Assembly: GCF_009938165.1 (NCBI RefSeq)
Contig: NZ_AP019650.1
Span: 372,001-436,000 of the forward strand
Source of the DNA: Vibrio taketomensis
Lineage (GTDB): Bacteria; Pseudomonadota; Gammaproteobacteria; Enterobacterales; Vibrionaceae
Direction of reading: 5' to 3'
Length of the DNA stretch: 64,000 bases
A program made the translations under genes and the position numbers. Shown in pieces: positions 1-64,000 of the stretch. Position 1 is the stretch's first letter; every line of letters begins with the position of its first letter. Under the pieces are notes generated by a model. That model saw only the letters and a list, made by a program, of their open reading frames with translations, did not search any database and was not told the origin of the DNA.

Positions 1-2
1 AT

Positions 3-1790
3 GACGTACCACTGATTACAGGTGCGCAAGGGTTAAGTGTTGATGAAGATGACCTGCCTAATGGTAGTGATGGCAATCACTCGCTGGTGGATGATGGTCG
101 TTTTACCACCACAGAAGGCGCAGATGGCGTTATTCTCTATCAATTGGATTTAACCACCAATCCAGTAGCTGGGTTAACGTCGGGAGGTGTGGCTGTCACG
201 CTTGATCCGGTCGTGATTGATTCAGCCAGCAACCAACATACTTATACGGCCAAAGCGGGTGGTGTTGAAGTATTTGTGTTGACACTAAATGCTGACGGCA
301 CCTATCAGTTTGAACTTAAAGCGCCAATTGATCATGCTCCAAGCGAAGAAAGTAAAACCATCGATTTTACCGTTCAAGCAAAAGATGAAGACGGGGATCT
401 GTCGAGCCAAATTCTGCCAGTGACGATTGTTGATGATGCGCCAACGTTAGATAGCATCACGCCACCAAATGATGTGGATGAAGACGATATTCCAACGGTG
501 GGGTCCGATACCACACCCGAAGCAAATTCTACCAATGGTAGTTTTGAATACACGGAAGGTGCTGATGGCATCAAATCCGTCATTGTTGCTAACCAAGCCG
601 ACGTACTGGCATCGTTAACGTCAGGTGGTGAAGCGCTAAAATGGACAGATGATACGCCAGCTCAGGTTGGTACGACGTTCACTTATACAGCAGAGACCGC
701 TTTAGGCGTTCCTGTCTTTACCTTGGTTTTTGATTCTCAGGCAAAAACCTACGAATTCACGTTACTGAAAGCGCTAGACCATCCTGATGGTGCGGGTGAG
801 AACAGCTTACAAATTGGTTTCCAAATTAGTGTTGTCGATTTTGATGATGATCCGAGTAATCAATTGCCACTCAACATCACCATCATAGATGACATCCCGC
901 TGATCAACTCAGTGCAAAATCTAAGCGTTAGCGAAGATGATTTAAGTACGGGGTCAACGCCTGATAGTGACGCCGTAACGGATGGTGGACAGTTTGGCGT
1001 CATTCAAGGTGCGGATTCCATTGTTAAATACACCTTAGATTCAACCACTACACCAGTCTCAGGGTTACAGTCTGGAGGCGTTGATGTTGTGATTGGCGAT
1101 CCAGTGATTAACACTACCACAAATCAATACGTGTATACCGCAAAAGCTGGCAGCGTTGACGTGTTTGTACTGACCTTCAATGCTAATGGTAGTTACACTT
1201 TTGAACTCAAAGCGCCTATCGATCATGCCCAAGAGTCTGATTTAAGAACGTTGAGTTTTGGTGTGCTCGCTCATGACAATGATGGTGATACCAGCCTTGC
1301 GACACTGTTGGTGAATATCAATGATGATAAGCCTACGTTGACGGGCATTTCGGGTGATACCCAAGTTGATGAAGATGACCTTCCTGGTATTGGCTCAGAC
1401 GGTAATAAAGAACCAACAACGATTGGTGGTCAGTTTACTGTGGTTGAAGGGGCAGACACCATTGCAGAGTATCAAATTACCAATTTGGATACTTTGTTGG
1501 ATCAATTGTCTTCCGACAACCAAGGCTTAGTATGGTCACCAGTCGTGGTATCAGGTGATACGGTGACTTACACGGCGGTTACCGAGACCGATGGTGATAC
1601 GGTGTTCACCTTGGTGCTGAATAATGCAACCAACACATACAGCTTTAGTTTAGTGCAGCCTTTTGATCATCCGCCAGCGGATGGGGAAAACAATCAACCT
1701 ATTGATTTTGATATCAAAGCTGTTGACTTTGATGGTGATGAAACGGGCGAGGTGACGTTAACCATTGATGTAGTCGATGATATACCACGC
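3..1790 (+). repeat. four T1SS-143-like modules arranged as an A-B-A-B super-repeat
   Basis: Module openings (the first acidic residue or Ser of DEDD/SEDD) fall at nt 42, 477, 930 and 1368. Neighbouring spacings are 435, 453 and 438 bp. Modules 1 and 3 resemble each other ([20 protein letters not shown] type motifs) and modules 2 and 4 resemble each other (DHPxADGEN, VVDFDxD). The unit that was duplicated therefore appears to be the pair, with a period of 888-891 bp. Confidence 0.75.
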
Positions 1791-4700
1791 ATCATTAACC
1801 GCACGATCGAAGTCGTGGAAGGGGAAACGAGCAGTACTAACGTCAATATGTTTGGCCGTCCCGGTGCCGATGGCGCAGAAATTTCGCTCGTTGAAGCGGT
1901 TAGCACGGCTGACTCAACCATCCGCTTCCAATTAGCCGATGGTAGCTATGTTGAGAGCATTTCACCTAACGGTGCGATAACAACCGTTATGGTGGTAGAG
2001 GTTCGCACTGATGCATCCGGCAATACTACCTATGAGCAGCTCGGTGACTTAGTCATTAGACCGGATGATTCTCAGCGAGGACAATTCCGTTTTACGCCAG
2101 TGACTAACTTTGAGCATCAAGGCGGCGAACAGGTATTTACGCTTAATGTCACGGCGACCGATGGTGACCAAGATACGAGTGTGCGCACCTATAACGTAAC
2201 CATCTTGGATAAAGACGCGGAAATAACCGCATCGACAGTGAGTAGTTTTGAGGATTCTGGTCGTTCAGATTCTCTGAACTTTAATCCTTCAATTGTAAAC
2301 AGCAACGATCAAGATAATCAAAATTCGCTGCCAGTGACACCAAGTAAGGTAACGCTGAGCGTAGAATTGTTCGATTTAGACAACAACGAAGAAATTGGCT
2401 CGGTGACGATCGGCCCAGGTGGTTACAACGGACAGTTCTACTATTTTGACTCGGCTACCTCAACCTATATTGCTTTGACAGCTCAGCCTGATGGCAGTTT
2501 GCTACTTGATGCGGCAAACATAGAGCAGAGTTTGAGTGGATCCATTGCAACGATTGAGAATTTGTTCTTTGTGCCAGATCGTCAATACTCTTCTTCCGCG
2601 TCGGGTTTTGAAGTGCCAATTAGTGTCAATATTCTTAATAACAGCATGCCAGATCATGACGTTAGTGCTCAATTAACGATTGATGTGAAGGCAGTCGCTG
2701 ACATTGCCACGTGGAATCCAACCAACACTGAATCGCGCTACTCAATTATGGAAGATGGTGATAATGCGATTCTCAAGTTGCAGGCAGATACGCAAGATAG
2801 CAGTAATCCTGAAGAGATCACTTATCGCTTAGAAGTCACTGGCGGTGAGGGTAAGTTCGTATTAGAGACTGGCGCAGGACAAATTATTACGCCAACATCG
2901 GCGGGTGTTTATCTGATCCCTGCAGCAGACATCGCGGATGTGCAGGTCAATCCGATTGACCACTTCTCTGGCGCGATTACCTTTAACGTTTATGCGATTA
3001 CTGAGGAAACGGATAACCCGCTAGCAGGCAAAGAAACGGCAGAGTCAATGGCACAACCGTTGGTTATTAACGTTTCACCTGTCGCAGACCAAGGTACGTT
3101 TAGTGTCAATCGTATTACGATTTTCGAAGACAATGCTGCAACGCAAGACACTATTGATCCAGAGACTGATCACCTAGATTTCACCTTAAATAAAGTGGTG
3201 ACCTTGGGTTCGACGGATGATATCGATACGGTGGGTGATAACTCTGAAAGCCAGTTCGTTCAATTAACAAACTTTCAGTTAGAAAATGGCGATCCGCTGG
3301 TAGGTTATGAAGTGCGTTGGATTGGCGCCGGCGACAACCCGATTGTTCAGGTCTCTCCAGGCGTGTTCCAAGTGCCTGAATCTGCTCTGCCATTTGTCGA
3401 GATTCAGCCGCCGTTGCATAGCAATGAAAACTTCCGTTTTGACGTGCAAGGCTTCGTTAAAGACACCGCAACACTCATTGATACCGATGGTAATCCGCAA
3501 GAAGCCGTCGATATTAAACCGATGGCCGACCCGAAAACGGTGAATGTCACGGTTAAGGGCGTGGCGGATGTTCCGTTTTTGCCGGATGTACCACCGGAGC
3601 CGGGCACAGGCCCTGAGCTGAACACTTGGTATCAATACGACGATGGCTCAGGCCTGTTTGGCGCACAAGTTTATATCAATGAAAGTACCGAGATTGGTAT
3701 CAGTTTTGCTGTGCTTTCTGGTGAAGAAGAGGATGGCGTATTTGATAACTCAGAATCGCTGTCAGCTATCTTAAGTAATATTCCGGATGATGTAGAGTTA
3801 TTGGACGCCAATGGCGGTGCCATTGACTTGGTGTACGTGGGTGAAGGGCCAAATGGTCCACTTTATCAAGCGGCGATTACACAAGACGATTACGACGCAG
3901 GTATCACCATTCGCCCATCTAAATATCAAACGGATGACATCGTTATTGACGCCAAAGTGATCATCACCGAAAACGATGGTCATGTGCGCGAGGTTAATGG
4001 GGTACTGCGCGTTAACATCGAGCCAGTAATTGAAGCTGGTGGTGACGATGGCATGTATCAAGCATCTTCAAGAGGACGCGAAGATACGTTTATCTTTGTG
4101 CCTTGGAATGTCACTGACGACCCGAATTTACGCGGTACAGCGGATGCTCCAGATAGCCGCCCAACAACTAACGGACGTGACTACGAATTCGCGAGCAAAA
4201 TTGTGATCGAAGATTTTCCACCGGGTAGTGAAGTGGAAATCAATGGACAGCCGTGGGGTAATTATCCAAATGCTACCTTTGATGGCAGTACATTGACGAT
4301 TACGGGGCTGGACCAAAGCTCAACCTCGCCAAGTATTACCGTTAAGCCGCCAGAAGACTCGAGCGTGAACTTTGTGCTCAAGAGTACGATTACCGTGCGT
4401 GAAATTGACGAAGACGATCCGAGTATTGTCGTGGAAAAAGAGGTCAAAGGCGACTTGACCATCGTGGTGAACCCTGTGGTGGAACAAGATGGTACGCTTA
4501 CCATCGAAGATAAAAATGGCAATGCAGTCACCACGATTCGTGACGATGAAAACCCAGATGATGGTAAGATACGCTTCACCATTAATCAGCCAGATGGCGA
4601 TGCGAATGTGGTCGTGTTTGAAGATCTTGACCCTAGTTCTGTTGAACGAGTCGATCAGGTTGTAGTGCGTTTTGTCGTGCCGCCGGGCGAAGATTTCCAA

Positions 4701-7700
4701 GATGTAATGGATCAACTTTATGTCTTTGGCGGTATCAATAATGGTGACGGTTCATGGACGATTGTTGATGAAGATAGCTTCACGATTTCAGCGCCTGATG
4801 GCCTCAAATACAGTACAGGTGCGACGGAAAACACCATTGGGGTTGAATTTGTCACTCAAGTAGTCGATGAAGGCGATGAAAATGAGGGTAGTGCACCAAG
4901 AGAGGTGACAACCACCGTCGATTTAGTCTTCCCGTCTGATGTTACTCCAGCGCCAAGTGTGGCTGCGGATATTGAAGGCATGACGTTAACTCAAGATCCT
5001 GCGGCGATCGTGATCGGCACTGAAGACAACGCATTTGATGTAAGTTCGCAACTGAGCAAAATCTTCAAAGTGACGTCAGGCTCTGCTGATGGTGTCGCTG
5101 ATCAGGTGACGGTCGTTATTTCAGTTGCGGATATTCCACCAGAAGTCGCAGGGCTTGAAATTCGTGGTGCGCAATTTGATTTTGCTAATAATCTGTATGT
5201 GTTCTCGGCAAGTGTTGATGCATCAGGTGCACTCACATTCCCTGCAGGATTGCAATTTGTTACCCCAACTGACTACGCCGGTGACTTTATTATTCCAATG
5301 ACTATCGTCACGACAGATACTCAATCGGGCGATGAAAACTCAGTACGTTTTAATGTGCCTGTAGCCGTTAGTCCATTAGTGGATGTGCCCGTTGCTCAAG
5401 GCGGTTCGGCGCAACCTGAAGACAACGACGTGACGCCATCTTTGGGTGTAACGGCGACATCGGTAGAAAAAGACACGGGCACGGAAGTATCTAGCGAAGC
5501 GCTTGAAGATAACATCATCAAGCTGGTTGTGGATGTGGGCTTGGCCGATCAGCGAGATGCCGACACACAAGGTAAAGAGGTACTGACCAAAGTTGAGATT
5601 GAGCTAGTTGATTCAACGCTTGGTGAGTGGGTTGGATTAGATGGCGTGCCTTTGGTTCTAGCGGAGCCTGGCAAGCTGGTGATTGAGTCGAATGACCCAA
5701 GTGTAATTGAAGCGGCGTTGCAACAGATCTATTTCTTACCGAAAGAGAACTACCCGACCGGTAACGATCAAAATACGATTGATTTGCGTATTACGACGAC
5801 GATTTCTGACACCACAGATTTTGATCAAACCTCAACCACTGAAACGCCGAATCAACAAGCAGGTATCACTTACACCAACACGGCGTCATTTGATATCACG
5901 CCTGTGCTTGACCCTATCAATTTGCCTGATAGTCCAAGTATCGAAGTGGTTGGCAATGAAGACAGTGAGATTAGCTTATCAACCGCAAGTGGTGGTTTGA
6001 TGGTGTCACTGATCGATAACGACGGTTCTGAAGTCTTCTTGTCTGTCAAATTAACGGGTTTGCCAAAAGACTTTATCGTTGACAGCAATTCAACTGACTT
6101 TGTAGTGAAAAATAATGGCGGCGGTGAATGGACGATCCAATTGGCTAATCCAAATGTGACCAGTATTGATCTGAGTGCCATTACCATTACTCCTGCAGCG
6201 AATTTCAGTGGTAAAGCCGACATCGGTATTGAAGTGTTCACCCAAGAAAAGCTGCTGGGTGTGCCTCAAGTTCACCAAGGTCAATTTATGATTGACGTGA
6301 CTCCAGTGGGCGACGTGGTCGATGTTGACCCTGTTGCGGCGGTATCGGGTAACGAAGGCGAAAATATCGACATAGCTATCAATGCCAGTGTGACGGATAG
6401 AAATGACTTGCTGCCAGGTGAAGCCGATCAAGATCAACCAGAGACATTACTTATCACGGTTGAGAATGTGCCAGATGGCGGTTCGATCTATTTCCCTGAT
6501 GGCACAACATTGGCGACTGATCTCGGTGGTGGTGTTTGGCAGCTTGAAGCGAATGCACAGGATCTGGATAAAATCGTCTTTAACTCTGGTGAGCAAAACC
6601 AAGGTACGTGGGCGCCAGATGCTCTGACGATCAAAGTGCAATCGGTAGACACCAAATATAACGGTGACAAATTCTTAGGTCCGATTAATCAATTTGATGT
6701 GGATGTTACCGTTGAAGCCGTTAACGATAGACCCTACTTCGACGGCATTGCGAACTTGCAAACCCAAGAAGATACAACCGTTGAAGTAAAAGGGTTCACC
6801 ATCGAGGATATCGATGCGCAACTGGATAATCCAAACGCGAACTATACCTTAACGCTTAATGTAGATAGCGGCACTCTGTCAGAAAAAGCAGGCATTGCGA
6901 GTGCAAACAATGTGACAGTGAGCTTTACAGGTGCCGATACCATCGAGCTACAAGGTACGGTCGCCAATATCAATGCGGCTCTAGCGCAAGGTTTGGTGCT
7001 GTTTACCCCTGCGTTAAACAGCAATGATTTACTTGACCCTGATGGTGTAAAAGTCGTCGCGACGGTAAACGACAACGGCAATTTAGGGATTGTTGATGCT
7101 AATCCAGAGACGTCAAATGAAAACCAAGCCGAATTCGTTATTAACGTTTCAGAGCTCAACGATGCACCAAATGCGGCGGATGTGAACCTTGGTTCGATTA
7201 ACGAAGACAGCTCGATTCAAATTACAACCGCCCAGCTAATTGGACCGGGGCTAAGTACTGATCCCGATCCTGAAGGGCAAACATTGATTGTTAAATCAAT
7301 CACCGTTCCGCCGGAGCAGGGCACCATAGTTGCCAACCCAGATGGAACATCATGGACGTTTACCCCAGCACCTAACTTTAACGGTGATGTCGATATCACA
7401 TACGTGATTGAAGATAACGGCACGGACAATGGTGTCGACAACTTCCTGACTGATGCGGGTACGATTTCATTGACTGTCGTCGGGGTGAATGATGCGCCGG
7501 AAGTGGACGTGACTCTGGCTACTCCAAGTATTGATGAAGCCGCGGCTCAGCAACTGTCAGGCATTACAGTGAGTGACGTCGACTATGTTGATGCCTACGC
7601 GAATGATTTGATTAGCGTTGAGTTGTCAGTGACGTATGGTTCACTAAGCGTCGTCTTACCAACGGGTAGCAATATTACAGTGACGCCTCCAACCGGCGGC

Positions 7701-8813
7701 ACGATAACTCTCTTGGGGCCGATTGCTGAAATTAATGCACTGCTCGATACGCCAAATAGTGGTGAAGGAGTCATGCTAGATGCGAGCTTTGCGACTGCGG
7801 CAAGCGTCAACCTGACGGTAACCGCGACGGATTCTGGTAATCCATCGGGTATGCCGTTAACAACCAGTAAGGTTCATAGCATCACTGTTAACCCAGTGGC
7901 TGATGCGCCAACGTTAACGATTCAGCCGGGTTTTGATTATGTACGCAATATTTCTGCTAACCTATCGGCCAGTAATAGTGGTATTGCCATTGTTGGTATT
8001 ATTGCAGCGTTAACGGATGTGAATGAGGTACTGACGTTAGAGCTTTCACAAGTTCCTGCGGGCGCACAAGTTACCACATCATCAGGTGAGATATCACCAA
8101 GTGGTGGTGTGTATACTGTTCCTGCTGATGAAATCGCGAGCCTTGAGATATCGGGCGCTCCAGTGGGTAACCACACAATCGAGGTTATCGCTGTGTCGAC
8201 CGATGATGGAGAGACTGCGCAATCGACTCCGCTGAGCATACAACTCGATGTATTTGCAGATGGTGATAGCATCGATCAATCCGCAGCAACCGACGATGTG
8301 CAATTGCTTGGTGATGATACGGGTGTGGCACTCACTTCTGGTAGTGGTGATGACCGTATCGAAGGTGGCGATGGCAATGACACCCTTGTAGGTGGTGAAG
8401 GTAACGACACCATATTGGGTGGTGGCGGTGATGACATTATCGAAGGTGGCTTAGGCTCAGATATTCTAACCGGTGGCACGGGAATGGATGTGTTTGTGTG
8501 GCGAGAAATTGATGATGGTGCAGTGGATACCATTATCGATTTTACCGTTCAGGAAGACAAAATTGACCTTCGTGATGTGTTGCCAGAGCTTAAATCACCA
8601 AGTGTCGACATCAATGAATTGCTCGATCATATTCAAGTCGATGTGCAAAATGACGATGTTACGTTGAGCATTCATCCTGCGGGAGTCGGTGCGGGCGAGG
8701 AGCAGACGATTGTGGTTGAAAACCTCGCTCAAAGCTTAACGCTGGATGTGACGGACCAGTCGCAGATGTTGACGACATTGTTGGATGAAAATGTATTCCA
8801 ACACGATCCATAA
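3..8813 (+). CDS. giant RTX / type I-secreted adhesin, 5' end outside the window
   Basis: The frame is open from the first complete codon at position 3, so the true start lies upstream; any in-window start codon is internal. About 2930 residues are visible. The first 1.8 kb holds four modules of about 145-150 residues, each opening with a DEDD or SEDD motif, of the T1SS-143 type. After that come further Ig/cadherin-like beta domains with recurring NEDS- or EDN-type acidic linkers. Near the C-terminus (nt about 8336-8481) are glycine-aspartate RTX nonapeptides such as [16 protein letters not shown], which bind calcium after export, then a C-terminal region typical of type I secretion signals. 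Known relatives are surface or secreted adhesins exported by an ABC/HlyD/TolC system; no such exporter gene lies in this window. The protein is very acidic, Asp/Thr-rich and lacks cysteine-rich parts, as expected. Sure of the class, not of the ligand. Confidence 0.93.
8336..8481 (+). repeat. RTX nonapeptide repeats of the adhesin
   Basis: Tandem GGxGxDxxx units (for example [36 protein letters not shown]) precede the C-terminal secretion region. In this family the repeats bind Ca2+ and drive folding outside the cell. Confidence 0.85.
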
Positions 8814-8834
8814 ACGTTAGTCATAACAAAAATC

Positions 8835-8860
8835 AAAAGCACCGCTTGCGGTGCTTTTTT
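8835..8860 (+). terminator. Rho-independent terminator of the adhesin gene
   Basis: AAAAGCACCGC, loop TT, then GCGGTGCTTTT followed by more T. It lies 22 bp after the adhesin stop codon. Confidence 0.9.
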
Positions 8861-8927
8861 GATCGTCCAAACGGAATCTAGACTCACCTTGCGTATAATC
8901 ATGCTCATAAAATCAGAAGGATAATCA

Positions 8928-9584
8928 ATGATCAAAAGAAAGGCAGGTAGACCAAATAGCAAGACTGACGCGCGGGCACTATTGCTCATAGCAGCACGAG
9001 AGCTGTTCACCGTGATGGTGTATGACAAAGTGTCGATTCGCTTAATTGCGGGTAAAGCAGGCGTGGATAGCGCATTAATTCGCTACTATTTTGGCAACAA
9101 AGAGGGCTTGTTTGAGACAATGCTACGCGAGACATTGTCGCCATTAAATGATCGTTTGAATAAATTGCAGCAGAATATTACTCAAGACAATCTGATTGAT
9201 GTTATGCGCACTTATTATCGTGAAATGAGCAAACTTCCTCAATTTCCGCGCTTGATTTTACAAGTGATGAACATGCCGGAATCGAAAGTACAGCGACGAT
9301 TGCTGGAAAAGGTGATTGATGACATATCGAAACCGATTCAAACTGCGATGTTCGATAAATTATTAGAAAATGGAGTACTACGTGCCGATCTCGATCCTCG
9401 TTTGTGCCGAGTCTCGTTTATCTCATTGATGGTATTCCCTTTTGTTGCACCTCCTTCGATGTTGGCAATTCATGGCGTTCAACTAAGTGAGGAGTTTCTT
9501 GCGCAGTTGTTTGAACATAACCTCAATTTAATGACTCACGGTATGTTCAATGCAGGATCACAAGCGGTGGCAAACGAGAACTGA
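8928..9584 (+). CDS. TetR/AcrR-family transcriptional regulator
   Basis: This is a 218-residue protein with an N-terminal helix-turn-helix (about residues 10-57). The motif LIRYYFGNKEGLFETML is the classic TetR recognition-helix end. The rest is an all-helical ligand and dimer domain. An AAGGA ribosome site lies just before the ATG. It follows the adhesin terminator and so has its own promoter. It converges with the small gene at 9592-9945, leaving only 7 bp between stops. No adjacent efflux or enzyme gene reveals the target. The ligand is unknown; the family assignment is firm. Confidence 0.9.
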   Translation: MIKRKAGRPNSKTDARALLLIAARELFTVMVYDKVSIRLIAGKAGVDSALIRYYFGNKEGLFETMLRETLSPLNDRLNKLQQNITQDNLIDVMRTYYREMSKLPQFPRLILQVMNMPESKVQRRLLEKVIDDISKPIQTAMFDKLLENGVLRADLDPRLCRVSFISLMVFPFVAPPSMLAIHGVQLSEEFLAQLFEHNLNLMTHGMFNAGSQAVANEN

Positions 9585-9591
9585 GTTAAAT

Positions 9592-9945
9592 TTAGTTATC
9601 CCAAAACAGCGCTTTGGGATCTTTCTCTACCTCACGCATGATAGCGGTAAGATCATTGCTCTCACTTAAATACGGGTAGGGGATCCATATTTCGTCATCG
9701 TGCTCATCAGCCATAAACAGTTGCCATACGGCAGCATCGACATTCCAGATAACTTTAGCGACTTGAGAAGAGTAGTTGCAGTGTGCGGAGTCGAGTAAAT
9801 AGTGCTGTTTGATAAACACCACGCCGTTTTCAAACGGCTCATAACTGGCTTTACCGAGTTCTACCGGTAAGTTTTGATTATGGCTGCGGCAGATATTTTC
9901 AGCACGACTTTCAAGTTGCCTTTGTAGCAAACTGACTAACTCCAT
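9592..9945 (-). CDS. small cytoplasmic protein, probably DUF3024 family
   Basis: This is a 117-residue soluble protein. Its pattern VAKVIWNVDAAVWQLFMAD, followed by a tyrosine-rich segment, resembles DUF3024 proteins, whose function is unknown. The start is supported by GGAG immediately upstream of the ATG at 9945. There is no signal peptide or membrane helix. The family label is from memory of the motif pattern and should be checked with a profile search. Confidence 0.7.
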   Translation of the reverse strand: MELVSLLQRQLESRAENICRSHNQNLPVELGKASYEPFENGVVFIKQHYLLDSAHCNYSSQVAKVIWNVDAAVWQLFMADEHDDEIWIPYPYLSESNDLTAIMREVEKDPKALFWDN

Positions 9946-10010
9946 ACCAACTCCAGACTATGCACTTTACTGGCTATATTATGGCCTATATCGTTGAACG
10001 TCTGCACCCC

Positions 10011-10028
10011 CTTTCACAAATTTGTCAT
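10011..10028 (+). promoter_or_regulatory. Pho-box-like site upstream of pstS
   Basis: The 18-mer CTTTCACAAATTTGTCAT matches the PhoB consensus (CTGTCAT-N4-CTGTCAT) at 15 of 18 positions and lies 79 bp before the pstS start. A further weak 7-mer, TCGCCAT, continues the 11-bp spacing. This implies induction under phosphate limitation. Confidence 0.65.
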
Positions 10029-10106
10029 CAAATCGCCATATGCTATACCTTAATCGCTCATTTATGAGGCGATATCAGCCCTCAATTTATTACTATGGAG
10101 AATTAT

Positions 10107-10922
10107 ATGTTTCGAGTTGCGTTAGCCGCGTTAATCTCATTTCCTTTGCTATCCTTTTCTGCCGCGGCCAGCGAAATTAATATTTCAGGTTCAACGTCAG
10201 TTGCCCGAATAATGGGAATGCTTGCTGAGCAATACAACCAAACTCACCCTGAGAGTTATGTTGCGGTGCAGGGTATTGGCTCGACCGCAGGCATTACCAT
10301 GCTAAAAAAAGGTGTCACCGAATTAGGTATGAGCTCACGTTACCTAACAGAGAGTGAGCAAGATGAATCTATCGTAGTTGAAACCATTGCGATGGATGGA
10401 CTGGCCGTGGTGGTTAACAAATCGAACCCAATTGAAAACCTCACTCGTGAGCAGCTTTACGATATCTATAAAGGCAAAATCACTAATTGGAAACAACTAG
10501 GTGGCAGTGACCAAGAGATTTCCGCTGTCACACGCGAAGCCTCATCAGGTTCTCAGTACAGTTTTGAAACCCTGTTAGGCTTGACCAAGGTCGTGAACAA
10601 TAAGCTTGTCTCGGATGTAAGCCCAGATAACTTAGTGGTAAACAGTAATAGCATGGTGAAAACGCTGGTTAACCACAACAGTCATGCAATTGGTTTTGTG
10701 TCACTAGGTTCGGTAGATAGCTCAGTTAAAGCTGTGAAATTTGAAGGAGTAGCGCCGCTTAACAAGTTTGTCGAAGACGGCAGTTATGAATTAGCGCGCC
10801 CTTTCCTGGTTTTCTACAAGGTGGACAAAGTGGATTCTCAAACCAAAGCGTTTGTGCAGTATCTACGTGGTGATGAAGCGAAGCAGCTGATGGACGCAAA
10901 TGGCTACACGGCGGTAAAATAG
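10107..10922 (+). CDS. pstS: phosphate-binding periplasmic protein PstS
   Basis: This is the substrate-binding component of the high-affinity phosphate ABC transporter. It has a cleavable signal peptide of about 22 residues (MFRVALAALISFPLLSFSAA). The mature protein has ISGSTSVARI near its N-terminus and TREASSGSQYSFE, which are the PstS phosphate-binding loops. An in-frame ATG exists at 10095, but GGAG at 10097-10100 places the start at 10107. The protein is about 272 aa, the usual length for the short Vibrio-type PstS. No pstCAB follows, so it is a solitary copy. A Pho-box-like site upstream and a strong terminator downstream make it a single-gene unit. Confidence 0.9.
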   Translation: MFRVALAALISFPLLSFSAAASEINISGSTSVARIMGMLAEQYNQTHPESYVAVQGIGSTAGITMLKKGVTELGMSSRYLTESEQDESIVVETIAMDGLAVVVNKSNPIENLTREQLYDIYKGKITNWKQLGGSDQEISAVTREASSGSQYSFETLLGLTKVVNNKLVSDVSPDNLVVNSNSMVKTLVNHNSHAIGFVSLGSVDSSVKAVKFEGVAPLNKFVEDGSYELARPFLVFYKVDKVDSQTKAFVQYLRGDEAKQLMDANGYTAVK

Positions 10923-10932
10923 CGACAGGTAC

Positions 10933-10958
10933 AAAAGGAGAGCAATTGCTCTCCTTTT
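10933..10958 (+). terminator. bidirectional terminator between pstS and the MaoC-like gene
   Basis: A perfect 26-bp palindrome, AAAAGGAGAGCAA followed by its reverse complement, with A and T flanks. It lies 10 bp after pstS and 14 bp from the convergent stop. Confidence 0.9.
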
Positions 10959-10972
10959 TAATTCTAAATACA

Positions 10973-11650
10973 TTAGAAATGCAGCTGAATAACCGATACT
11001 ACTACAGCAGCAGGACGGCGAACGCCCTCGATTTCAACTTTGATTTCACGTTCAACTTCAAGGCCTTTCTTGATAGGTGTCACTTTAGAAAGGGTGCTTA
11101 CTGCACGAATGTTGTTGCCCGCTTTAACAGGGTATGGGAAACGAACTTGGTTTAAGCCAAGATTCACCACCATTTTAGCCGTTGGGAACAGGTTGCCTTC
11201 TGGATCAACACTGTCTGTCATCTTAGGTAACAGAGCAAGTGTCAAGAAGCCATGAGCGATCGTTGTTTTAAACGGAGACTCTGCAGCCGCGCGCTCAGGA
11301 TCTGTGTGAATCCATTGCATATCTTCGGTTACTTGACCGAATTGGTTGATACGCTCTTGTGATACGCTAACCCAATCACCAGTATGAATAACAGTATCAA
11401 GCTTACCTTGCAGCTCATCGAAAAGAGCTTGCGCTTCAGGTTTTAGCTCGATAGGTTTTGGCTGAGGTGGCTCGTCGTTTACCGCAGGCTGTTGTAGCTC
11501 GCGTAATCGAGTGAACATAAGACGAGTGTTCGCCTTGTTAAGGAATTCACCCCAGTACTCGCGTACAGCAGGCGACATCCATTGCATGAACTCTGATTGT
11601 TGTTTAGAGTCATGTTCACTACGATGTTTAAATAAGTCAGCGACTTTCAT
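10973..11650 (-). CDS. MaoC-family (R)-hydratase / acyl dehydratase
   Basis: The hotdog-fold domain occupies about the last 150 residues. The hallmark segment FGQVTEDMQWIHTDPERA, followed by IAHGFLTLALLP, contains the catalytic Asp and His of MaoC-type enoyl-CoA hydratases. The N-terminal 80 residues are a helical extension. The start at 11650 (MKVADLF) is chosen because TGAGG lies just upstream; a longer frame to 11773 has an unlikely N-terminus. The reaction is expected to be hydration of trans-2-enoyl-CoA or a related thioester, possibly for fatty acid or polyhydroxyalkanoate metabolism, but no such gene is adjacent. Confidence 0.85.
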   Translation of the reverse strand: MKVADLFKHRSEHDSKQQSEFMQWMSPAVREYWGEFLNKANTRLMFTRLRELQQPAVNDEPPQPKPIELKPEAQALFDELQGKLDTVIHTGDWVSVSQERINQFGQVTEDMQWIHTDPERAAAESPFKTTIAHGFLTLALLPKMTDSVDPEGNLFPTAKMVVNLGLNQVRFPYPVKAGNNIRAVSTLSKVTPIKKGLEVEREIKVEIEGVRRPAAVVVSVIQLHF

Positions 11651-11966
11651 AAAAACCTCAGAAAAGACTAAAGACGGCGCTAATCTTCCAATTTTGAAGC
11701 ACTTCACAATTATCTGCAAATACTTTCGGGCGTACAAGTGTTCTCTAATATGGTAATAGTCTTTATTATTCATGTAGATAAGAATAAAACACTATTTTAT
11801 TAGAATGTGAGCAGGTAGAGCTTTTACCCCAGAAATTGATATGGAGATGCACACATATCAGGTTTTTACTAAATTCTGCATCTGGATGCTTTATGACCGT
11901 TTGAGCTGTTTGCTGCAATTATTTGCTTTACAAGCGGATCGGCTGTCACTAATATACACCGCACAC

Positions 11967-12057
11967 GGAGAGATGGCTGAGTGGTTGAAAGCACCGGTCT
12001 TGAAAACCGGCATACGTTAATAGCGTATCTAGGGTTCAAATCCCTATCTCTCCGCCA
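11967..12057 (+). tRNA. tRNA-Ser (anticodon UGA)
   Basis: The acceptor stem GGAGAGA pairs with TCTCTCC. The anticodon loop is CTTGAAA with anticodon TGA, and there is a long variable arm typical of serine tRNA. The T-arm is GGGTTCAAATCCC, and CCA is encoded at the 3' end. Total 91 nt. The last part is the attachment site of the island. Confidence 0.96.
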
Positions 12058-12058
12058 C
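12028..12058 (+). repeat. attL: 3' end of tRNA-Ser, left direct repeat of the island
   Basis: The 31-nt segment from TCTAGGGTTCAAAT to CTCTCCGCCAC recurs at 20064-20093 with one C missing. It sits at the tRNA 3' end with an integrase gene 88 bp downstream, the standard arrangement for tRNA-targeted islands. Confidence 0.9.
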
Positions 12059-12072
12059 TTATTTATACGTCC

Positions 12073-12098
12073 AAGCCCTTGATTTTCAAGGGCTTTTT
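12073..12098 (+). terminator. terminator after tRNA-Ser (island copy)
   Basis: AAGCCCTTGA, a 3-nt loop, and TCAAGGGCTT followed by T. It lies 15 bp after the tRNA and is inside the island, so it is brought in by the element. Confidence 0.85.
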
Positions 12099-12145
12099 CG
12101 TATGCGTAGTACTGCAAATCACTTTCATGACAATGAGGTGAGACA

Positions 12146-13504
12146 ATGTACCTACAAAAAGCGTCCAACGGCGTATATCAAACCCGCATTTGCGTCCCCA
12201 AGCCATTAAGACAATTTGGTTATCCATTCGATATCAAAGTTAGCCTTCGTACCAAAGAACGCCCAGAAGCAATTGCACGCAACTTCATAGTCGCTAACTA
12301 CCTTCGTTCAGCCATAACGAGATTAGATACCTCGTGTCCACCCCAATTTGAACTATTCAAAACGGCACTTGATCAAAATATCGAGAGCATCCGCCATTCG
12401 TTTGTTGCAGGCTCAGCAGGATATGTACATCCACAATATAAAGCGGTAGAGCTGACTGCTGAAAATTCTATAGATCACAGCTCTCGCTCGCACCCGTCTA
12501 CGATTGAATCAGGGAGAAATCAGGCTCCTGAACGCAGAAAGACTTCTACTCGCAGCAAAGGTACTTCTTTTGGTGATTCTCTTGCCTTGTTCATTAAGAG
12601 CAAGAGGACGCAAGGGATTACTGAACTCTCGATATATCAACTGGAACATGGCATTAAACATTGTACGAACTTTCTTGAGCATAAAGGATTAGGGCAAAAC
12701 ACGGTAACGAGTGCAGATATACTTGATTATGTAGACCATTTGATCGGTCAAAAGCGCTCGGCAAAAACCAACCAAGGGTATTTTGCATCGGTTAAACAAT
12801 ACTTCGCTTGGCTAAAAGCAAAAGGGATCAAATCAGAGAATCCCGCTGAAGGTATCAACCCTAAGTTTAAGAACAAGCAACACGCATCCGAACAGAGAGA
12901 ACGCTGGACAGAAACAGAGTTGCTCAAGCTGTTTCAAAGCCCCGAATATGCAGCACAAACAGAAGACTTCAAGTGGGTCACTAAGCTGCAACTTTTCCAT
13001 GGATTTCGCATTGGCGAGGTGTGCCAAATATACGTTAAGGACATCGTATGGTTGATGCATATTCCTTGCATTAAAGTGACCGATATATCGAAAGATCAGC
13101 ACTTAAAGAATCAACATGCGGTTCGAGCCATCCCCTTGCATCCGCAGCTGCGCAATAGCTTTTTACAGTTTTACGAATCACGCAAAACCCGAAAACGCTC
13201 ACCATTATTCCATTATAAGCCACTGGGGAAAGATAAAGACTGGACTAAAACGTATCGCCAGCAGTTTGGAAAGTTACAAACCAAAATAGGAATGCGTGCG
13301 GGAGCACGCCCAACCGCTTACAGCTTACGCCATACCTTTATTGATGAGTTAAAAATCAAAGATATTCCAGAACACAGTGTTGCCGAAGTCGTTGGGCACA
13401 CTAATAACAACATGACCTATGGACGTTATGGAAAAAAACACCGCATAGACAAATTGCTTGAGATTGTTGCAGCGTTCGAAATTAACCTAGAGGGAGCTTT
13501 ATGA
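12146..13504 (+). CDS. tyrosine site-specific integrase of the island
   Basis: This 452-residue tyrosine recombinase catalyses attP x attB integration and excision. The catalytic domain begins near residue 240. Arg288 lies in HGFRIGE, Arg395 in YSLRHTF (Tyr replaces the first His of HxxR, as in many phage-type enzymes), and the C-terminal motif VGHTNNNMTYGRYGK has the His and the nucleophilic Tyr. The N-terminal part (MYLQKASNGVYQTRI...) is a short DNA-binding extension, and a SAM-like core-binding domain lies at about residues 145-240. Its position 88 bp from the tRNA-Ser attL fits. The next gene overlaps its stop by 4 nt, so the two are probably co-translated. Confidence 0.95.
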   Translation: MYLQKASNGVYQTRICVPKPLRQFGYPFDIKVSLRTKERPEAIARNFIVANYLRSAITRLDTSCPPQFELFKTALDQNIESIRHSFVAGSAGYVHPQYKAVELTAENSIDHSSRSHPSTIESGRNQAPERRKTSTRSKGTSFGDSLALFIKSKRTQGITELSIYQLEHGIKHCTNFLEHKGLGQNTVTSADILDYVDHLIGQKRSAKTNQGYFASVKQYFAWLKAKGIKSENPAEGINPKFKNKQHASEQRERWTETELLKLFQSPEYAAQTEDFKWVTKLQLFHGFRIGEVCQIYVKDIVWLMHIPCIKVTDISKDQHLKNQHAVRAIPLHPQLRNSFLQFYESRKTRKRSPLFHYKPLGKDKDWTKTYRQQFGKLQTKIGMRAGARPTAYSLRHTFIDELKIKDIPEHSVAEVVGHTNNNMTYGRYGKKHRIDKLLEIVAAFEINLEGAL

Positions 13505-14256
13505 TGCATTTATCCAATAAAATTCGCCGAGAACTAGTATCAGCACTTAGAGAAGGTGCGTCATACAGAAGCTGTTTAGATTTGTCGCAGTTTTTGTCTT
13601 GTGGTGTGACCGAGCAGCAAATTGGGTTAATTGATCATGTAATCAACACATTATATGAACACCCTTACCTAACTTATGAGGCGTTTATCGAAGATGGGTA
13701 TTCGACCAATCATTTAAATAAGACCCTGGGTAATTTTGAGACATTTAAGTCATTAATTGGCTTAAATGAGTACCCTTTTGAATCGTGGCTAGCTGAATAC
13801 GGTAGCAGTGATGGAGCAGAAACTTGTATACCTTACGAGGTCTATCAATTTTTTGCCGAAGATATCCGCCGACAGCACTTAAAAGATAGTGAATTACATG
13901 GTCTGAGAGTACGGTTGGGAAATGAGCACACGAATACTTTACGCTTTCGATGTGGCACTCGCTTATCTATACCTTGCAATGAACGAGAGATTGCTCAATA
14001 TGTGCAAATTTCACGATGTGGTTGTTATCAACGAATGAACTTTTCATCCACCGAATCATGTTTGTATCTAGACGACTGTCGAGTAGAAATATGTATCTAT
14101 GCCAGCCAAGCTCAGCGAGTTGGAGACTATATCGTATGCCTAGTTGATGACTTAGATTGGAATGATAACGACTCATGCAAAAACAGAGTGTTTGCATTGC
14201 AAGAATTTGCGATTCAACATGAGTCAGGAACAAATCAAAGACTGACTCAGTGGTAG
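13501..14256 (+). CDS. hypothetical protein translationally coupled to the integrase
   Basis: This is a 251-residue soluble protein I do not recognise. It overlaps the integrase by ATGA. It has several cysteines in the C-terminal half (CGTRLSIPC, SRCGCYQRM, ESCLYLDDCRVEIC), which could bind a metal but do not form a standard finger. There is no signal peptide or helix. Coupling to the integrase suggests an accessory role in recombination or its control; this is inference only. Confidence 0.7.
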   Translation: MMHLSNKIRRELVSALREGASYRSCLDLSQFLSCGVTEQQIGLIDHVINTLYEHPYLTYEAFIEDGYSTNHLNKTLGNFETFKSLIGLNEYPFESWLAEYGSSDGAETCIPYEVYQFFAEDIRRQHLKDSELHGLRVRLGNEHTNTLRFRCGTRLSIPCNEREIAQYVQISRCGCYQRMNFSSTESCLYLDDCRVEICIYASQAQRVGDYIVCLVDDLDWNDNDSCKNRVFALQEFAIQHESGTNQRLTQW

Positions 14257-14263
14257 CACACTT

Positions 14264-14291
14264 AAGGGGGTTACATATACGGTAACCCCTT
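14264..14291 (+). terminator. possible terminator after the integrase operon
   Basis: AAGGGG(G)TTAC and GTAACCCCTT form a stem with one bulged G. There is no long T run, so the assignment is tentative. Confidence 0.4.
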
Positions 14292-14315
14292 GCTTGTGGG
14301 CGGGATGAGTCAGCA

Positions 14316-14462
14316 ATGTATCAAAACATCAACTCGATTTTGGACAAAAGTACGTCAGGTCCAGAGCTACATTCGAAAATTATCAATAATCTTTATAAGG
14401 AAAATCCAATCAATCAGCTTGGCTTCAAAGTCATACATTCTGTTCTCACATTGTATCCATAA
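14316..14462 (+). CDS. small hypothetical open frame (48 codons)
   Basis: An open frame runs from ATG at 14316 to TAA at 14462 (starting MYQNINSILDKS, ending VIHSVLTLYP). There is no clear ribosome site and no recognised homology. It fills an otherwise empty 240-bp gap and may be a gene remnant or chance. Confidence 0.2.
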   Translation: MYQNINSILDKSTSGPELHSKIINNLYKENPINQLGFKVIHSVLTLYP

Positions 14463-14497
14463 AAATTGAAGGTAGTTCCTACTCAAGACTGGATTTA

Positions 14498-14872
14498 TTA
14501 TAGCTTTCTTAGATAATCATCTGCCTTGTAAACACCCATCATCCAAATGGAACTAATAAAAAACACTAAAGGCTGGCTGTAAGCAGTATAACTTGATGGA
14601 TTAGATAGACTATATGCATACACACCAATGCATAGTATTAAAAATATTATCGTAATACCAATGAATATGCTAAGCCCATACTTACTGAGATTAGGGTAAC
14701 TCTGTAAGTTCGTAATTATAAAGCTCATACATTGAGCAATGATCATAAAACTTGCTATGGACCAATCTGTAGACGTAAGTATACCTTGAAATTGCGCCAC
14801 AACGCCTTTCGTAACAATCAATACTACAAAAGGTATCAAGATAAATACGTAGTTTGAGAAAAACTTTTTCAT
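14498..14872 (-). CDS. small four-helix membrane protein, second gene of a two-gene operon
   Basis: The 124-residue protein has four strongly hydrophobic segments at about residues 6-26, 40-56, 68-90 and 99-114, and a charged end (KADDYLRKL). It overlaps the upstream 384-residue gene by ATGA and so is co-translated with it. I do not recognise the family. A soluble protein paired with a small multi-helix membrane protein inside a tRNA-borne island is the arrangement of many sensor/membrane-effector defence pairs, but no sequence motif proves that. Confidence 0.7.
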   Translation of the reverse strand: MKKFFSNYVFILIPFVVLIVTKGVVAQFQGILTSTDWSIASFMIIAQCMSFIITNLQSYPNLSKYGLSIFIGITIIFLILCIGVYAYSLSNPSSYTAYSQPLVFFISSIWMMGVYKADDYLRKL

Positions 14873-16023
14873 TCAAATAGTTTAGCTTGATTTTCAGGTA
14901 TTAGAAACTTTGCTTTCTCAACCCCATGCACCTTTGTCACGTATGCATTAACATTTCTAGAACCACCTGTTTTATTCACTATTACATCACAAACTAAGTT
15001 AACTTTAATTAAGTCATTTGCGACTACGGCAGGAAGTTTTCCTGACTGGTACCTAGCTAGCCATTCGGAATCTTGTATGCGCACATAGAAAGAACGATGG
15101 GTTATTGTACTCTGGACCCACCAAGCCCCATCACCAACATTACATGGCTTAATTGCAATAAATATATCATCCCCATTAAATGGCTGAGGTTTAGCTTTCT
15201 TAAGCTCAGAAATAGAAACATGCGAACGGAAAGAACGATCAAATTGTATTACTTTTTTTGATTCTTCAGCATCAACTGACTCTATCACTTCAAAGTGCTC
15301 TTTAGGTTGAAGAAGCTTCCCTCCATCAGAGAAACAATTCATAATTTCAGCAAAGGTGATTGGGTCAATGTAAGGATCTGGCTTATCCATCAAGTCATCA
15401 TGAGGGCTCGTTTCTTCAATAAACTCTGCCGTTTTTTCTTCTAGTTCAGAAACCTTCTCTTCAAGATTTTCATCCGTAATATCTTCACTCAACAACTTAG
15501 TTAACATGTATCCTAACCAATTGATAAAAGAAGGTTTATAACCAATTTTATTTTTGAGCTTAATAGAGCCCCGCTCAACATAATCTAGTTGAAAAACGGG
15601 AACTAAGTTGGGTTCAACTTGTGTACCTACGAGCTCAATAAACCTTCTATAACCTTTGGTGTAACAATGCAATGAGTAAAGTAAGTCTTCAGGTTGATCA
15701 CGTAACTTAAGGTGTTCAAGCCTTAGAGTAATGTCGTGAAGTTGCTCTGGTTTGTTTAATGCTGAAGAGCTAGCCATTGAATATATGTACCTTAAGCTAA
15801 TATTAGAATAAAACTTGTTATAACATCGAGTTAATTCTGCCACATAAATATATGAATTGACGAGAAAATGATTGAGTACATGTGACAAAAGCCAGAAGTA
15901 AGGATAAAGGCTTCTCTTAAATGAGAGTGGGTTAGATTGTTCTATGTTGCATTGTTCGAAGATATGCTGATTTCGAGTAACTCCTAGCAAGGAAAATACA
16001 CGCCCACAAATTTTGTGAATCAT
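14869..16023 (-). CDS. hypothetical island protein paired with a four-helix membrane protein
   Basis: The 384-residue protein is of unrecognised family. The start at 16023 is preceded by GAGG at good spacing; a later Met at 15777 (MASSSALNK) is an alternative, and the intervening 82 residues are low in charge and may be non-coding. The middle has an acidic segment with coiled-coil character (residues about 185-210, EENLEEKVSELEEKTAEFIE style). The C-terminal 100 residues look like a compact beta-rich domain (AIKPCNVGDGAWWVQST, then DVIVNKTGGSRNVNAYV). It overlaps the membrane gene downstream by 4 nt. The region is AT-rich compared with the flanking chromosome, consistent with transfer. Confidence 0.7.
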   Translation of the reverse strand: MIHKICGRVFSLLGVTRNQHIFEQCNIEQSNPLSFKRSLYPYFWLLSHVLNHFLVNSYIYVAELTRCYNKFYSNISLRYIYSMASSSALNKPEQLHDITLRLEHLKLRDQPEDLLYSLHCYTKGYRRFIELVGTQVEPNLVPVFQLDYVERGSIKLKNKIGYKPSFINWLGYMLTKLLSEDITDENLEEKVSELEEKTAEFIEETSPHDDLMDKPDPYIDPITFAEIMNCFSDGGKLLQPKEHFEVIESVDAEESKKVIQFDRSFRSHVSISELKKAKPQPFNGDDIFIAIKPCNVGDGAWWVQSTITHRSFYVRIQDSEWLARYQSGKLPAVVANDLIKVNLVCDVIVNKTGGSRNVNAYVTKVHGVEKAKFLIPENQAKLFE

Positions 16024-16224
16024 TACAATACCTCATTTGATGGTGATAACCTCCGCGTTCGCTCAGAATTGTCTAAGCCTATTTTTGTTCCCAAAAGGCT
16101 TTGTGAACAGATTCAGCAGACCTACCTGATAGATATGACAGATTATGGTGATAGCTTAATCATTGAGCCTGACCATATCTCTGATGAAGGGTTTCTGAAG
16201 ATATTGAAATTAATGTATCAATGA
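16015..16224 (+). CDS. small hypothetical protein upstream of the XRE-ImmA gene
   Basis: This is a 69-residue frame with a GTG start at 16015, which overlaps the first codons of the divergent gene; internal TTG codons are alternatives. Its stop TGA is immediately followed by the ATG of the XRE-ImmA frame, so the two look like one operon. The sequence (FVPKRLCEQIQQTYLID, SLIIEPDHISDEGFLKIL) is not recognised. Small genes preceding XRE-ImmA are often partners of the same regulatory or toxin-antitoxin unit; here that is inference. Confidence 0.45.
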   Translation: MNHYNTSFDGDNLRVRSELSKPIFVPKRLCEQIQQTYLIDMTDYGDSLIIEPDHISDEGFLKILKLMYQ

Positions 16225-17288
16225 ATGAGTAACATGTTTAACCTGCTACGTTTGAAGCTGGCTAGAGAGAGGCGAGGACTGTCAAAAAGCACTCGCTGAA
16301 TTAGTGCAGCTTTCTCCTAAAACAGTATCAGCATATGAAAGTGAGAACCTCCATTTGACTTACAGGATGAAACCGTCAGTCGATTTGCAATGGCTTTAGG
16401 GTACCCTGTTAAATTCTTCTATAAAGATCGAGTGGAACTAATAGACGCAGATACAATTAGCTTTCGAGCTGTTACAAAACTACCTAGCAAATTGAGACTA
16501 GCTTCTGAGTCAGCTAGTATTCTTGCATATGAAATCTCTTGTTGGTTGGACAGGAAGTTCAACAATCTTCCTAAAGTAGACTTGCCTGATTTTACTCATG
16601 ACAACAGACATGAGCCAGAAGCTGCGTCTAAAGAGCTTCAGGTAAATTGGGGCATTGGAGAACTGTCCGTTAAAAACATGGTTCATTTACTTGAGTCTAA
16701 GGGAATTAGAGTTTTTCTCTATCGGAAGACTGTAAAGAGGTAGATGCATTTTCCATCTGGAAAGGGAATACGCCGTTTATTGTACTTAACCAATTTAAAA
16801 CCCCAGAAAGAAGCAGATTTGATGCAGCCCATGAGCTAGCTCATCTGGTGTTGCATAGACATGGGAGCAGAATAAAGGGAGAGGCCGAGCTGGAAGCAGA
16901 TAAGTTTGCATCAGCATTTCTTATGCCTAAAGGAAGTATTGCTAGCAAAGTGAGGCCAAATGCTAACGCAACATTAGATGACTTGATCAAATTAAAGAAA
17001 TTCTGGAATGTTTCCTTAATGGCGATGATTCGTCGTTTATATGACTTGAACTATCTTACCGAGTGGCAATATCGACAGCTAACAATTAGTGCTTCAAAGA
17101 GAGGTTATAGAACTTCAGAACCTGATGGTTTACAAACTAGAGAACAATCGTTGCTATTAGGTAAAATATTTACGGCCCTTAAATCTAAGGGAATATCTCG
17201 CACTGATATTGCTAATGAGCTAGCCCTACCATTTGATGAGGTTGCTATGGAGCTAATATTGTTTTGGAATGAACCTCAAAGCAATTAG
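16225..17288 (+). pseudogene. XRE helix-turn-helix / ImmA-IrrE metallopeptidase regulator, frameshifted
   Basis: Joining three frames gives a single protein of about 350 residues. It has an XRE helix-turn-helix (ALAELVQLSPKTVSAYE), a linker (RFAMALGYPVKFFY), then an ImmA/IrrE zinc protease domain with the motif FDAAHELAHLVLHRHG, the HExxH active site, and EADKFASAFLMP. Frame changes lie near 16282 (in an A run), between about 16340 and 16360, and near 16713, where five T stand where six restore the frame (giving RVFSLSEDC). Family members cleave or sense a partner repressor and control mobile elements. As sequenced it cannot make the full protein; sequencing error is possible. Confidence 0.8.
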
Positions 17289-17300
17289 CTTCACAGCAAC

Positions 17301-17758
17301 TTAATTCAAGTTTATTTGTATTCCCAACGTTCTAGATAGTCTTCTATAAAAGGCTGAATGGCCGACTATCAATATATTATCCGATCTATGTTGATACTTT
17401 AGCAGAAATTTATTTACCCTAGAATCAAGTTGTTCAAGACTTTCTACACCTATACCAAACTCAAGCTTTCTTCTATTTTCTTCGGATTTAACTTTACCTT
17501 CAAATACACCAAAGTCACGTTCGATCAATAATGGTTCACTGATTATTTCTTCAAAACTAAAATTATCTATAAAGTATTGAGCCGTTTGCACAGCCCTTTT
17601 AAAGGACTGTGCAGCAGAGTTAGAGGATTGTGTTCACTTGTCAGAGAAAAAGCCTCAGCAAGTTTTTATCATCAATACCTAGGAATGTCTCGTCGTCCTG
17701 CGAACCTATTTTTTATACTGAATTTCGTTCTACCATGCCGAACATAGATACACTGCAT
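17301..17758 (-). pseudogene. histidine phosphatase (phosphoglycerate mutase-like), frameshifted
   Basis: The start MQCIYVRHGRTKF at 17758 carries the RHG catalytic motif. In other frames follow HSPLK, then AVQTAQYF, ERDFGVFEGK, and finally ILIVGHSAFYRRLSR with the second catalytic His. At least two frame changes separate these (about 17680 and 17600). The predicted intact length is about 150 residues, slightly short for the family. Such enzymes hydrolyse phosphomonoesters through a phosphohistidine. The ATG lies 1 nt after the TGA of the nucleotidyltransferase gene, so the two form one operon. Confidence 0.75.
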
Positions 17759-17759
17759 A

Positions 17760-18683
17760 TCAAAATACTAACGCTGCATGAATTGGGTGGCTTTGAGGAA
17801 ACTCATTTAAGAAGCATTTTTCTAGCTCCCAGTTAAAGTGCTGAGATAAATTCTTAAGCCTTCGATAATCTTCAATATCATGCCTTGTTTCTCTAGAAAT
17901 TTTATCTAAAGACTCTCGAACGTTTTCATCTGAAATTTCGTTGAGAAACATTGAATAATGAGCCAGCATTTTTCCGATTGATTCTGACCGATTATTCTTA
18001 CTATTCTATCAATAGGAGTGAGCGCCAAGTACTCGAGTGTTCGTTCTATTTTCTCCTTTCTACTTAAACTACATGTAGAAGCAACAGCTATCAAACCAGA
18101 AAAATATAATAACTTCCGTGAAAACCTTAGTTTTATTTTACGGACACCCTAGCTTTTCCCGTCTTCATTCACTTTATACTCATAGTCTGTACAGATCGTT
18201 CTGTAATATCTTATAATGTCATTTAGCATGAACCGATTTAGATTATGATCTGATACGCTTTCTTTAATATATTTTTCTAAGATTTCGCGTTTAAGTGATT
18301 CATAAAGAGAGTCATTATACAAACACTTGCTCTCTAATAAATATAACATTCGTCTAGTAAATGCTTGGTTAGTCTCTTTGTCGCCACCGTAGTTTTCCAG
18401 CATATCATTTCTTGTTACGATAGATTCAAATGTACCTGTACTTCCAGCATTTTTGCAACGCGATTATTAACCACCTCAGTTACTTTATCTAAGTATGCTT
18501 GCTTCTCATCATCTTTAAATACTTTGTCTGCAAAATAAACCAGTCCATATCAGATTCTGGGACGCTTCATTTCTCCCAAATGAACCAGTAACGACAACAC
18601 ATAATTCGTCACCTAATTCTGCGTTATCTAACTCTTTTTATGGCGCCAACTAACTCTTCAGAGTAATTTCTTCTTTGTTCCAT
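17760..18683 (-). pseudogene. nucleotidyltransferase (DUF294/GlnD-like), frameshifted
   Basis: Reconstruction across frames gives MEQRRNYSEELVGAIKRV, then the polymerase-beta-type motif GSFGRNEAS-PESDMDW (G-S and D-x-D for Mg2+ and NTP). A helical part follows, including MLENYGGDKETN and IRYYRTICTDYEYKV, and the end is SQHFNWELEKCFLNEFPQ. Disruptions: frame changes near 18629, 18573, 18440 and 17975 (five A where six restore frame), and one in-frame TAG at 18149-18151 replacing the expected Trp in GKS-W-GVRKIKL. Intact length would be about 305 residues. Relatives transfer nucleotides to proteins or RNA; the substrate here is unknown. Confidence 0.75.
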
Positions 18684-18708
18684 TAATGTAAAACCTATCT
18701 ATAATAAA

Positions 18709-19825
18709 TCATATTGTTTTTATTGGGATCAATACAAAGTGTGTAATATATTGTTTTTTTGTACTCCACTTACTACACTCATATCTTTTAGAAATGAATT
18801 CATCCAGATTTTTTATGTTATTTGTATCGATAGATTTATTTACTTTATAGCATCTTTCTATAACGTCTAAATTTATCTCATTTATGCTTTCAAGGTCGTG
18901 TGTGCTATCAAAGTCAAAGGACAATTGCTTTAGCTTTCTTACCTTATTTGAGAAATGTTTAAATATGGGCTTTTTCCCACCGAGAAGTGATGATTCCTTC
19001 TAAAAATAAGACTCGTCTATTCTACTAACATTATCAAAAAGTACTCTCTAGATATATGATCTGCAATTGCTCCAACTCCACTTGTAATTACTTTTTATAT
19101 ACAAAATCTTTAGCTTTCCAGAAAGAGTCTAGTTTTTCTACTTGGACATCACCTTCATCTATAAATGACGCTCTTGCCAAAGAATACTTATCATACTTCA
19201 AGTTAGCATTAACAAACGATAAGCTTTTTGAATTCCATCAATAGTATCAATGTTAATTTTCGAGTTAAATATGTCTGAAAATTCTTCTTCAGAGTTTTGT
19301 TCAACTAAGTCAATGACAGTATCAATGCTGACTTGGTCTTCGAGAATTTTTGAGAGAAAATTCTTTTCTTTAATAACTCGATTACCCGCCACATGGTGAT
19401 TAATACCGAATTCATCAAAAATGAAGGCTCCATGCTATGGGACAATGGGCATGCCCAATATCATGAAGAAGTGCAGCTACTACAAGGTGATCCTGTACTT
19501 CTTCATCATAGTTACGTTGTTTCGATATAAATAGCGCCAACTTGGCTACATCAAGAGAGTGGATATACCTATTACTCTTAGTTTCTGGCGATAAGTAATC
19601 GATAGCCCTAGAAAAGAAACTTGCTTAAGGCGTTGAAACTCATCAGAATTGATAATTTTGAATAAAACGAATTCGACAGCAACATGTTGCCCATGTTTCT
19701 ATCGATATCACTTTCTTCATAAAATCAAAAACAACCAAGTTACTTTCATGTCTAGCCATATTAGGTATCTTCTGTAATTCTCTCGCAAGCAAGGGAGAGA
19801 TGATTTTACATACAACATAGTTCAT
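18709..19825 (-). pseudogene. HD-domain phosphohydrolase (dNTPase-like), frameshifted
   Basis: Joined frames give EFVLFKIINSDEFQRLKQ, then RYIHSLDVAKLALF, and VVAALLHDIGHAHCP. These are the H...HD metal motifs of the HD superfamily in the arrangement of dGTPase/SAMHD1-like enzymes. Next come EFGINHHVAGNRVI and a long helical C-terminus (about 19390-18709) ending FVLIPIKTI. Frame changes occur near 19685, 19605, 19435, 19060-19110 and 18985-19020, so no long frame survives. Intact length would be about 370 residues. It is the first gene of a three-gene minus-strand cassette with the nucleotidyltransferase and histidine phosphatase. Confidence 0.75.
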
Positions 19826-20063
19826 CGTCTAGCGAAGAAAAGTTGTACGCATAACGATCACATCCTACTTAGATTATAGTTAAAGTCGATCTTAAACCGT
19901 TTCAACATCCAGAATAATGTACTTGATAGACAAAAGGTTTGGTAGTGTTGACATAATATGAAAATAGATAACATTACTGTGAATCACATTTGTTTAACCC
20001 GACTTTTAGATGCATCGGGTAACATCCTGAAATTATAGGGTGTTTTAAAGACGCGAAGATTGT

Positions 20064-20093
20064 TCTAGGGTTCAAATCCTATCTCTCCGCCAC
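20064..20093 (+). repeat. attR: right direct repeat of the island (tRNA-Ser 3' fragment)
   Basis: Matches 12028-12058 except for one missing C in the CCC of the T-arm. Only the last third of a tRNA is present, so this is not a second tRNA gene. It marks the right end of an island of about 8.0 kb. Confidence 0.9.
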
Positions 20094-20097
20094 ATTC

Positions 20098-20128
20098 AAA
20101 AAGCCCGCTAAAATCTAGCGGGCTTTTT
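20098..20128 (+). terminator. original tRNA-Ser terminator, displaced by the island
   Basis: AAAAAGCCCGCTA, loop AAATC, TAGCGGGCTTTTT, directly after attR. Before insertion it would have stood just behind the tRNA. Confidence 0.9.
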
Positions 20129-20308
20129 ACGTTTTGGATACCGGATTAATTCACCGGTTAGGATTGGCTGAGACAATGGCTTTCCTTACAACCTGAACAT
20201 TTTGCCATTCACTAAAAGTCAGTCGAGCGCACTTTCAGCACATATACGCCCTCAAAGGTTTAGCAGAGCATGCCACGGTCAGGCCGCTTAACAACCAGTG
20301 CATGCTCG

Positions 20309-21217
20309 CTACTCTGCTTCTAAAGCCTTCTGAATTTTCGCTTGGTTTTCTCGGATAAACTCAATAAACAACTGGGATTTCAGCGGCAGATACTTTCTAT
20401 CTTGGTAAACCATCAACATATTTCTATTCTGTGGAACCCATTCTTGTAGTACGAAATGGACTTGTTTACGTACTTCTGGAGCCCGAAATAAACTTGCGGG
20501 TAAATAGGCGAACCCAGCTCCAGATAAAACAAGCTGTTGAGTAACATAGAAATCGTCACATACAAAGCTCGGAGTCTCATTAACTTCGACAATTTCTCCG
20601 TTGTTCTCAAAACGCCACGGTAGAAAGTAGCCGTCAACATGGTTACGAATACACGGCAGATCAAAAAGCGCCATTGGGTGATTTGGTGTCCCCATCCGCT
20701 TTATTAGCCTATGCGAGCCTACAATCACATAAGGAACAGTAGATAAGTTCATCGCTATCATGGCTGAATCATGCAATGGGCCAAGGCGAAATGCGAAATC
20801 AATATTTTGTTTGGTGAGATCTTGAAAACGATTGGAAGAGCTCAGGTTCAACTTAATTGTGGGGTAGCGAACCGAAAACTCAGCAAGTAGTGGTGCCAAA
20901 ATATCTTGTGAGAATGCATGAGGCGCGGTAATCGTTAATGTACCCACGGGTTGATTTGAATGTTCTTCTGCTTGGTTATAAAGCTCTGAAACCGTATCAG
21001 CAATTAACTGCGCTTTAGGAAGTACGTGCACTCCCAACTCTGTTAGTGATAATGAGCGAGTTGAGCGATTTAATAGTTTTCCGCCCAGCTCTGCCTCTAA
21101 CTGCTGTATCTTGCGACTTACCGTTGTTGTCGGTACTCCGAGTTGCCTTGCGGCTTCAGCAAAGCTATTCAATTCGACCACTTTTGCTAATAGAGGTAGT
21201 GCTGAGATTTCTTTCAT
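20309..21217 (-). CDS. LysR-family transcriptional regulator
   Basis: This is a 302-residue protein. The N-terminal winged helix-turn-helix (SFAEAARQLGVPTTTVSRKIQQLE) is of the LysR subgroup close to YafC/DsdC-like regulators, followed by a periplasmic-binding-like effector domain (residues about 90-295). It is divergent from the NmrA-like oxidoreductase at 21340, with a perfect dyad in between, so it probably controls that gene and itself. The effector is unknown. Confidence 0.92.
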   Translation of the reverse strand: MKEISALPLLAKVVELNSFAEAARQLGVPTTTVSRKIQQLEAELGGKLLNRSTRSLSLTELGVHVLPKAQLIADTVSELYNQAEEHSNQPVGTLTITAPHAFSQDILAPLLAEFSVRYPTIKLNLSSSNRFQDLTKQNIDFAFRLGPLHDSAMIAMNLSTVPYVIVGSHRLIKRMGTPNHPMALFDLPCIRNHVDGYFLPWRFENNGEIVEVNETPSFVCDDFYVTQQLVLSGAGFAYLPASLFRAPEVRKQVHFVLQEWVPQNRNMLMVYQDRKYLPLKSQLFIEFIRENQAKIQKALEAE

Positions 21218-21234
21218 TTAGAGCTCAAAGTTAT

Positions 21235-21252
21235 TATCCCGTATTTGGGATA
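21235..21252. promoter_or_regulatory. dyad operator for the divergent LysR regulator
   Basis: TATCCC-GTATTT-GGGATA is a perfect 6+6 inverted repeat of LysR size, 18 bp before the LysR start and about 90 bp before the divergent oxidoreductase. It is a likely autoregulatory LysR site. Confidence 0.6.
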
Positions 21253-21339
21253 TTGAAACTCAACTTAACCATCTAATCAACAAATACGAAATTAACTATA
21301 GTTACGTCACACCAAGTAATATTGAAAACAACGGGGTTT

Positions 21340-22200
21340 ATGATGGATATTCTAGTTCTAGGTGCAACGGGTAACACTGGTTCTGAAGTGGTTCGCCAAC
21401 TTAAAGAAGCTGGCGAAACTTTTGGAGTAATGGCTCGCAACGCAAATGCAGCAGAGGCACTTTCTCTAAGTACAGAGCAAGTTCGCATTGGTAGCTTTGA
21501 CGATGTAGCATCAATGACTTCTGCACTAGCAGGTATCAAGAAAATCTACGTAGCGATGCCGGCGCACCCAGAAAACGTACAGTGGACAACGAACGTTATT
21601 GAAGCAGCAAAAGCGGCCGGCGTTGAGCATATCGTTAAACTCTCTGGTATGGGCGCAAAAGCGGATGCAGGTTCGGCAATCATTCGCACCCACGTAGTCA
21701 CTGATGATCTATTGAAAGCCTCTGGCATCACGTACACCATTGTTCAACCTAACTCGTTCTATCAAAACCTATATGGCAGCCTAGAAACGATCAACAGCAT
21801 AGGTAAGTTCTTCCTGCCTCTAGCTCAAGCAAAACAAAGCGTTATTGATATTCGGGATGTGGCTGCTGTCATCGTTGCTTCTCTTACCAAGTCAGGTCAC
21901 GAGAATCAAACGTATCTGATTTCCGGCCCAGAGGCGCTAACATTTGCAGAGCAAGCGGCAATCCTAAGTGAGGAAGCGAATAAAGAGATAGAGTATGTCG
22001 CGGTGCCACAAGAAGCAGCGGAAGCAGCAATGAAAGATGCGGGAATGAATGACTGGTTGGCTGAAAACCTAGCAGAGATCTTAGCGTGGTTTGGTGAAGG
22101 TCACTACACAGATGTGACGAATACCGTCGAGCAAGTGACAGGCAATAAACCGCGTACCTTCCGTGCATTCGCGAAAGAGTTTGCTCACGCAGTTAAATAG
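21340..22200 (+). CDS. NmrA-like NAD(P)-binding oxidoreductase
   Basis: The protein has about 286 residues with a Rossmann start, ILVLGATGNTGSEVVRQL (GxxGxxG). The rest resembles NmrA/QorB-type atypical short-chain dehydrogenases, with the YxxxK catalytic pair absent or weak (HIVKLSGMGAKAD, TYTIVQPNSFYQNL). GGGG at 21333-21336 favours ATG 21340 or 21343; a TTG further upstream is unlikely. It may be a quinone reductase or a redox sensor. Its divergent LysR neighbour suggests inducible expression. Confidence 0.85.
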   Translation: MMDILVLGATGNTGSEVVRQLKEAGETFGVMARNANAAEALSLSTEQVRIGSFDDVASMTSALAGIKKIYVAMPAHPENVQWTTNVIEAAKAAGVEHIVKLSGMGAKADAGSAIIRTHVVTDDLLKASGITYTIVQPNSFYQNLYGSLETINSIGKFFLPLAQAKQSVIDIRDVAAVIVASLTKSGHENQTYLISGPEALTFAEQAAILSEEANKEIEYVAVPQEAAEAAMKDAGMNDWLAENLAEILAWFGEGHYTDVTNTVEQVTGNKPRTFRAFAKEFAHAVK

Positions 22201-22248
22201 CGGCACTAAAAAACAACATCTCTTCTTTCACTGTTGGTATTTATAGTT

Positions 22249-22281
22249 TGAGGTAGCTGATTTCAATATTGGGCTACCTCA
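22249..22281 (+). terminator. possible terminator after the NmrA-like gene
   Basis: TGAGGTAGC and GCTACCTCA form a perfect 9-bp stem with a 15-nt loop. The following run is CT-rich rather than pure T. Confidence 0.5.
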
Positions 22282-22455
22282 GTCTCTCTCTGTTAGGGTA
22301 ACGTCCTCGCCTCTTTCTTAACTTCCTCTGATTCTAAATTGTACAGTTCACATTTTGCCCAATGAGTGGGTGTTTCTCGCGTTAAATATTGGCATTCAAA
22401 ACAGCAGGCTTGGTATAACAAATAAAACGACGATAAATCATGGAAGACAAAAGCA

Positions 22456-23921
22456 ATGCCGATTCATTTTCATCAACTGATTGCAAAGGAAAATAGCTCA
22501 ACGCTTCGTATCGATGACTGGTACATTGAAACAGGACAACCTTGGGGCATTTTTAGCTCAGAGGGGATATTGGCTCGATGCTTGGTGATTTGCTGTGCGG
22601 TGAAATTAAACCTGAGTCTGGCGAGCTAACAATAGAAAATCACCATATTGCCCAAGTCTCCCTATCTGAACAGCAGCGATTGCTAGAGCAGGAGATTGAA
22701 AAAGACGATACCGATTTTCTTGATCGTATTGATCATGGTAGTTCAGTGTATGAGTTAGTTTTTGAAATGAGTCAAGATGAAGGTTTGACACAAAATCTGA
22801 TAAGAGAACTCGATCTTTCTCATTTAGTAGAAACAGGATTTCGAGTACTTTCAACCGGAGAAACAAGGCGCGTAATGCTGGCACGGGCGCTTGCCGCAAA
22901 GCCTGATGTCGTGTTACTCGATAATCCATTTACAGGATTAGATGTAGAGCACCGAGCAGCATTAGCTTGTTATCTTCAAACGCTGTCTCAATCGGTACAG
23001 ATGTTGATTACCTTTTCGCGCGAATCCGATATGCCGGATTGGGTAGAGCAGATTGCTCTGTTTAATGGTGGTCAGCTCGACAGTACCATGGATAAACAAA
23101 ACTGGGATCAGCACCCAATCATCGCCCAGATCAAAGCTCAGTCGACGAAGCAAAGTGAAGAAATGATGGGCTTGGTTCGTCAGCATCAACACTCAACGCA
23201 GTTCGACAATCCAATCTTTGAGTTGAAAAACGGTAAAGTGGAATACATAGAGAAAACTATTTTTACGAATTTGAATTGGCGTATCGATAACGGTCAACAC
23301 TGGCAAGTTAAGGGGCCAAACGGCTGTGGTAAGAGTACCTTATTAGGGCTGATATTTGGTGACCACCCACAATGCTACAGTAACGATATCCAAATTTTTG
23401 GCAAAAAACGCGGCAGTGGCGAAACGATATGGGAAATTAAGCAACATATCGGCATGGTCTCGTCAGCTTTGCATCTTCAATATCGTGTAAATTGTCGCGC
23501 TTGATGTGATTTTGTCGGGCTTTATGACTCCATTGGTCTTTATTCTCAACCGAGCAAGAAGCAAATTCAAATTGCCAAAGAATGGTTAACGATTCTGCAT
23601 ATGAGGCAGTATGAAGCAACTTCGTTTAAACAATTGGAATATGGTCAGCAGCGCTTACTATTGATTGCCAGAGCGATTGTGAAACAGCCGACATTGTTGA
23701 TTTTGGATGAACCTTATCAAGGCTTGGATTATCTTGGGCGAATGCTGGTAAAAAATACCCTAGAGCTGATTGCCAAAGAAAATCTAAGCCAACTTCTCTA
23801 CGTTTCACACTATCAAGAAGATGACTTGGACAGCATTCAAAATTATCTTGAGTTCCAATTTGATCAAGAAGCGCAGTGCTACAAAGGGATAGTGACAAAA
23901 TCGGCTAGCTATAAGGCTTAA
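22456..23921 (+). pseudogene. modF: ModF-like double ABC ATPase, frameshifted as sequenced
   Basis: Corrected for indels this is about 488 residues, the usual ModF length, with two ABC domains. Domain 2 is standard: WQVKGPNGCGKSTLLGLI, RGSGETIWEIKQHIG, LEYGQQRLLLIARAI and LLILDEPYQGLD. Domain 1 keeps the signature LSTGETRRVMLARAL but has EGDIGSML at the Walker A site and LLDNPF at Walker B. Frame changes lie near 22562 (four G where five restore frame), near 23500, and near 23522 (three T where four restore frame). ModF proteins are associated with molybdenum metabolism in E. coli. It converges with lysW across a long palindrome. Confidence 0.8.
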
Positions 23922-23953
23922 TCAGATTGTGAGCGTTAAATGTTACATGGCTT

Positions 23954-23993
23954 AAATACACATCAAGCGCCTTAAGGCGCTTGATGTGTATTT
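23954..23993. terminator. 40-bp perfect palindrome, bidirectional terminator
   Basis: A perfect inverted repeat centred on CTTAAG at 23971-23976, flanked by A-rich and T-rich ends, lies between the convergent modF and lysW. It serves as a terminator for both strands. Confidence 0.85.
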
Positions 23994-24009
23994 GATGTTT
24001 TTAACAGAA

Positions 24010-25590
24010 TTACGCTTTAGCCATTTGCACAACCGATTGGTTTTTACGCATGGCGTATAAGCAGAACATTAGGAACCAAGCACCGCTTACGGCCATACCG
24101 ATCATTGCTGAATGGGTATAACCAATCGCTACGTAACCGAGTAGGGCACCAAATGCTACGGAGGTTGCGTAAGGAAGCTGTGTTAAAACGTGGTCCATAT
24201 GGTGACAACCTGCACCAGTTGCAGACAAAATACTGGTGCTTGAGATTGGTGAGCTGTGGTCACCAAATACCGCGCCGGCCAGTACTGCTGCCAGCATAGG
24301 GAGTAGCATTTGAATATCACTTGCTGCAGCGATATCGCCCGCAAGCGGAAGCATGATGCCGAATGTGCCCCAGCTAGTACCAGTGGCAAATGCCATCGCA
24401 CAAGAAAGAACGAAGATTACTGCAGGGAGCATTTCAACTGGAATGTTACCGTTTGCCATCGAAGCTAGGTATAGACCGGTTTTCATATCACGTACTACCG
24501 CACCGATAGTCCATGCAAAGAATAGAATCACAATCGCAGGCATCATGGCGCTGATACCTTGCGGTGCAGCTTGTAGCCAAGTTTTTGCGCTAAGTTTTAG
24601 ACGCAATGCAAGAGCAATGGAAACCACTAAACTACACAATGCGCCGTATACGAGTGATGAGCCAACGTTAGTATTCTCAAATGAGCCGATAACGCTAAAT
24701 GGTAAGCCTTTCTCTGTTAGCACGGCCGCACCCGATTCAATCATGAAATAGACGGTCGCAAGCGTTAGCGTCAGGATAGGCAACACCATGTCAATCATGC
24801 CGCCATTGCTGTTTTCTGGTGTTTCAATATCAAGCCCTGTAGGGCGGCCGCGAGATTCATCCCACAATTTCCCGTCTAGTGCCCAGTCTTCGTGCTTACG
24901 CATTGGACCGATATCGAGTTGGAATGCAATCACACAAAGTACCATCACCAAAGTGAACACCGCGTAAAGGTTCATTGGGATCATTTCAACAAAGGCAGAA
25001 ATCGGGCTTTGGTCAGTCACGTGATGCGCAGCCATGATGCCGCCGATCAAGGCGATGATGTAAGCACCCCAAGACGAAATTGGCATCAACACACACACAG
25101 GTGCCGCGGTTGAGTCCAAAAGGTAAGCCAATTTCGCGCGAGAAATTTGGAAACGGTCGGTTACCGGGCGGCAAATCGCCCCCACTGACAGGCTATGGAA
25201 AAAGTCATCGATAAAGAAGATAAATACCATCAGACCAGTTAGAGATTTAGCGCTGCGGCGATCTTTACAGCGTACTGCTGCCCAATCAGCAAAGGCTTGA
25301 GTTGCACCAGATACGCTCATTAAGCTGATCAATGCGCCCAGCAGCAACATGAAGATGATCATGTTGGCGTTTTCGCTGTTCAATGCACCATCGGCCCAAA
25401 CCAAGTTCAATACTTTATCGAACAGGTAATGCGCGGTTTCAAGTGGGGAGAAGTGGTTTAGCATTAATGCACCAGCCACGATACCCGCGCCAAGTGATAG
25501 CAACACGCGACGTGTCGTCACTGCTAGAATCACCGCCAAAACCGGCGGTATAACAGACATTAAAGAGTCTGAAAAATTTATGAGGTTCAT
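24010..25590 (-). CDS. lysW: lysine transporter LysW, NhaC-family
   Basis: This is a polytopic membrane protein of 526 residues with about 11-12 hydrophobic segments. It has the NhaC/YfbS type motif FIDDFFHSLSVGAICRPVTD and a late motif FGDHSSPISSTSILSATGAGC. Start 25590 (MNLINFSD) is preferred over an upstream Met at 25665, which would add a poor N-terminus. NhaC-superfamily genes behind lysine riboswitches are known as LysW, predicted lysine transporters. The riboswitch at 25683-25850 directly upstream makes a lysine transporter far more likely than a Na+/H+ antiporter. Confidence 0.85.
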   Translation of the reverse strand: MNLINFSDSLMSVIPPVLAVILAVTTRRVLLSLGAGIVAGALMLNHFSPLETAHYLFDKVLNLVWADGALNSENANMIIFMLLLGALISLMSVSGATQAFADWAAVRCKDRRSAKSLTGLMVFIFFIDDFFHSLSVGAICRPVTDRFQISRAKLAYLLDSTAAPVCVLMPISSWGAYIIALIGGIMAAHHVTDQSPISAFVEMIPMNLYAVFTLVMVLCVIAFQLDIGPMRKHEDWALDGKLWDESRGRPTGLDIETPENSNGGMIDMVLPILTLTLATVYFMIESGAAVLTEKGLPFSVIGSFENTNVGSSLVYGALCSLVVSIALALRLKLSAKTWLQAAPQGISAMMPAIVILFFAWTIGAVVRDMKTGLYLASMANGNIPVEMLPAVIFVLSCAMAFATGTSWGTFGIMLPLAGDIAAASDIQMLLPMLAAVLAGAVFGDHSSPISSTSILSATGAGCHHMDHVLTQLPYATSVAFGALLGYVAIGYTHSAMIGMAVSGAWFLMFCLYAMRKNQSVVQMAKA

Positions 25591-25649
25591 AATCTCTACA
25601 CCTACTGCAATAAGGTGGAGATCTACCGAAAAGAGGTGTAACGAAGACG

Positions 25650-25690
25650 TCTGAAGGAATGACAAAACACTTGTTACCCCTTCAGGTAGC
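25650..25690 (-). terminator. possible expression-platform hairpin of the lysine riboswitch
   Basis: On the minus strand CTGAAGG and CCTTCAG can pair just after the aptamer and before the lysW start. The pairing may compete with the aptamer base stem. Structure was judged by eye only. Confidence 0.35.
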
Positions 25691-25850
25691 GCTCCATAGG
25701 AATTAATACTATGGCAGTTCTGTGCCTATTCGACACAGACCCAGCCACTTGGTTTGATGGCTCAAGTGACTTCGGCGCTGACTCCTTTCTCCGGCATCAT
25801 CGGGATCATCCTCCGCTCGGTTACTGATAGGCAGCGCGCCTCTACTGATT
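25683..25850 (-). ncRNA. lysine riboswitch (L box) upstream of lysW
   Basis: On the minus strand the core elements appear in order: AGAGGCGCGCTGCC, then AGTAACC, GGAGAAAGGAGTC, AGCGCCGAAG, then GGCTGGGTCTG, GAACTGCC and a closing GGAGCGCTACC. This order and the invariant AGAGG, GCCGAAG and GGGTCTG segments match the lysine-responsive aptamer. The base stem GTAG/CTAC closes it. It lies about 95 nt before the lysW start. Confidence 0.9.
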
Positions 25851-26148
25851 AAGGGTTTGCTGCGCAATGATAACAGCCGAGCAGCGCAAAACAAGTATTA
25901 AATCGTGCCAATTTCATAACTGTTCGTATATCAATCTATTGTTGCGTACATTGAACATTTAACTTTATGTGAATATAGGGTCGCTACAAATCACTGAAGC
26001 CAAATGTTAACAAACTGAACGCTACCGCAAGAGAACCATAAAGCCTTTGTGGCTCTGTATCCAATCCACTTCGCTCTGTTTGACCTGACAAATGGTGTGA
26101 GGATTAGTGTAAACTCCCCTCATCATCTACCAATCGTGAACCGCTAGT

Positions 26149-26961
26149 TTGTACCCAGAAGAAAATCGAGTAAGAAAAGCCAGACGTATTGAAAGCGTCA
26201 TGAATTCTGCACTGTGGCATTTAGGTCAAAAAGATCTCACTGAAAGTGAATTGCTGGCTAAGTTGAGAGTCAAAACTGACAACGAAGAGTGGATTACTGA
26301 CACGATAGAAAAACTACGCGATTTTGGTTATCTGAAATCTGACAAGCAGTTTGCTGAGCAGTTTGCTGAACGTTCGTTTTTTGGCGAATATGGCAGCGAA
26401 TATATTCGTGACAAGTTGAAAAAGAAAGGAATCGAAGAAGCGCTGATTGATGATGCCATTCACAAGGTAAAAGCGCAGCTTAATATTGATGAGCAAGCGA
26501 TGCTCAATGAACGCATTAACAACTATTACCAAGAGTTTACGATGAGTAAGGAAAAGCTCATCACAACGCTGCAAAAGCGAGGTTTTAGTTATGCTCAAGT
26601 GAATCAGGCGATAAAGCAGCATGCTTGCAGCGAACAACTCAAAACCAACCTTGAAATCAAGGCTGAAAAAGCGGATCTTGAAAAAGAAGTATTGAAATAT
26701 GCTCGCAAAGGCAAAGGGTTGACGGTCATTCGGCAAGAATTGCGTCAACGTAAAATTGATATTACGGAACTTGATGCGTTAGTAGAACGGTTGATAAACC
26801 GCGAGCAGCTCGATTTCTATTCATCTTGTCTAGGACAACTCAGTAAAAAATCCTACGACCTATCCGTTCATAACGAGCGCAGTAAAGCTTATGCGATGTT
26901 AAGTCGAAAAGGTTTTTCTTCAGATGAGATTAGGTTTGCGATGGATGAGTTAACGCAATAA
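26149..26961 (+). CDS. RecX-like protein
   Basis: The 270-residue all-helical protein has repeated three-helix modules (AKLRVKTDNEEWITDTIEKLRDFGYLKSDKQFAEQF, then a second such unit) typical of RecX, which modulates RecA filaments. It is longer than E. coli RecX (166 aa) and closer in length to long Gram-positive forms. The start at 26149 is TTG; ATG at 26200 (MNSALWHLG) is a plausible shorter start. No recA is adjacent, so this may be a second RecX paralogue. Confidence 0.75.
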   Translation: MYPEENRVRKARRIESVMNSALWHLGQKDLTESELLAKLRVKTDNEEWITDTIEKLRDFGYLKSDKQFAEQFAERSFFGEYGSEYIRDKLKKKGIEEALIDDAIHKVKAQLNIDEQAMLNERINNYYQEFTMSKEKLITTLQKRGFSYAQVNQAIKQHACSEQLKTNLEIKAEKADLEKEVLKYARKGKGLTVIRQELRQRKIDITELDALVERLINREQLDFYSSCLGQLSKKSYDLSVHNERSKAYAMLSRKGFSSDEIRFAMDELTQ

Positions 26962-27021
26962 AGAACTAAAACTGGATTATAACGGATTACGTTGAATCGT
27001 CGTTGGTTAGAGGTACTCAAA

Positions 27022-27531
27022 ATGAAAGTGGTATGTGAAACAGAGAGATTAATCGTCAGGCAGTTCGAATACAGTGACGCCGAATTCATTGTGCAATTAC
27101 TTAATGAAGAATCGTTTATTCGTTATATCGCGGATAAAAATGTCCGCACTATCGAAGATGCGTGCAATTATTTAACTCAAGGGCCGATGGCAAGCTATGA
27201 CATGTATGGTTTCGGCTTGAGTATGGTCTGCCTTAAAGAAACCCAAACACCGATTGGTATGTGTGGCGTGCTAAAACGCCCGGAGTTGGATCTCCCTGAT
27301 TTAGGTTATGCGTTTCTATCGCAATACACGGGGCAGGGTTATGCGAGTGAAGCGGCTATTGGTGTGCTTAATCATACGCTTATAACGTATTCACTTGATT
27401 CGGTCTTGGCTGTGACGTTACCTGCAAACACTCGATCTAACCGATTGTTAAGCCGCGTTGGTTTTTCTATCAAAGGCGACGTGATGTTGTATGGCTCCCC
27501 GAACACACTTTACGAGTTTCTTCCCAAGTAA
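27022..27531 (+). CDS. GNAT-family N-acetyltransferase (RimJ/RimL type)
   Basis: This 169-residue single GNAT domain begins MKVVCETERLIVRQF, the usual RimJ/RimL opening. The acetyl-CoA loop lies around YTGQGYASEA and the late motif is NTRSNRLLSRVGF. GAGG lies upstream of ATG 27022; a TTG start at 26992 is less likely. It probably acetylates a ribosomal protein N-terminus or a small substrate; which one is not determinable. Confidence 0.9.
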   Translation: MKVVCETERLIVRQFEYSDAEFIVQLLNEESFIRYIADKNVRTIEDACNYLTQGPMASYDMYGFGLSMVCLKETQTPIGMCGVLKRPELDLPDLGYAFLSQYTGQGYASEAAIGVLNHTLITYSLDSVLAVTLPANTRSNRLLSRVGFSIKGDVMLYGSPNTLYEFLPK

Positions 27532-27709
27532 CGTCAAGGAAAGGGATTTATCGTCGTCGCTGTGATTCGTCATGGTGCGGTAGACACAATACGAAAGTAG
27601 CGAGTTTTATGCGGCTAGATCGCAAATCGCGAGCAGACTTCAATGCATTGCTACTAGCCTCGCTAAGATAGTTTGAGTGATGCATCGATTAAAGTGAGAA
27701 CAGAAAAGG

Positions 27710-28579
27710 ATGTTGTTTTTACACTTTCCCTCAAGAATAGAGATAGTAGCAATAGTACTTGTTTTATTTCATCTGAGCGGCTGCAGTGCAAGCTCGATGC
27801 AAAAGCAAAGTGGGGTCGATTATTTTAGTGAGGAAGCAGTACGAGAATTGGTCCTGGCTGCGGAAAGAGGCGATGTGGATAAAATTGACTATCTCATCAA
27901 CCAGCAAGGGATTGATGCAAACTCGACTGGTGTTGGCGGAACAACGCCTTTAGCTTGGGCTCTCTCATCACAAAATTACCAAGGCGCTGAAGCATTGTTG
28001 AAGTTTGGCGCGGATCCAAACCAGCAGTTTGAAAAAGGGTATACCCCAATGTGGTTTGCTGCTGGTGGTGAAAATTCGGCACTACTTGAATTATTACTCC
28101 AATACGATGGCAATCCGGACCAATGGAAAGGGACGAGTAACTTGCTAATGCTTGCGGTGCGCCACGAGCGAATGGATAACTATGAATTATTGCTTGAGTA
28201 CGGTGCCGATATTAATAGTCATGACTATTTGAGCAATAGTGTTGCTACCTATTCTGTTTATCGAGAGCGATATGACATTTTGCATCGAGTTCTGCTAGAC
28301 GGGTATTCATACAATTTAACGGACCTGGCACAACTGGTTGAGCGAGCGTCGAAAGTAATTCCACAAAATCAAACCAAATGGGTGACTACGGTTAGAGCAG
28401 AATTACAGTTGCAGGGTGTTGACTATCCGTTGCTACCAACCCCAAAGGCGGAACCGATTAGATTGACTGAGGATGTGCGTAAAAAATTAGAACGCTGGGA
28501 GAAAGAGGGAAAATTACCGCCCAATTCAAAGGGTGCAGCACTGTTAAAGCAAGATCGAGCAATAAGCGACGCACCTTAA
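27710..28579 (+). CDS. ankyrin-repeat lipoprotein
   Basis: A signal peptide ends in lipobox LSGC (Cys25), so the mature protein is probably anchored to a membrane. Ankyrin repeats follow at about residues 45-190 (DANSTGVGGTTPLAWAL, QGAEALLKFGADPNQ, MDNYELLLEYGADINS). The C-terminal 90 residues are charged. An AAAAGG lies very close to the start codon. Ankyrin lipoproteins are common in Vibrio, with mostly unknown partners. No operon partner is adjacent. Confidence 0.85.
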   Translation: MLFLHFPSRIEIVAIVLVLFHLSGCSASSMQKQSGVDYFSEEAVRELVLAAERGDVDKIDYLINQQGIDANSTGVGGTTPLAWALSSQNYQGAEALLKFGADPNQQFEKGYTPMWFAAGGENSALLELLLQYDGNPDQWKGTSNLLMLAVRHERMDNYELLLEYGADINSHDYLSNSVATYSVYRERYDILHRVLLDGYSYNLTDLAQLVERASKVIPQNQTKWVTTVRAELQLQGVDYPLLPTPKAEPIRLTEDVRKKLERWEKEGKLPPNSKGAALLKQDRAISDAP

Positions 28580-29371
28580 ATACAAAACGCCGATTATTGA
28601 CGCGATTTTAGTCGATACAGACTGTAGGATTTTTCTTACTGCATCAAATTTATTCTTTCAAAAATGACCCATTCCATCAATTTAATGGTCTGTATAGATT
28701 TTATATAAAGTGAATTATTTGTAATTCAAAACTCATATAATGCAATAACTTACTTTAACTTGTAAAAGATGTTTCATGGTGTGCGATGCTTGTCTTTTGT
28801 TGTTTTGATAAATGAAATTGATCGATCGTTTGTTGTTATGATGTCGACAATGCTTATTTATTAGAATCTTAATTTGTAACGTGTAAGTTGTGCAGTTGTG
28901 ATGTTCATTCCAAATAAGTGGTGTATTCACTTGGATACCGATGAATTCTTATTTTTCATATAAATTAAACTTTTATAATCGGTATTCGACCATTTAATCT
29001 TGGTAATATGAAAACAAAATATCTAGCTTTCGAAGAGGTTTGTATTTAATAGCATTAGCTAATGTTGTTTGATGCTTGAATCTAATCAAGAGAATTTAGT
29101 TATTCTCTCTTCGTAATAACGATCAATCAGTAAAATTATTAAATCGCCAACTCATTGTTAGCGAAGGGTTTGCACATCTTAGTAATGTTAAAACACAATC
29201 GTTTAATAAAATGTCATTGTAATATTAGTGTCATAAAAATACGTAGGGTATTGATGGGCACGGTTGTATTTATGCTTTGTAAAGAGGAGTTCTAATTGTC
29301 AGCCAAGTATTGGTTGAATTGGACTTAAGGGGGATATATGGAATTATTTGTAGCTAAGGAGTCGAAAAGTA
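28580..29371. other. AT-rich intergenic region, 792 bp, no gene seen
   Basis: There are no coding frames with ribosome sites on either strand beyond short chance ones. The only possible signal is AAGGAG at 29356-29361 serving the downstream EAL gene. Confidence 0.6.
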
Positions 29372-30979
29372 ATGTGTAAAGAACATAAGATGATACTTAT
29401 CATTATGTTTTTATTAGCCATTCCATGTTTGGCTGTGCTTTACTATGAAGAAAGCAATGTACTAACGATGCTCGAAGATAGCTTTGTACTATATACGCTA
29501 CTTATCGCGCTTATTGCTTCTATCACCCTTGGCTTTTATGTTTCATATCGTCCAGTTACTCAGGTTACTGAGCGAATCAACGCCATGCTTCTCTCTGCAA
29601 ATATTTCTGATTTTAAACCACTCGCCATTAGAACGAGTTCTTCAAACATCATTGCTCTTATCTCCTCAATTAATGATTTGATGGCACGATATGTAGCTGA
29701 AATAGAATCTATTACCGATCAAAGCTACAGAGACCGTACTACATATTTACCGAATAAGTTGTGGCTTAATGAGCGTTGCGAACATGTGAGATTTGGCGCG
29801 TTATTATTGATACAGGTAGAATCAGTGAATAATATCGCTGAAAGTCTCAAATTCGATGAATATGAGGACTTTATGCGCGCTATCTCCAGTGCGTTATCCA
29901 ACACACTAGAGCAAAGCGTGGTAATTGCTCGCGTGGATTCCGATAAATACGCCCTAGGACTCGAAGATGAGCGCAATATCGAATCTGTTATTCGTCAAAT
30001 TTTAACCTTAGAAAACGTCACATTTGATATTTGTTCACATGCGATTTCTGTGGAATTTTTGTTTGGTATATCCTCCGCGTGTGAAGGTGAGAAATCGAAG
30101 GCGAGTACCTTGCTGGATGACGCGAAGTTGGGACTGTATGAAGCCCGAAGAAGCAACATTAAACAGGCACATTTCGACAGCTCAATGCGTTTGAATAACA
30201 GCGAGAAGATTAGGGCTTACAACAAGCTAAAACAAGCGGTTAAAAACGACGAATTTATTCCATATTTCCAACCAATTATCGATTTAACCAGCGGTGCGAT
30301 TACTGGTGTAGAGGCGCTTGCCAGATGGAATGATCCTGAAAGAGGTATTGTTGGGCCTTATGCATTTATTGAGCTCGCTGAAGATACAGGCTTGATAGAT
30401 GCTATTGGATTATCAATTTTCAAGAAATCACTGCGTTGGTATCAATGCAATCAACACCAACTACCCAGTACTTTCTGTATTCACGTTAATATCTCGATTC
30501 GACAGTTGATGAGTAGCAACTTTGTCGAGGAAATAAAACAACTCATGAACGATGTTGGATATTCTCATCGCAATTTGTGTTTTGAATTTACTGAATCCAT
30601 CTATATGGAATCGAAACAAGTCATTGATAATTTAGTTGGCTTAAGAGAACTTGGCATCAGTTTTGCGATTGATGATTTTGGTACAGGATATTCATCGTTT
30701 TCATACCTGAGAGATCTCGACTTCTCGAGCTTGAAAATCGATAAGTCATTTGTTAGTGATGATAACGTAGAAATACTCAAGGCGATGATAAAGGTTGGTC
30801 GCTCGTTAGGTTGTGAAGTGATTGCTGAAGGTGTAGAAACGGCAGAACAATGCGCGCTTCTTCGCAAGCTTAAATGTCCGATGGTACAAGGCTACCTGTT
30901 TAGTAAACCGTTACCTGAAGAAGAGTTTACGGAGTTTATGCTGCACAACAATGAACAAAGCATGCTTAGCTTGTGCTGA
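29372..30979 (+). CDS. membrane protein with degenerate GGDEF and EAL domain (c-di-GMP phosphodiesterase)
   Basis: Two hydrophobic segments occupy residues about 6-25 and 36-56. A HAMP-like stretch and a GGDEF-like domain follow at about 115-270; its signature position reads VDSDKYALGL instead of GGDEF, so it should lack cyclase activity. The C-terminal EAL domain (about 285-525) carries GVEALARW, HVNISIRQL, CFEFTES, DDFGTGYSS, KIDKSFV and AEGVE, the catalytic residues of an active c-di-GMP phosphodiesterase. The ATG at 29372 has AAGGAG about 11 nt upstream. It is a single-gene unit. Confidence 0.9.
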   Translation: MCKEHKMILIIMFLLAIPCLAVLYYEESNVLTMLEDSFVLYTLLIALIASITLGFYVSYRPVTQVTERINAMLLSANISDFKPLAIRTSSSNIIALISSINDLMARYVAEIESITDQSYRDRTTYLPNKLWLNERCEHVRFGALLLIQVESVNNIAESLKFDEYEDFMRAISSALSNTLEQSVVIARVDSDKYALGLEDERNIESVIRQILTLENVTFDICSHAISVEFLFGISSACEGEKSKASTLLDDAKLGLYEARRSNIKQAHFDSSMRLNNSEKIRAYNKLKQAVKNDEFIPYFQPIIDLTSGAITGVEALARWNDPERGIVGPYAFIELAEDTGLIDAIGLSIFKKSLRWYQCNQHQLPSTFCIHVNISIRQLMSSNFVEEIKQLMNDVGYSHRNLCFEFTESIYMESKQVIDNLVGLRELGISFAIDDFGTGYSSFSYLRDLDFSSLKIDKSFVSDDNVEILKAMIKVGRSLGCEVIAEGVETAEQCALLRKLKCPMVQGYLFSKPLPEEEFTEFMLHNNEQSMLSLC

Positions 30980-31107
30980 TCGTTAACGTGACAGTTACCT
31001 AAGTGTTCATCAATTTTGTGATTTGAGATAGGGCTGACCGGACATATGTCCTATCGGCAAATTTACCTTGAAATTAGGATTGGTCGACTTAACTTTAAGG
31101 TGCCTAA

Positions 31108-32520
31108 ATGAATCTAGTGACGAAAACTTTGCTGTCGACCAGCATTTTGCTTGCCCTATCTGCGTGTACATCGCAGCCCTTGAATAATGCCGCCATTATA
31201 ATCAAACATGCTCAAATCTTGCCAATGGATGGTAAGACAGAAATCATCGAAGATGGCACGATCGTGATTCAAGGCAATAGAATTATTGCCATTGGCGATG
31301 CGAGTATTGTTAAAGGCTATTCTGCCGATCAAGTGATCGATGCGCGCGGTAAAATCGTGATGCCAGGGATGATCAATGGTCATACACATATCGGTATGAC
31401 GGCTTTTCGCGGCTTAGGTGAAAGTGGCGTAGAAAACCGCCTTAAGCAGGTAATGTTCCCGCTTGAAAAAGAAATGCTCGACCGCGACCTGATTCGCACT
31501 GCATCTCGTCAAGCCGCGATGGAAATGGCTCTTGCAGGTACCACAACCATATCTGACATGTATTACCACCAAGATGAAGTCGCGACCGCCGTGGCTCAAG
31601 TAGGTATTCGTGGCGTAATGGGTGAAACGGTGATTGGTTTTCCAGTCGTCGATGCGAAGCAACCTTATGGTGGTCTTGAATACGCAGAACAGTTTATTCA
31701 ACAGTGGAAAGGTCACGAGTTGATCACTCCAGCCGTCGCACCTCATGCACCTTATACCGTGTCTGCAGAGTTTTTGGTGAAATCAAAACAGCTTGCCGAT
31801 AAATACGATGTACCCTTGTTGACTCACTTAGCGGAGTTTCGTTGGGAAGACGCCGGTGTGCGTAAATTCTCCAAGCAAATGAGAGATGGCCAATCAGTGG
31901 TTGAGTACTTGGCGTCATTGGATGTGCTTGATGACAAACTGGTGGCCGCGCACATGAACTATCTCGATGCTGACGACATGGCGTTGGTCAAACAACACAA
32001 TGTTGGTGTGGTTCACTGCCCGAAATCGAATTTAAAAGGTGCTAACGGGCAAACGCCTGCTTGGGAGATGCACAATCATGGCATCGATCTTGGCATTGGT
32101 ACTGATGGCCCGATGTCATCAAATCAAAATGATGTGTTGACGGTGATGAGCTACACCGCAATGAACGCACGTACGATTCATAAAGATAATTCTAAGTTCT
32201 CACCTTATGAACTCGTTGAGCTTGCGACAATTGGTGGCGCTAGAGCGCTTAACATGCAAGATGACATTGGTTCATTAGAAGTGGGTAAAAAAGCGGATAT
32301 CGTTATCTTTGAAACTGACTCGCCAAATATGCAGCCAAACTATGATCCATTCTCAACCATTGCTTTCTCGGCTTATCCGCAGAACGTTGAATACACGATT
32401 GTGAATGGCAAGATGATTGTCGAGAAAGGGGAGTTAGTAACGGTTGATTTGGCTGAGCACAATATAGAGTGGCGCAAAGTGACAGATAAAGTTGGTAATT
32501 TTGCTAAAACACTAAAATAA
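31108..32520 (+). CDS. lipoprotein amidohydrolase (MtaD/TrzN-like deaminase family)
   Basis: The 470-residue protein begins with a lipoprotein signal MNLVTKTLLSTSILLALSAC (Cys20), so it is exported and acylated. The amidohydrolase barrel shows H92 and H94 in INGHTHIGM, a later His in APHAPYTVS, one in LLTHLAE and the metal Asp in IGTDGPMS. The fold and motif order match S-adenosylhomocysteine/methylthioadenosine deaminases and chlorohydrolases. Members with a lipid anchor are unusual, and the substrate in the envelope is unknown. A terminator follows 50 bp later. Confidence 0.9.
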   Translation: MNLVTKTLLSTSILLALSACTSQPLNNAAIIIKHAQILPMDGKTEIIEDGTIVIQGNRIIAIGDASIVKGYSADQVIDARGKIVMPGMINGHTHIGMTAFRGLGESGVENRLKQVMFPLEKEMLDRDLIRTASRQAAMEMALAGTTTISDMYYHQDEVATAVAQVGIRGVMGETVIGFPVVDAKQPYGGLEYAEQFIQQWKGHELITPAVAPHAPYTVSAEFLVKSKQLADKYDVPLLTHLAEFRWEDAGVRKFSKQMRDGQSVVEYLASLDVLDDKLVAAHMNYLDADDMALVKQHNVGVVHCPKSNLKGANGQTPAWEMHNHGIDLGIGTDGPMSSNQNDVLTVMSYTAMNARTIHKDNSKFSPYELVELATIGGARALNMQDDIGSLEVGKKADIVIFETDSPNMQPNYDPFSTIAFSAYPQNVEYTIVNGKMIVEKGELVTVDLAEHNIEWRKVTDKVGNFAKTLK

Positions 32521-32570
32521 TACCGGAAATTACGAACCACCTTTCGCTGCTTAGCGCAGTGGTAGGCGAT

Positions 32571-32598
32571 GAGGCGCATTATTGATGCGCCTCTTTTT
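32571..32598 (+). terminator. terminator after the amidohydrolase gene
   Basis: GAGGCGCAT, a 5-nt loop, ATGCGCCTC, then TTTTT. It overlaps the first codons of the longer version of the Crp/Fnr frame, arguing for that regulator's downstream start. Confidence 0.85.
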
Positions 32599-32665
32599 AT
32601 GTGTTGAGCAAGCGGTGTTGATTGATGAGACGATCGAAACCGGCAGCTTGATAGAGATATGGGAC

Positions 32666-33352
32666 ATGATGCAAAACATTAGCGCCATTGCTGAGCGTGG
32701 ACAAAATCGATTACTCGAACACATTTCTCAATCTAATCCTAAAGAGAAATTTTTCGCTAAAGGGGAGTACATTCTTCGCCAAGATCAAACGGTAGATTTC
32801 ATCTATTTAGTGGATATGAACCTTTGCACGATTGAGTCTGCGAGCAACAATGGTCGCGTGTTTAGCTTTGGATTGTTTTTTTGCATTAACCAAATTTTTG
32901 GTGAGATGGAAGCCTTTACCGGTAAGTCATGCCAATTTAGCGTCAAAGCCTATGAAGATTTGACCGCGAAAGCCATTCCCATTTCCGTGTTTGAAAAGTT
33001 AGTGATTGAACACAATGATATTGCGATTTTTTTGGCCAAGAACTTAGCGAACAACTACCAAAATGCGACTCGAAATCTGATCTTCCAATTGCTGAATCCT
33101 ATCCAAGCGCGAATTGTTTATGACATCGAACAGCGTGAGCTGAATTTAAAGCCCAATCGTTCATTTAGCATAGCGGTCAATGAATCGGAACGTTTTGGTT
33201 GTTCAGATCGCGTTTACCGCAGAGCGGTTAAAGAACTGCTTGATGCAGAAGTGATCAAAAAGCTTGATGGGAAGTTGGTCATCAATGATTATCAGCAGCT
33301 TAAAATGATGCTGCATCATACAGAGTTAACAATTGATCGCATTGGTAAATAA
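32666..33352 (+). CDS. Crp/Fnr-family transcriptional regulator
   Basis: The protein has about 228 residues. The N-terminal cyclic-nucleotide-binding-type barrel (GEYILRQDQTVDFIYLVDMN, GEMEAFTGKSCQFSVKAYED) is followed by a dimer helix and a winged helix-turn-helix (ERFGCSDRVYRRAVKELLDAEVI), as in YeiL-like regulators. Start 32666 is chosen because upstream codons overlap the amidohydrolase terminator. It lacks the Fnr-type N-terminal cysteine cluster, so it is not an oxygen-sensing Fnr. It precedes the dms operon and could regulate it; unproved. Confidence 0.85.
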   Translation: MMQNISAIAERGQNRLLEHISQSNPKEKFFAKGEYILRQDQTVDFIYLVDMNLCTIESASNNGRVFSFGLFFCINQIFGEMEAFTGKSCQFSVKAYEDLTAKAIPISVFEKLVIEHNDIAIFLAKNLANNYQNATRNLIFQLLNPIQARIVYDIEQRELNLKPNRSFSIAVNESERFGCSDRVYRRAVKELLDAEVIKKLDGKLVINDYQQLKMMLHHTELTIDRIGK

Positions 33353-33936
33353 TCATTCAAGCTTGGTGTTATTTACCGCTATTAATTCAATTTAATGGAA
33401 GACATTTGTTGGTAGATAATGATTAATTTTCATTTCAAACATATCGAGATCAATTAATAAGCAATGAGTTGTTTATTATCTATTCGTTGTCATATCAAAA
33501 TAGATTTTATAGTTTTTGGTTCTATTTGTATTTAGCTAGTTCTAGCTAATCAGGTTAACTGCTGATAGTCATTTTTCTTGTTTATTTTCATTTAAAACAA
33601 TAGCTTAATCTAATTATTAAATGCTACTTATTCGCATTTAATATATCTATTAATAGTTCGTTAATAATTTAGACTCAAATGAAATGTAAGATTTCATTCG
33701 GCAAAAATTGGAAATTGATTGTGGTCAATATTACGTGGATAGCCATGTATAAAAATATCGCCAGTTGTTACATATTAAGACTAAATAATGACGTAACACT
33801 TCTTGTTTAATTGATGGCTTTGTTTAAGTAATGTGTTGAATGAAAATTATCCGCTACTTATTTAGCTTAAGTTCTCCTATTTAAAGCCATTAATTAAGCG
33901 CCTTAACTCATTCAAACCAAAATCTTAGGATGAATC
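33353..33936. other. AT-rich regulatory intergenic region upstream of dmsA
   Basis: The 584 bp are free of coding frames and AT-rich. The FNR-like box at 33715 is the only clear signal. The long leader suggests several regulator sites. Confidence 0.6.
33715..33728. promoter_or_regulatory. FNR-like box upstream of dmsABC
   Basis: TTGAT-TGTG-GTCAA differs from the FNR consensus TTGAT-N4-ATCAA at one position. It lies about 210 bp before the dmsA start. Anaerobic induction is typical for dms operons. Confidence 0.6.
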
Positions 33937-36384
33937 ATGAGTCTAGACGGCAAGTTTAAAATTACTCGGCGTGATGCTTTAAAAGGCGGCTCTGCTCTAG
34001 GCGCACTTGCGCTTGCAGGCAACGCACTTTCTTTGCCATTTGCTACCAATGCGGTAGCAAAAGAAACCCCAGCAAAACCAGATGAAAAAATCGTATGGTC
34101 AGCATGTACTGTAAACTGTGGATCGCGTTGTCCACTGCGCATGCATGTTGTTGATGGCGAGATCAAATGGGTTGAAACCGATAATACAGGTGACGACGTA
34201 TACAACCACAATCATCAGGTGCGCGCTTGTTTGCGTGGCCGTTCTATGCGCCGTCGTGTCTATGCGCCTGACCGTCTAAAATATCCACTTCTTCGCGTGG
34301 GTAAGCGCGGTGAAGGTAAATTCAAACGTATTACTTGGGATGAGGCATACGAACTTATCGGCGATAATCTTACTCGTATTATTAAAGATTACGGCAACGA
34401 TGCAGTATACCTAAACTACGGCACAGGTACCCTTGGTGGTACGGTAACCAAAAGCTGGGATCCAAGTGCTACATTGGTCGCTCGAATGATGAACCTGTGT
34501 GGTGGTTACTTAAATCACTATGGTGACTATTCTGCTGCTGCAATCGAAGTGATGTCTGAATACTTCTATGGTACTTGGGTGGATAATAACTCGATTGATG
34601 ATGTGCAAAATGCAGATCTTTGCATCATGTTTGGTAATAACCCTGCTGAAACGCGTATGTCAGGTGGTGGCCAAATCCATAACTACGTAGATGCAAAAAA
34701 CATCAGTCAAACCCGCACAATTTGTATCGACCCGCGTTACACCGATACAGCGGCTGGCCGTGAAGATCAATGGATCCCAATCAAACATGGTACCGATGCA
34801 GCATTAGTGGCTGCTATTGCTCATGTACTGATCAGTAAAGATATGGTCGATCAAGATTTTCTCGACCGATACTGTGTAGGTTACGATCGTAAAACCTTAC
34901 CAGCGTCAGCGCCTGAAAACGGCAGCTACAAAGATTACATCATGGGTACTGGCCCGGATGGCATTGCGAAAACACCTGAATGGGCGCAGCCAATTACCGG
35001 TATTCCAGCGGATGTGATCACCAAACTGGCCGTTGAAATCGGTGATGCTAAACGCATTTACATCACTCAAGGTTGGGGTTTACAACGCTCAGCAAACGGC
35101 GAACAAGCATGTAAAGCGATCATGATGTTGTCACTGTTACGTGGTCAAGTTGGCTTACAAGGTGGTGGTACGGGTGCTCGAGAGGGTAACCATTCATACC
35201 CATTCCAACGTTTCCCTAAAGTGCCGAACCCAATTACAGCATCAATCCCTATGTTCTTATGGACAGATGCCATCTATCGCGGCACGGAAATGACGGATCT
35301 AACTGATGGTATTCGTGGTGCTGAGAAGCTGAACAATAACATCAAGTTTATCTGGAACTACGCTGGTAACTGTCTGATCAACCAACATTCAGATATCAAC
35401 CGTACGCACGATATTCTACAAGATGAAAAAGCGTGTGAAATGATCGTGGTGATTGATAACCACATGACATCTTCTGCTAAATACGCCGATATTGTACTGC
35501 CAGATTGTACAACCTCTGAGCAATCTGATTTCTGTATGGATGGTGCAGCAGCATCAATGCCTTACTTCATTTTTGCAAGCCAAGCGATTGAGCCTCGTTT
35601 TGAATGTAAACCTATCTACGAGATCATGTCTGGCGTGGCAAAACGCATGGGCGTGTATGATGCGTTCACTGAAGGTCGCACACAAGAAGAGTGGCTGCAG
35701 TGGATGTATGCACAAACCGTAGCGCAAAATAACGATCCTAACTTACCTTCTTATGAAGCAATGCGAGAGCAGGGCATTTATAAGAAACAGTTCGATCGCC
35801 CACATGTGGCGTTTGAAGACTTCCGCCGTGATCCAGAGGCGAATCCTCTGCCATCACCATCAGGCAAAATCGAAATTTATTCAGAAACCTTGGCGAAAAT
35901 TGGCCAAGAGTGGGAGTTGGATGCAGATGAATCCATCAAACCATTACCTGAATATGTGTCTACCTTTAACGGTTGGGATTCACCCGATCGTAAAGAGTAC
36001 CCATTGCAGTTAACGGGCTTCCACTACAAAGCGCGTGCTCACTCAACTTACGGCAACGTCGATATTCTAAAAGCAGCGGCACCACAAGAGTTGTGGATCA
36101 ACCCTGTGGACGCACAAGCTCGCGATATCGACAACGGTGATTTGGTACGAGTACGTAGCAAGTTTGGTGAAATGAATGTTCGTGTCAAAGTGACGCCTCG
36201 CATCATGCCACACGTAGTCGGCTTGGGTGAGGGTGCATGGTATGCACCGAATGCAAATCGTGTTGACCAAGCGGGTTCAATCAACGTGCTGACGACTCAA
36301 CGCCCAAGTCCATTATCTAAGTCTAATCCGAGCCATACCAACCTCGTTGAAGTGACGCTAATTCAGAAAATGGGGGATAAATAA
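33937..36384 (+). CDS. dmsA: DMSO reductase catalytic subunit DmsA
   Basis: This is the molybdopterin-guanine-dinucleotide enzyme that reduces DMSO and other S- or N-oxides on the periplasmic side. At 815 residues it has the usual length. A twin-arginine signal TRRDALKG (Arg11-Arg12) directs folded export. The FeS motif CTVNCGSRC (Cys57, 61, 65) with Cys98 binds a cluster. YLNHYGDYS carries the likely Mo-ligand Ser, and GTGTLGGT, GNNPAETRMSGGG and the C-terminal TQRPSPLSKSNPSH match DmsA closely. Its stop shares an A with the dmsB start (TAATG). First gene of dmsABC. Confidence 0.95.
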   Translation: MSLDGKFKITRRDALKGGSALGALALAGNALSLPFATNAVAKETPAKPDEKIVWSACTVNCGSRCPLRMHVVDGEIKWVETDNTGDDVYNHNHQVRACLRGRSMRRRVYAPDRLKYPLLRVGKRGEGKFKRITWDEAYELIGDNLTRIIKDYGNDAVYLNYGTGTLGGTVTKSWDPSATLVARMMNLCGGYLNHYGDYSAAAIEVMSEYFYGTWVDNNSIDDVQNADLCIMFGNNPAETRMSGGGQIHNYVDAKNISQTRTICIDPRYTDTAAGREDQWIPIKHGTDAALVAAIAHVLISKDMVDQDFLDRYCVGYDRKTLPASAPENGSYKDYIMGTGPDGIAKTPEWAQPITGIPADVITKLAVEIGDAKRIYITQGWGLQRSANGEQACKAIMMLSLLRGQVGLQGGGTGAREGNHSYPFQRFPKVPNPITASIPMFLWTDAIYRGTEMTDLTDGIRGAEKLNNNIKFIWNYAGNCLINQHSDINRTHDILQDEKACEMIVVIDNHMTSSAKYADIVLPDCTTSEQSDFCMDGAAASMPYFIFASQAIEPRFECKPIYEIMSGVAKRMGVYDAFTEGRTQEEWLQWMYAQTVAQNNDPNLPSYEAMREQGIYKKQFDRPHVAFEDFRRDPEANPLPSPSGKIEIYSETLAKIGQEWELDADESIKPLPEYVSTFNGWDSPDRKEYPLQLTGFHYKARAHSTYGNVDILKAAAPQELWINPVDAQARDIDNGDLVRVRSKFGEMNVRVKVTPRIMPHVVGLGEGAWYAPNANRVDQAGSINVLTTQRPSPLSKSNPSHTNLVEVTLIQKMGDK

Positions 36385-37013
36385 TGAGTAGTGCAAAACA
36401 GTATGGCTTTTACATTGATTCAAGCAAATGTACAGGTTGTAAAACCTGTCAGCTTTCTTGTAAAGACAACAAAGATTTAGGTATTGATCGTAACTTCCGC
36501 CGTGTTTACGAATACGTAGGTGGTAACTGGACTGAGCAAGATGGCGCATTCCGTCAAAACGTGTTTGCTTACTACTTGTCTATTTCATGTAACCACTGCT
36601 CAAACCCAGCTTGTACTAAGGTTTGTCCTTCAGGTGCGATGCATAAGCGTGAAGAAGATGGCTTTGTAGTTGTCGATGAAAGCGTATGTATTGGTTGTAA
36701 ATCTTGCCATATGGCATGTCCTTACGGTGCGCCGCAATACAGTGAAGAAAAAGGTCACATGACTAAGTGTGATGGTTGCTATGAACGTGTTGCAGAAGGC
36801 TTGATGCCTATCTGTGTTGATAGTTGTCCATTGCGTGCGATTGAGTTTGGCCCGATTGATGAATTGCGTGCTAAATATGGTCACAATGCGGATGTTGCAC
36901 CACTTCCTGATTCACGCATTACCAGCCCTAACTTGATTGTGAAGCTCAATCCAAATGGTCGTCCAACGGATGATCGTTCAGGCTTCCTACAAAATCCAAG
37001 AGAGGTGAAATAA
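36384..37013 (+). CDS. dmsB: DMSO reductase iron-sulfur subunit DmsB
   Basis: The 209-residue ferredoxin-like electron carrier has four cysteine groups for four [4Fe-4S] clusters: CTGCKTCQLSC, CNHCSNPACTKVCP, CIGCKSCHMACP and CDGCYERVAEGLMPICVDSC. It passes electrons from DmsC to DmsA and has no signal of its own, being carried out with DmsA. TAATG junctions at both ends mean tight translational coupling with dmsA and dmsC. Confidence 0.95.
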   Translation: MSSAKQYGFYIDSSKCTGCKTCQLSCKDNKDLGIDRNFRRVYEYVGGNWTEQDGAFRQNVFAYYLSISCNHCSNPACTKVCPSGAMHKREEDGFVVVDESVCIGCKSCHMACPYGAPQYSEEKGHMTKCDGCYERVAEGLMPICVDSCPLRAIEFGPIDELRAKYGHNADVAPLPDSRITSPNLIVKLNPNGRPTDDRSGFLQNPREVK

Positions 37014-37864
37014 TGTTATACGAAGCTCCGTTAGTCGCCTTTACTGTTTTGGCGCAAACTGCTGTGGGTGCGCATTTAACGCTTAACGCAGTGGACAAAG
37101 CAAATGGCTACGCAGCCTCTGCAGCGAATAAAATGAACATTGCTCGTTTTGTTATTTTAGCTGTAATGGCCGTGGGTTTTATGTTCTCAACTACGCACTT
37201 GGGCTCACCATTGCGTGCATTCAACGCGTTAAACCGTGTGGGTAGTGCGGCGTTATCAAATGAGATTCTTACGGGTGCGTCATTTTTGTCATTTGCGGGT
37301 TTAGCGTGGCTAATGATGACGTTCAGCTTAGGCGGCAAGTTACTGGCTAAGCTTGTGAACGGTTTATCAATGATCATTGGTGTGGTGTTTATGTTTGCGA
37401 TGGCAAATGTATACCAAATTCCAACTGTGCCAGCTTGGCATTCACCAATGACGACCTTAAGTTTTTGGTTCACCGTGGCAACGTCAGGTGTGTTGTTTAC
37501 TTATGTCATGATCAATCTACTTAATGTTTCTAACGAGTACATTAACCGCAAGTTAATGTGGTTAGGAGCGAGTTTTATTGCGCTTAACATCGCTTTTGCT
37601 GTGCTGCATACGCTATTTTTCGCGGATATCTCAACCGCTATTCACAGTGGTGCGGAACAAATTACGATGCTGCTAGGCCCGGTCGTTGGCCACGTCTTAC
37701 TGATGGTGGTAGCGCTAGTGATCTGGATTTATGCAGAGCTCTATACCACTTCAGAGAACAATAAAAATCTTCTGATTGTGGTGGCGTTTTTTGCTTTGTT
37801 CATCGCACAGCTGTTAGGTCGTAACGTGTTCTACGGTATGCACTTTACCGTTGGTCTGTACTGA
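37013..37864 (+). CDS. dmsC: DMSO reductase membrane anchor DmsC
   Basis: The 283-residue protein has eight hydrophobic segments. It is the menaquinol-oxidising anchor of the DmsABC complex, with the early motif LTLNAV and the THLGSPLRAFNALNRVGSA region typical of DmsC. It begins within the dmsB stop (TAATG) and ends 28 bp before a hairpin. Confidence 0.92.
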   Translation: MLYEAPLVAFTVLAQTAVGAHLTLNAVDKANGYAASAANKMNIARFVILAVMAVGFMFSTTHLGSPLRAFNALNRVGSAALSNEILTGASFLSFAGLAWLMMTFSLGGKLLAKLVNGLSMIIGVVFMFAMANVYQIPTVPAWHSPMTTLSFWFTVATSGVLFTYVMINLLNVSNEYINRKLMWLGASFIALNIAFAVLHTLFFADISTAIHSGAEQITMLLGPVVGHVLLMVVALVIWIYAELYTTSENNKNLLIVVAFFALFIAQLLGRNVFYGMHFTVGLY

Positions 37865-37891
37865 TACAACAGTAAGCTGAAACGTCATAAA

Positions 37892-37919
37892 CGGGCGAGA
37901 TAGCGCGTCTACTCGCCCG
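37892..37919 (+). terminator. hairpin between dmsC and dmsD
   Basis: CGGGCGAG and CTCGCCCG pair across a 12-nt loop. No T run follows, so it may be an mRNA processing or partial termination hairpin that lowers dmsD expression. Confidence 0.5.
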
Positions 37920-37946
37920 CCATTCTTAAAAAGTGAAAGGTTACTG

Positions 37947-38558
37947 ATGCAAATTAGCCAACTTGAACAACAAGACATTAGTGTGCTGCTGAAATTGTTC
38001 GGTGCACTGTTTTACTATCAACCGAAAGATTACACCGCCGCCAATATTGATGCGTTATTACAAAGCATTGATACCGAAGTCGCGCCGCTTAACCAAACGC
38101 TAACCAGCTTTGCTGGCGCAGATAGATCGACGCTGCAATTGACGCATGATCGCCTGTTTTCGGGCGTTGGTGAAATGCCTGCTCCACCGTGGGGCTCTGC
38201 ATATTTAGATCGTGAAGCCGTACTATTTGGTGAATCGACAATCGTTTATCGCCATTTCTTGCAACGTTGTGGTTTTGCGTTGGATTCAGCGCAGCGTGAA
38301 CCTGAAGATCAAATTGGTTTGATGATGATGGTACTCGGTATGTTGGTGGAATCGAGTCACCAAGAGCTTGCCCAAGAGTTATTGCGAGAGCATTTGATGA
38401 CGTGGTTTGGCTTTTTCCATGCACGTTTCGTAGTAGAAGCGGCCAACACACCTTATATGCAATTAGCAAATGTAAGTGAGGAATTACTCAGCGCACTTTG
38501 CCAACAATGGCAAGTGGTTGTACCGACCAGACGAGATTACTTCAATGCCACAATGTGA
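37947..38558 (+). CDS. dmsD: TorD/DmsD-family chaperone
   Basis: This 203-residue all-helical protein proofreads the Tat signal of DmsA before export. The family motif PAPPWGSAYLDREAVLFGES and the E-x-x-D region EPEDQIGLMMMV are clear, with REHLMTWFGFF near the end. It lies 83 bp after dmsC behind a hairpin and overlaps the ferredoxin gene by 14 nt. Confidence 0.9.
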   Translation: MQISQLEQQDISVLLKLFGALFYYQPKDYTAANIDALLQSIDTEVAPLNQTLTSFAGADRSTLQLTHDRLFSGVGEMPAPPWGSAYLDREAVLFGESTIVYRHFLQRCGFALDSAQREPEDQIGLMMMVLGMLVESSHQELAQELLREHLMTWFGFFHARFVVEAANTPYMQLANVSEELLSALCQQWQVVVPTRRDYFNATM

Positions 38559-39043
38559 AACAATAGATAACAGTAAGCGTCGTCTATTTGGTATTTGCCA
38601 GAAGACACCAAGCAAACCGAGTTTTGAACCACGCAGCCACGCAAGACCGCCATACGCCGTTGATGAATCCCTGTTTACTCGACTTTGTGACGGGTGCGGC
38701 CAGTGTTTATCAGTGTGTCCAAGTCAAATTATTGAATTAAAAGAAGGGGTTGCAGCGCTCGATATTAGCTACCTCTTGTGACTTGTGCGGTAAATGTCAA
38801 GCGGCCTGTCCAACCTTGGCGCTTTCTGGTCAAACGCTATCTACGGGTGTTGTCGCAAAAGTTTCAAACAGTTGTGAAAATCTATATGGATATTGCAGCA
38901 GTTGCGCTGACAGTTGTCAGTATGATGCGCTCGAATGGCGTGAAGATGCTAAGCCATTAATCTCGACAGATAAGTGTAATGGTTGCGGCCAATGTGCGCA
39001 GGGATGCTATACCAGCATGATCAGTTTTCAGTTGAAGTGTTAG
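38545..39043 (+). pseudogene. napF: NapF-like polyferredoxin, frameshifted as sequenced
   Basis: Two overlapping frames together make a NapF-type protein of about 165 residues. It has CDGCGQCLSVCP in frame 1, and CDLCGKCQAACP, CSSCADSC and CNGCGQCAQGC in frame 2. The frame changes at about 38765-38775; a 2-nt loss or 1-nt gain around ATTAGCT explains it. ATG 38545 lies inside dmsD. NapF homologues assist maturation of molybdoenzymes such as nitrate reductase; here the neighbour is Dms. Confidence 0.8.
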
Positions 39044-39674
39044 CAAAGTCTGCTTTTACAAATTTCAGTTCGCTATATTTTTACGGAATAACGGTTTATT
39101 TAAAATGCTTGTTTCAAAATTGCTATTTAAATAACCACCATTATTGATTGGTTTATTTCTGTAATTTCAATTATTCCCTTTCCTATAAAACACATAATAT
39201 CGTGGCTTTTAGCCGAAAATGGCACGACTTTATTTCATTATTGTACTTTTTAACCCCGCTAAAATTGTTGGGGTTAGTACATCTATCACTCGCAATCCAC
39301 AGTAACAGCATTACGTTGTCTGTATGATATTTAATCAATTGTAAAGCGTATGCATGTGCAAAGTTACTAAAATAGAATATTAGATTGCCTTTTTGCATCT
39401 TTATAGTGAGTTAGGCTAGGAATACTATGGCCGATAAGAGTGATATTGATCACTTTTTGTGGCGTGTGTGTGAATCGTTTTACGATGATTAATCAACTAT
39501 GCAGCACAGCATAAGCCTGTGTGTTTTAGAAGCTTAAATATATAAATAAGAGATTCTTGAGATACAAGACTACATGTCATTTTATTATCTAGCATATTTA
39601 AATGAATATCGAGATGTATTTGTTTAAATGTGACTAGAAAAACAAATTAATGAATAGAATGTGATTGAGCATTT
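39044..39674. other. AT-rich intergenic region upstream of hypB
   Basis: 631 bp without coding frames. It contains TAACCCC (39251-39257) pairing with GGGGTTA (39270-39276), and the palindromic site at 39439. Confidence 0.6.
39439..39454. promoter_or_regulatory. palindromic Crp/Fnr-type site upstream of hypB
   Basis: AGTGAT-ATTG-ATCACT is a perfect 6+6 inverted repeat. The half-sites fit a Crp/Fnr-class protein better than any other family (FNR TTGAT-N4-ATCAA, CRP TGTGA-N6-TCACA). It lies about 220 bp before hypB and could control the whole hydrogenase run. Confidence 0.55.
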
Positions 39675-40391
39675 ATGTGTAAAGACTGTGGTTGTTCTTT
39701 AACTGATCATCATCACCACGATGTAATGCAAAATCCGCAGCTAAACGATAAAAAGACCCTTAGCGTTATCCATAAAATACTCGACAAAAACGATGTTGAA
39801 GCGGCTCATAACCGTCAGCATTTTGAGTCACATGGTATTACTGCATTCAATTTAATGAGTAGCCCTGGTAGCGGTAAAACAACGCTACTTGAACATCTTC
39901 ATCAACACACATCATTACGCTATGCCGTTATTGAAGGTGACTTAGAAACTTCTCGCGATGCTGATCGACTCAAAGCGCAAGGCATTGCAGCATACCAAAT
40001 CCAAACCGGCTCTGCCTGTCATCTTGATGCGTTTATGGTGCATGGCGCTCTACATCATCTGCAAATGGATGAGTTAGATGTTTGCTTTGTTGAGAACGTG
40101 GGCAATTTAGTTTGTCCGGCAAGTTATGATGTTGGCACACATAAAAACATCGTGTTGGTTTCTGTTCCGGAAGGCGATGACAAAATTGAGAAATACCCAG
40201 TCATGTTCCGCCGCGCAGATTTGGTGCTATTAACCAAGTGCGATCTATTGCCTTATTTTGATTTCAATGTTGAAGAAGCTCGTGAGCAAGTTGCCAAGTT
40301 AAATCCAAATGCAGTTGTGCTTGAGGTTTCGGTTAAACAACCAGAAACACTCACTGCTGTGGTTGATTGGCTAAATAGCCAAATTCAGTGA
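39675..40391 (+). CDS. hypB: hydrogenase nickel-insertion GTPase HypB
   Basis: This GTPase delivers nickel to the hydrogenase large-subunit precursor together with HypA. It has an N-terminal CxxCxC nickel site (MCKDCGCSLTDHHHH) with a short His run, the P-loop SSPGSGKTTLL, then LVCPASYDVG and LLTKCDLLP for guanine. 238 residues, normal length. It is the first gene of the hyp-hya-nik run, with only 9 bp to hypC. Confidence 0.95.
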   Translation: MCKDCGCSLTDHHHHDVMQNPQLNDKKTLSVIHKILDKNDVEAAHNRQHFESHGITAFNLMSSPGSGKTTLLEHLHQHTSLRYAVIEGDLETSRDADRLKAQGIAAYQIQTGSACHLDAFMVHGALHHLQMDELDVCFVENVGNLVCPASYDVGTHKNIVLVSVPEGDDKIEKYPVMFRRADLVLLTKCDLLPYFDFNVEEAREQVAKLNPNAVVLEVSVKQPETLTAVVDWLNSQIQ

Positions 40392-40400
40392 GGCAAATTT

Positions 40401-40655
40401 ATGTGTTTATCTGTGCCTTCGCAAATTATCGCCATTCATGATGAAGAATTGAGTGTGACGGTTGAGTCACTAGGTGTGCAACGTAAAGTGAGCCGCCATT
40501 TATACATGGATCCACTAGAAATTGGTGATTATGTATTGATTCATATTGGTTTTGTGATGAACAAAATTGATAAAGAAGATGCGGAGCAGAGTTTAGCTCT
40601 GTACCAAGAAATGATTGAAAAACTCGAGGATGCGGACCAACCATGCTCGATTTAA
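40401..40655 (+). CDS. hypC: hydrogenase maturation chaperone HypC
   Basis: The 84-residue protein begins MCLSVPSQI with the Cys2 that carries the Fe(CN)2CO unit with HypD. It overlaps hypD by 13 nt. Length and opening match HypC/HybG. Confidence 0.95.
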   Translation: MCLSVPSQIIAIHDEELSVTVESLGVQRKVSRHLYMDPLEIGDYVLIHIGFVMNKIDKEDAEQSLALYQEMIEKLEDADQPCSI

Positions 40656-41770
40656 AACAACTCTATGACGGTTTCCGCAGCCCGGAAACCGTCCGTCACT
40701 TAGCTCAACAAATTGAGCAAGAGGCAAAGCAGCTTAAAGAGCCATTAAATGTCATGGAAGTGTGCGGTGGACATACTCACACCATTATGAAATTTGGCCT
40801 TAAAGCGCTACTACCAAACAATATTCAGTTTATTCATGGCCCAGGTTGCCCAGTGTGTGTGATGCCTAAAGAGCGTATTGACCATGCGATTACTTTAGCG
40901 ATGCAACCGAAAGTGATTTTGGTGACCTTGGGCGACATGATTCGCGTGCCGGGATCAAAAGCCAGTTTGGCTCAATGCCGAGCGCAAGGTGGCGATGTCA
41001 GACCCCTTTATGATCCCCTCGATGCGCTGCAAATCGCTCAAGACAATCCGAACAAAACCGTGGTGTTCTTTGCGATTGGTTTTGAAACGTCAACGCCGAT
41101 GACCGCAGTGCTGCTACAACAAGCAGAAGCGCAAGGGATCGAAAACTTGGTGTTTCACATCAACCATGTTTTGGTTCCGCCAGCGGTTAATGCCGTAATG
41201 GATGATCCACAAGTCAAAGTAAACGCATTTATCGGACCGTCACATGTTAGCGTGATTCAAGGCGGCGATATCTACCAACCATTAGCGCAGAAATATCAGA
41301 CTCCAGTTGTGGTCTCAGGTTTTGAACCTGTTGATGTTATGGAGTCGGTTCTGCGTCTAGTTCGCCAAAAAGTGGCGGGCGAAGCGAGTGTCGATATTCA
41401 GTACAGCCGAGCGGTTACTCCTCAAGGTAATGTTGGCGCACAGCAATTGGTTGACACCTATTTTGAAACACGTGATGAGTTTCGTTGGCGTGGATTAGGC
41501 CCAATTGCGCACTCTGCATTGAAATTGAAACCTGCTTACGCTCATCGTGATGCTGAACGCTTGTTCGCTCATGTCCTTTCCGATCGTGAAATTGATGATC
41601 ACAAAGCTTGCCAATGTGGCGACATTCTTCGTGGCTTAGCCAAGCCTGCCGACTGCCGAGTATTTGGTCGAGGTTGTACACCACAGCGCCCATTGGGTAG
41701 CTGCATGGTGAGTTCTGAAGGTGCATGTAACGCCTATTACCGTTACCAAGGGGTTTTGAATGAGAGATAA
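40643..41770 (+). CDS. hypD: hydrogenase maturation protein HypD
   Basis: This iron-sulfur scaffold assembles the Fe(CN)2CO centre with HypC, HypE and HypF. Conserved cysteine motifs are present: CGGHTHTIMKFG, HGPGCPVCVMP, GFETSTP and, near the end, CQCGDILRG and GRGCTPQRPLGSCM. 375 residues, full length. It overlaps both neighbours (hypC and hypE). Confidence 0.95.
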   Translation: MLDLKQLYDGFRSPETVRHLAQQIEQEAKQLKEPLNVMEVCGGHTHTIMKFGLKALLPNNIQFIHGPGCPVCVMPKERIDHAITLAMQPKVILVTLGDMIRVPGSKASLAQCRAQGGDVRPLYDPLDALQIAQDNPNKTVVFFAIGFETSTPMTAVLLQQAEAQGIENLVFHINHVLVPPAVNAVMDDPQVKVNAFIGPSHVSVIQGGDIYQPLAQKYQTPVVVSGFEPVDVMESVLRLVRQKVAGEASVDIQYSRAVTPQGNVGAQQLVDTYFETRDEFRWRGLGPIAHSALKLKPAYAHRDAERLFAHVLSDREIDDHKACQCGDILRGLAKPADCRVFGRGCTPQRPLGSCMVSSEGACNAYYRYQGVLNER

Positions 41771-42762
41771 ATATATTCAACTGAGTCATGGTGGCGGCGG
41801 TGAAGAAATGAACCAGCTAATCAAAGACATGTTCTTTGCTGCTTTTGACAATGAAGTGCTACGCCAAGAGGAAGATGCGGCGATTTTGTCGTTATCAAAT
41901 CAGACGGCGTTTACCACCGATAGCTTTACCGTTTCGCCACTCATTTTTAATGGCGGTGATATTGGTAACAGCGGTCGCTGGCACGGTGAATGACCTTGCC
42001 ATGATGGGGGCTCAACCTCTTTACCTAAGCTGCAGTTTTATTCTCGAAGAAGGCTTGGAAATTAAAACTCTGCAAACCGTGGTTAACAGCATTGCTAAAG
42101 AGCTGCAAGAGAGCGGCGCAATGATCGTGTGTGGTGATACCAAAGTGGTTCCTCACGGCTGCGCAGATGGCATTTTTATTAATACAGCTGGCCTTGGTCA
42201 AGTGCGACGCACAGGTATTTCTGCCCATCAGATTCGCCAAGGTGATGCGATTATCGTGTCACGCGATATCGGCTGCCACGGTGCGACGGTATTAATGAGC
42301 CGTGAAGGGCTTGAACTGACCTCAGAACTAAAAAGTGACTGCGCTACGCTATGGCCAGTCGTCGAAGCTTTACTTGCTGCTGGTATTGATATTCATGCTA
42401 TGCGTGACGCAACGCGCGGTGGTTTGTCTGCGGTAACGAATGAGTGGGCACGCACATCCGGTGTGGGTATTACATTGGATAAAAAGTCGATTCCTGTCCG
42501 TGATGAAGTGCGTGGTTTATGCGAGCTGTATGGCATGGAGCCGTACGATCTTGCTAACGAAGGTACTTTTGTATTGGCTCTGCCCGCAGAACAAGCGGAT
42601 GTCGCTCTGGCGGTAATGCAGCATTTCGCCATTTGTCCTAATGCAGCGGTGATCGGTCATGCCGACCATCAACAACCAGGCAAAGTGGTGCTGGTTACGC
42701 CTTGGGGTAGCCTACGTTACCTCGATGCACCGCAAGGTGAGTTGTTGCCGAGGATCTGTTGA
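41760..42762 (+). pseudogene. hypE: hydrogenase maturation protein HypE, frameshifted as sequenced
   Basis: HypE makes the cyanide ligands by dehydrating the thiocarbamoylated C-terminal Cys. The N-terminal part (ATG 41760, LSHGGGGEEMNQLI, TDSFTVSPLIFNGGDIG) runs into a stop at 41993. The rest (AVAGTVNDLAMMGAQPLYLS ... ELLPRIC) is in another frame. The change falls at about 41964-41968 (GGTAACAGCGG); two lost bases would restore GDIGKLAV. The PRIC end with the essential Cys is intact. In an otherwise intact operon a sequencing error is the likeliest explanation. Confidence 0.88.
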
Positions 42763-43106
42763 TGCACGAATACTCCATAGTCAGTGCCTTAATTGAACAG
42801 TGCGAGAACCACGCTCGTGATAATAACGCCAATCGAGTCACTCGTGTGGCGATCAAAGTGGGACAATTAAGCGGCGTTGAACCTGCGCTACTTGAAACGG
42901 CTTTCGATACCTTTAAACAAGAAGGCGTGTGTCGTGATGCCTTGTTGGAAATACAAATTCAGCCTTTGGTGATTCATTGCCATGAGTGTCAGCGTGAATC
43001 TGTGATGAGCACTCGTCAGGTACTTTGTCCGTTGTGCAACAGCCGCAATACCCAGGTTATCGATGGTGAAGAGTTGCTGCTGATGCAACTCGAACTGGAA
43101 ACATAA
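42762..43106 (+). CDS. hypA: hydrogenase nickel chaperone HypA
   Basis: The 114-residue protein starts MHEYSI; the Met-His amino end is the nickel site, so ATG 42762 (within TGATG after hypE) is the true start. A zinc site is formed by CHEC and CPLC. It works with HypB in nickel insertion and precedes a hairpin. Confidence 0.95.
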
Positions 43107-43121
43107 TCCTTAATTTCTATT

Positions 43122-43141
43122 AGCGAGCATCGCTCGCTTTA
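43122..43141 (+). terminator. hairpin between hypA and hyaA
   Basis: AGCGAGC, loop ATC, GCTCGCT followed by TT. The T tail is short, so it may only attenuate transcription into the structural genes. Confidence 0.55.
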
Positions 43142-43230
43142 CGCTTGTGAAGCGCTGGTATATCTGGCTTAACGCCAAGGTAATCAGCAATAAAAACAAA
43201 AATAACCAACCATAATAATAAGGATGAGCA

Positions 43231-44376
43231 ATGGATACACATGCTGCCCTCTACGAGCTGGGTAAAGCCCGGCTTGAACAGCTGCGCCAACTCCCCGCGA
43301 ATAAACAACAGCCTTTGCAGCAACGCTTAGAAGAGCATGGCATTACACGTCGTGATTTTCTGGTATGGAGTGCGACGGTGACAGCAGCGTTGGCACTGCC
43401 AATGCCGTTTAGTTCTATGGTGGCTGAGGCTGCTGAACTGGCTGACCGTGTGCCGCTTATTTGGCTTCATATGGCCGAATGTACTGGTTGTTCTGAATCC
43501 TTGATTCGTTCTTCTACACCAGATATTAGCACGCTGATTTTCGACCACGTTTCATTGGAATACCAAGAGACATTGATGGCGGCCGCGGGTTGGCAAGCGG
43601 AAGAAAACCTTGATAACGCTGTGCGTGATTACAAAGGCCAATATTTGTTAGCGGTTGAAGGTGCCGTGCCGACAGCCAATGGTGGTTCTTTCTTAACATT
43701 AGGTTGTAAAGGTCGTACCGGTTTACAAATGGTACGTGAAGTAGCAGAAGGCGCAGCAGCGATCATTTCGGTAGGTACTTGTGCTTCATTTGGTGGCGTG
43801 CAAGCGGCGAAACCAAATCCAACGGGTGCCAAAGGTGTGCATGCGGTTATCGATCGCCCAGTGGTAAATTTAGGTGGCTGTCCACCGAGCTCATCAAACA
43901 TTGTTGGTACGCTAATGTACTTCATTATGTTTGGTAAGTTGCCTGCATTGGATACTTTTAACCGTCCTAAATGGGCATACGGCGCTCGTGTACATGATAA
44001 CTGTGAACGTCGTGGTCACTTTGATGCTGGCGAGTTTGTTGAAGAGTTTGGCGATATGGCCGCTCAAGATGGCTACTGCCTGTACAAAATGGGTTGTAAA
44101 GGTCCTTACACCTACAACAACTGTCCTCAATTACGTTTTAACAACCACACCAGTTGGCCAGTAATGGCGGGTCATGGCTGTATTGGTTGTTCAGAGCCTG
44201 ATTTTTGGGATGAAATGGCGGACTTCGAGAAACCTCTAGGTCGACAACTACTGCATGGTTTAGATGCGACAGCTGACACCATTGGTGCAGTGACATTGGG
44301 TGTGACTGCTTTAGGCATTGGCGCTCACGCCGTCGGTAGCTTTTTTGCTGGCGCATATAACGAAGAGGAACATTAA
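43231..44376 (+). CDS. hyaA: [NiFe] hydrogenase small subunit (HyaA-like)
   Basis: This membrane-bound uptake hydrogenase subunit carries the FeS relay. It has a Tat signal (TRRDFLVWSATVTAALAL, Arg40-Arg41). The proximal cluster motif is ECTGCSES (Cys84, Cys87), and TCASFGGV carries only the normal single Cys. The two extra cysteines of O2-tolerant enzymes (CTCC, TCASWGCV) are therefore absent, predicting a standard [4Fe-4S] proximal cluster. A C-terminal hydrophobic helix (VTLGVTALGIGAHAVGSFFA) anchors it. AAGGATGAG precedes the start. Confidence 0.93.
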   Translation: MDTHAALYELGKARLEQLRQLPANKQQPLQQRLEEHGITRRDFLVWSATVTAALALPMPFSSMVAEAAELADRVPLIWLHMAECTGCSESLIRSSTPDISTLIFDHVSLEYQETLMAAAGWQAEENLDNAVRDYKGQYLLAVEGAVPTANGGSFLTLGCKGRTGLQMVREVAEGAAAIISVGTCASFGGVQAAKPNPTGAKGVHAVIDRPVVNLGGCPPSSSNIVGTLMYFIMFGKLPALDTFNRPKWAYGARVHDNCERRGHFDAGEFVEEFGDMAAQDGYCLYKMGCKGPYTYNNCPQLRFNNHTSWPVMAGHGCIGCSEPDFWDEMADFEKPLGRQLLHGLDATADTIGAVTLGVTALGIGAHAVGSFFAGAYNEEEH

Positions 44377-44378
44377 GA

Positions 44379-46082
44379 ATGAGCAAACGTGTTGTCATTG
44401 ACCCTATCACTCGTATTGAAGGGCACTTGCGAATTGAAGTAGAAGTGGATGAAAACAATGTGATTGAAAAAGCGTGGGCTTCTTCAACCTTGTTCCGCGG
44501 ACTGGAAATCATTCTTAAAGGTCGTACGCCTTTTGACGTTGGGCTATTGGTGCAACGCATCTGTGGTGTATGTACTTTCTCTCATTATCTCTGCGGCACA
44601 ATGGCGGTAGAAAATGCAATTGGTGCGGCAGTACCAATGAATGCGCAATACCTACGCTCAATGATGCTTGAAGCATTGCATATGCATGATCATATCGTGC
44701 ACTTTTATATCCTGCACGGCCTCGACTGGATAGATGTTGTTTCTGCATTAAAAGCGGATCCAGCCAAGGCCGCCCAGGTTGCAATGAAGTACTCAGACAC
44801 GCCAATGGCAGCGGGTGAAGGTGAGTTGCGAGCAGTGCAAGAAAAAGTGAAGAAGTTTGTTGATACCGGCAAACTTGGTCCATTTGCTAATGCATACTGG
44901 GGTAACCCATCATACTCGTTTACACCGGAACAAAACCTAATTGGTCTATCACACTATTTCAAAGCACTGGAAGTTCAGCGCATTATTGCTGAAATGATGG
45001 CGATTTGGGGTGGTAAAAACCCGCACCCACAATCGGTGGTTGTTGGTGGTATTACTTGTGTGCGTGACATGATTAACCCAGCTCGTTTGCAAGAGTGGGC
45101 TCAGCGTCGGGCAACCGTGGTGGATTTTATCGAACGTGCTTATCAAGCTGACCTTATTATGGCGGCAGAGGCATACGGTAAAGAGCCTTCAGTACTTGGT
45201 GGTGTAAACGTACGCAACTTTATGTCAACCGCCGATGTATTGATTGGCCAAAATCAACACCTATTCAAGAGCGGTATTATTCGCAATGGCGATCTCGCTA
45301 ACGTTGAAGATATCGATCCATACAAGATTGAAGAAGATGTGACGCACTCTTGGTATAACGCCAATGCGCCGCAACACCCACTAGATGGTACAACCATTCC
45401 TGAACATACGCCATTTATTGAGCGTGAAACGGTGTTTGGTACGCTACCAACGGTTAACAATGATGGTAAGTATTCTTGGGTTAAATCACCACGTTACGCA
45501 GGTGAACCGGTAGAAGTTGGTCCTCTAGCGGCGGTATTAGTCAACTATGGTCGTGGTGTGCCAGAAGTGGTGGAAGTGGTTGATGAGTTCTTAGCTCGTA
45601 CTGGTTTGCCAAAAGAAGCGCTGTTTACCACCCTTGGTCGTACTGCTGCACGTATGTTGCATACGCTAGTTCAAGCTCGCTTTGGTAATCAGACCTTTGA
45701 TGCTCTCGTGACTAACATCAACTCCGATACATCTACTTACATTGCACCTGAACTGGACTCGTCAAAACAGTACAAAGGTTTTGCCATGATTGAAGCGCCT
45801 CGTGGTCTACTTAGCCACTGGATTCGCATCAAACATGGTTTAGTTGAAAACTACCAAGCGGTGGTACCGACCACATGGAATGCTGGCCCTCGTGATGGCA
45901 ATGGTAAGGTTGGTCCTTACGAAGCATCACTAGTCGGTTTAAAACTGGACGATCCGACTAAACCACTTGAGATTTTGCGTGTGATTCACTCATTTGACCC
46001 TTGCATGGCATGTTCGGTACACGTAATGGACTACAAAGGTCAATCTCTGAGTCAGTTCCGTATCGATCCTAACGCACTGTAA
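44379..46082 (+). CDS. hyaB: [NiFe] hydrogenase large subunit (HyaB-like)
   Basis: The catalytic subunit has 567 residues. The nickel ligands lie in RICGVCTFSH (Cys62, Cys65) and DPCMACSVH (Cys542, Cys545). The last 19 residues after His548 (VMDYKGQSLSQFRIDPNAL) are the peptide that HyaD removes after nickel insertion. Only 2 bp separate it from hyaA. It oxidises H2 in the periplasm as a HyaAB dimer exported by the small-subunit Tat signal. Confidence 0.95.
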   Translation: MSKRVVIDPITRIEGHLRIEVEVDENNVIEKAWASSTLFRGLEIILKGRTPFDVGLLVQRICGVCTFSHYLCGTMAVENAIGAAVPMNAQYLRSMMLEALHMHDHIVHFYILHGLDWIDVVSALKADPAKAAQVAMKYSDTPMAAGEGELRAVQEKVKKFVDTGKLGPFANAYWGNPSYSFTPEQNLIGLSHYFKALEVQRIIAEMMAIWGGKNPHPQSVVVGGITCVRDMINPARLQEWAQRRATVVDFIERAYQADLIMAAEAYGKEPSVLGGVNVRNFMSTADVLIGQNQHLFKSGIIRNGDLANVEDIDPYKIEEDVTHSWYNANAPQHPLDGTTIPEHTPFIERETVFGTLPTVNNDGKYSWVKSPRYAGEPVEVGPLAAVLVNYGRGVPEVVEVVDEFLARTGLPKEALFTTLGRTAARMLHTLVQARFGNQTFDALVTNINSDTSTYIAPELDSSKQYKGFAMIEAPRGLLSHWIRIKHGLVENYQAVVPTTWNAGPRDGNGKVGPYEASLVGLKLDDPTKPLEILRVIHSFDPCMACSVHVMDYKGQSLSQFRIDPNAL

Positions 46083-46092
46083 GGAGTGGGCG

Positions 46093-46776
46093 ATGAGTAC
46101 TCAAGAAGTTCTCTATAAACGAGAACGGGTGTTTTCCAGTGTTATCCGTGTGTGTCACTGGTTGCGTGCACTAGCGATCACTGCGCTAGCGATTACCGGC
46201 TTCTATATTGCGTGGCCTTTTTTGGTTGCGCCTGAAAGTACCAATGTATTGGTTAATGGCTGGATTCGCTTTGCTCATGAGGTATTTGGCTTCATGCTGG
46301 TAGCGATCACAATGGCGCGTGCTTATCTGTTCTTATTTAGTCGCAGCAATATTGAACGTCGCTCGGTGAAAGATATTGTCAGCACTAAGAGTTGGGTGCA
46401 GCAAATCAAAGCTTATTTGTGGATAGGTAAACCACCGCACCATGGTGCTTACGGTCCATTGCAGTTGGCAGTGTATGCAACAATTTCGATGCTGGCGATT
46501 TTCATGTGTGTGACGGGTTTGATGTTGTATGACAACGTTTACCACGGTGGTTTAGCCGCATTTTTGTTACCCGTGACTGATCAACTGACCACTTGGATGG
46601 GCGGATTGGCAAACGTACGTCGTTTACATCACTACGTCACTTGGGTATTTATTGTGTTCGTATTGAGCCATATTTACCTAGTAATCTGGACTGGTATTCG
46701 TTTCCGCAATGGTACCGCAGATTCGATCCTTTCAGGTTATGACTATACCTCGGTAACAAAGGAAAAGAGTGAATGA
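46093..46776 (+). CDS. hyaC: hydrogenase b-type cytochrome (HyaC-like)
   Basis: The 227-residue protein has four transmembrane helices and histidines suited to bind two hemes b (RVCHWLRA, IRFAHEVFG, RLHHYVTW and LSHIYLV). It takes electrons from HyaA to quinone. AAGGAG upstream of the start is strong. It overlaps hyaD by 4 nt. Confidence 0.93.
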   Translation: MSTQEVLYKRERVFSSVIRVCHWLRALAITALAITGFYIAWPFLVAPESTNVLVNGWIRFAHEVFGFMLVAITMARAYLFLFSRSNIERRSVKDIVSTKSWVQQIKAYLWIGKPPHHGAYGPLQLAVYATISMLAIFMCVTGLMLYDNVYHGGLAAFLLPVTDQLTTWMGGLANVRRLHHYVTWVFIVFVLSHIYLVIWTGIRFRNGTADSILSGYDYTSVTKEKSE

Positions 46777-47309
46777 AGATATTGCTACTTGGTATTGGCA
46801 ATGTCTTGTACGCCGACGAAGGAGTCGGCGTACATTTTGTCAATTACATCACCGAAAACTACCGTTTCACTCACCCAGAGCATCAAATTGATACTATGGA
46901 TGGTGGTACGCTGGCGCAAGGTTTAACGCCAATTTTGTCTCGTTACGATCATTTGATTGTGGTCGATACGGTCAATGCTGCTGGTGCAGAGCCCGGTCAG
47001 GTTTATTACTTTAATTTTGATAATGCACCACCGGAAATAGACTGGCAGGGCAGTGCCCATGAAGTTGAAATGCTGCAAACCTTAATCATGATGGAAATGA
47101 TGGGTGACCGCCCAGATACATGGATTTTGGGTGTAGTGCCGACCGTGTTAGAGCCTATGCATCTTGGTTTAACCGAGAGAATAGAAGCGGCGATTCCAGT
47201 GATGGAGAAAGCGCTACTCAAACACATGGCCTCATTGGGTGTAGAGAGTCAGCGCATCGCTGATATCGACATCAACACATTGATCCCTGATTCATTCAAA
47301 CGCGGATAA
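46773..47309 (+). CDS. hyaD: hydrogenase maturation endopeptidase (HyaD/HupD family)
   Basis: This M52 protease cuts the C-terminal tail of HyaB. GIGNVLYADEGVG contains Glu16, a nickel-sensing ligand; Asp65 (VVDTV) and His96 (GSAHEVEM) complete the site. 178 residues, normal length. It overlaps hyaC by ATGA. Confidence 0.94.
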   Translation: MKILLLGIGNVLYADEGVGVHFVNYITENYRFTHPEHQIDTMDGGTLAQGLTPILSRYDHLIVVDTVNAAGAEPGQVYYFNFDNAPPEIDWQGSAHEVEMLQTLIMMEMMGDRPDTWILGVVPTVLEPMHLGLTERIEAAIPVMEKALLKHMASLGVESQRIADIDINTLIPDSFKRG

Positions 47310-47322
47310 TTACAGTTACGTT

Positions 47323-49101
47323 ATGAAGCTCATTCGATTTACTTTTGCTTGTTCGCGCAAGGTGCCGTTTTACGCTCAATTGTGCAATCACTACCTAAAT
47401 TACCAACCTTTAGAGGTGACGGTCGCTTGGAAAAACCGTTGTTTTATTCTCGAAGCAGAAGGTGAACAGCAACAACTAGAGACATTAGCTGCTGCGATTT
47501 CAGAAGATTTTCTCTACTCCATCTGGCTAACGGATGCGCAGATGCAAGTCGTTCAGGAGCGTATTGGTGGTCGCACGCCAATCAGCGTTGCACCCATTGA
47601 GGCTACTTCGATGAGTGCCAGTGATGCGGCGGTGCCATTTTGTAATCACTGTCATCCATTGTTCTCAGACAATCAATCAGCGCAATTTGGTGAGATGGGA
47701 TTGAGCTGTTCATTGTGTCATGGCGAGCAAACGGTTCATGCGGCAAAACTGAAAGCTGATGCATTGTCTTTCAGTCAAGTGCAGCAGTTTGCGGCGCACT
47801 TACGTCAAAATGAACAAACGACTATTGGTTGGGCGGGTGAGCAGTATGAGTTTCGTTTAAACCCGTTTAATGATGGCCAGCGAGCGCAAGTGTTGGTGTG
47901 CAATCCTAATCGTCTAGCTGCTCATTTCGCCGTAGAGAATCATCATGTATTGGCGCTATCTAGCTTAGAAAAACCAGCGATTACCGTCCCTGCGAAGCAA
48001 GAACATTCGAGTTTAGAACTTGGCTTGTTCGATCTACGTTTTGCTTGGAACCGCGTATTGTCAGTGTTTGCAGAAGTGTTGCGTCAGCAAGGTATTGATT
48101 ATGTGTTCTATCGCACTAGCGAGCCAAATATTAACGTTGCATGGGTCAATGGCGGATGGAGTGAACTAAGTTATCAGCCATCACAACCATTACCCGCCGC
48201 TTTGGTCGGCATTAAAGAGCCGCTGCATGACAGTGCAACGATTGACGGGCTTACTGCTCAGTGGCGTAAAAACACAGTCTCATTTTCACAAGCGCAAGGC
48301 AGTGATACATCAGAGCGTGAATCTTATGCGCTCTGTGCTTTGCATGGCGGCAACATGGAAGCAGGTATACTGCGCAATAGTGCGGTGGTGTACTTTAGTG
48401 ATAAAGCGCCTGGCCAGCTTATCGTGCTTGATTCTCGCCTCAATAGCGAAGTGTTCTTTATGTTGCAGCCGCTGCCTGAAACGGGGCCGCAAATTATTGA
48501 GCAGCTTTGCCAGCGTGGTCGTGGTGATTTAGTGGCTCGTTTTGGCGAACAATTTCCTCATGAGTTAGCAGCCCTAAGTCAAATTCAGTTTGCCTCTCAG
48601 CGTGACAACCTCACCACTGTCTATGTGGCTGCTGCGTGTATTATGGGGCTCGCCTCTGAGGATAACTTATCCCAGCAGCAACTTGCCGATCGAGTTGTGG
48701 CAGCGGCGCAGAGTTACCATGGCAAGAATGCGCAGCGAATTGATTATGCCTTTGATGAAACGACAGCGATCAGTGGCTTAGATTTTTATCAAACCTTGGC
48801 GAGTGTGATGGCGTTCCGTCTTGCGACTGATGGTGATAGCAGTATGGTGCCGAAACTGTCATTTGGCATTATGGATTCGTTGGCGGATTATCTCTCCACT
48901 TGGATTGAACACCTTGATGGTAAACACGGTATCAAGCAGGTAGTCCTTGCTGGCAATGAGATGGCTAATGAGTGCTTAACCAAGCGAATTGAAGTGCGTG
49001 TTGGCAAAAACTTCACTTTGTTTGCTAATCGTCGCCTAATGCTTGATGGCAGTAACCTAAGTGCCGGTGCGCTATTGCTTAAACAGCGCCGCCGGAGATA
49101 A
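47323..49101 (+). CDS. HypF-related hydrogenase accessory protein, function unassigned
   Basis: The 592-residue protein sits between hyaD and hypF. It has two CxxC pairs spaced like HypF zinc fingers (CNHCHPLFSD, then CSLCHGE). Its end, KQVVLAGNEMANECLTKRI and LFANRRLMLDGSNLSAGALL, echoes the Kae1-like end of HypF (VVLCGGVFQNRLL, LPVNDASIAFG). The acylphosphatase opening and the Kae1 metal histidines of HypF are not evident. It is probably a degenerate HypF relative used in hydrogenase assembly. The assignment rests on motif comparison within this window and on position. Confidence 0.65.
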   Translation: MKLIRFTFACSRKVPFYAQLCNHYLNYQPLEVTVAWKNRCFILEAEGEQQQLETLAAAISEDFLYSIWLTDAQMQVVQERIGGRTPISVAPIEATSMSASDAAVPFCNHCHPLFSDNQSAQFGEMGLSCSLCHGEQTVHAAKLKADALSFSQVQQFAAHLRQNEQTTIGWAGEQYEFRLNPFNDGQRAQVLVCNPNRLAAHFAVENHHVLALSSLEKPAITVPAKQEHSSLELGLFDLRFAWNRVLSVFAEVLRQQGIDYVFYRTSEPNINVAWVNGGWSELSYQPSQPLPAALVGIKEPLHDSATIDGLTAQWRKNTVSFSQAQGSDTSERESYALCALHGGNMEAGILRNSAVVYFSDKAPGQLIVLDSRLNSEVFFMLQPLPETGPQIIEQLCQRGRGDLVARFGEQFPHELAALSQIQFASQRDNLTTVYVAAACIMGLASEDNLSQQQLADRVVAAAQSYHGKNAQRIDYAFDETTAISGLDFYQTLASVMAFRLATDGDSSMVPKLSFGIMDSLADYLSTWIEHLDGKHGIKQVVLAGNEMANECLTKRIEVRVGKNFTLFANRRLMLDGSNLSAGALLLKQRRRR

Positions 49102-49105
49102 CGAG

Positions 49106-51457
49106 ATGTCGGTAGCGATAATGCGTCACTGTCAGGTGAGAATCCAAGGTATTGTGCAAGGTGTAGGGTTTAGACCTTTCGTCTATCGAGTGGCGACTGA
49201 GTTTAATCTCAACGGGACGGTGCTCAACAATGGCCAAGGAGTGACGATTGAGTTGTATGGAATTGCTCACATGATTGAGCAATGCATTACAACGATTGTT
49301 GGTAATCCGCCGCCACTGGCACGCATTGATTCGGTCGAAACCTTTGAGTTGGCATCTACGCCGCCTGAAAATGGTTTTCATATTATCGACAGTGAAGCAT
49401 CGAGTGCAGCAACCGTGGCATTATCTGCCGATATGGCAACATGCGAAGACTGTTTGGCTGACATTGCTGACCCACAAAGTCGCTTTTATCGCTACCCATT
49501 TACCAACTGCACTAACTGTGGTCCGAGGTATTCGATCATTCGTCAATTGCCGTATGATCGTAAAGCGACCTCGATGGCGACATTTGTTATGTGTGAGCAC
49601 TGTAAAACTCAATACCATGATCCGCTTGATCGTCGCTATCATGCCCAGCCAATCAGCTGTCCGCAATGTGGCCCTCAATTACGCTATGTTACGAATGAGG
49701 GAAGTGAGTTAGCAAAAGGGGAGAAGGCATTAGTCCTGGCGACAAAAGCACTCGCTCAAGGGAAAATCTTGGCCGTTAAAGGGCTAGGTGGTTTTCATCT
49801 AATGTGCGATGCAACCAATGAATCTGCGGTTCAGCAGCTTCGTTTACGTAAACAACGTCCAGTTAAGCCGCTCGCTGTGATGGTAAAAGATGGTGCGATG
49901 GCAAAGCAAATCGTCTCTGCGGATGCTAATGAATGGCAATCATTAACCAGCCAGCAGCGTCCAATTGTTTTGCTATCAAAGCTCAATAGTGAGGACTCAA
50001 CGCTAGATCTTGCCTCCTGTCTCGCTCCAGGTATTGATTGCTTAGGCGTGTTTTTACCTTACACGCCACTCCACACACTCTTGTTTGATGGTTTATCCAT
50101 TCCTTTAGTCGCTACTTCTGCCAATATCAGTGGTGAGCCAATTTTGACCAGTTGCGATGCCGTGCTGCGTCAACTTGGTCATGTGGTGGATGCAATCATC
50201 GATCATGATAGGGATATTGAGCACCCATGTGATGACAGCGTGGTGCAGGTGATTGATGGCAATGAAATGGTGCTGAGGCTCGGGCGAGGGTATGCGCCGT
50301 TAAGTGTTGCTTTACCGAAGCCTGTTTTAAATCCCACTTTTGCCTCTGGTGCGCAACAAAAAAACAGTTTAGCGCTGGCGTTTAATCAACAGATGATGCT
50401 GAGCCCATATATTGGCGACTTAGATTCGTTGTCGAGTGAGCTGCACTATCAACAAACGTATGAGTTTTTCAGTCGTTGCTACGATTTTACGGCGAATTAT
50501 GCGGTGCATGATTTACACCCTGACTACATCGCTACTCGTTTTACCAAACGTTTAGCCGCGACGCCGATTAGTGTTCAGCATCATTACGCACATGTATTGG
50601 CGCAAATGGCGATCAACCAACAGACAGAACCGGTATTAGGATTTGCTTTTGATGGCACTGGATTAGGCGACGATGGTACGGTGTGGGGTGGTGAGGTCAT
50701 GCTTGCCGATGTACACGGTTATCAACGCATTGCAAGTCTTAAGTCATTCAAATTGATTGGTGGTGATAATGCGGTAAAAGATCCAACTAGGTTGCTATTG
50801 TCACTATTGTTTGAGCGTTACAACGATGAGCAGATTTTGGCATTCGATTTGGCTGCGCTTAAGCAGGTTGAACCTCTATTCATTCGCAATCTATACCGCT
50901 TGTGGTCAGCGAATACTGCCTGTATTGCGACGAGTTCAATGGGCAGACTATTTGATGCCGTGGCTCGTCTACTCGGTCTAATTGGCCGGACTCAATTTGA
51001 AGGAGAAGCCGGAATTAAATTGGCGATGTATGGACAAAAAGCCTTGGATATCATCCAAGGTGACGACATGGACCTTCGTTTTCAATTGCCTTTAATCATC
51101 GAAAATGGTCGTCAAATTTGGGATAGCCATGCTTTGTTTGCACAGATTGTTGCAGCGGTGAAGGAGAAGCCTTTAACTGAGTCACGCATTTCGCTGATCT
51201 CGTTTGGTTTTATTCAAGCACTCGCTGATGCGGTTTGTCTTTTCACCTCTGGTTATTATCAAAGCTGCTCGAAGGCCGAACCACGTCCTAGTGTGGTTTT
51301 GTGCGGCGGCGTTTTTCAAAACAGACTCTTGTACAGCCTGTGTACACAACAACTTACCACACTTGGTGTTGACCTATTACCGCATAAGCAACTGCCAGTG
51401 AACGATGCCAGCATCGCTTTTGGTCAACTTTGGTATGGAATTCATAATGAACAATAA
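49106..51457 (+). CDS. hypF: carbamoyltransferase HypF
   Basis: HypF makes thiocarbamoyl-HypE from carbamoyl phosphate and ATP. The domains are in order: acylphosphatase (IQGIVQGVGFRPFVYR), two zinc fingers (CEDCLADI/CTNCGPRYS and CEHCKTQYHD/CPQCGP), a YrdC-like part (AVKGLGGFHLMCDATN, RPVKPLAVM) and a Kae1-like part (HHYAHVLAQM, FDGTGLGDDGTVWGGE, CGGVFQNRLL). 783 residues from ATG 49106, chosen over the longer frame because GGAG and an ACGAG lie just upstream. It overlaps nikA by 11 nt. Confidence 0.95.
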   Translation: MSVAIMRHCQVRIQGIVQGVGFRPFVYRVATEFNLNGTVLNNGQGVTIELYGIAHMIEQCITTIVGNPPPLARIDSVETFELASTPPENGFHIIDSEASSAATVALSADMATCEDCLADIADPQSRFYRYPFTNCTNCGPRYSIIRQLPYDRKATSMATFVMCEHCKTQYHDPLDRRYHAQPISCPQCGPQLRYVTNEGSELAKGEKALVLATKALAQGKILAVKGLGGFHLMCDATNESAVQQLRLRKQRPVKPLAVMVKDGAMAKQIVSADANEWQSLTSQQRPIVLLSKLNSEDSTLDLASCLAPGIDCLGVFLPYTPLHTLLFDGLSIPLVATSANISGEPILTSCDAVLRQLGHVVDAIIDHDRDIEHPCDDSVVQVIDGNEMVLRLGRGYAPLSVALPKPVLNPTFASGAQQKNSLALAFNQQMMLSPYIGDLDSLSSELHYQQTYEFFSRCYDFTANYAVHDLHPDYIATRFTKRLAATPISVQHHYAHVLAQMAINQQTEPVLGFAFDGTGLGDDGTVWGGEVMLADVHGYQRIASLKSFKLIGGDNAVKDPTRLLLSLLFERYNDEQILAFDLAALKQVEPLFIRNLYRLWSANTACIATSSMGRLFDAVARLLGLIGRTQFEGEAGIKLAMYGQKALDIIQGDDMDLRFQLPLIIENGRQIWDSHALFAQIVAAVKEKPLTESRISLISFGFIQALADAVCLFTSGYYQSCSKAEPRPSVVLCGGVFQNRLLYSLCTQQLTTLGVDLLPHKQLPVNDASIAFGQLWYGIHNEQ

Positions 51458-53048
51458 ACTTTCATTGACCACACTGCTTTCAATGTGTGTAGCATGGAGT
51501 GGGGCGAGTTTGCCTAGTCATGCATGGGCAAATGGCTTGCAGACTAAAGCTAACTCGATAAATATCGATCAGATTTATACGCAGCCCGTCAGCATTTCAT
51601 TGGGTGATGAACCCGAAGCGGGCTTTGACCCTATTTATGGTTGGGGGCGATATAACAATCCTCTGATTCAATCTGCACTGCTAAAACGCAGCGGTGAATT
51701 CGATTTTGCTGGTGATTTGGCGCAAAGTTGGTCACTGTCGGCGGACAAAAAGTCATGGACGGTAGAGCTCAAACCGGAGTTATTATTTAGTGATGGCAGT
51801 GAGCTTACGACGGAAGATGTGGCATTTACTTATCGCCGAGCGAAGTCAGCTGCCTCACTGTATGATTTGACTAATCTCGACAGTGTTGAAGTGAAATCAG
51901 ATCACGTACTGATTTTTAACCTTAAGCAGCCAGATATTACTTTTATTGATACGCTTGCTTCTCTCGCTATCGTGCCTAAACACGCATACAGTTCACATTA
52001 TGCCCAGCATCCTATTGGCTCAGGCCCGTATAAATTTGTGCGTTGGCAAAAAGGGCAGTTACTTGAGTTGGTCGCAAACCCCTACTATGCGGGTCCAAAA
52101 CCACATTTGCAGCATCTGTTTATCGTCTTTAGTGATGAAGAAAGTCGTTTTACTCAGCTACTTGCCCATCAGTTGGATTTAGCGGCAATTGCGCCTCAGT
52201 ACGTTCGTAGCCTTCCGGCGGATCTTAAATTGTGGAGTATTACCAGCGTTGATAATCGCGGTATTGCATGGCCAATGGACCCATTTAACGGCCATAGCAT
52301 AGGTAATGATGTAACCAGTAATAAGGCGATTCGTCTCGCAATAGATAATGTGATTGACCGTGACTTATTGGTTAATGCTTTGTTGGATGGACATGCACGT
52401 AAAGCCTACTCGATTGCTGACGGTCTCCCTTGGAGTATTGCGCCGCAGCAGTCCAATATGTCATTAAGCCAAGCGCAGCAACTACTAGATAAAGCGGGGT
52501 GGGTGGTACAACCTGACGGTATTCGTGCCAAAGATGGGGTAAAAGCTGAATTCACGCTTTACTATAAATCAGGTGATAGTATTCGTGAGCAATTGGCGCT
52601 GACGGTAGCACAAATGATCAAGCCTTTGGGTATCGCAGTGAAGACGAAAGGCACCAGTTGGGAAAATATCAGTAAAGTGATGCACCATATGCCGGTGCTG
52701 TTTGGTTTTGGTGCTTTGTCCCCAAGTGAAATGCGTTACACCTACTACAGTGAATTCAGAGGTGTGGATTTCTATAACAGTGGGTACTACGCCAATTTTG
52801 CCGTTGATAAGGAATTAGATGCCGCCCAACAAGCTTCGTCTTGGAAACAGGCGATGCCACATTTTCAGCGTGCACAGCAGTTAATCTATCAAGATGTGCC
52901 TTGGACCTGGTTGGTGAACTTACAACATTTGTATGCAGGAAATCCATGTCTGGATCTGGGTAAACCGATGATTGAACCTCATGATCATGGTTGGCCTCTA
53001 ACCAATAATATTACCGATTGGCGATGGACGTGCCCAGTTAAACCATGA
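51447..53048 (+). CDS. nikA: nickel ABC transporter substrate-binding protein NikA
   Basis: This is an extracytoplasmic binding protein of the peptide/nickel (SBP_bac_5) family. The signal peptide is MNNKLSLTTLLSMCVAWSGA. Typical segments are DPIYGWGRYNNPLIQSALL, WTVELKPELLFSDGSELTTEDV and IGSGPYKFVRWQKG. The start at 51447 lies inside the end of hypF. Because it is linked to hyp genes and followed by nikBCDE, nickel rather than peptide is the likely cargo. Confidence 0.88.
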   Translation: MNNKLSLTTLLSMCVAWSGASLPSHAWANGLQTKANSINIDQIYTQPVSISLGDEPEAGFDPIYGWGRYNNPLIQSALLKRSGEFDFAGDLAQSWSLSADKKSWTVELKPELLFSDGSELTTEDVAFTYRRAKSAASLYDLTNLDSVEVKSDHVLIFNLKQPDITFIDTLASLAIVPKHAYSSHYAQHPIGSGPYKFVRWQKGQLLELVANPYYAGPKPHLQHLFIVFSDEESRFTQLLAHQLDLAAIAPQYVRSLPADLKLWSITSVDNRGIAWPMDPFNGHSIGNDVTSNKAIRLAIDNVIDRDLLVNALLDGHARKAYSIADGLPWSIAPQQSNMSLSQAQQLLDKAGWVVQPDGIRAKDGVKAEFTLYYKSGDSIREQLALTVAQMIKPLGIAVKTKGTSWENISKVMHHMPVLFGFGALSPSEMRYTYYSEFRGVDFYNSGYYANFAVDKELDAAQQASSWKQAMPHFQRAQQLIYQDVPWTWLVNLQHLYAGNPCLDLGKPMIEPHDHGWPLTNNITDWRWTCPVKP

Positions 53049-54043
53049 TTGGTTTTCTATTCAAATCCAGTATTCGATTAGGCTTGCAACTGCTTTTGGT
53101 TGTCGTATTAGCGTGGATATTGATCATCCATTCGCCACTGGACCCGGTGACACAATATCTCGATGGGAATGTGTTTGCGATTTCAGCAGCGCAAAAGGCG
53201 GCACTTATCGAGCGACTTGGCTTGCCTTCCTTTACTGATGGTTCTAGTAGCATCGCATGGTGGCCAGTGATCTCTCAATGGTTTAGTCAGTTGGTTGATG
53301 GCAATATGGGATTTTCTCACTTGTATCGTCAGCCCGTTACTGAAGTGCTTTGGGAGCGAGGCCAGGTGTCTCTGTTATTGATGGGCTCGAGCTGGTTGTT
53401 AGCTTTAGTGGTCGGTTATGGTCTTGGTTTAGTGGCTGGATTGAATGCTAACCGATGGCTTGACCACCTGATCCGCAGTGCGGCGTGGGTGTTGGCAGCG
53501 ATTCCTCCATTTTGGTTAGGAATGGTATTGATTGCGCTATTTGCAGTAACGCTACAATGGGCGCCAGCATGTTGCGCAGCTCCTTTTGATAGCAGTTTTA
53601 GTCAACAAAGCTTAACCAGTATGCTTCAACACTTGATGCTGCCAATGACCACTCTGGCTCTGGTGTATATGGCGCCGCTTATTTTGCATACTCGAGAAAA
53701 GGTGATTGATGTACTGAATGACTCACCAATTGAATATGCGCGTATGCATCAACAAAGTCGCAGCGCTCAGATTCGTTTTCATGTATTGGGCAATAGCTTG
53801 CAACCTGCGCTTGTGCTTCATTTGGCATGTTTTGCTGAGTTATTTAGTGGCTCAATCTTGGCAGAGACGGTATTTAATTATCCGGGGCTGGGTCAGACAT
53901 TGGTGAAAGCAGGGCTTGCTAATGATGCCGCACTGTTTTTAGGCGCAACATTGATAAGTGCCATGCTGGTGTTTATTGGTAATTTAACGGCGTCAGTACT
54001 TGCTAAAAAGATAACACCGGGGGCGCAAGGTCAATGCGCATAA
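53045..54043 (+). CDS. nikB: nickel ABC transporter permease NikB
   Basis: The 332-residue inner-membrane permease has six predicted helices. The BPD-type coupling loop appears as IEYARMHQQSRSAQIRFHVL. An ATGATT start overlaps the nikA stop by 4 nt. It pairs with NikC. Confidence 0.88.
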   Translation: MIGFLFKSSIRLGLQLLLVVVLAWILIIHSPLDPVTQYLDGNVFAISAAQKAALIERLGLPSFTDGSSSIAWWPVISQWFSQLVDGNMGFSHLYRQPVTEVLWERGQVSLLLMGSSWLLALVVGYGLGLVAGLNANRWLDHLIRSAAWVLAAIPPFWLGMVLIALFAVTLQWAPACCAAPFDSSFSQQSLTSMLQHLMLPMTTLALVYMAPLILHTREKVIDVLNDSPIEYARMHQQSRSAQIRFHVLGNSLQPALVLHLACFAELFSGSILAETVFNYPGLGQTLVKAGLANDAALFLGATLISAMLVFIGNLTASVLAKKITPGAQGQCA

Positions 54044-54912
54044 CGGTTTTTAGGCATTTATTGCGTTCGATTACCTGGCCATTATGGTGTGTGATCGTAC
54101 TATTATCGCTTGCCATCATTTGGCCTCAAACCGGGCTAAATATCGATTTAATGCAGCGTAACCTGCCGCCTAATTTGATTCATCCATTTGGTACTGACTG
54201 GTTAGGCCGAGATATGTTAACTCGCAGTCTAAAAGGGCTGCTAAACAGTTTAATGCTGGCTTTTGTGGCGGTGCTGTGTAGCAGTGTATTGGCACTGATG
54301 CTTGCCATGATAGCGACGCTTAACCGCTGGCTCGCTCAACTTGTAGAGCTCTTGGTTGATGTGTTTTTGTCGTTGCCGCATTTACTCTTGTTGATTCTTT
54401 TTGCGCTTGCCTTTGGTGGTGTATCGTCAGGTGGAGCTTCGTTCGGTGTAGTCGCAGCTATTGCGCTAAGCCACTGGCCTCGTTTAACCCGTTTGTTGCT
54501 TTTTGATATGCAGGCGGTAACGCACTCAACGTATTTTCAGTTGGCGCAACAGTTTGGTCAGTCAAAATCCCATTTGTTGATCAAACATCTGATCCCACAT
54601 GTCGCCCCACAATGGTTGACTGGAGCGCTGATTATGCTGCCTCAAGCCTTATCGCATATGGCTGGATTAACCTTTTTAGGTTTCGGTTTGGAGCCATCAG
54701 TGCCCTCCATGGGGGTGATTTTGTCGCAGGCGAGTCGTTATCTGCTTACGGGAGAGTGGTGGTTAGCGGTGCTGCCCGGCGCTTTGCTGGTGGTGTGTAT
54801 ACTGCTGCTATCACTGTATGCGCAGCAGGTGAGTCAAAGAATTCGTGGGCAGATTGGTACTATGTCACTATATCGCTCCCTTTTGTCAGAGGGTAGTCAT
54901 GTTACAAGTTAA
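54034..54912 (+). CDS. nikC: nickel ABC transporter permease NikC
   Basis: The 292-residue permease opens with DPP-type features (HPFGTDWLGRDMLTRSLKG), and the coupling loop is around STYFQLAQQFGQSKSHLLIKHL. It overlaps nikB by 10 nt and nikD by 14 nt. Confidence 0.88.
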   Translation: MRITVFRHLLRSITWPLWCVIVLLSLAIIWPQTGLNIDLMQRNLPPNLIHPFGTDWLGRDMLTRSLKGLLNSLMLAFVAVLCSSVLALMLAMIATLNRWLAQLVELLVDVFLSLPHLLLLILFALAFGGVSSGGASFGVVAAIALSHWPRLTRLLLFDMQAVTHSTYFQLAQQFGQSKSHLLIKHLIPHVAPQWLTGALIMLPQALSHMAGLTFLGFGLEPSVPSMGVILSQASRYLLTGEWWLAVLPGALLVVCILLLSLYAQQVSQRIRGQIGTMSLYRSLLSEGSHVTS

Positions 54913-55618
54913 GCAGTTGGCTATCGTTAATCAAAGCGCTAATCAGTATTTGTTGCAACCGATCAGTTTCAGCTTAGAGCCCGGCGAGATCCTCGGTGTA
55001 ATTGGAGAAAGCGGCAGTGGTAAAAGTTTGCTAGCGCACGCAATGCTCGGTCAGGTTCCACTAGGGTTTAAGCTACAAGGTGAAATACAAGCAACAGGCT
55101 CATTAGCGCTGTCAGCGCAATCAGCAAGCGTGTTTGACCCGATTAAAAGTGTAAAACAACATCTATCTCGCTGGCTTGGTCGTGATACAAAGCATGTTCA
55201 ATCGAGTGTCGCTGATTGGGATATGTGGGGTATTGATAGAGAAATTGCGGTGAGTTACCGTCATCAACTATCCGGCGGCATGGCTAAGCGTGCATGTTTG
55301 GCTCAAGCATTGGTACAGTCGCCGAACTATCTGTTGGCTGATGAGCCTTGTGCTGGGCTTGATGAGGTGGGTGCCGAGCGAACATATCGTCAATTACGAG
55401 ATAAAGTCGATGGCGATAAGCTTGGCTTGTTAGTGATTTCCCATAACCTTCGTCAGCTTTTGCACTGGGCTGACCGCATTTTGGTGATGCGTCATGGACA
55501 ATTGCTCGATGTCACCACACCTGAAGCAATCAAACAAGGTAAATGTCATATTTACAGTTATGCATTGTGGCAAGCGCTGCCTGAAAACTGGGAGGTTAGT
55601 GATGTTGATGCTGCGTAA
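54899..55618 (+). CDS. nikD: nickel ABC transporter ATPase NikD
   Basis: ABC ATPase with Walker A GESGSGKS, signature LSGGMAKR, Walker B LLADEPCAGLD and H-loop VISHN. Start 54899 (MLQVKQLAIVN) is at the end of nikC; the longer frame from 54845 is coding overlap. 239 residues. Confidence 0.88.
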   Translation: MLQVKQLAIVNQSANQYLLQPISFSLEPGEILGVIGESGSGKSLLAHAMLGQVPLGFKLQGEIQATGSLALSAQSASVFDPIKSVKQHLSRWLGRDTKHVQSSVADWDMWGIDREIAVSYRHQLSGGMAKRACLAQALVQSPNYLLADEPCAGLDEVGAERTYRQLRDKVDGDKLGLLVISHNLRQLLHWADRILVMRHGQLLDVTTPEAIKQGKCHIYSYALWQALPENWEVSDVDAA

Positions 55619-56198
55619 CGGGGAAGTTCATTACCCTAATCGTATCGTAAGGTTATGTGATATATCGATAGCGCCAAAGGAGGTGGTTGGCTTATGTGGC
55701 CCAAGTGGTTGCGGAAAATCTACGCTAGCGAAAGTGTTGGCGAGTATTCAACCGTTAACCCATGGATTTGTTTCACTGCCTTCTCGTCAAAAAGGCAAGC
55801 CGAATCCAGTACAGTGGGTTGCTCAGCAGCCAGAGTTTGCATTTAATCCTTATTTAACCTTGCGACAATCACTACAAGAAAGCTGGAAAAATGTTGATTA
55901 TTCGCCGCTTTTAGACGCTTTTTCGATTTGTTCTAGTTGGTTGGAACGTAAACCGAATCAGCTTTCTGGCGGTCAGTTGCAACGGCTTAATTTGGTCAGA
56001 GCCTTAGTGCCAACGACACAATTTCTACTTTGCGATGAGATTTCAGCGCCACTTGATCTGTTGACGCAAAAGCAGCTTTGGCAGACGTTATTACACCATT
56101 GCCGCATGAACGAGATCGGACTGTTAGTGATGTCTCATGACAGTCTATTGCTCGAAAAAATTTGTGAGCGAGTGATAGATATTACTCAACAGAAATAA
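55602..56198 (+). CDS. nikE: nickel ABC transporter ATPase NikE
   Basis: ABC ATPase with Walker A GPSGCGKS, signature LSGGQLQR, Walker B LLCDEISAPLD and a late MSHDS. The start at 55602 has GGAGG upstream and overlaps the end of nikD. At 198 residues it is shorter than E. coli NikE (268), mostly by trimmed C-terminal and linker parts. Last gene of the run before a terminator. Confidence 0.85.
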   Translation: MLMLRNGEVHYPNRIVRLCDISIAPKEVVGLCGPSGCGKSTLAKVLASIQPLTHGFVSLPSRQKGKPNPVQWVAQQPEFAFNPYLTLRQSLQESWKNVDYSPLLDAFSICSSWLERKPNQLSGGQLQRLNLVRALVPTTQFLLCDEISAPLDLLTQKQLWQTLLHHCRMNEIGLLVMSHDSLLLEKICERVIDITQQK

Positions 56199-56200
56199 CC

Positions 56201-56228
56201 AGTAAGAGCGCTCGATGGCGCTCTTACT
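56201..56228. terminator. terminator between nikE and trxC
   Basis: AGTAAGAGCGC, loop TCGATG, GCGCTCTTACT: a perfect 11-bp stem. It stands 3 bp after nikE and 27 bp from the convergent trxC stop, and could serve both strands. Confidence 0.85.
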
Positions 56229-56255
56229 ATTCGATAGGCAAATTATGTCGCAGCG

Positions 56256-56690
56256 TTATTTCGTTAACGCTTGGTCTAGCCATTGGTCGAAATGCCCCTT
56301 AGGCAAAGCACCATTAATGGTGTCAGCAAGTTGACCATTTTTAAATACCATGATGGTAGGGATGCTACGAATGCGATATTGAGCGGCAAGCTCTTGTTGA
56401 GCTTCAGTATCGATTTTTACGAAGCGCACTTTACCATCACGCTCTTTGGCGACATCTTCAAATACTGGAGCAAAACCCACACAAGGGTTACACCACGGTG
56501 CCCAGAAATCAACGACAACAGGTTTATTGCCTTGTAGTAGCGATAGGAAGTTATCTTGCGTGCCTTCAACAGGCTTACCATCAAGCAAGTGCTGTTTGCA
56601 TGAACCACAAGTCGCCGTTTCGTTAAGGCGTTCTGTTGGTAGTCGGTTCATTGCTTTACAGTGAGGGCAGCGGGTAGTCATTGAAGTCAT
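56256..56690 (-). CDS. trxC: thioredoxin 2 (TrxC), with a variant active site
   Basis: The 144-residue protein has an N-terminal zinc finger (CPHC at 8-11, CGSC at 28-31), then a thioredoxin fold. The active site is WCNPC (Cys67, Cys70) rather than the usual WCGPC, while the context (DFWAPWCNPC, cis-Pro in RSIPTIMVF) is otherwise standard. Asn in place of Gly may change redox potential or substrate choice. Single-gene unit. Confidence 0.92.
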   Translation of the reverse strand: MTSMTTRCPHCKAMNRLPTERLNETATCGSCKQHLLDGKPVEGTQDNFLSLLQGNKPVVVDFWAPWCNPCVGFAPVFEDVAKERDGKVRFVKIDTEAQQELAAQYRIRSIPTIMVFKNGQLADTINGALPKGHFDQWLDQALTK

Positions 56691-56826
56691 AATTGCGTTC
56701 CATGTTATTTGGTATACGCCTAACTTTACCGACTACCCAAGTTTGAGGAAAGAAGGAATAACAGATTGTTGCAATAGATATTTTCTATCTACGCAGTATC
56801 TTGGCAATAGTCCATGCCAATTTGAA

Positions 56827-57024
56827 TTAGAGTATTAGACCGAGTTCTTTGGCCTCTTCAATAGTTAAACCGCAAGCACGAATATCTCGAATAGTCTCGA
56901 TTCGACGTCGAGCTTCTGCTTGTTGACGTTTGTTGCGAGAAAGATTGGATGCTGTTTCGTCTTTAAAGTCCCATTTGGAAGCGACATCTGCGATATCCAA
57001 ATGATCGATAGAATTGATAGACAC
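56827..57024 (-). CDS. small hypothetical protein
   Basis: The 65-residue, highly charged and probably helical protein ends RRRIETIRDIRACGLTIEEAKELGLIL. GGAGG lies upstream of the ATG (CAGGAGGTAATT). I do not recognise the family with certainty. Confidence 0.6.
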   Translation of the reverse strand: MSINSIDHLDIADVASKWDFKDETASNLSRNKRQQAEARRRIETIRDIRACGLTIEEAKELGLIL

Positions 57025-57787
57025 AATTACCTCCTGAGAACACCTTGCGCCGACCTTGCGTTATCTTTATCAGAGGCTTTTATTGTGGTTAAGCATTATC
57101 GAATCACTTTGTGATATTGCACATAGATGTGGCAAATACTCTAAATCTTGCTTTGATAAAGGCACAAACAGGAGTACTGTTGAAGATTCCTACTGTGTAA
57201 AAACTCACTTATAAACTGCTCGTTTTTTCATCATCTTAAATGTAATTTCATCGAGTATTTGTTTCCTTCAGTTTTATTCTTAGTGCCAAATTCTTGCTTC
57301 TCAAACTTCGTGTCTTGACCTTACCTCTAGGGTTTCTTTATGCTGTTACCACGATAAGAGAGGTGATTGAGGAGTTGTTGTAATAAAGCGCCAAATGGCG
57401 GGAGCACGAACATTGCGCTTCTGCTAAAGTTTATTGGTGGGTTAGCACTATTTCTTTTGTGTTTAGCGTGGTTGTTTGGCTGATATCTTACGTTCTTTAG
57501 CCAAACATTCGGTTCTTTGATAGCGAATAGACAGAGGGTACTCTGGATTTTATTTTTAACGATATGTTTTATAAGGGTTTTCTAATTAAATTAGAAATCG
57601 CTATCATTCTGAATATAAGGTGTATAGTGGCGGAAGCTCAAACAGCTGAGCTATTAATGAAATATTAAGTTCAAGATCTTCTCAGTTTTTTTTCGATTCA
57701 GTTCGTCATACATATCCTGCGATACCTTTTTCTTCATTGCCGATTTAGTAGCTTTCTTCTTAATCTAACAATACTATCGAGGTATAT
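57025..57787. other. intergenic region including the cspA leader
   Basis: 763 bp. No confident gene; a possible small membrane frame is noted at about 57411-57482. The last 150-200 bp before cspA are a long untranslated leader, as usual for cold-shock genes, with a GAGG ribosome site just before the start. Confidence 0.5.
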
Positions 57788-57999
57788 ATGTTAATAAAAC
57801 AACTGGTTCAGTAAAATGGTTTAACGAAACTAAAGGTTTTGGTTTTATCACTCCAGACAACGGTGGTGCGGATGTATTCGTTCACTTCCGTGCTATCGAA
57901 ACTGATGGCTTCAAAACTTTGGCTGAAGGCCAAAAAGTAGCATTCAACGTTGAGCAAGGTAACAAAGGCCCACAAGCGGCAAACGTTACTCTAGCTTAA
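57788..57999 (+). pseudogene. cspA: CspA-family cold shock protein, one-base frameshift at codon 2
   Basis: Apart from the second codon the sequence encodes a complete cold shock protein: [18 protein letters not shown], then [18 protein letters not shown] and [14 protein letters not shown]1 (KGFGFI) and RNP2 (VFVHF) are intact. The start reads ATG-TT-AATAAA; one base is missing where a normal Ser codon would give MSNKTTG. The codon use and conservation beyond that point argue for an assembly or read error rather than a dead gene. An inverted repeat follows. Confidence 0.88.
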
Positions 58000-58354
58000 T
58001 CGCTAAATTGAGAGGATGAGTCGAGCAAAAATAACGACAAATCCTCTCAATTCAATCTCAAAAACTCCGAAGTAAGCCCAAGAAAACACGGGATTCCTTT
58101 GCGCTTGAGCATGATACGAACTCCAGTCAAATGACATCGGAGTATTGCTCAACCTTCAAATTTATGGCTTTTGGCCTACTACCAAACATCACATTAATAA
58201 TGATGTACTAAAGCGTCATATCTTACTCAGAGTGATTGTCCAATTCTTATCTCAGGATTTTCATTTTGTGAGCCGACCATTACTGTGAAAGAAAAAACTC
58301 ACAAGGCCTGCGTTTAGGGACGTTTTAATTTAGTAAGAAGCGGACACTAAAACG
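58000..58354. other. intergenic region after cspA, no gene seen
   Basis: The first 52 bp form the hairpin noted at 58006. The remainder shows no convincing frame. Confidence 0.5.
58006..58052 (+). terminator. stable hairpin after cspA
   Basis: AATTGAGAGGAT and ATCCTCTCAATT form a perfect 12-bp stem; GTCG and CGAC extend it inside the loop. No T tail follows, so it may end transcription or protect the mRNA. Confidence 0.6.
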
Positions 58355-58494
58355 ATGAAAAGAAAATCTCACTCAATAAGTTACCAAAAGACAGTGATTC
58401 TGCTGAAGATAAAGCAACGAATATTCATCACGTCAGACGAAAAATCGAAGATATTCTACTCGAGCGAGAACAGAAGAAGCTCTTAGAACTTTGA
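58355..58494 (+). pseudogene. small charged protein, frameshifted near its start
   Basis: The ATG at 58355 (MKRK) leads into a frame that degenerates, but shifting by one base in the A run at 58361-58364 gives a smooth acidic-basic peptide of about 46 residues ending RRKIEDILLEREQKKLLEL. The other frame is unconvincing. Unrecognised, probably a small cytoplasmic protein. Confidence 0.4.
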
Positions 58495-58510
58495 TCAAAG
58501 AGAGGCAGTT

Positions 58511-58714
58511 ATGCGCAAACCAGTAAAAAAATCTACTAGCAAAATGAGCAAAAATCACTTCGAAGAACGCTTTGCGCAAATGGTAGGTGAGTACAACGCA
58601 GCAAAGGAAGAGCTTGCGACGTTGGAAGAAGGGACTGCTGAATATATTAAACAAAATAAACTGTGTGAGAAGTTATTTGCGAGTGCAGAGCGCTTCATTA
58701 ATTCACATCAGTGA
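58511..58714 (+). CDS. small hypothetical protein
   Basis: The 67-residue charged helical protein (HFEERFAQMVGEYNAAKEEL) has AGAGG upstream of the ATG. It follows the preceding small gene by 16 bp, so they may form one unit. Not recognised. Confidence 0.6.
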   Translation: MRKPVKKSTSKMSKNHFEERFAQMVGEYNAAKEELATLEEGTAEYIKQNKLCEKLFASAERFINSHQ

Positions 58715-58741
58715 GACAGTAATTTAAATTATTCCCTAATT

Positions 58742-58783
58742 ATGGTCATATTGTTATAACTGCCGTTACACCAATATGACCAT
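58742..58783. terminator. hairpin between convergent small gene and outer-membrane gene
   Basis: ATGGTCATATTG and CAATATGACCAT pair perfectly over 12 bp with an 18-nt loop. Confidence 0.55.
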
Positions 58784-58830
58784 CCATTCTTTAGTGTGTC
58801 TTTAAGGCTCTGGTTGAATATCAATCGCCC

Positions 58831-59427
58831 TTACTTGAAAAAGTAACGAAAGCCGAGATAGAAGCCATCAAGAGTGACATCAATGTTCTCTACTTCTGTA
58901 AAGGCCGCTTTGTAGCCAAAGTTTAGATCCATTTTTTCATTGATGCGTGTGCCGATTTCTAGGCCAGCCTGAATAGCGGTTTCGGTATCAGAGCTGTTGA
59001 GTCCGGTTAAACTCTCTTTGACATCAAGATCAACGACACCAACACCAAGCATGGGTGCAAGGTAGATATTGCCAAAGTCGTACAATACGAAGAGTTTAGC
59101 TTTGGCATTAACCATAAATGCTTGTGCATCAACAGAAAGCGTATGGTAATCCGTACCACCAAATTTGCGATACTCTAACTCTAAACTCGGTTTAACGACT
59201 TCGTGGGTAGCAAATTCATAGCCTCCGATCAGACTAAAGCCAATGTCGCTATTATCTTCAATGGTTGTGCCCAAAACATCGGCTTTTGCTGAGCCGCCAG
59301 CTTCAAGATCGAAACCTGCATAAAACTGGTTGGTTGATTTTGTGACGGTGTCACTTGTAGGTTGGGCAATGGCTGTCGTAGCAATACAACTGGTCAATAG
59401 TACTAAGGCAAACGGGCGTATCTTCAT
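58831..59427 (-). CDS. outer-membrane beta-barrel protein (OmpX/opacity type)
   Basis: The signal peptide of about 21 residues ends AIAQ. Alternating hydrophobic strands follow, and the C-terminus GFYLGFRYFFK has the terminal Phe-rich strand of barrels recognised by BamA. 198 residues suggest an eight-stranded barrel. Exact role unknown. It is transcribed away from the yidZ-mdtL pair. Confidence 0.8.
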   Translation of the reverse strand: MKIRPFALVLLTSCIATTAIAQPTSDTVTKSTNQFYAGFDLEAGGSAKADVLGTTIEDNSDIGFSLIGGYEFATHEVVKPSLELEYRKFGGTDYHTLSVDAQAFMVNAKAKLFVLYDFGNIYLAPMLGVGVVDLDVKESLTGLNSSDTETAIQAGLEIGTRINEKMDLNFGYKAAFTEVENIDVTLDGFYLGFRYFFK

Positions 59428-59584
59428 CTCACCATACTCCTTTATGTAGTGAAATTAGAATGTTAACGATAATATACAGAGTGCATATCTGGCGGTCTAA
59501 TATCAATTAGTATGATTTAGTTCTTAAGTTGTACTAGGAGAGTTATAAGCAAACACGATTGAAGGAGTGGCATGCATCATAGTG

Positions 59585-60550
59585 TTAACTGAGTGGCTCT
59601 GCTCCATACATTGCTTTAATGGTGTTTTTCAACCATACCAGTTTTGGATTGTAGGCATTACGTTTGTGCCAAATCAGCGTAAATGGGATAAGCAGCTTAT
59701 CTTGCAGTGATTTATCGAGAGGAATAGGTAAACACACCAGCTCTGGATGAAGCTTTTGCGTGTAGTGCTCACAGTATTGGGGTGCTGTCGTCAACATATT
59801 GTGATGAGGTTGTGCTGCCATAAAGAGTGACTGTTCAAAGCTCGACATCGTGAGGCCAATATTTCGTTGCCTACCTAACTCGCTTAATACCTCATCCAAT
59901 GCCCAAGTTTCACTTTTTTCCCACACAATGTTGATGTGTTGGTAGTCTAGGAATGTGTCTAGATTCCATTCTTGTTGCAATGCAGGATGATCTTTGCGTA
60001 GATACACCATGGGTAAATCTGAAAATAGCACCTCATAGTCGAGAAAGTAAGGTAGTAGGTTGAGCGATTCTTTAGAGCGCGGATGGCTTTCTCGACCGGT
60101 AAAGCCGAGATCAATTTCACCTCGAATAATGGCATCTAGCGAGTCATAATCCCAGTTGTTGGTTTTAACTATGGCTTCTGGGTAGCGTTGTGAAATCGCG
60201 CTAAGTAGCTCATCTAATAAGGTCAACAATAATGGTGACTCAATGCAAAGATCGAAACGCACACCTTTTGGCGCAATGTCACCGCGTCTTTCTGCAATAT
60301 GGCTACCCATCTGCATCCACTCTGCAAGGTCTTGCTCAAGGCTCTGTGAAAGCAATGTTGGCGAAAGCCCAGTGGGTGTTTTCACAAATAATGGGTCATT
60401 AAACCAATCGCGTAATTTATTCAGTGACTTGCTGACAGTCGAGGGCGTAACGTTGAGCTTCTTTGCTGTTTTAGACACACTCTGCTCTTGCAATAGTAAT
60501 TGCAGAGTGCACAACAGGTTGAGATCAAGACGAGCGAGAGATTTCTTCAT
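59585..60550 (-). CDS. yidZ: LysR-family regulator YidZ
   Basis: The 321-residue protein closely follows YidZ in pattern: [34 protein letters not shown] at the N-terminus, then [62 protein letters not shown] and [19 protein letters not shown]. The adjacent mdtL and the same order in E. coli support it. It overlaps mdtL by 26 nt. Its role is to regulate; targets are poorly known. Confidence 0.92.
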
Positions 60551-61736
60551 AGTCAGGGTTATTTAGTGCAAGTGCATTGTTGGGCTGTTTTACTAATAGT
60601 ATTAAAGCCACACTGATTAAGCCACCTATAGCCAGTATCAATACCAACATATTCAAAGCGCTAACGCCGATGAGCCCCATAAACCAAATATAGAATGCTG
60701 AGCTACAGACTTGAGCGATACCAAGTATCGAACTCGCGACACCTGCTCTTTTGGTAAACGGGCTAAGTGCTTGGCTCATCGTCACGCCAAAGCCTATTGA
60801 GAACCCAGCGCATATCAATCCAAATCCGATGAAGTAACACCCAATGCTCAATGCGTTATAGTGAGCAAGCATAAGTATGCTTGCGGCTACCATTAACAGG
60901 GACTGTGATATGAACATTAGCGCGCGCTGCGATAAAAAAGTAAGCATCAATGGCGCAGAGAATGAGGTGAGCATACTGACTAGTGCTGTCCCGGCCATGA
61001 TAGAAGAGTAGCCTCCTCGGTCAAAGCCAAGTTCATTCATTATCAACATTGGCGATACGTTGACATAAGTCAGGATCATCGTAACGCTAATGGCGGCGAT
61101 GATGACTCGGCTGATAAATAGGCGCTCGAAGAACGTTTCTTTTTCATCAATCATAGCGTCTGAGTTTTGAGTGGTATGGCGTGCGGTAGGCTTTGACTCT
61201 TTTAATACAAAAATGGAAAGCAAACATACCAACACACCCATAGCAGCCATCGTCGTAAATAGGCTATACCAAGGAAATTTGAGCATAATTAAATGCCCTA
61301 CAACCGGTGCAATCACGGGAATAATACACGTGATGCCGTTGAGCATGGAAAGCACTTTTGCACGACGTTGATCATCTAGAGTATCGCGCAATATAGCGAA
61401 TGCGACGATATAGCAAGAGCCCGCGCCAATTCCTTGAGCAAAGCGCGCAGTCAAAAAGCTGGTGGTTTGTTCAGCACTACCGCCTAATAACGAAGCGGCA
61501 ATAAATATTACCGCTCCTGCAATCGCCACTGGTTTTCGGCCAACTGAATCGGCAATTTTGCCTGCCAACAACATGGTGGTTGCCATGCCCGCAAGATAGA
61601 TAGAAAACGCGATATGCAGTTGGGACTCGTTGGCATGTAGATCTCGAGCAATTTGCGGCAAACCTACTAAATACAGATCAATTGCGGTCGGATAGAGAAG
61701 AACCAGTGCAAAACTGCACAGTAAAAAACGAAACAT
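60525..61736 (-). CDS. mdtL: multidrug efflux MFS transporter MdtL
   Basis: This MFS drug:H+ antiporter has 12 predicted helices. It has [16 protein letters not shown], the motif [17 protein letters not shown] and [22 protein letters not shown], all close to MdtL. Start 61736 (MFRFLLCSF) is chosen for TGAGG just upstream. It forms a pair with yidZ. Confidence 0.9.
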
Positions 61737-61858
61737 GTAAACCTCACTCATTGTAGGCGAGGGATAGTATTCGGCTTAGAATTTAACGGCGAGTGGTCTT
61801 TACGACAACGGGTATTTCCATTTAGGACAAACCCTGTGGGAAATTTCTGGGAAGAATA

Positions 61859-61885
61859 AGCAGCGCAACCTTAAGAAACGCTGCT
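61859..61885 (-). terminator. terminator after the RCC1-like lipoprotein gene
   Basis: On the minus strand AGCAGCG and CGCTGCT pair over a 13-nt loop, 10 bp after the stop codon, followed by a partly T-rich tail. Confidence 0.55.
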
Positions 61886-61894
61886 CACTGTTAG

Positions 61895-63790
61895 TTAGTC
61901 AAAGTCCACCAGTGAACTATCACCACCTTCGTTTGGATGGCCCCAAGTAATAATTCTACTGTCTGATGTAAGTGCTGCGAAAGCAGACCAATTTGAGTAA
62001 ATCTTTACAATGTTTGTGAGTTGATGTTCAACTTCACTTGTGTCACCACCTTCAATCGGGTCTCCCCAAGTGACGACGGTACCGTCAGTTTTAAGGACGG
62101 CAAATGCAGTCCATGTAGAATATACTTCTGCGATGTTGGTGATTTGTGATTGTACGTGTGTACTATCACCTCCAGCAGTTGGGTTTCCCCATGTTACTAA
62201 CGTTCCATCATCTTTTAGGGCAGCAAAGGCTGTCGCTGTAGAGTATATGGTTTTGACATTGGTAAGTTGCTCTTGTACATAAGAGCTATCGCCACCAGTT
62301 TCGTGATCACCCCAAGTCACCACTGTACCGTCAGTCTTTAATGCAGCGAATGCATTATTGTTTGAAAATACTTGTTTAACCTCAGTGATATCAGACATTT
62401 GTATTGGGCATGTGTGCGGTAAACTAGGGCAGGAATTACCCCAAGAAACGATACTCCCATCCGTTTTTAGAGCCGTAAAAGCAGCGCTACTAGCAACAAT
62501 AGAGCTTACGTGAGTCAGTTGATCTTGCACTTTTGAACTGTCGCCGCCGTCTTCCTCATCACCCCAAGTAACCACTGTGCCGTCACTCTTGAGTGCTGCA
62601 AAAGACCAGTTACTAGCAAAAATCTTATCTACTTGCTTTAATTGAGCCGCAGTTTGACTATCAACACTTCCGCCTTGATTTGGATGCCCCCAAACGACCA
62701 CTGTGCCATCTTGTTTTAGTCCAGCAAAGGCCCAGCTTGCTGGCGAAATATCGACAATATTCGACAAGTCTACACCTGCACTGCTGCCTCCATATGCAGG
62801 GTGTCCCCAAGATGCAACGGAGCCGTCGGGCTTGAACGCCGCAAAAGACCAACCAGTTTGTCTTGAGAAAATTTTAGTTACGTGGGTTGGCGGTGTGATT
62901 TCATCGAGAAAACTGCCCCATGTAACCAAAGAATTATCATTATTTATCACCGCGAAGCCAAATTGAGCTGATGCAATCTCTTTTGGGGAGTCGAACTGAT
63001 GTTGGACGTGATAATTGTAACCGCCATAATTTGGGTTACCCCAAGATACGACCTGACCATTTGGTTTTATTGCAGTAAAGGCGGCTAATGACCCTTTAAC
63101 TTGTATGTTATTCACGGAAACGGGTATAGGTTGGCTGTCGATACCATTAGATCTGGCAGTAAGCGTTGTGTTCCCTTCTTTTATTCCTTCAAGCAGTCCT
63201 TCACCTTTACTATTATCATGTGATACAGACGCTATTGTTGAATTTGTTGTGCTCCATTCAACGTTGAGGAGTAAGTCAATTTTACTTCCATCTTGGAATT
63301 CACCAATGGCATTAATATGATGTTTTTCACCGGGGGCTATGGCTAATAGACTTGGATCTATCGTGACTTTATGTAGTGGCTGAGCTGGAACTACACTTAT
63401 CTGCATCTGCGTAGTAAATGTATGACCATTTATGGTTGTTTCTACGCCAATTTCAGCGGAACCATCGGAAACTCCTGAGATAATGCCATTGTTTTCGTCT
63501 ACCACACCATTAGAGCTCGGTATAATACTAAATGGGTTATCTAATTTGTGTTCAGAGCCGTCAGAATAAATACCATAAATTTCAAATTTTTTTGCATATC
63601 CTTTTGGGATTTCAAGAACCGCGGGCTCGGTCCTTATGTCAACTAACACTGATGGTCCAGCAGGCGGTTTAATTTGTCCACCATCATTATTATTGCTCGA
63701 ATTGCTACTATCACCGCCACCGCATCCAGCGGTTATTAATATCCCAATGTAATTAAACAAAAGCGGCCATTCTTGAACGAAAATTAACAA
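61895..63790 (-). CDS. lipoprotein with Ig-like domains and RCC1-like repeats
   Basis: The visible frame begins LLFNYIGILITAGC, whose Cys is a lipobox. The frame is open upstream of the likely start, and an alternative ATG at 63797 (MNLVNFRSRMAAF) is in another frame, so a frameshift in the signal peptide is possible. Two Ig-like modules (residues about 45-225) precede ten repeats of about 40-50 residues of the form AFAALKTDGTVVTWGD followed by GGDSS. These resemble RCC1/BNR beta-propeller blades, a seven-bladed fold or larger. Such repeats are rarely seen on bacterial lipoproteins. Function unknown. Confidence 0.8.
   Translation of the reverse strand: MLIFVQEWPLLFNYIGILITAGCGGGDSSNSSNNNDGGQIKPPAGPSVLVDIRTEPAVLEIPKGYAKKFEIYGIYSDGSEHKLDNPFSIIPSSNGVVDENNGIISGVSDGSAEIGVETTINGHTFTTQMQISVVPAQPLHKVTIDPSLLAIAPGEKHHINAIGEFQDGSKIDLLLNVEWSTTNSTIASVSHDNSKGEGLLEGIKEGNTTLTARSNGIDSQPIPVSVNNIQVKGSLAAFTAIKPNGQVVSWGNPNYGGYNYHVQHQFDSPKEIASAQFGFAVINNDNSLVTWGSFLDEITPPTHVTKIFSRQTGWSFAAFKPDGSVASWGHPAYGGSSAGVDLSNIVDISPASWAFAGLKQDGTVVVWGHPNQGGSVDSQTAAQLKQVDKIFASNWSFAALKSDGTVVTWGDEEDGGDSSKVQDQLTHVSSIVASSAAFTALKTDGSIVSWGNSCPSLPHTCPIQMSDITEVKQVFSNNNAFAALKTDGTVVTWGDHETGGDSSYVQEQLTNVKTIYSTATAFAALKDDGTLVTWGNPTAGGDSTHVQSQITNIAEVYSTWTAFAVLKTDGTVVTWGDPIEGGDTSEVEHQLTNIVKIYSNWSAFAALTSDSRIITWGHPNEGGDSSLVDFD
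62040..63120 (-). repeat. RCC1-like repeats (ten units)
   Basis: Ten blocks with the core F-A-x-L-K-x-D-G-x-V-V-x-W-G are found. The later, C-terminal units are nearly identical (GTVVTWGD, GGDSS), pointing to recent internal duplication. Confidence 0.75.
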
Positions 63791-63797
63791 GATTCAT

Positions 63798-64000
63798 AGA
63801 GGATGCTCTATTTAAATTAGCTATTCGCACTACAGCGAGTAGTTAGTTAATAAAGGTGTCGATATGTAATGATGTATTACATTGACAATGAATGTATTAA
63901 TGGAGGATATATCATGCCAGTCTGATGTGCGGCAAGGGGGGAAATACGGTGTATCCTGTAATTTAAGTGATTTTTTACTATAAAATATGGCGCTTATTTG
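63798..64000. other. end of window, no gene seen
   Basis: Short AT-rich stretch upstream of the lipoprotein gene; no coding frame or signal I can support. Confidence 0.5.

What the first reader, a model, noticed from the sequence alone, without database searches (positions are those of the whole stretch)
17301..19825. Hidden three-gene cassette: HD phosphohydrolase, nucleotidyltransferase, histidine phosphatase
Simple frame reading shows only short fragments here. Joining frames reveals three neighbouring genes on one strand: an HD enzyme with AALLHDIGHAHC, a nucleotidyltransferase with GSFGRNEAS-PESDMDW, and a histidine phosphatase with VRHGRT and VGHSAFYR. Two of the three share tight junctions. 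An enzyme that adds nucleotides next to two that remove phosphates, in a tRNA-borne island, would suit a nucleotide-based defence or signalling module. I know of no named system with exactly these three. The function is inference.
Basis: partly seen in the sequence, partly recalled or inferred. Interest (0 to 1): 0.8.

Follow-up and report, generated by a model that had tools for sequence, protein, structure and literature searches.

The report
Mobile three-enzyme nucleotide cassette
Three neighbouring genes, broken up in this Vibrio-like sequence but intact in relatives, form a recurring mobile cassette of enzymes that add and remove nucleotides or phosphates, probably an anti-phage switch that works like the known Clover system but is built from different proteins.

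Summary
Window 17301-19825 (minus strand) carries an HD hydrolase, a Pol-beta nucleotidyltransferase (NT) and a histidine phosphatase (HP), all cut by frame changes that are probably sequence errors; a same-genus genome has them intact. They are cargo of an 8-kb tRNA-Ser island with an integrase and end repeats.

A scan of 84,980 species genomes with the NT gave 29 loci: HD is directly upstream in 26, fused in one, convergent in one, and off the contig in one. HP follows in 11 of 29. Other carriers are a filamentous phage contig and a 4.5-kb E. coli plasmid.

HD has a predicted SAMHD1 fold and keeps the catalytic residues, but the residues standing where dNTPases contact their substrate (Q of QLG, Y of DxxDY) are replaced in 87 and 87 of 87 aligned sequences (G in 86, A in one, for the Tyr). 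NT models like GlnE and DrrA, protein adenylyltransferases.

Closest known: Clover (CloA dGTPase plus CloB nucleotidyltransferase). This HD is not CloA-like, and the Clover passages I read name no phosphatase gene. Best reading: a mobile, Clover-like defence module in which NT restrains HD and HP is optional. Function is untested.

The parts
18690..19825 (-). HD hydrolase gene, SAMHD1-fold family, broken by at least 6 frame changes; low end approximate
   Evidence: intact relative P0001 matches PF01966
17760..18683 (-). Pol-beta nucleotidyltransferase gene, broken by at least 5 frame changes
   Evidence: intact relative P0002 matches PF01909 and PADLOC PDC-M70A
17301..17767 (-). Histidine phosphatase gene (branch 1), broken by at least 2 frame changes
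   Evidence: C-terminal piece matches PF00300, E 2.7e-12
11967..12057 (+). tRNA-Ser (tga), insertion site of the island
12028..12058 (+). left end repeat (31 bases, 3' end of the tRNA gene)
20064..20093 (+). right end repeat (same sequence, one base shorter in a run of C)
12146..13504 (+). tyrosine integrase of the island, intact
   Evidence: PF00589 E 2.8e-16
16848..17288 (+). IrrE-type peptidase fragment facing the cassette
   Evidence: PF06114 E 8e-05, above cut-off

Best explanation
A mobile nucleotide-based defence module that works like Clover with different parts. HD is a metal-dependent phosphohydrolase effector. NT is its dedicated brake: it attaches a nucleotide to the HD protein itself, or makes a nucleotide ligand that HD binds, and so keeps HD off in healthy cells. 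HP, where present, removes or trims that mark or product and resets the switch. Infection lifts the brake and HD destroys a nucleotide that the phage needs. Shown by sequence: the genes, their linkage, natural HD-NT fusions, conserved catalytic residues, mobile carriers. Predicted: the folds. Inferred: the brake, the trigger, HP's role and defence itself.
Confidence: 0.5

Rival explanations
1. Addiction module: HD is a toxin and NT an antitoxin that nucleotidylates it, as MntA does to HepT, serving to keep the island or plasmid rather than to stop phages.
Against: NT is three times the size of MNT antitoxins and misses the MntA model (16.7 bits, cut-off 60); partner is HD, not HEPN; HP is unexplained.
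Confidence: 0.2
2. Polysaccharide or nucleotide-sugar role: the three enzymes modify a glycan precursor or clear a by-product.
For: Six of 29 loci (L007, L008, L009, L017, L019, L026) lie among polysaccharide genes by eye; L026 has a thymidylyltransferase-type gene (PF00483) 18 bases before HD and another gene starting right after HP; L007 has a sulfotransferase; a Rhizobium plasmid has NT-HP among glycosyltransferases.
Against: Most of the 29 loci lack such genes by eye; carriers include a phage and a tiny plasmid; polysaccharide loci are themselves hot spots of gene exchange (general knowledge).
Confidence: 0.13
3. It is Clover itself: HD is a dTTP-activated dGTPase and NT makes p3diT, which inhibits it.
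For: Same two-gene plan; HD and HE catalytic residues conserved (PMC12265719).
Against: CloA contacts Q53 and Y246 are F and G/A here; motif spacing 32 and 74-85 against 48 and 125; CloA (9p8s-v) is not among hits of this HD profile at E 0.01 although it is in the copy; proteins are about 100 residues shorter.
Confidence: 0.1
4. In this strain the cassette is a dead remnant and the breaks are real (this concerns the window's copy, not the family, and can be true together with any reading above).
For: At least 13 frame changes in 2.5 kb while most of the window reads in long frames; the IrrE gene beside it also looks split.
Against: Another sequence of this locus lacks several of the breaks; the right end repeat also lacks one base in a run of C; codon-position pattern of a maintained gene.
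Confidence: 0.2

Closest known systems
Clover (CloA dGTPase + CloB nucleotidyltransferase; PMC12265719)
   Same: HD phosphohydrolase next to a Pol-beta nucleotidyltransferase; HD and HE catalytic residues; mobile, patchy spread
   Different: CloA is Dgt-like with Q53 and Y246, this HD is SAMHD1/EF1143-like with F and G there and other motif spacing; extra HP gene; CloB sequence not compared
PADLOC candidate PDC-M70 (A + B)
   Same: NT matches PDC-M70A (E 6e-53)
   Different: Partner PDC-M70B (238 positions) is absent; here the partners are HD and HP
EF1143 / SAMHD1 dNTP triphosphohydrolases
   Different: QLG is FLG, D[KR]xDY is DTxDG; new invariant LDxFWxxK...Y set
GlnE / DrrA protein adenylyltransferases
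   Different: 8-12% identity, no GlnE family match above cut-off for P0002
MntA-HepT toxin-antitoxin
   Same: Pol-beta fold domain, possible brake by nucleotidylation
   Different: NT much longer, no HEPN partner
Hailong (HalB)
   Same: Nucleotidyltransferase that holds an effector off (recalled; also named in PMC12265719)

Membership tests
Clover | dNTPase-type HD gene next to a nucleotidyltransferase gene | tested here: met
   28 of 28 loci with enough sequence
Clover | HD motif and HE dyad (CloA H117/D118, H126/E129) | tested here: met
   H119, D120, H128, E131 in 87 of 87
Clover | CloA substrate contacts Q53 and Y246 | tested here: not met
   F in 87 of 87; G in 86 and A in 1 of 87; columns placed by the profile alignment to EF1143 and fungal SAMHD1 and by motif order
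Clover | CloA motif spacing H69-H117-D242 (48, 125) | tested here: not met
   32 in 96 of 96, and 74-85; 25 of 121 sequences failed the strict pattern and were not counted
Clover | dTTP site in the C-terminal bundle (Y452 and others) | tested here: inconclusive
   HD proteins in hand are 218-384 aa against 471-473 for CloA; not aligned residue by residue
Clover | NT homologous to CloB | not tested
   no CloB sequence obtained
Clover | p3diT synthesis; dTTP-activated dGTPase | not testable with these tools
   needs biochemistry
PADLOC PDC-M70 | PDC-M70A match | tested here: met
   4 of 4 cassette NTs scanned, E 4e-55 to 6e-53
PADLOC PDC-M70 | PDC-M70B partner | tested here: not met
   no match among the HD and HP proteins scanned nor in the window's genome (no control genome rang, so that one answer is weak)
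PADLOC dGTPase (PDLC02374) | full-length match to the single-gene defence dGTPase | tested here: not met
   only about 60-105 residues match, E 1.5e-7 to 7.8e-10
MntA-HepT type VII toxin-antitoxin | MntA model above cut-off and HEPN partner | tested here: not met
   16.7 bits against 60; no HEPN among Pfam matches of the three proteins
Histidine phosphatase superfamily branch 1 (PF00300) | profile match and RH[GA] / HS motifs | tested here: met
   P0003 E 3.1e-16 and the window's piece 2.7e-12; motifs in 14 of 14 aligned HPs, the window's piece being C-terminal only
GlnE / DrrA protein adenylyltransferases | fold of the whole protein | tested here: inconclusive

The most novel reading that the evidence does not exclude
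A new writer-eraser cycle. The HD enzyme has given up dNTP hydrolysis (the residues where dNTPases contact base and phosphates are replaced throughout the family) and instead removes what NT writes, a nucleotidyl mark or a nucleotide messenger, with HP as a third step. This would be a SpoT- or GlnD-like synthesis/hydrolysis pair built from SAMHD1 and GlnE folds and spread by phages, islands and plasmids as an immune switch.
Probability: 0.25. Interest if true: 0.82.

Novelty: new variant of a known kind. Interest (0 to 1): 0.6.

Why it matters
If it works like Clover, the principle of a nucleotidyltransferase restraining a nucleotide-destroying effector exists with a different HD enzyme, and may have arisen more than once. 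If HD acts on the NT's own product, it is a new signalling chemistry. The HD family has a clear signature (FLG, DTxDG, LDxFWxxK), natural fusions and very small carriers, so it can be cloned and tested at once. The HD and HP proteins scanned have no dedicated PADLOC model, so surveys with that library miss the cassette or file the NT under another candidate system.

Tried and rejected
Relatives of the window's DNA: plasmids and E. coli genomes gave one 4.5-kb E. coli plasmid, 6% of the query. Phage records: no NT match. Viral contigs: one filamentous-phage contig, found three times; three further HD hits of 31-37% identity over about 80-120 residues were not followed. Class-wide sample of 369 genomes: NT in 2 (the window's genome and a distant hit in G468 without the expected motif by pattern), HD in 5; the four HD hits other than the window's genome carry QLG and DRLDYL and no NT motif in their 3.0-3.5 kb loci, so they are not this family. 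Of 121 HD proteins 25 failed my strict pattern and were left out of the spacing count; A4 holds 87 sequences that I chose.

Neighbour scan with PADLOC at E 1e-15: 25 families in 110 proteins, 115 families (25 shown) in 85 proteins of which 4 are from the phage contig, control 11 families in 79 proteins. One protein can match many families, so this does not measure enrichment and none is claimed. Proteins over 900 aa were left out (191 of 198 kept); 11 of 90 control proteins, the dGTPases themselves by position, were left out.

CloB was sought beside dGTPases in 30 fetched loci (of 161 genomes with matches) and through plasmid dGTPases, without success (neighbours of the plasmid hits were not opened). 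My suspicion that window 56-60 kb is broken too was not borne out; the frames there look like short separate genes by eye. Arylsulfatase-like genes downstream in L004 and L021 share 33% over 157 residues and were taken as context.

Limits: HP absence rests on phmmer with one query plus reading the next frames; L018, L024 and L032 have under 600 bases after NT. Names of neighbours in L006-L034 are by eye unless a Pfam or PADLOC call is cited. Genus and family names of the window's genome are inferred from named relatives (P0004), not given by a tool. Nicastro et al. 2023 is not held and was not read. Absence from a fold list excludes no family.

Full report
What is there. At 17301-19825 only short frames are open, but the minus strand carries, in changing frames, an HD hydrolase, a nucleotidyltransferase (NT) and a histidine phosphatase (HP). 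The stretch as DNA matched 2 of 196 genomes of the genus, the window's own and G185. G185 holds the three genes intact: HD 376 aa, NT 315 aa, HP 168 aa, with 2 bases between HD and NT and a 4-base overlap of NT and HP. Pfam gives HD (PF01966), NTP_transf_2 (PF01909) and His_Phos_1 (PF00300) above cut-off for them. Against them the window's copy changes frame at least 6, 5 and 2 times by my count, with 199, 134 and 356 substitutions at the three codon positions. A second database sequence of this NT (P0060) lacks several of the breaks, so sequence error is likelier than decay.

Where it sits. tRNA-Ser lies at 11967-12057. The 31 bases from 12028 recur, one base shorter, at 20064-20093, and an intact tyrosine integrase follows the tRNA. 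The cassette is thus the last cargo of an island of about 8 kb. An IrrE-type peptidase fragment faces it; the five other island frames scanned match no Pfam family above cut-off.

Who else has it. An alignment of 21 NT proteins (A1) retrieved 29 loci from the collection of 84,980 species genomes with two peptide patterns from NT alone, which do not select for HD. In 26 HD is directly upstream on the same strand, in L028 it is fused, in L030 convergent, and in L013 the contig begins too close. HP follows in 11 of 29 (L006, L009-L014, L021, L026, L029, L031); three of the other 18 have too little sequence after NT to tell. In the family of the window's genome 3 of 329 genomes have NT and the same 3 have HD; the third, G210, has HD-NT beside a DUF5131 gene and no HP next to NT. 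In a class-wide sample of 369 genomes the family is rare, and the four HD hits besides the window's genome are ordinary QLG / DRLDYL proteins without NT motifs nearby. Twenty-three HD-NT fusion proteins of 646-694 aa were found. Hosts include Pseudomonadota, Campylobacterota and a Desulfobacteraceae MAG. A 4.5-kb E. coli plasmid has HD-NT only, the HD frame running across the record's start. One viral contig with Rep_trans, Zot and a cytosine methylase, that is a filamentous phage or prophage, carries HD-NT-HP. On the NT tree HP needs 7 changes against a mean of 11.2-11.3 in shuffles: clustered, but gained or lost several times.

Wider family. More distant NTs have other partners: HP without HD on a Rhizobium plasmid (L037) and PADLOC's PDC-M70B on a Sinorhizobium plasmid (L038). 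NT looks like a hub with exchangeable partners. The four cassette NTs that I scanned all match PDC-M70A, but no HD or HP scanned matches PDC-M70B.

Comparison with the known. Nine paper searches gave one close system, Clover (PMC12265719; read: abstract, opening part of the text, mechanism section, extended-data legends, data statement, and 12 of 21 term passages). Clover pairs the dGTPase CloA with CloB, which makes the inhibitor p3diT; in the passages shown, phosphatase refers to phage Dmp and to reagents. CloA is Dgt-like: its PDB chains come up from a Dgt-type protein and not from this HD profile at E 0.01. Motif spacing and substrate contacts differ. The paper prints 8P9S-V; the PDB copy has 9p8s-v, which I take to be meant. 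So this is not filed as Clover, while 'works like Clover' stays the best guess. CloB itself could not be compared.

Function. Linkage, fusions and mobile carriers argue for a self-contained switch in which NT controls HD. Neighbours include AbiE, SoFic, PD-Lambda-5, type I restriction-modification, DpdF and TnsB matches, but a control set also gives matches, so no enrichment is claimed. Six of 29 loci lie among polysaccharide genes by eye; in L026 a sugar nucleotidyltransferase gene ends 18 bases before HD and the next gene starts right after HP, which keeps a metabolic reading alive. I put defence with NT as brake at 0.5, addiction module at 0.2, polysaccharide or metabolic role at 0.13 and Clover proper at 0.1; whether the window's own copy is dead is a separate question (0.2).

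Noticed in passing
L035 (viral contig IMGVR_UViG_3300035491_000331), 6-9419: A filamentous phage contig (Rep_trans, Zot family, cytosine methylase) carries HD-NT-HP behind its structural genes; its NT is 85% identical to a V. cholerae-named protein (P0024).
   Followed up: partly
L005 (NZ_CP092257.1, 4,499 bases): A tiny Rop-type E. coli plasmid whose main cargo is HD-NT; the HD frame runs across the record's start and is not annotated.
   Followed up: partly
L037:4863-6558 and L038:4968-6655: Distant NTs with other partners: HP without HD among glycosyltransferases, and PADLOC PDC-M70B beside an AbiEii gene.
   Followed up: partly
window 16390-17288: The IrrE-type gene next to the cassette also looks split into two frames.
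   Followed up: no
window 22456-23504: Overlapping frames of an ABC-type ATPase suggest another frame change outside the island.
   Followed up: no
L026:4774-11703: HD-NT-HP lies inside what looks by eye like a dTDP-sugar / polysaccharide operon, 18 bases after one gene and directly before the next.
   Followed up: partly
L041:28-894: In G210 a DUF5131 gene stands where HP would be, in opposite orientation to HD-NT.
   Followed up: partly
plasmid collection: Relatives of a Dgt-type dGTPase, many annotated as anti-phage, occur in 262 of 72,556 plasmid records, 80 of them Klebsiella and 62 Escherichia.
   Followed up: no
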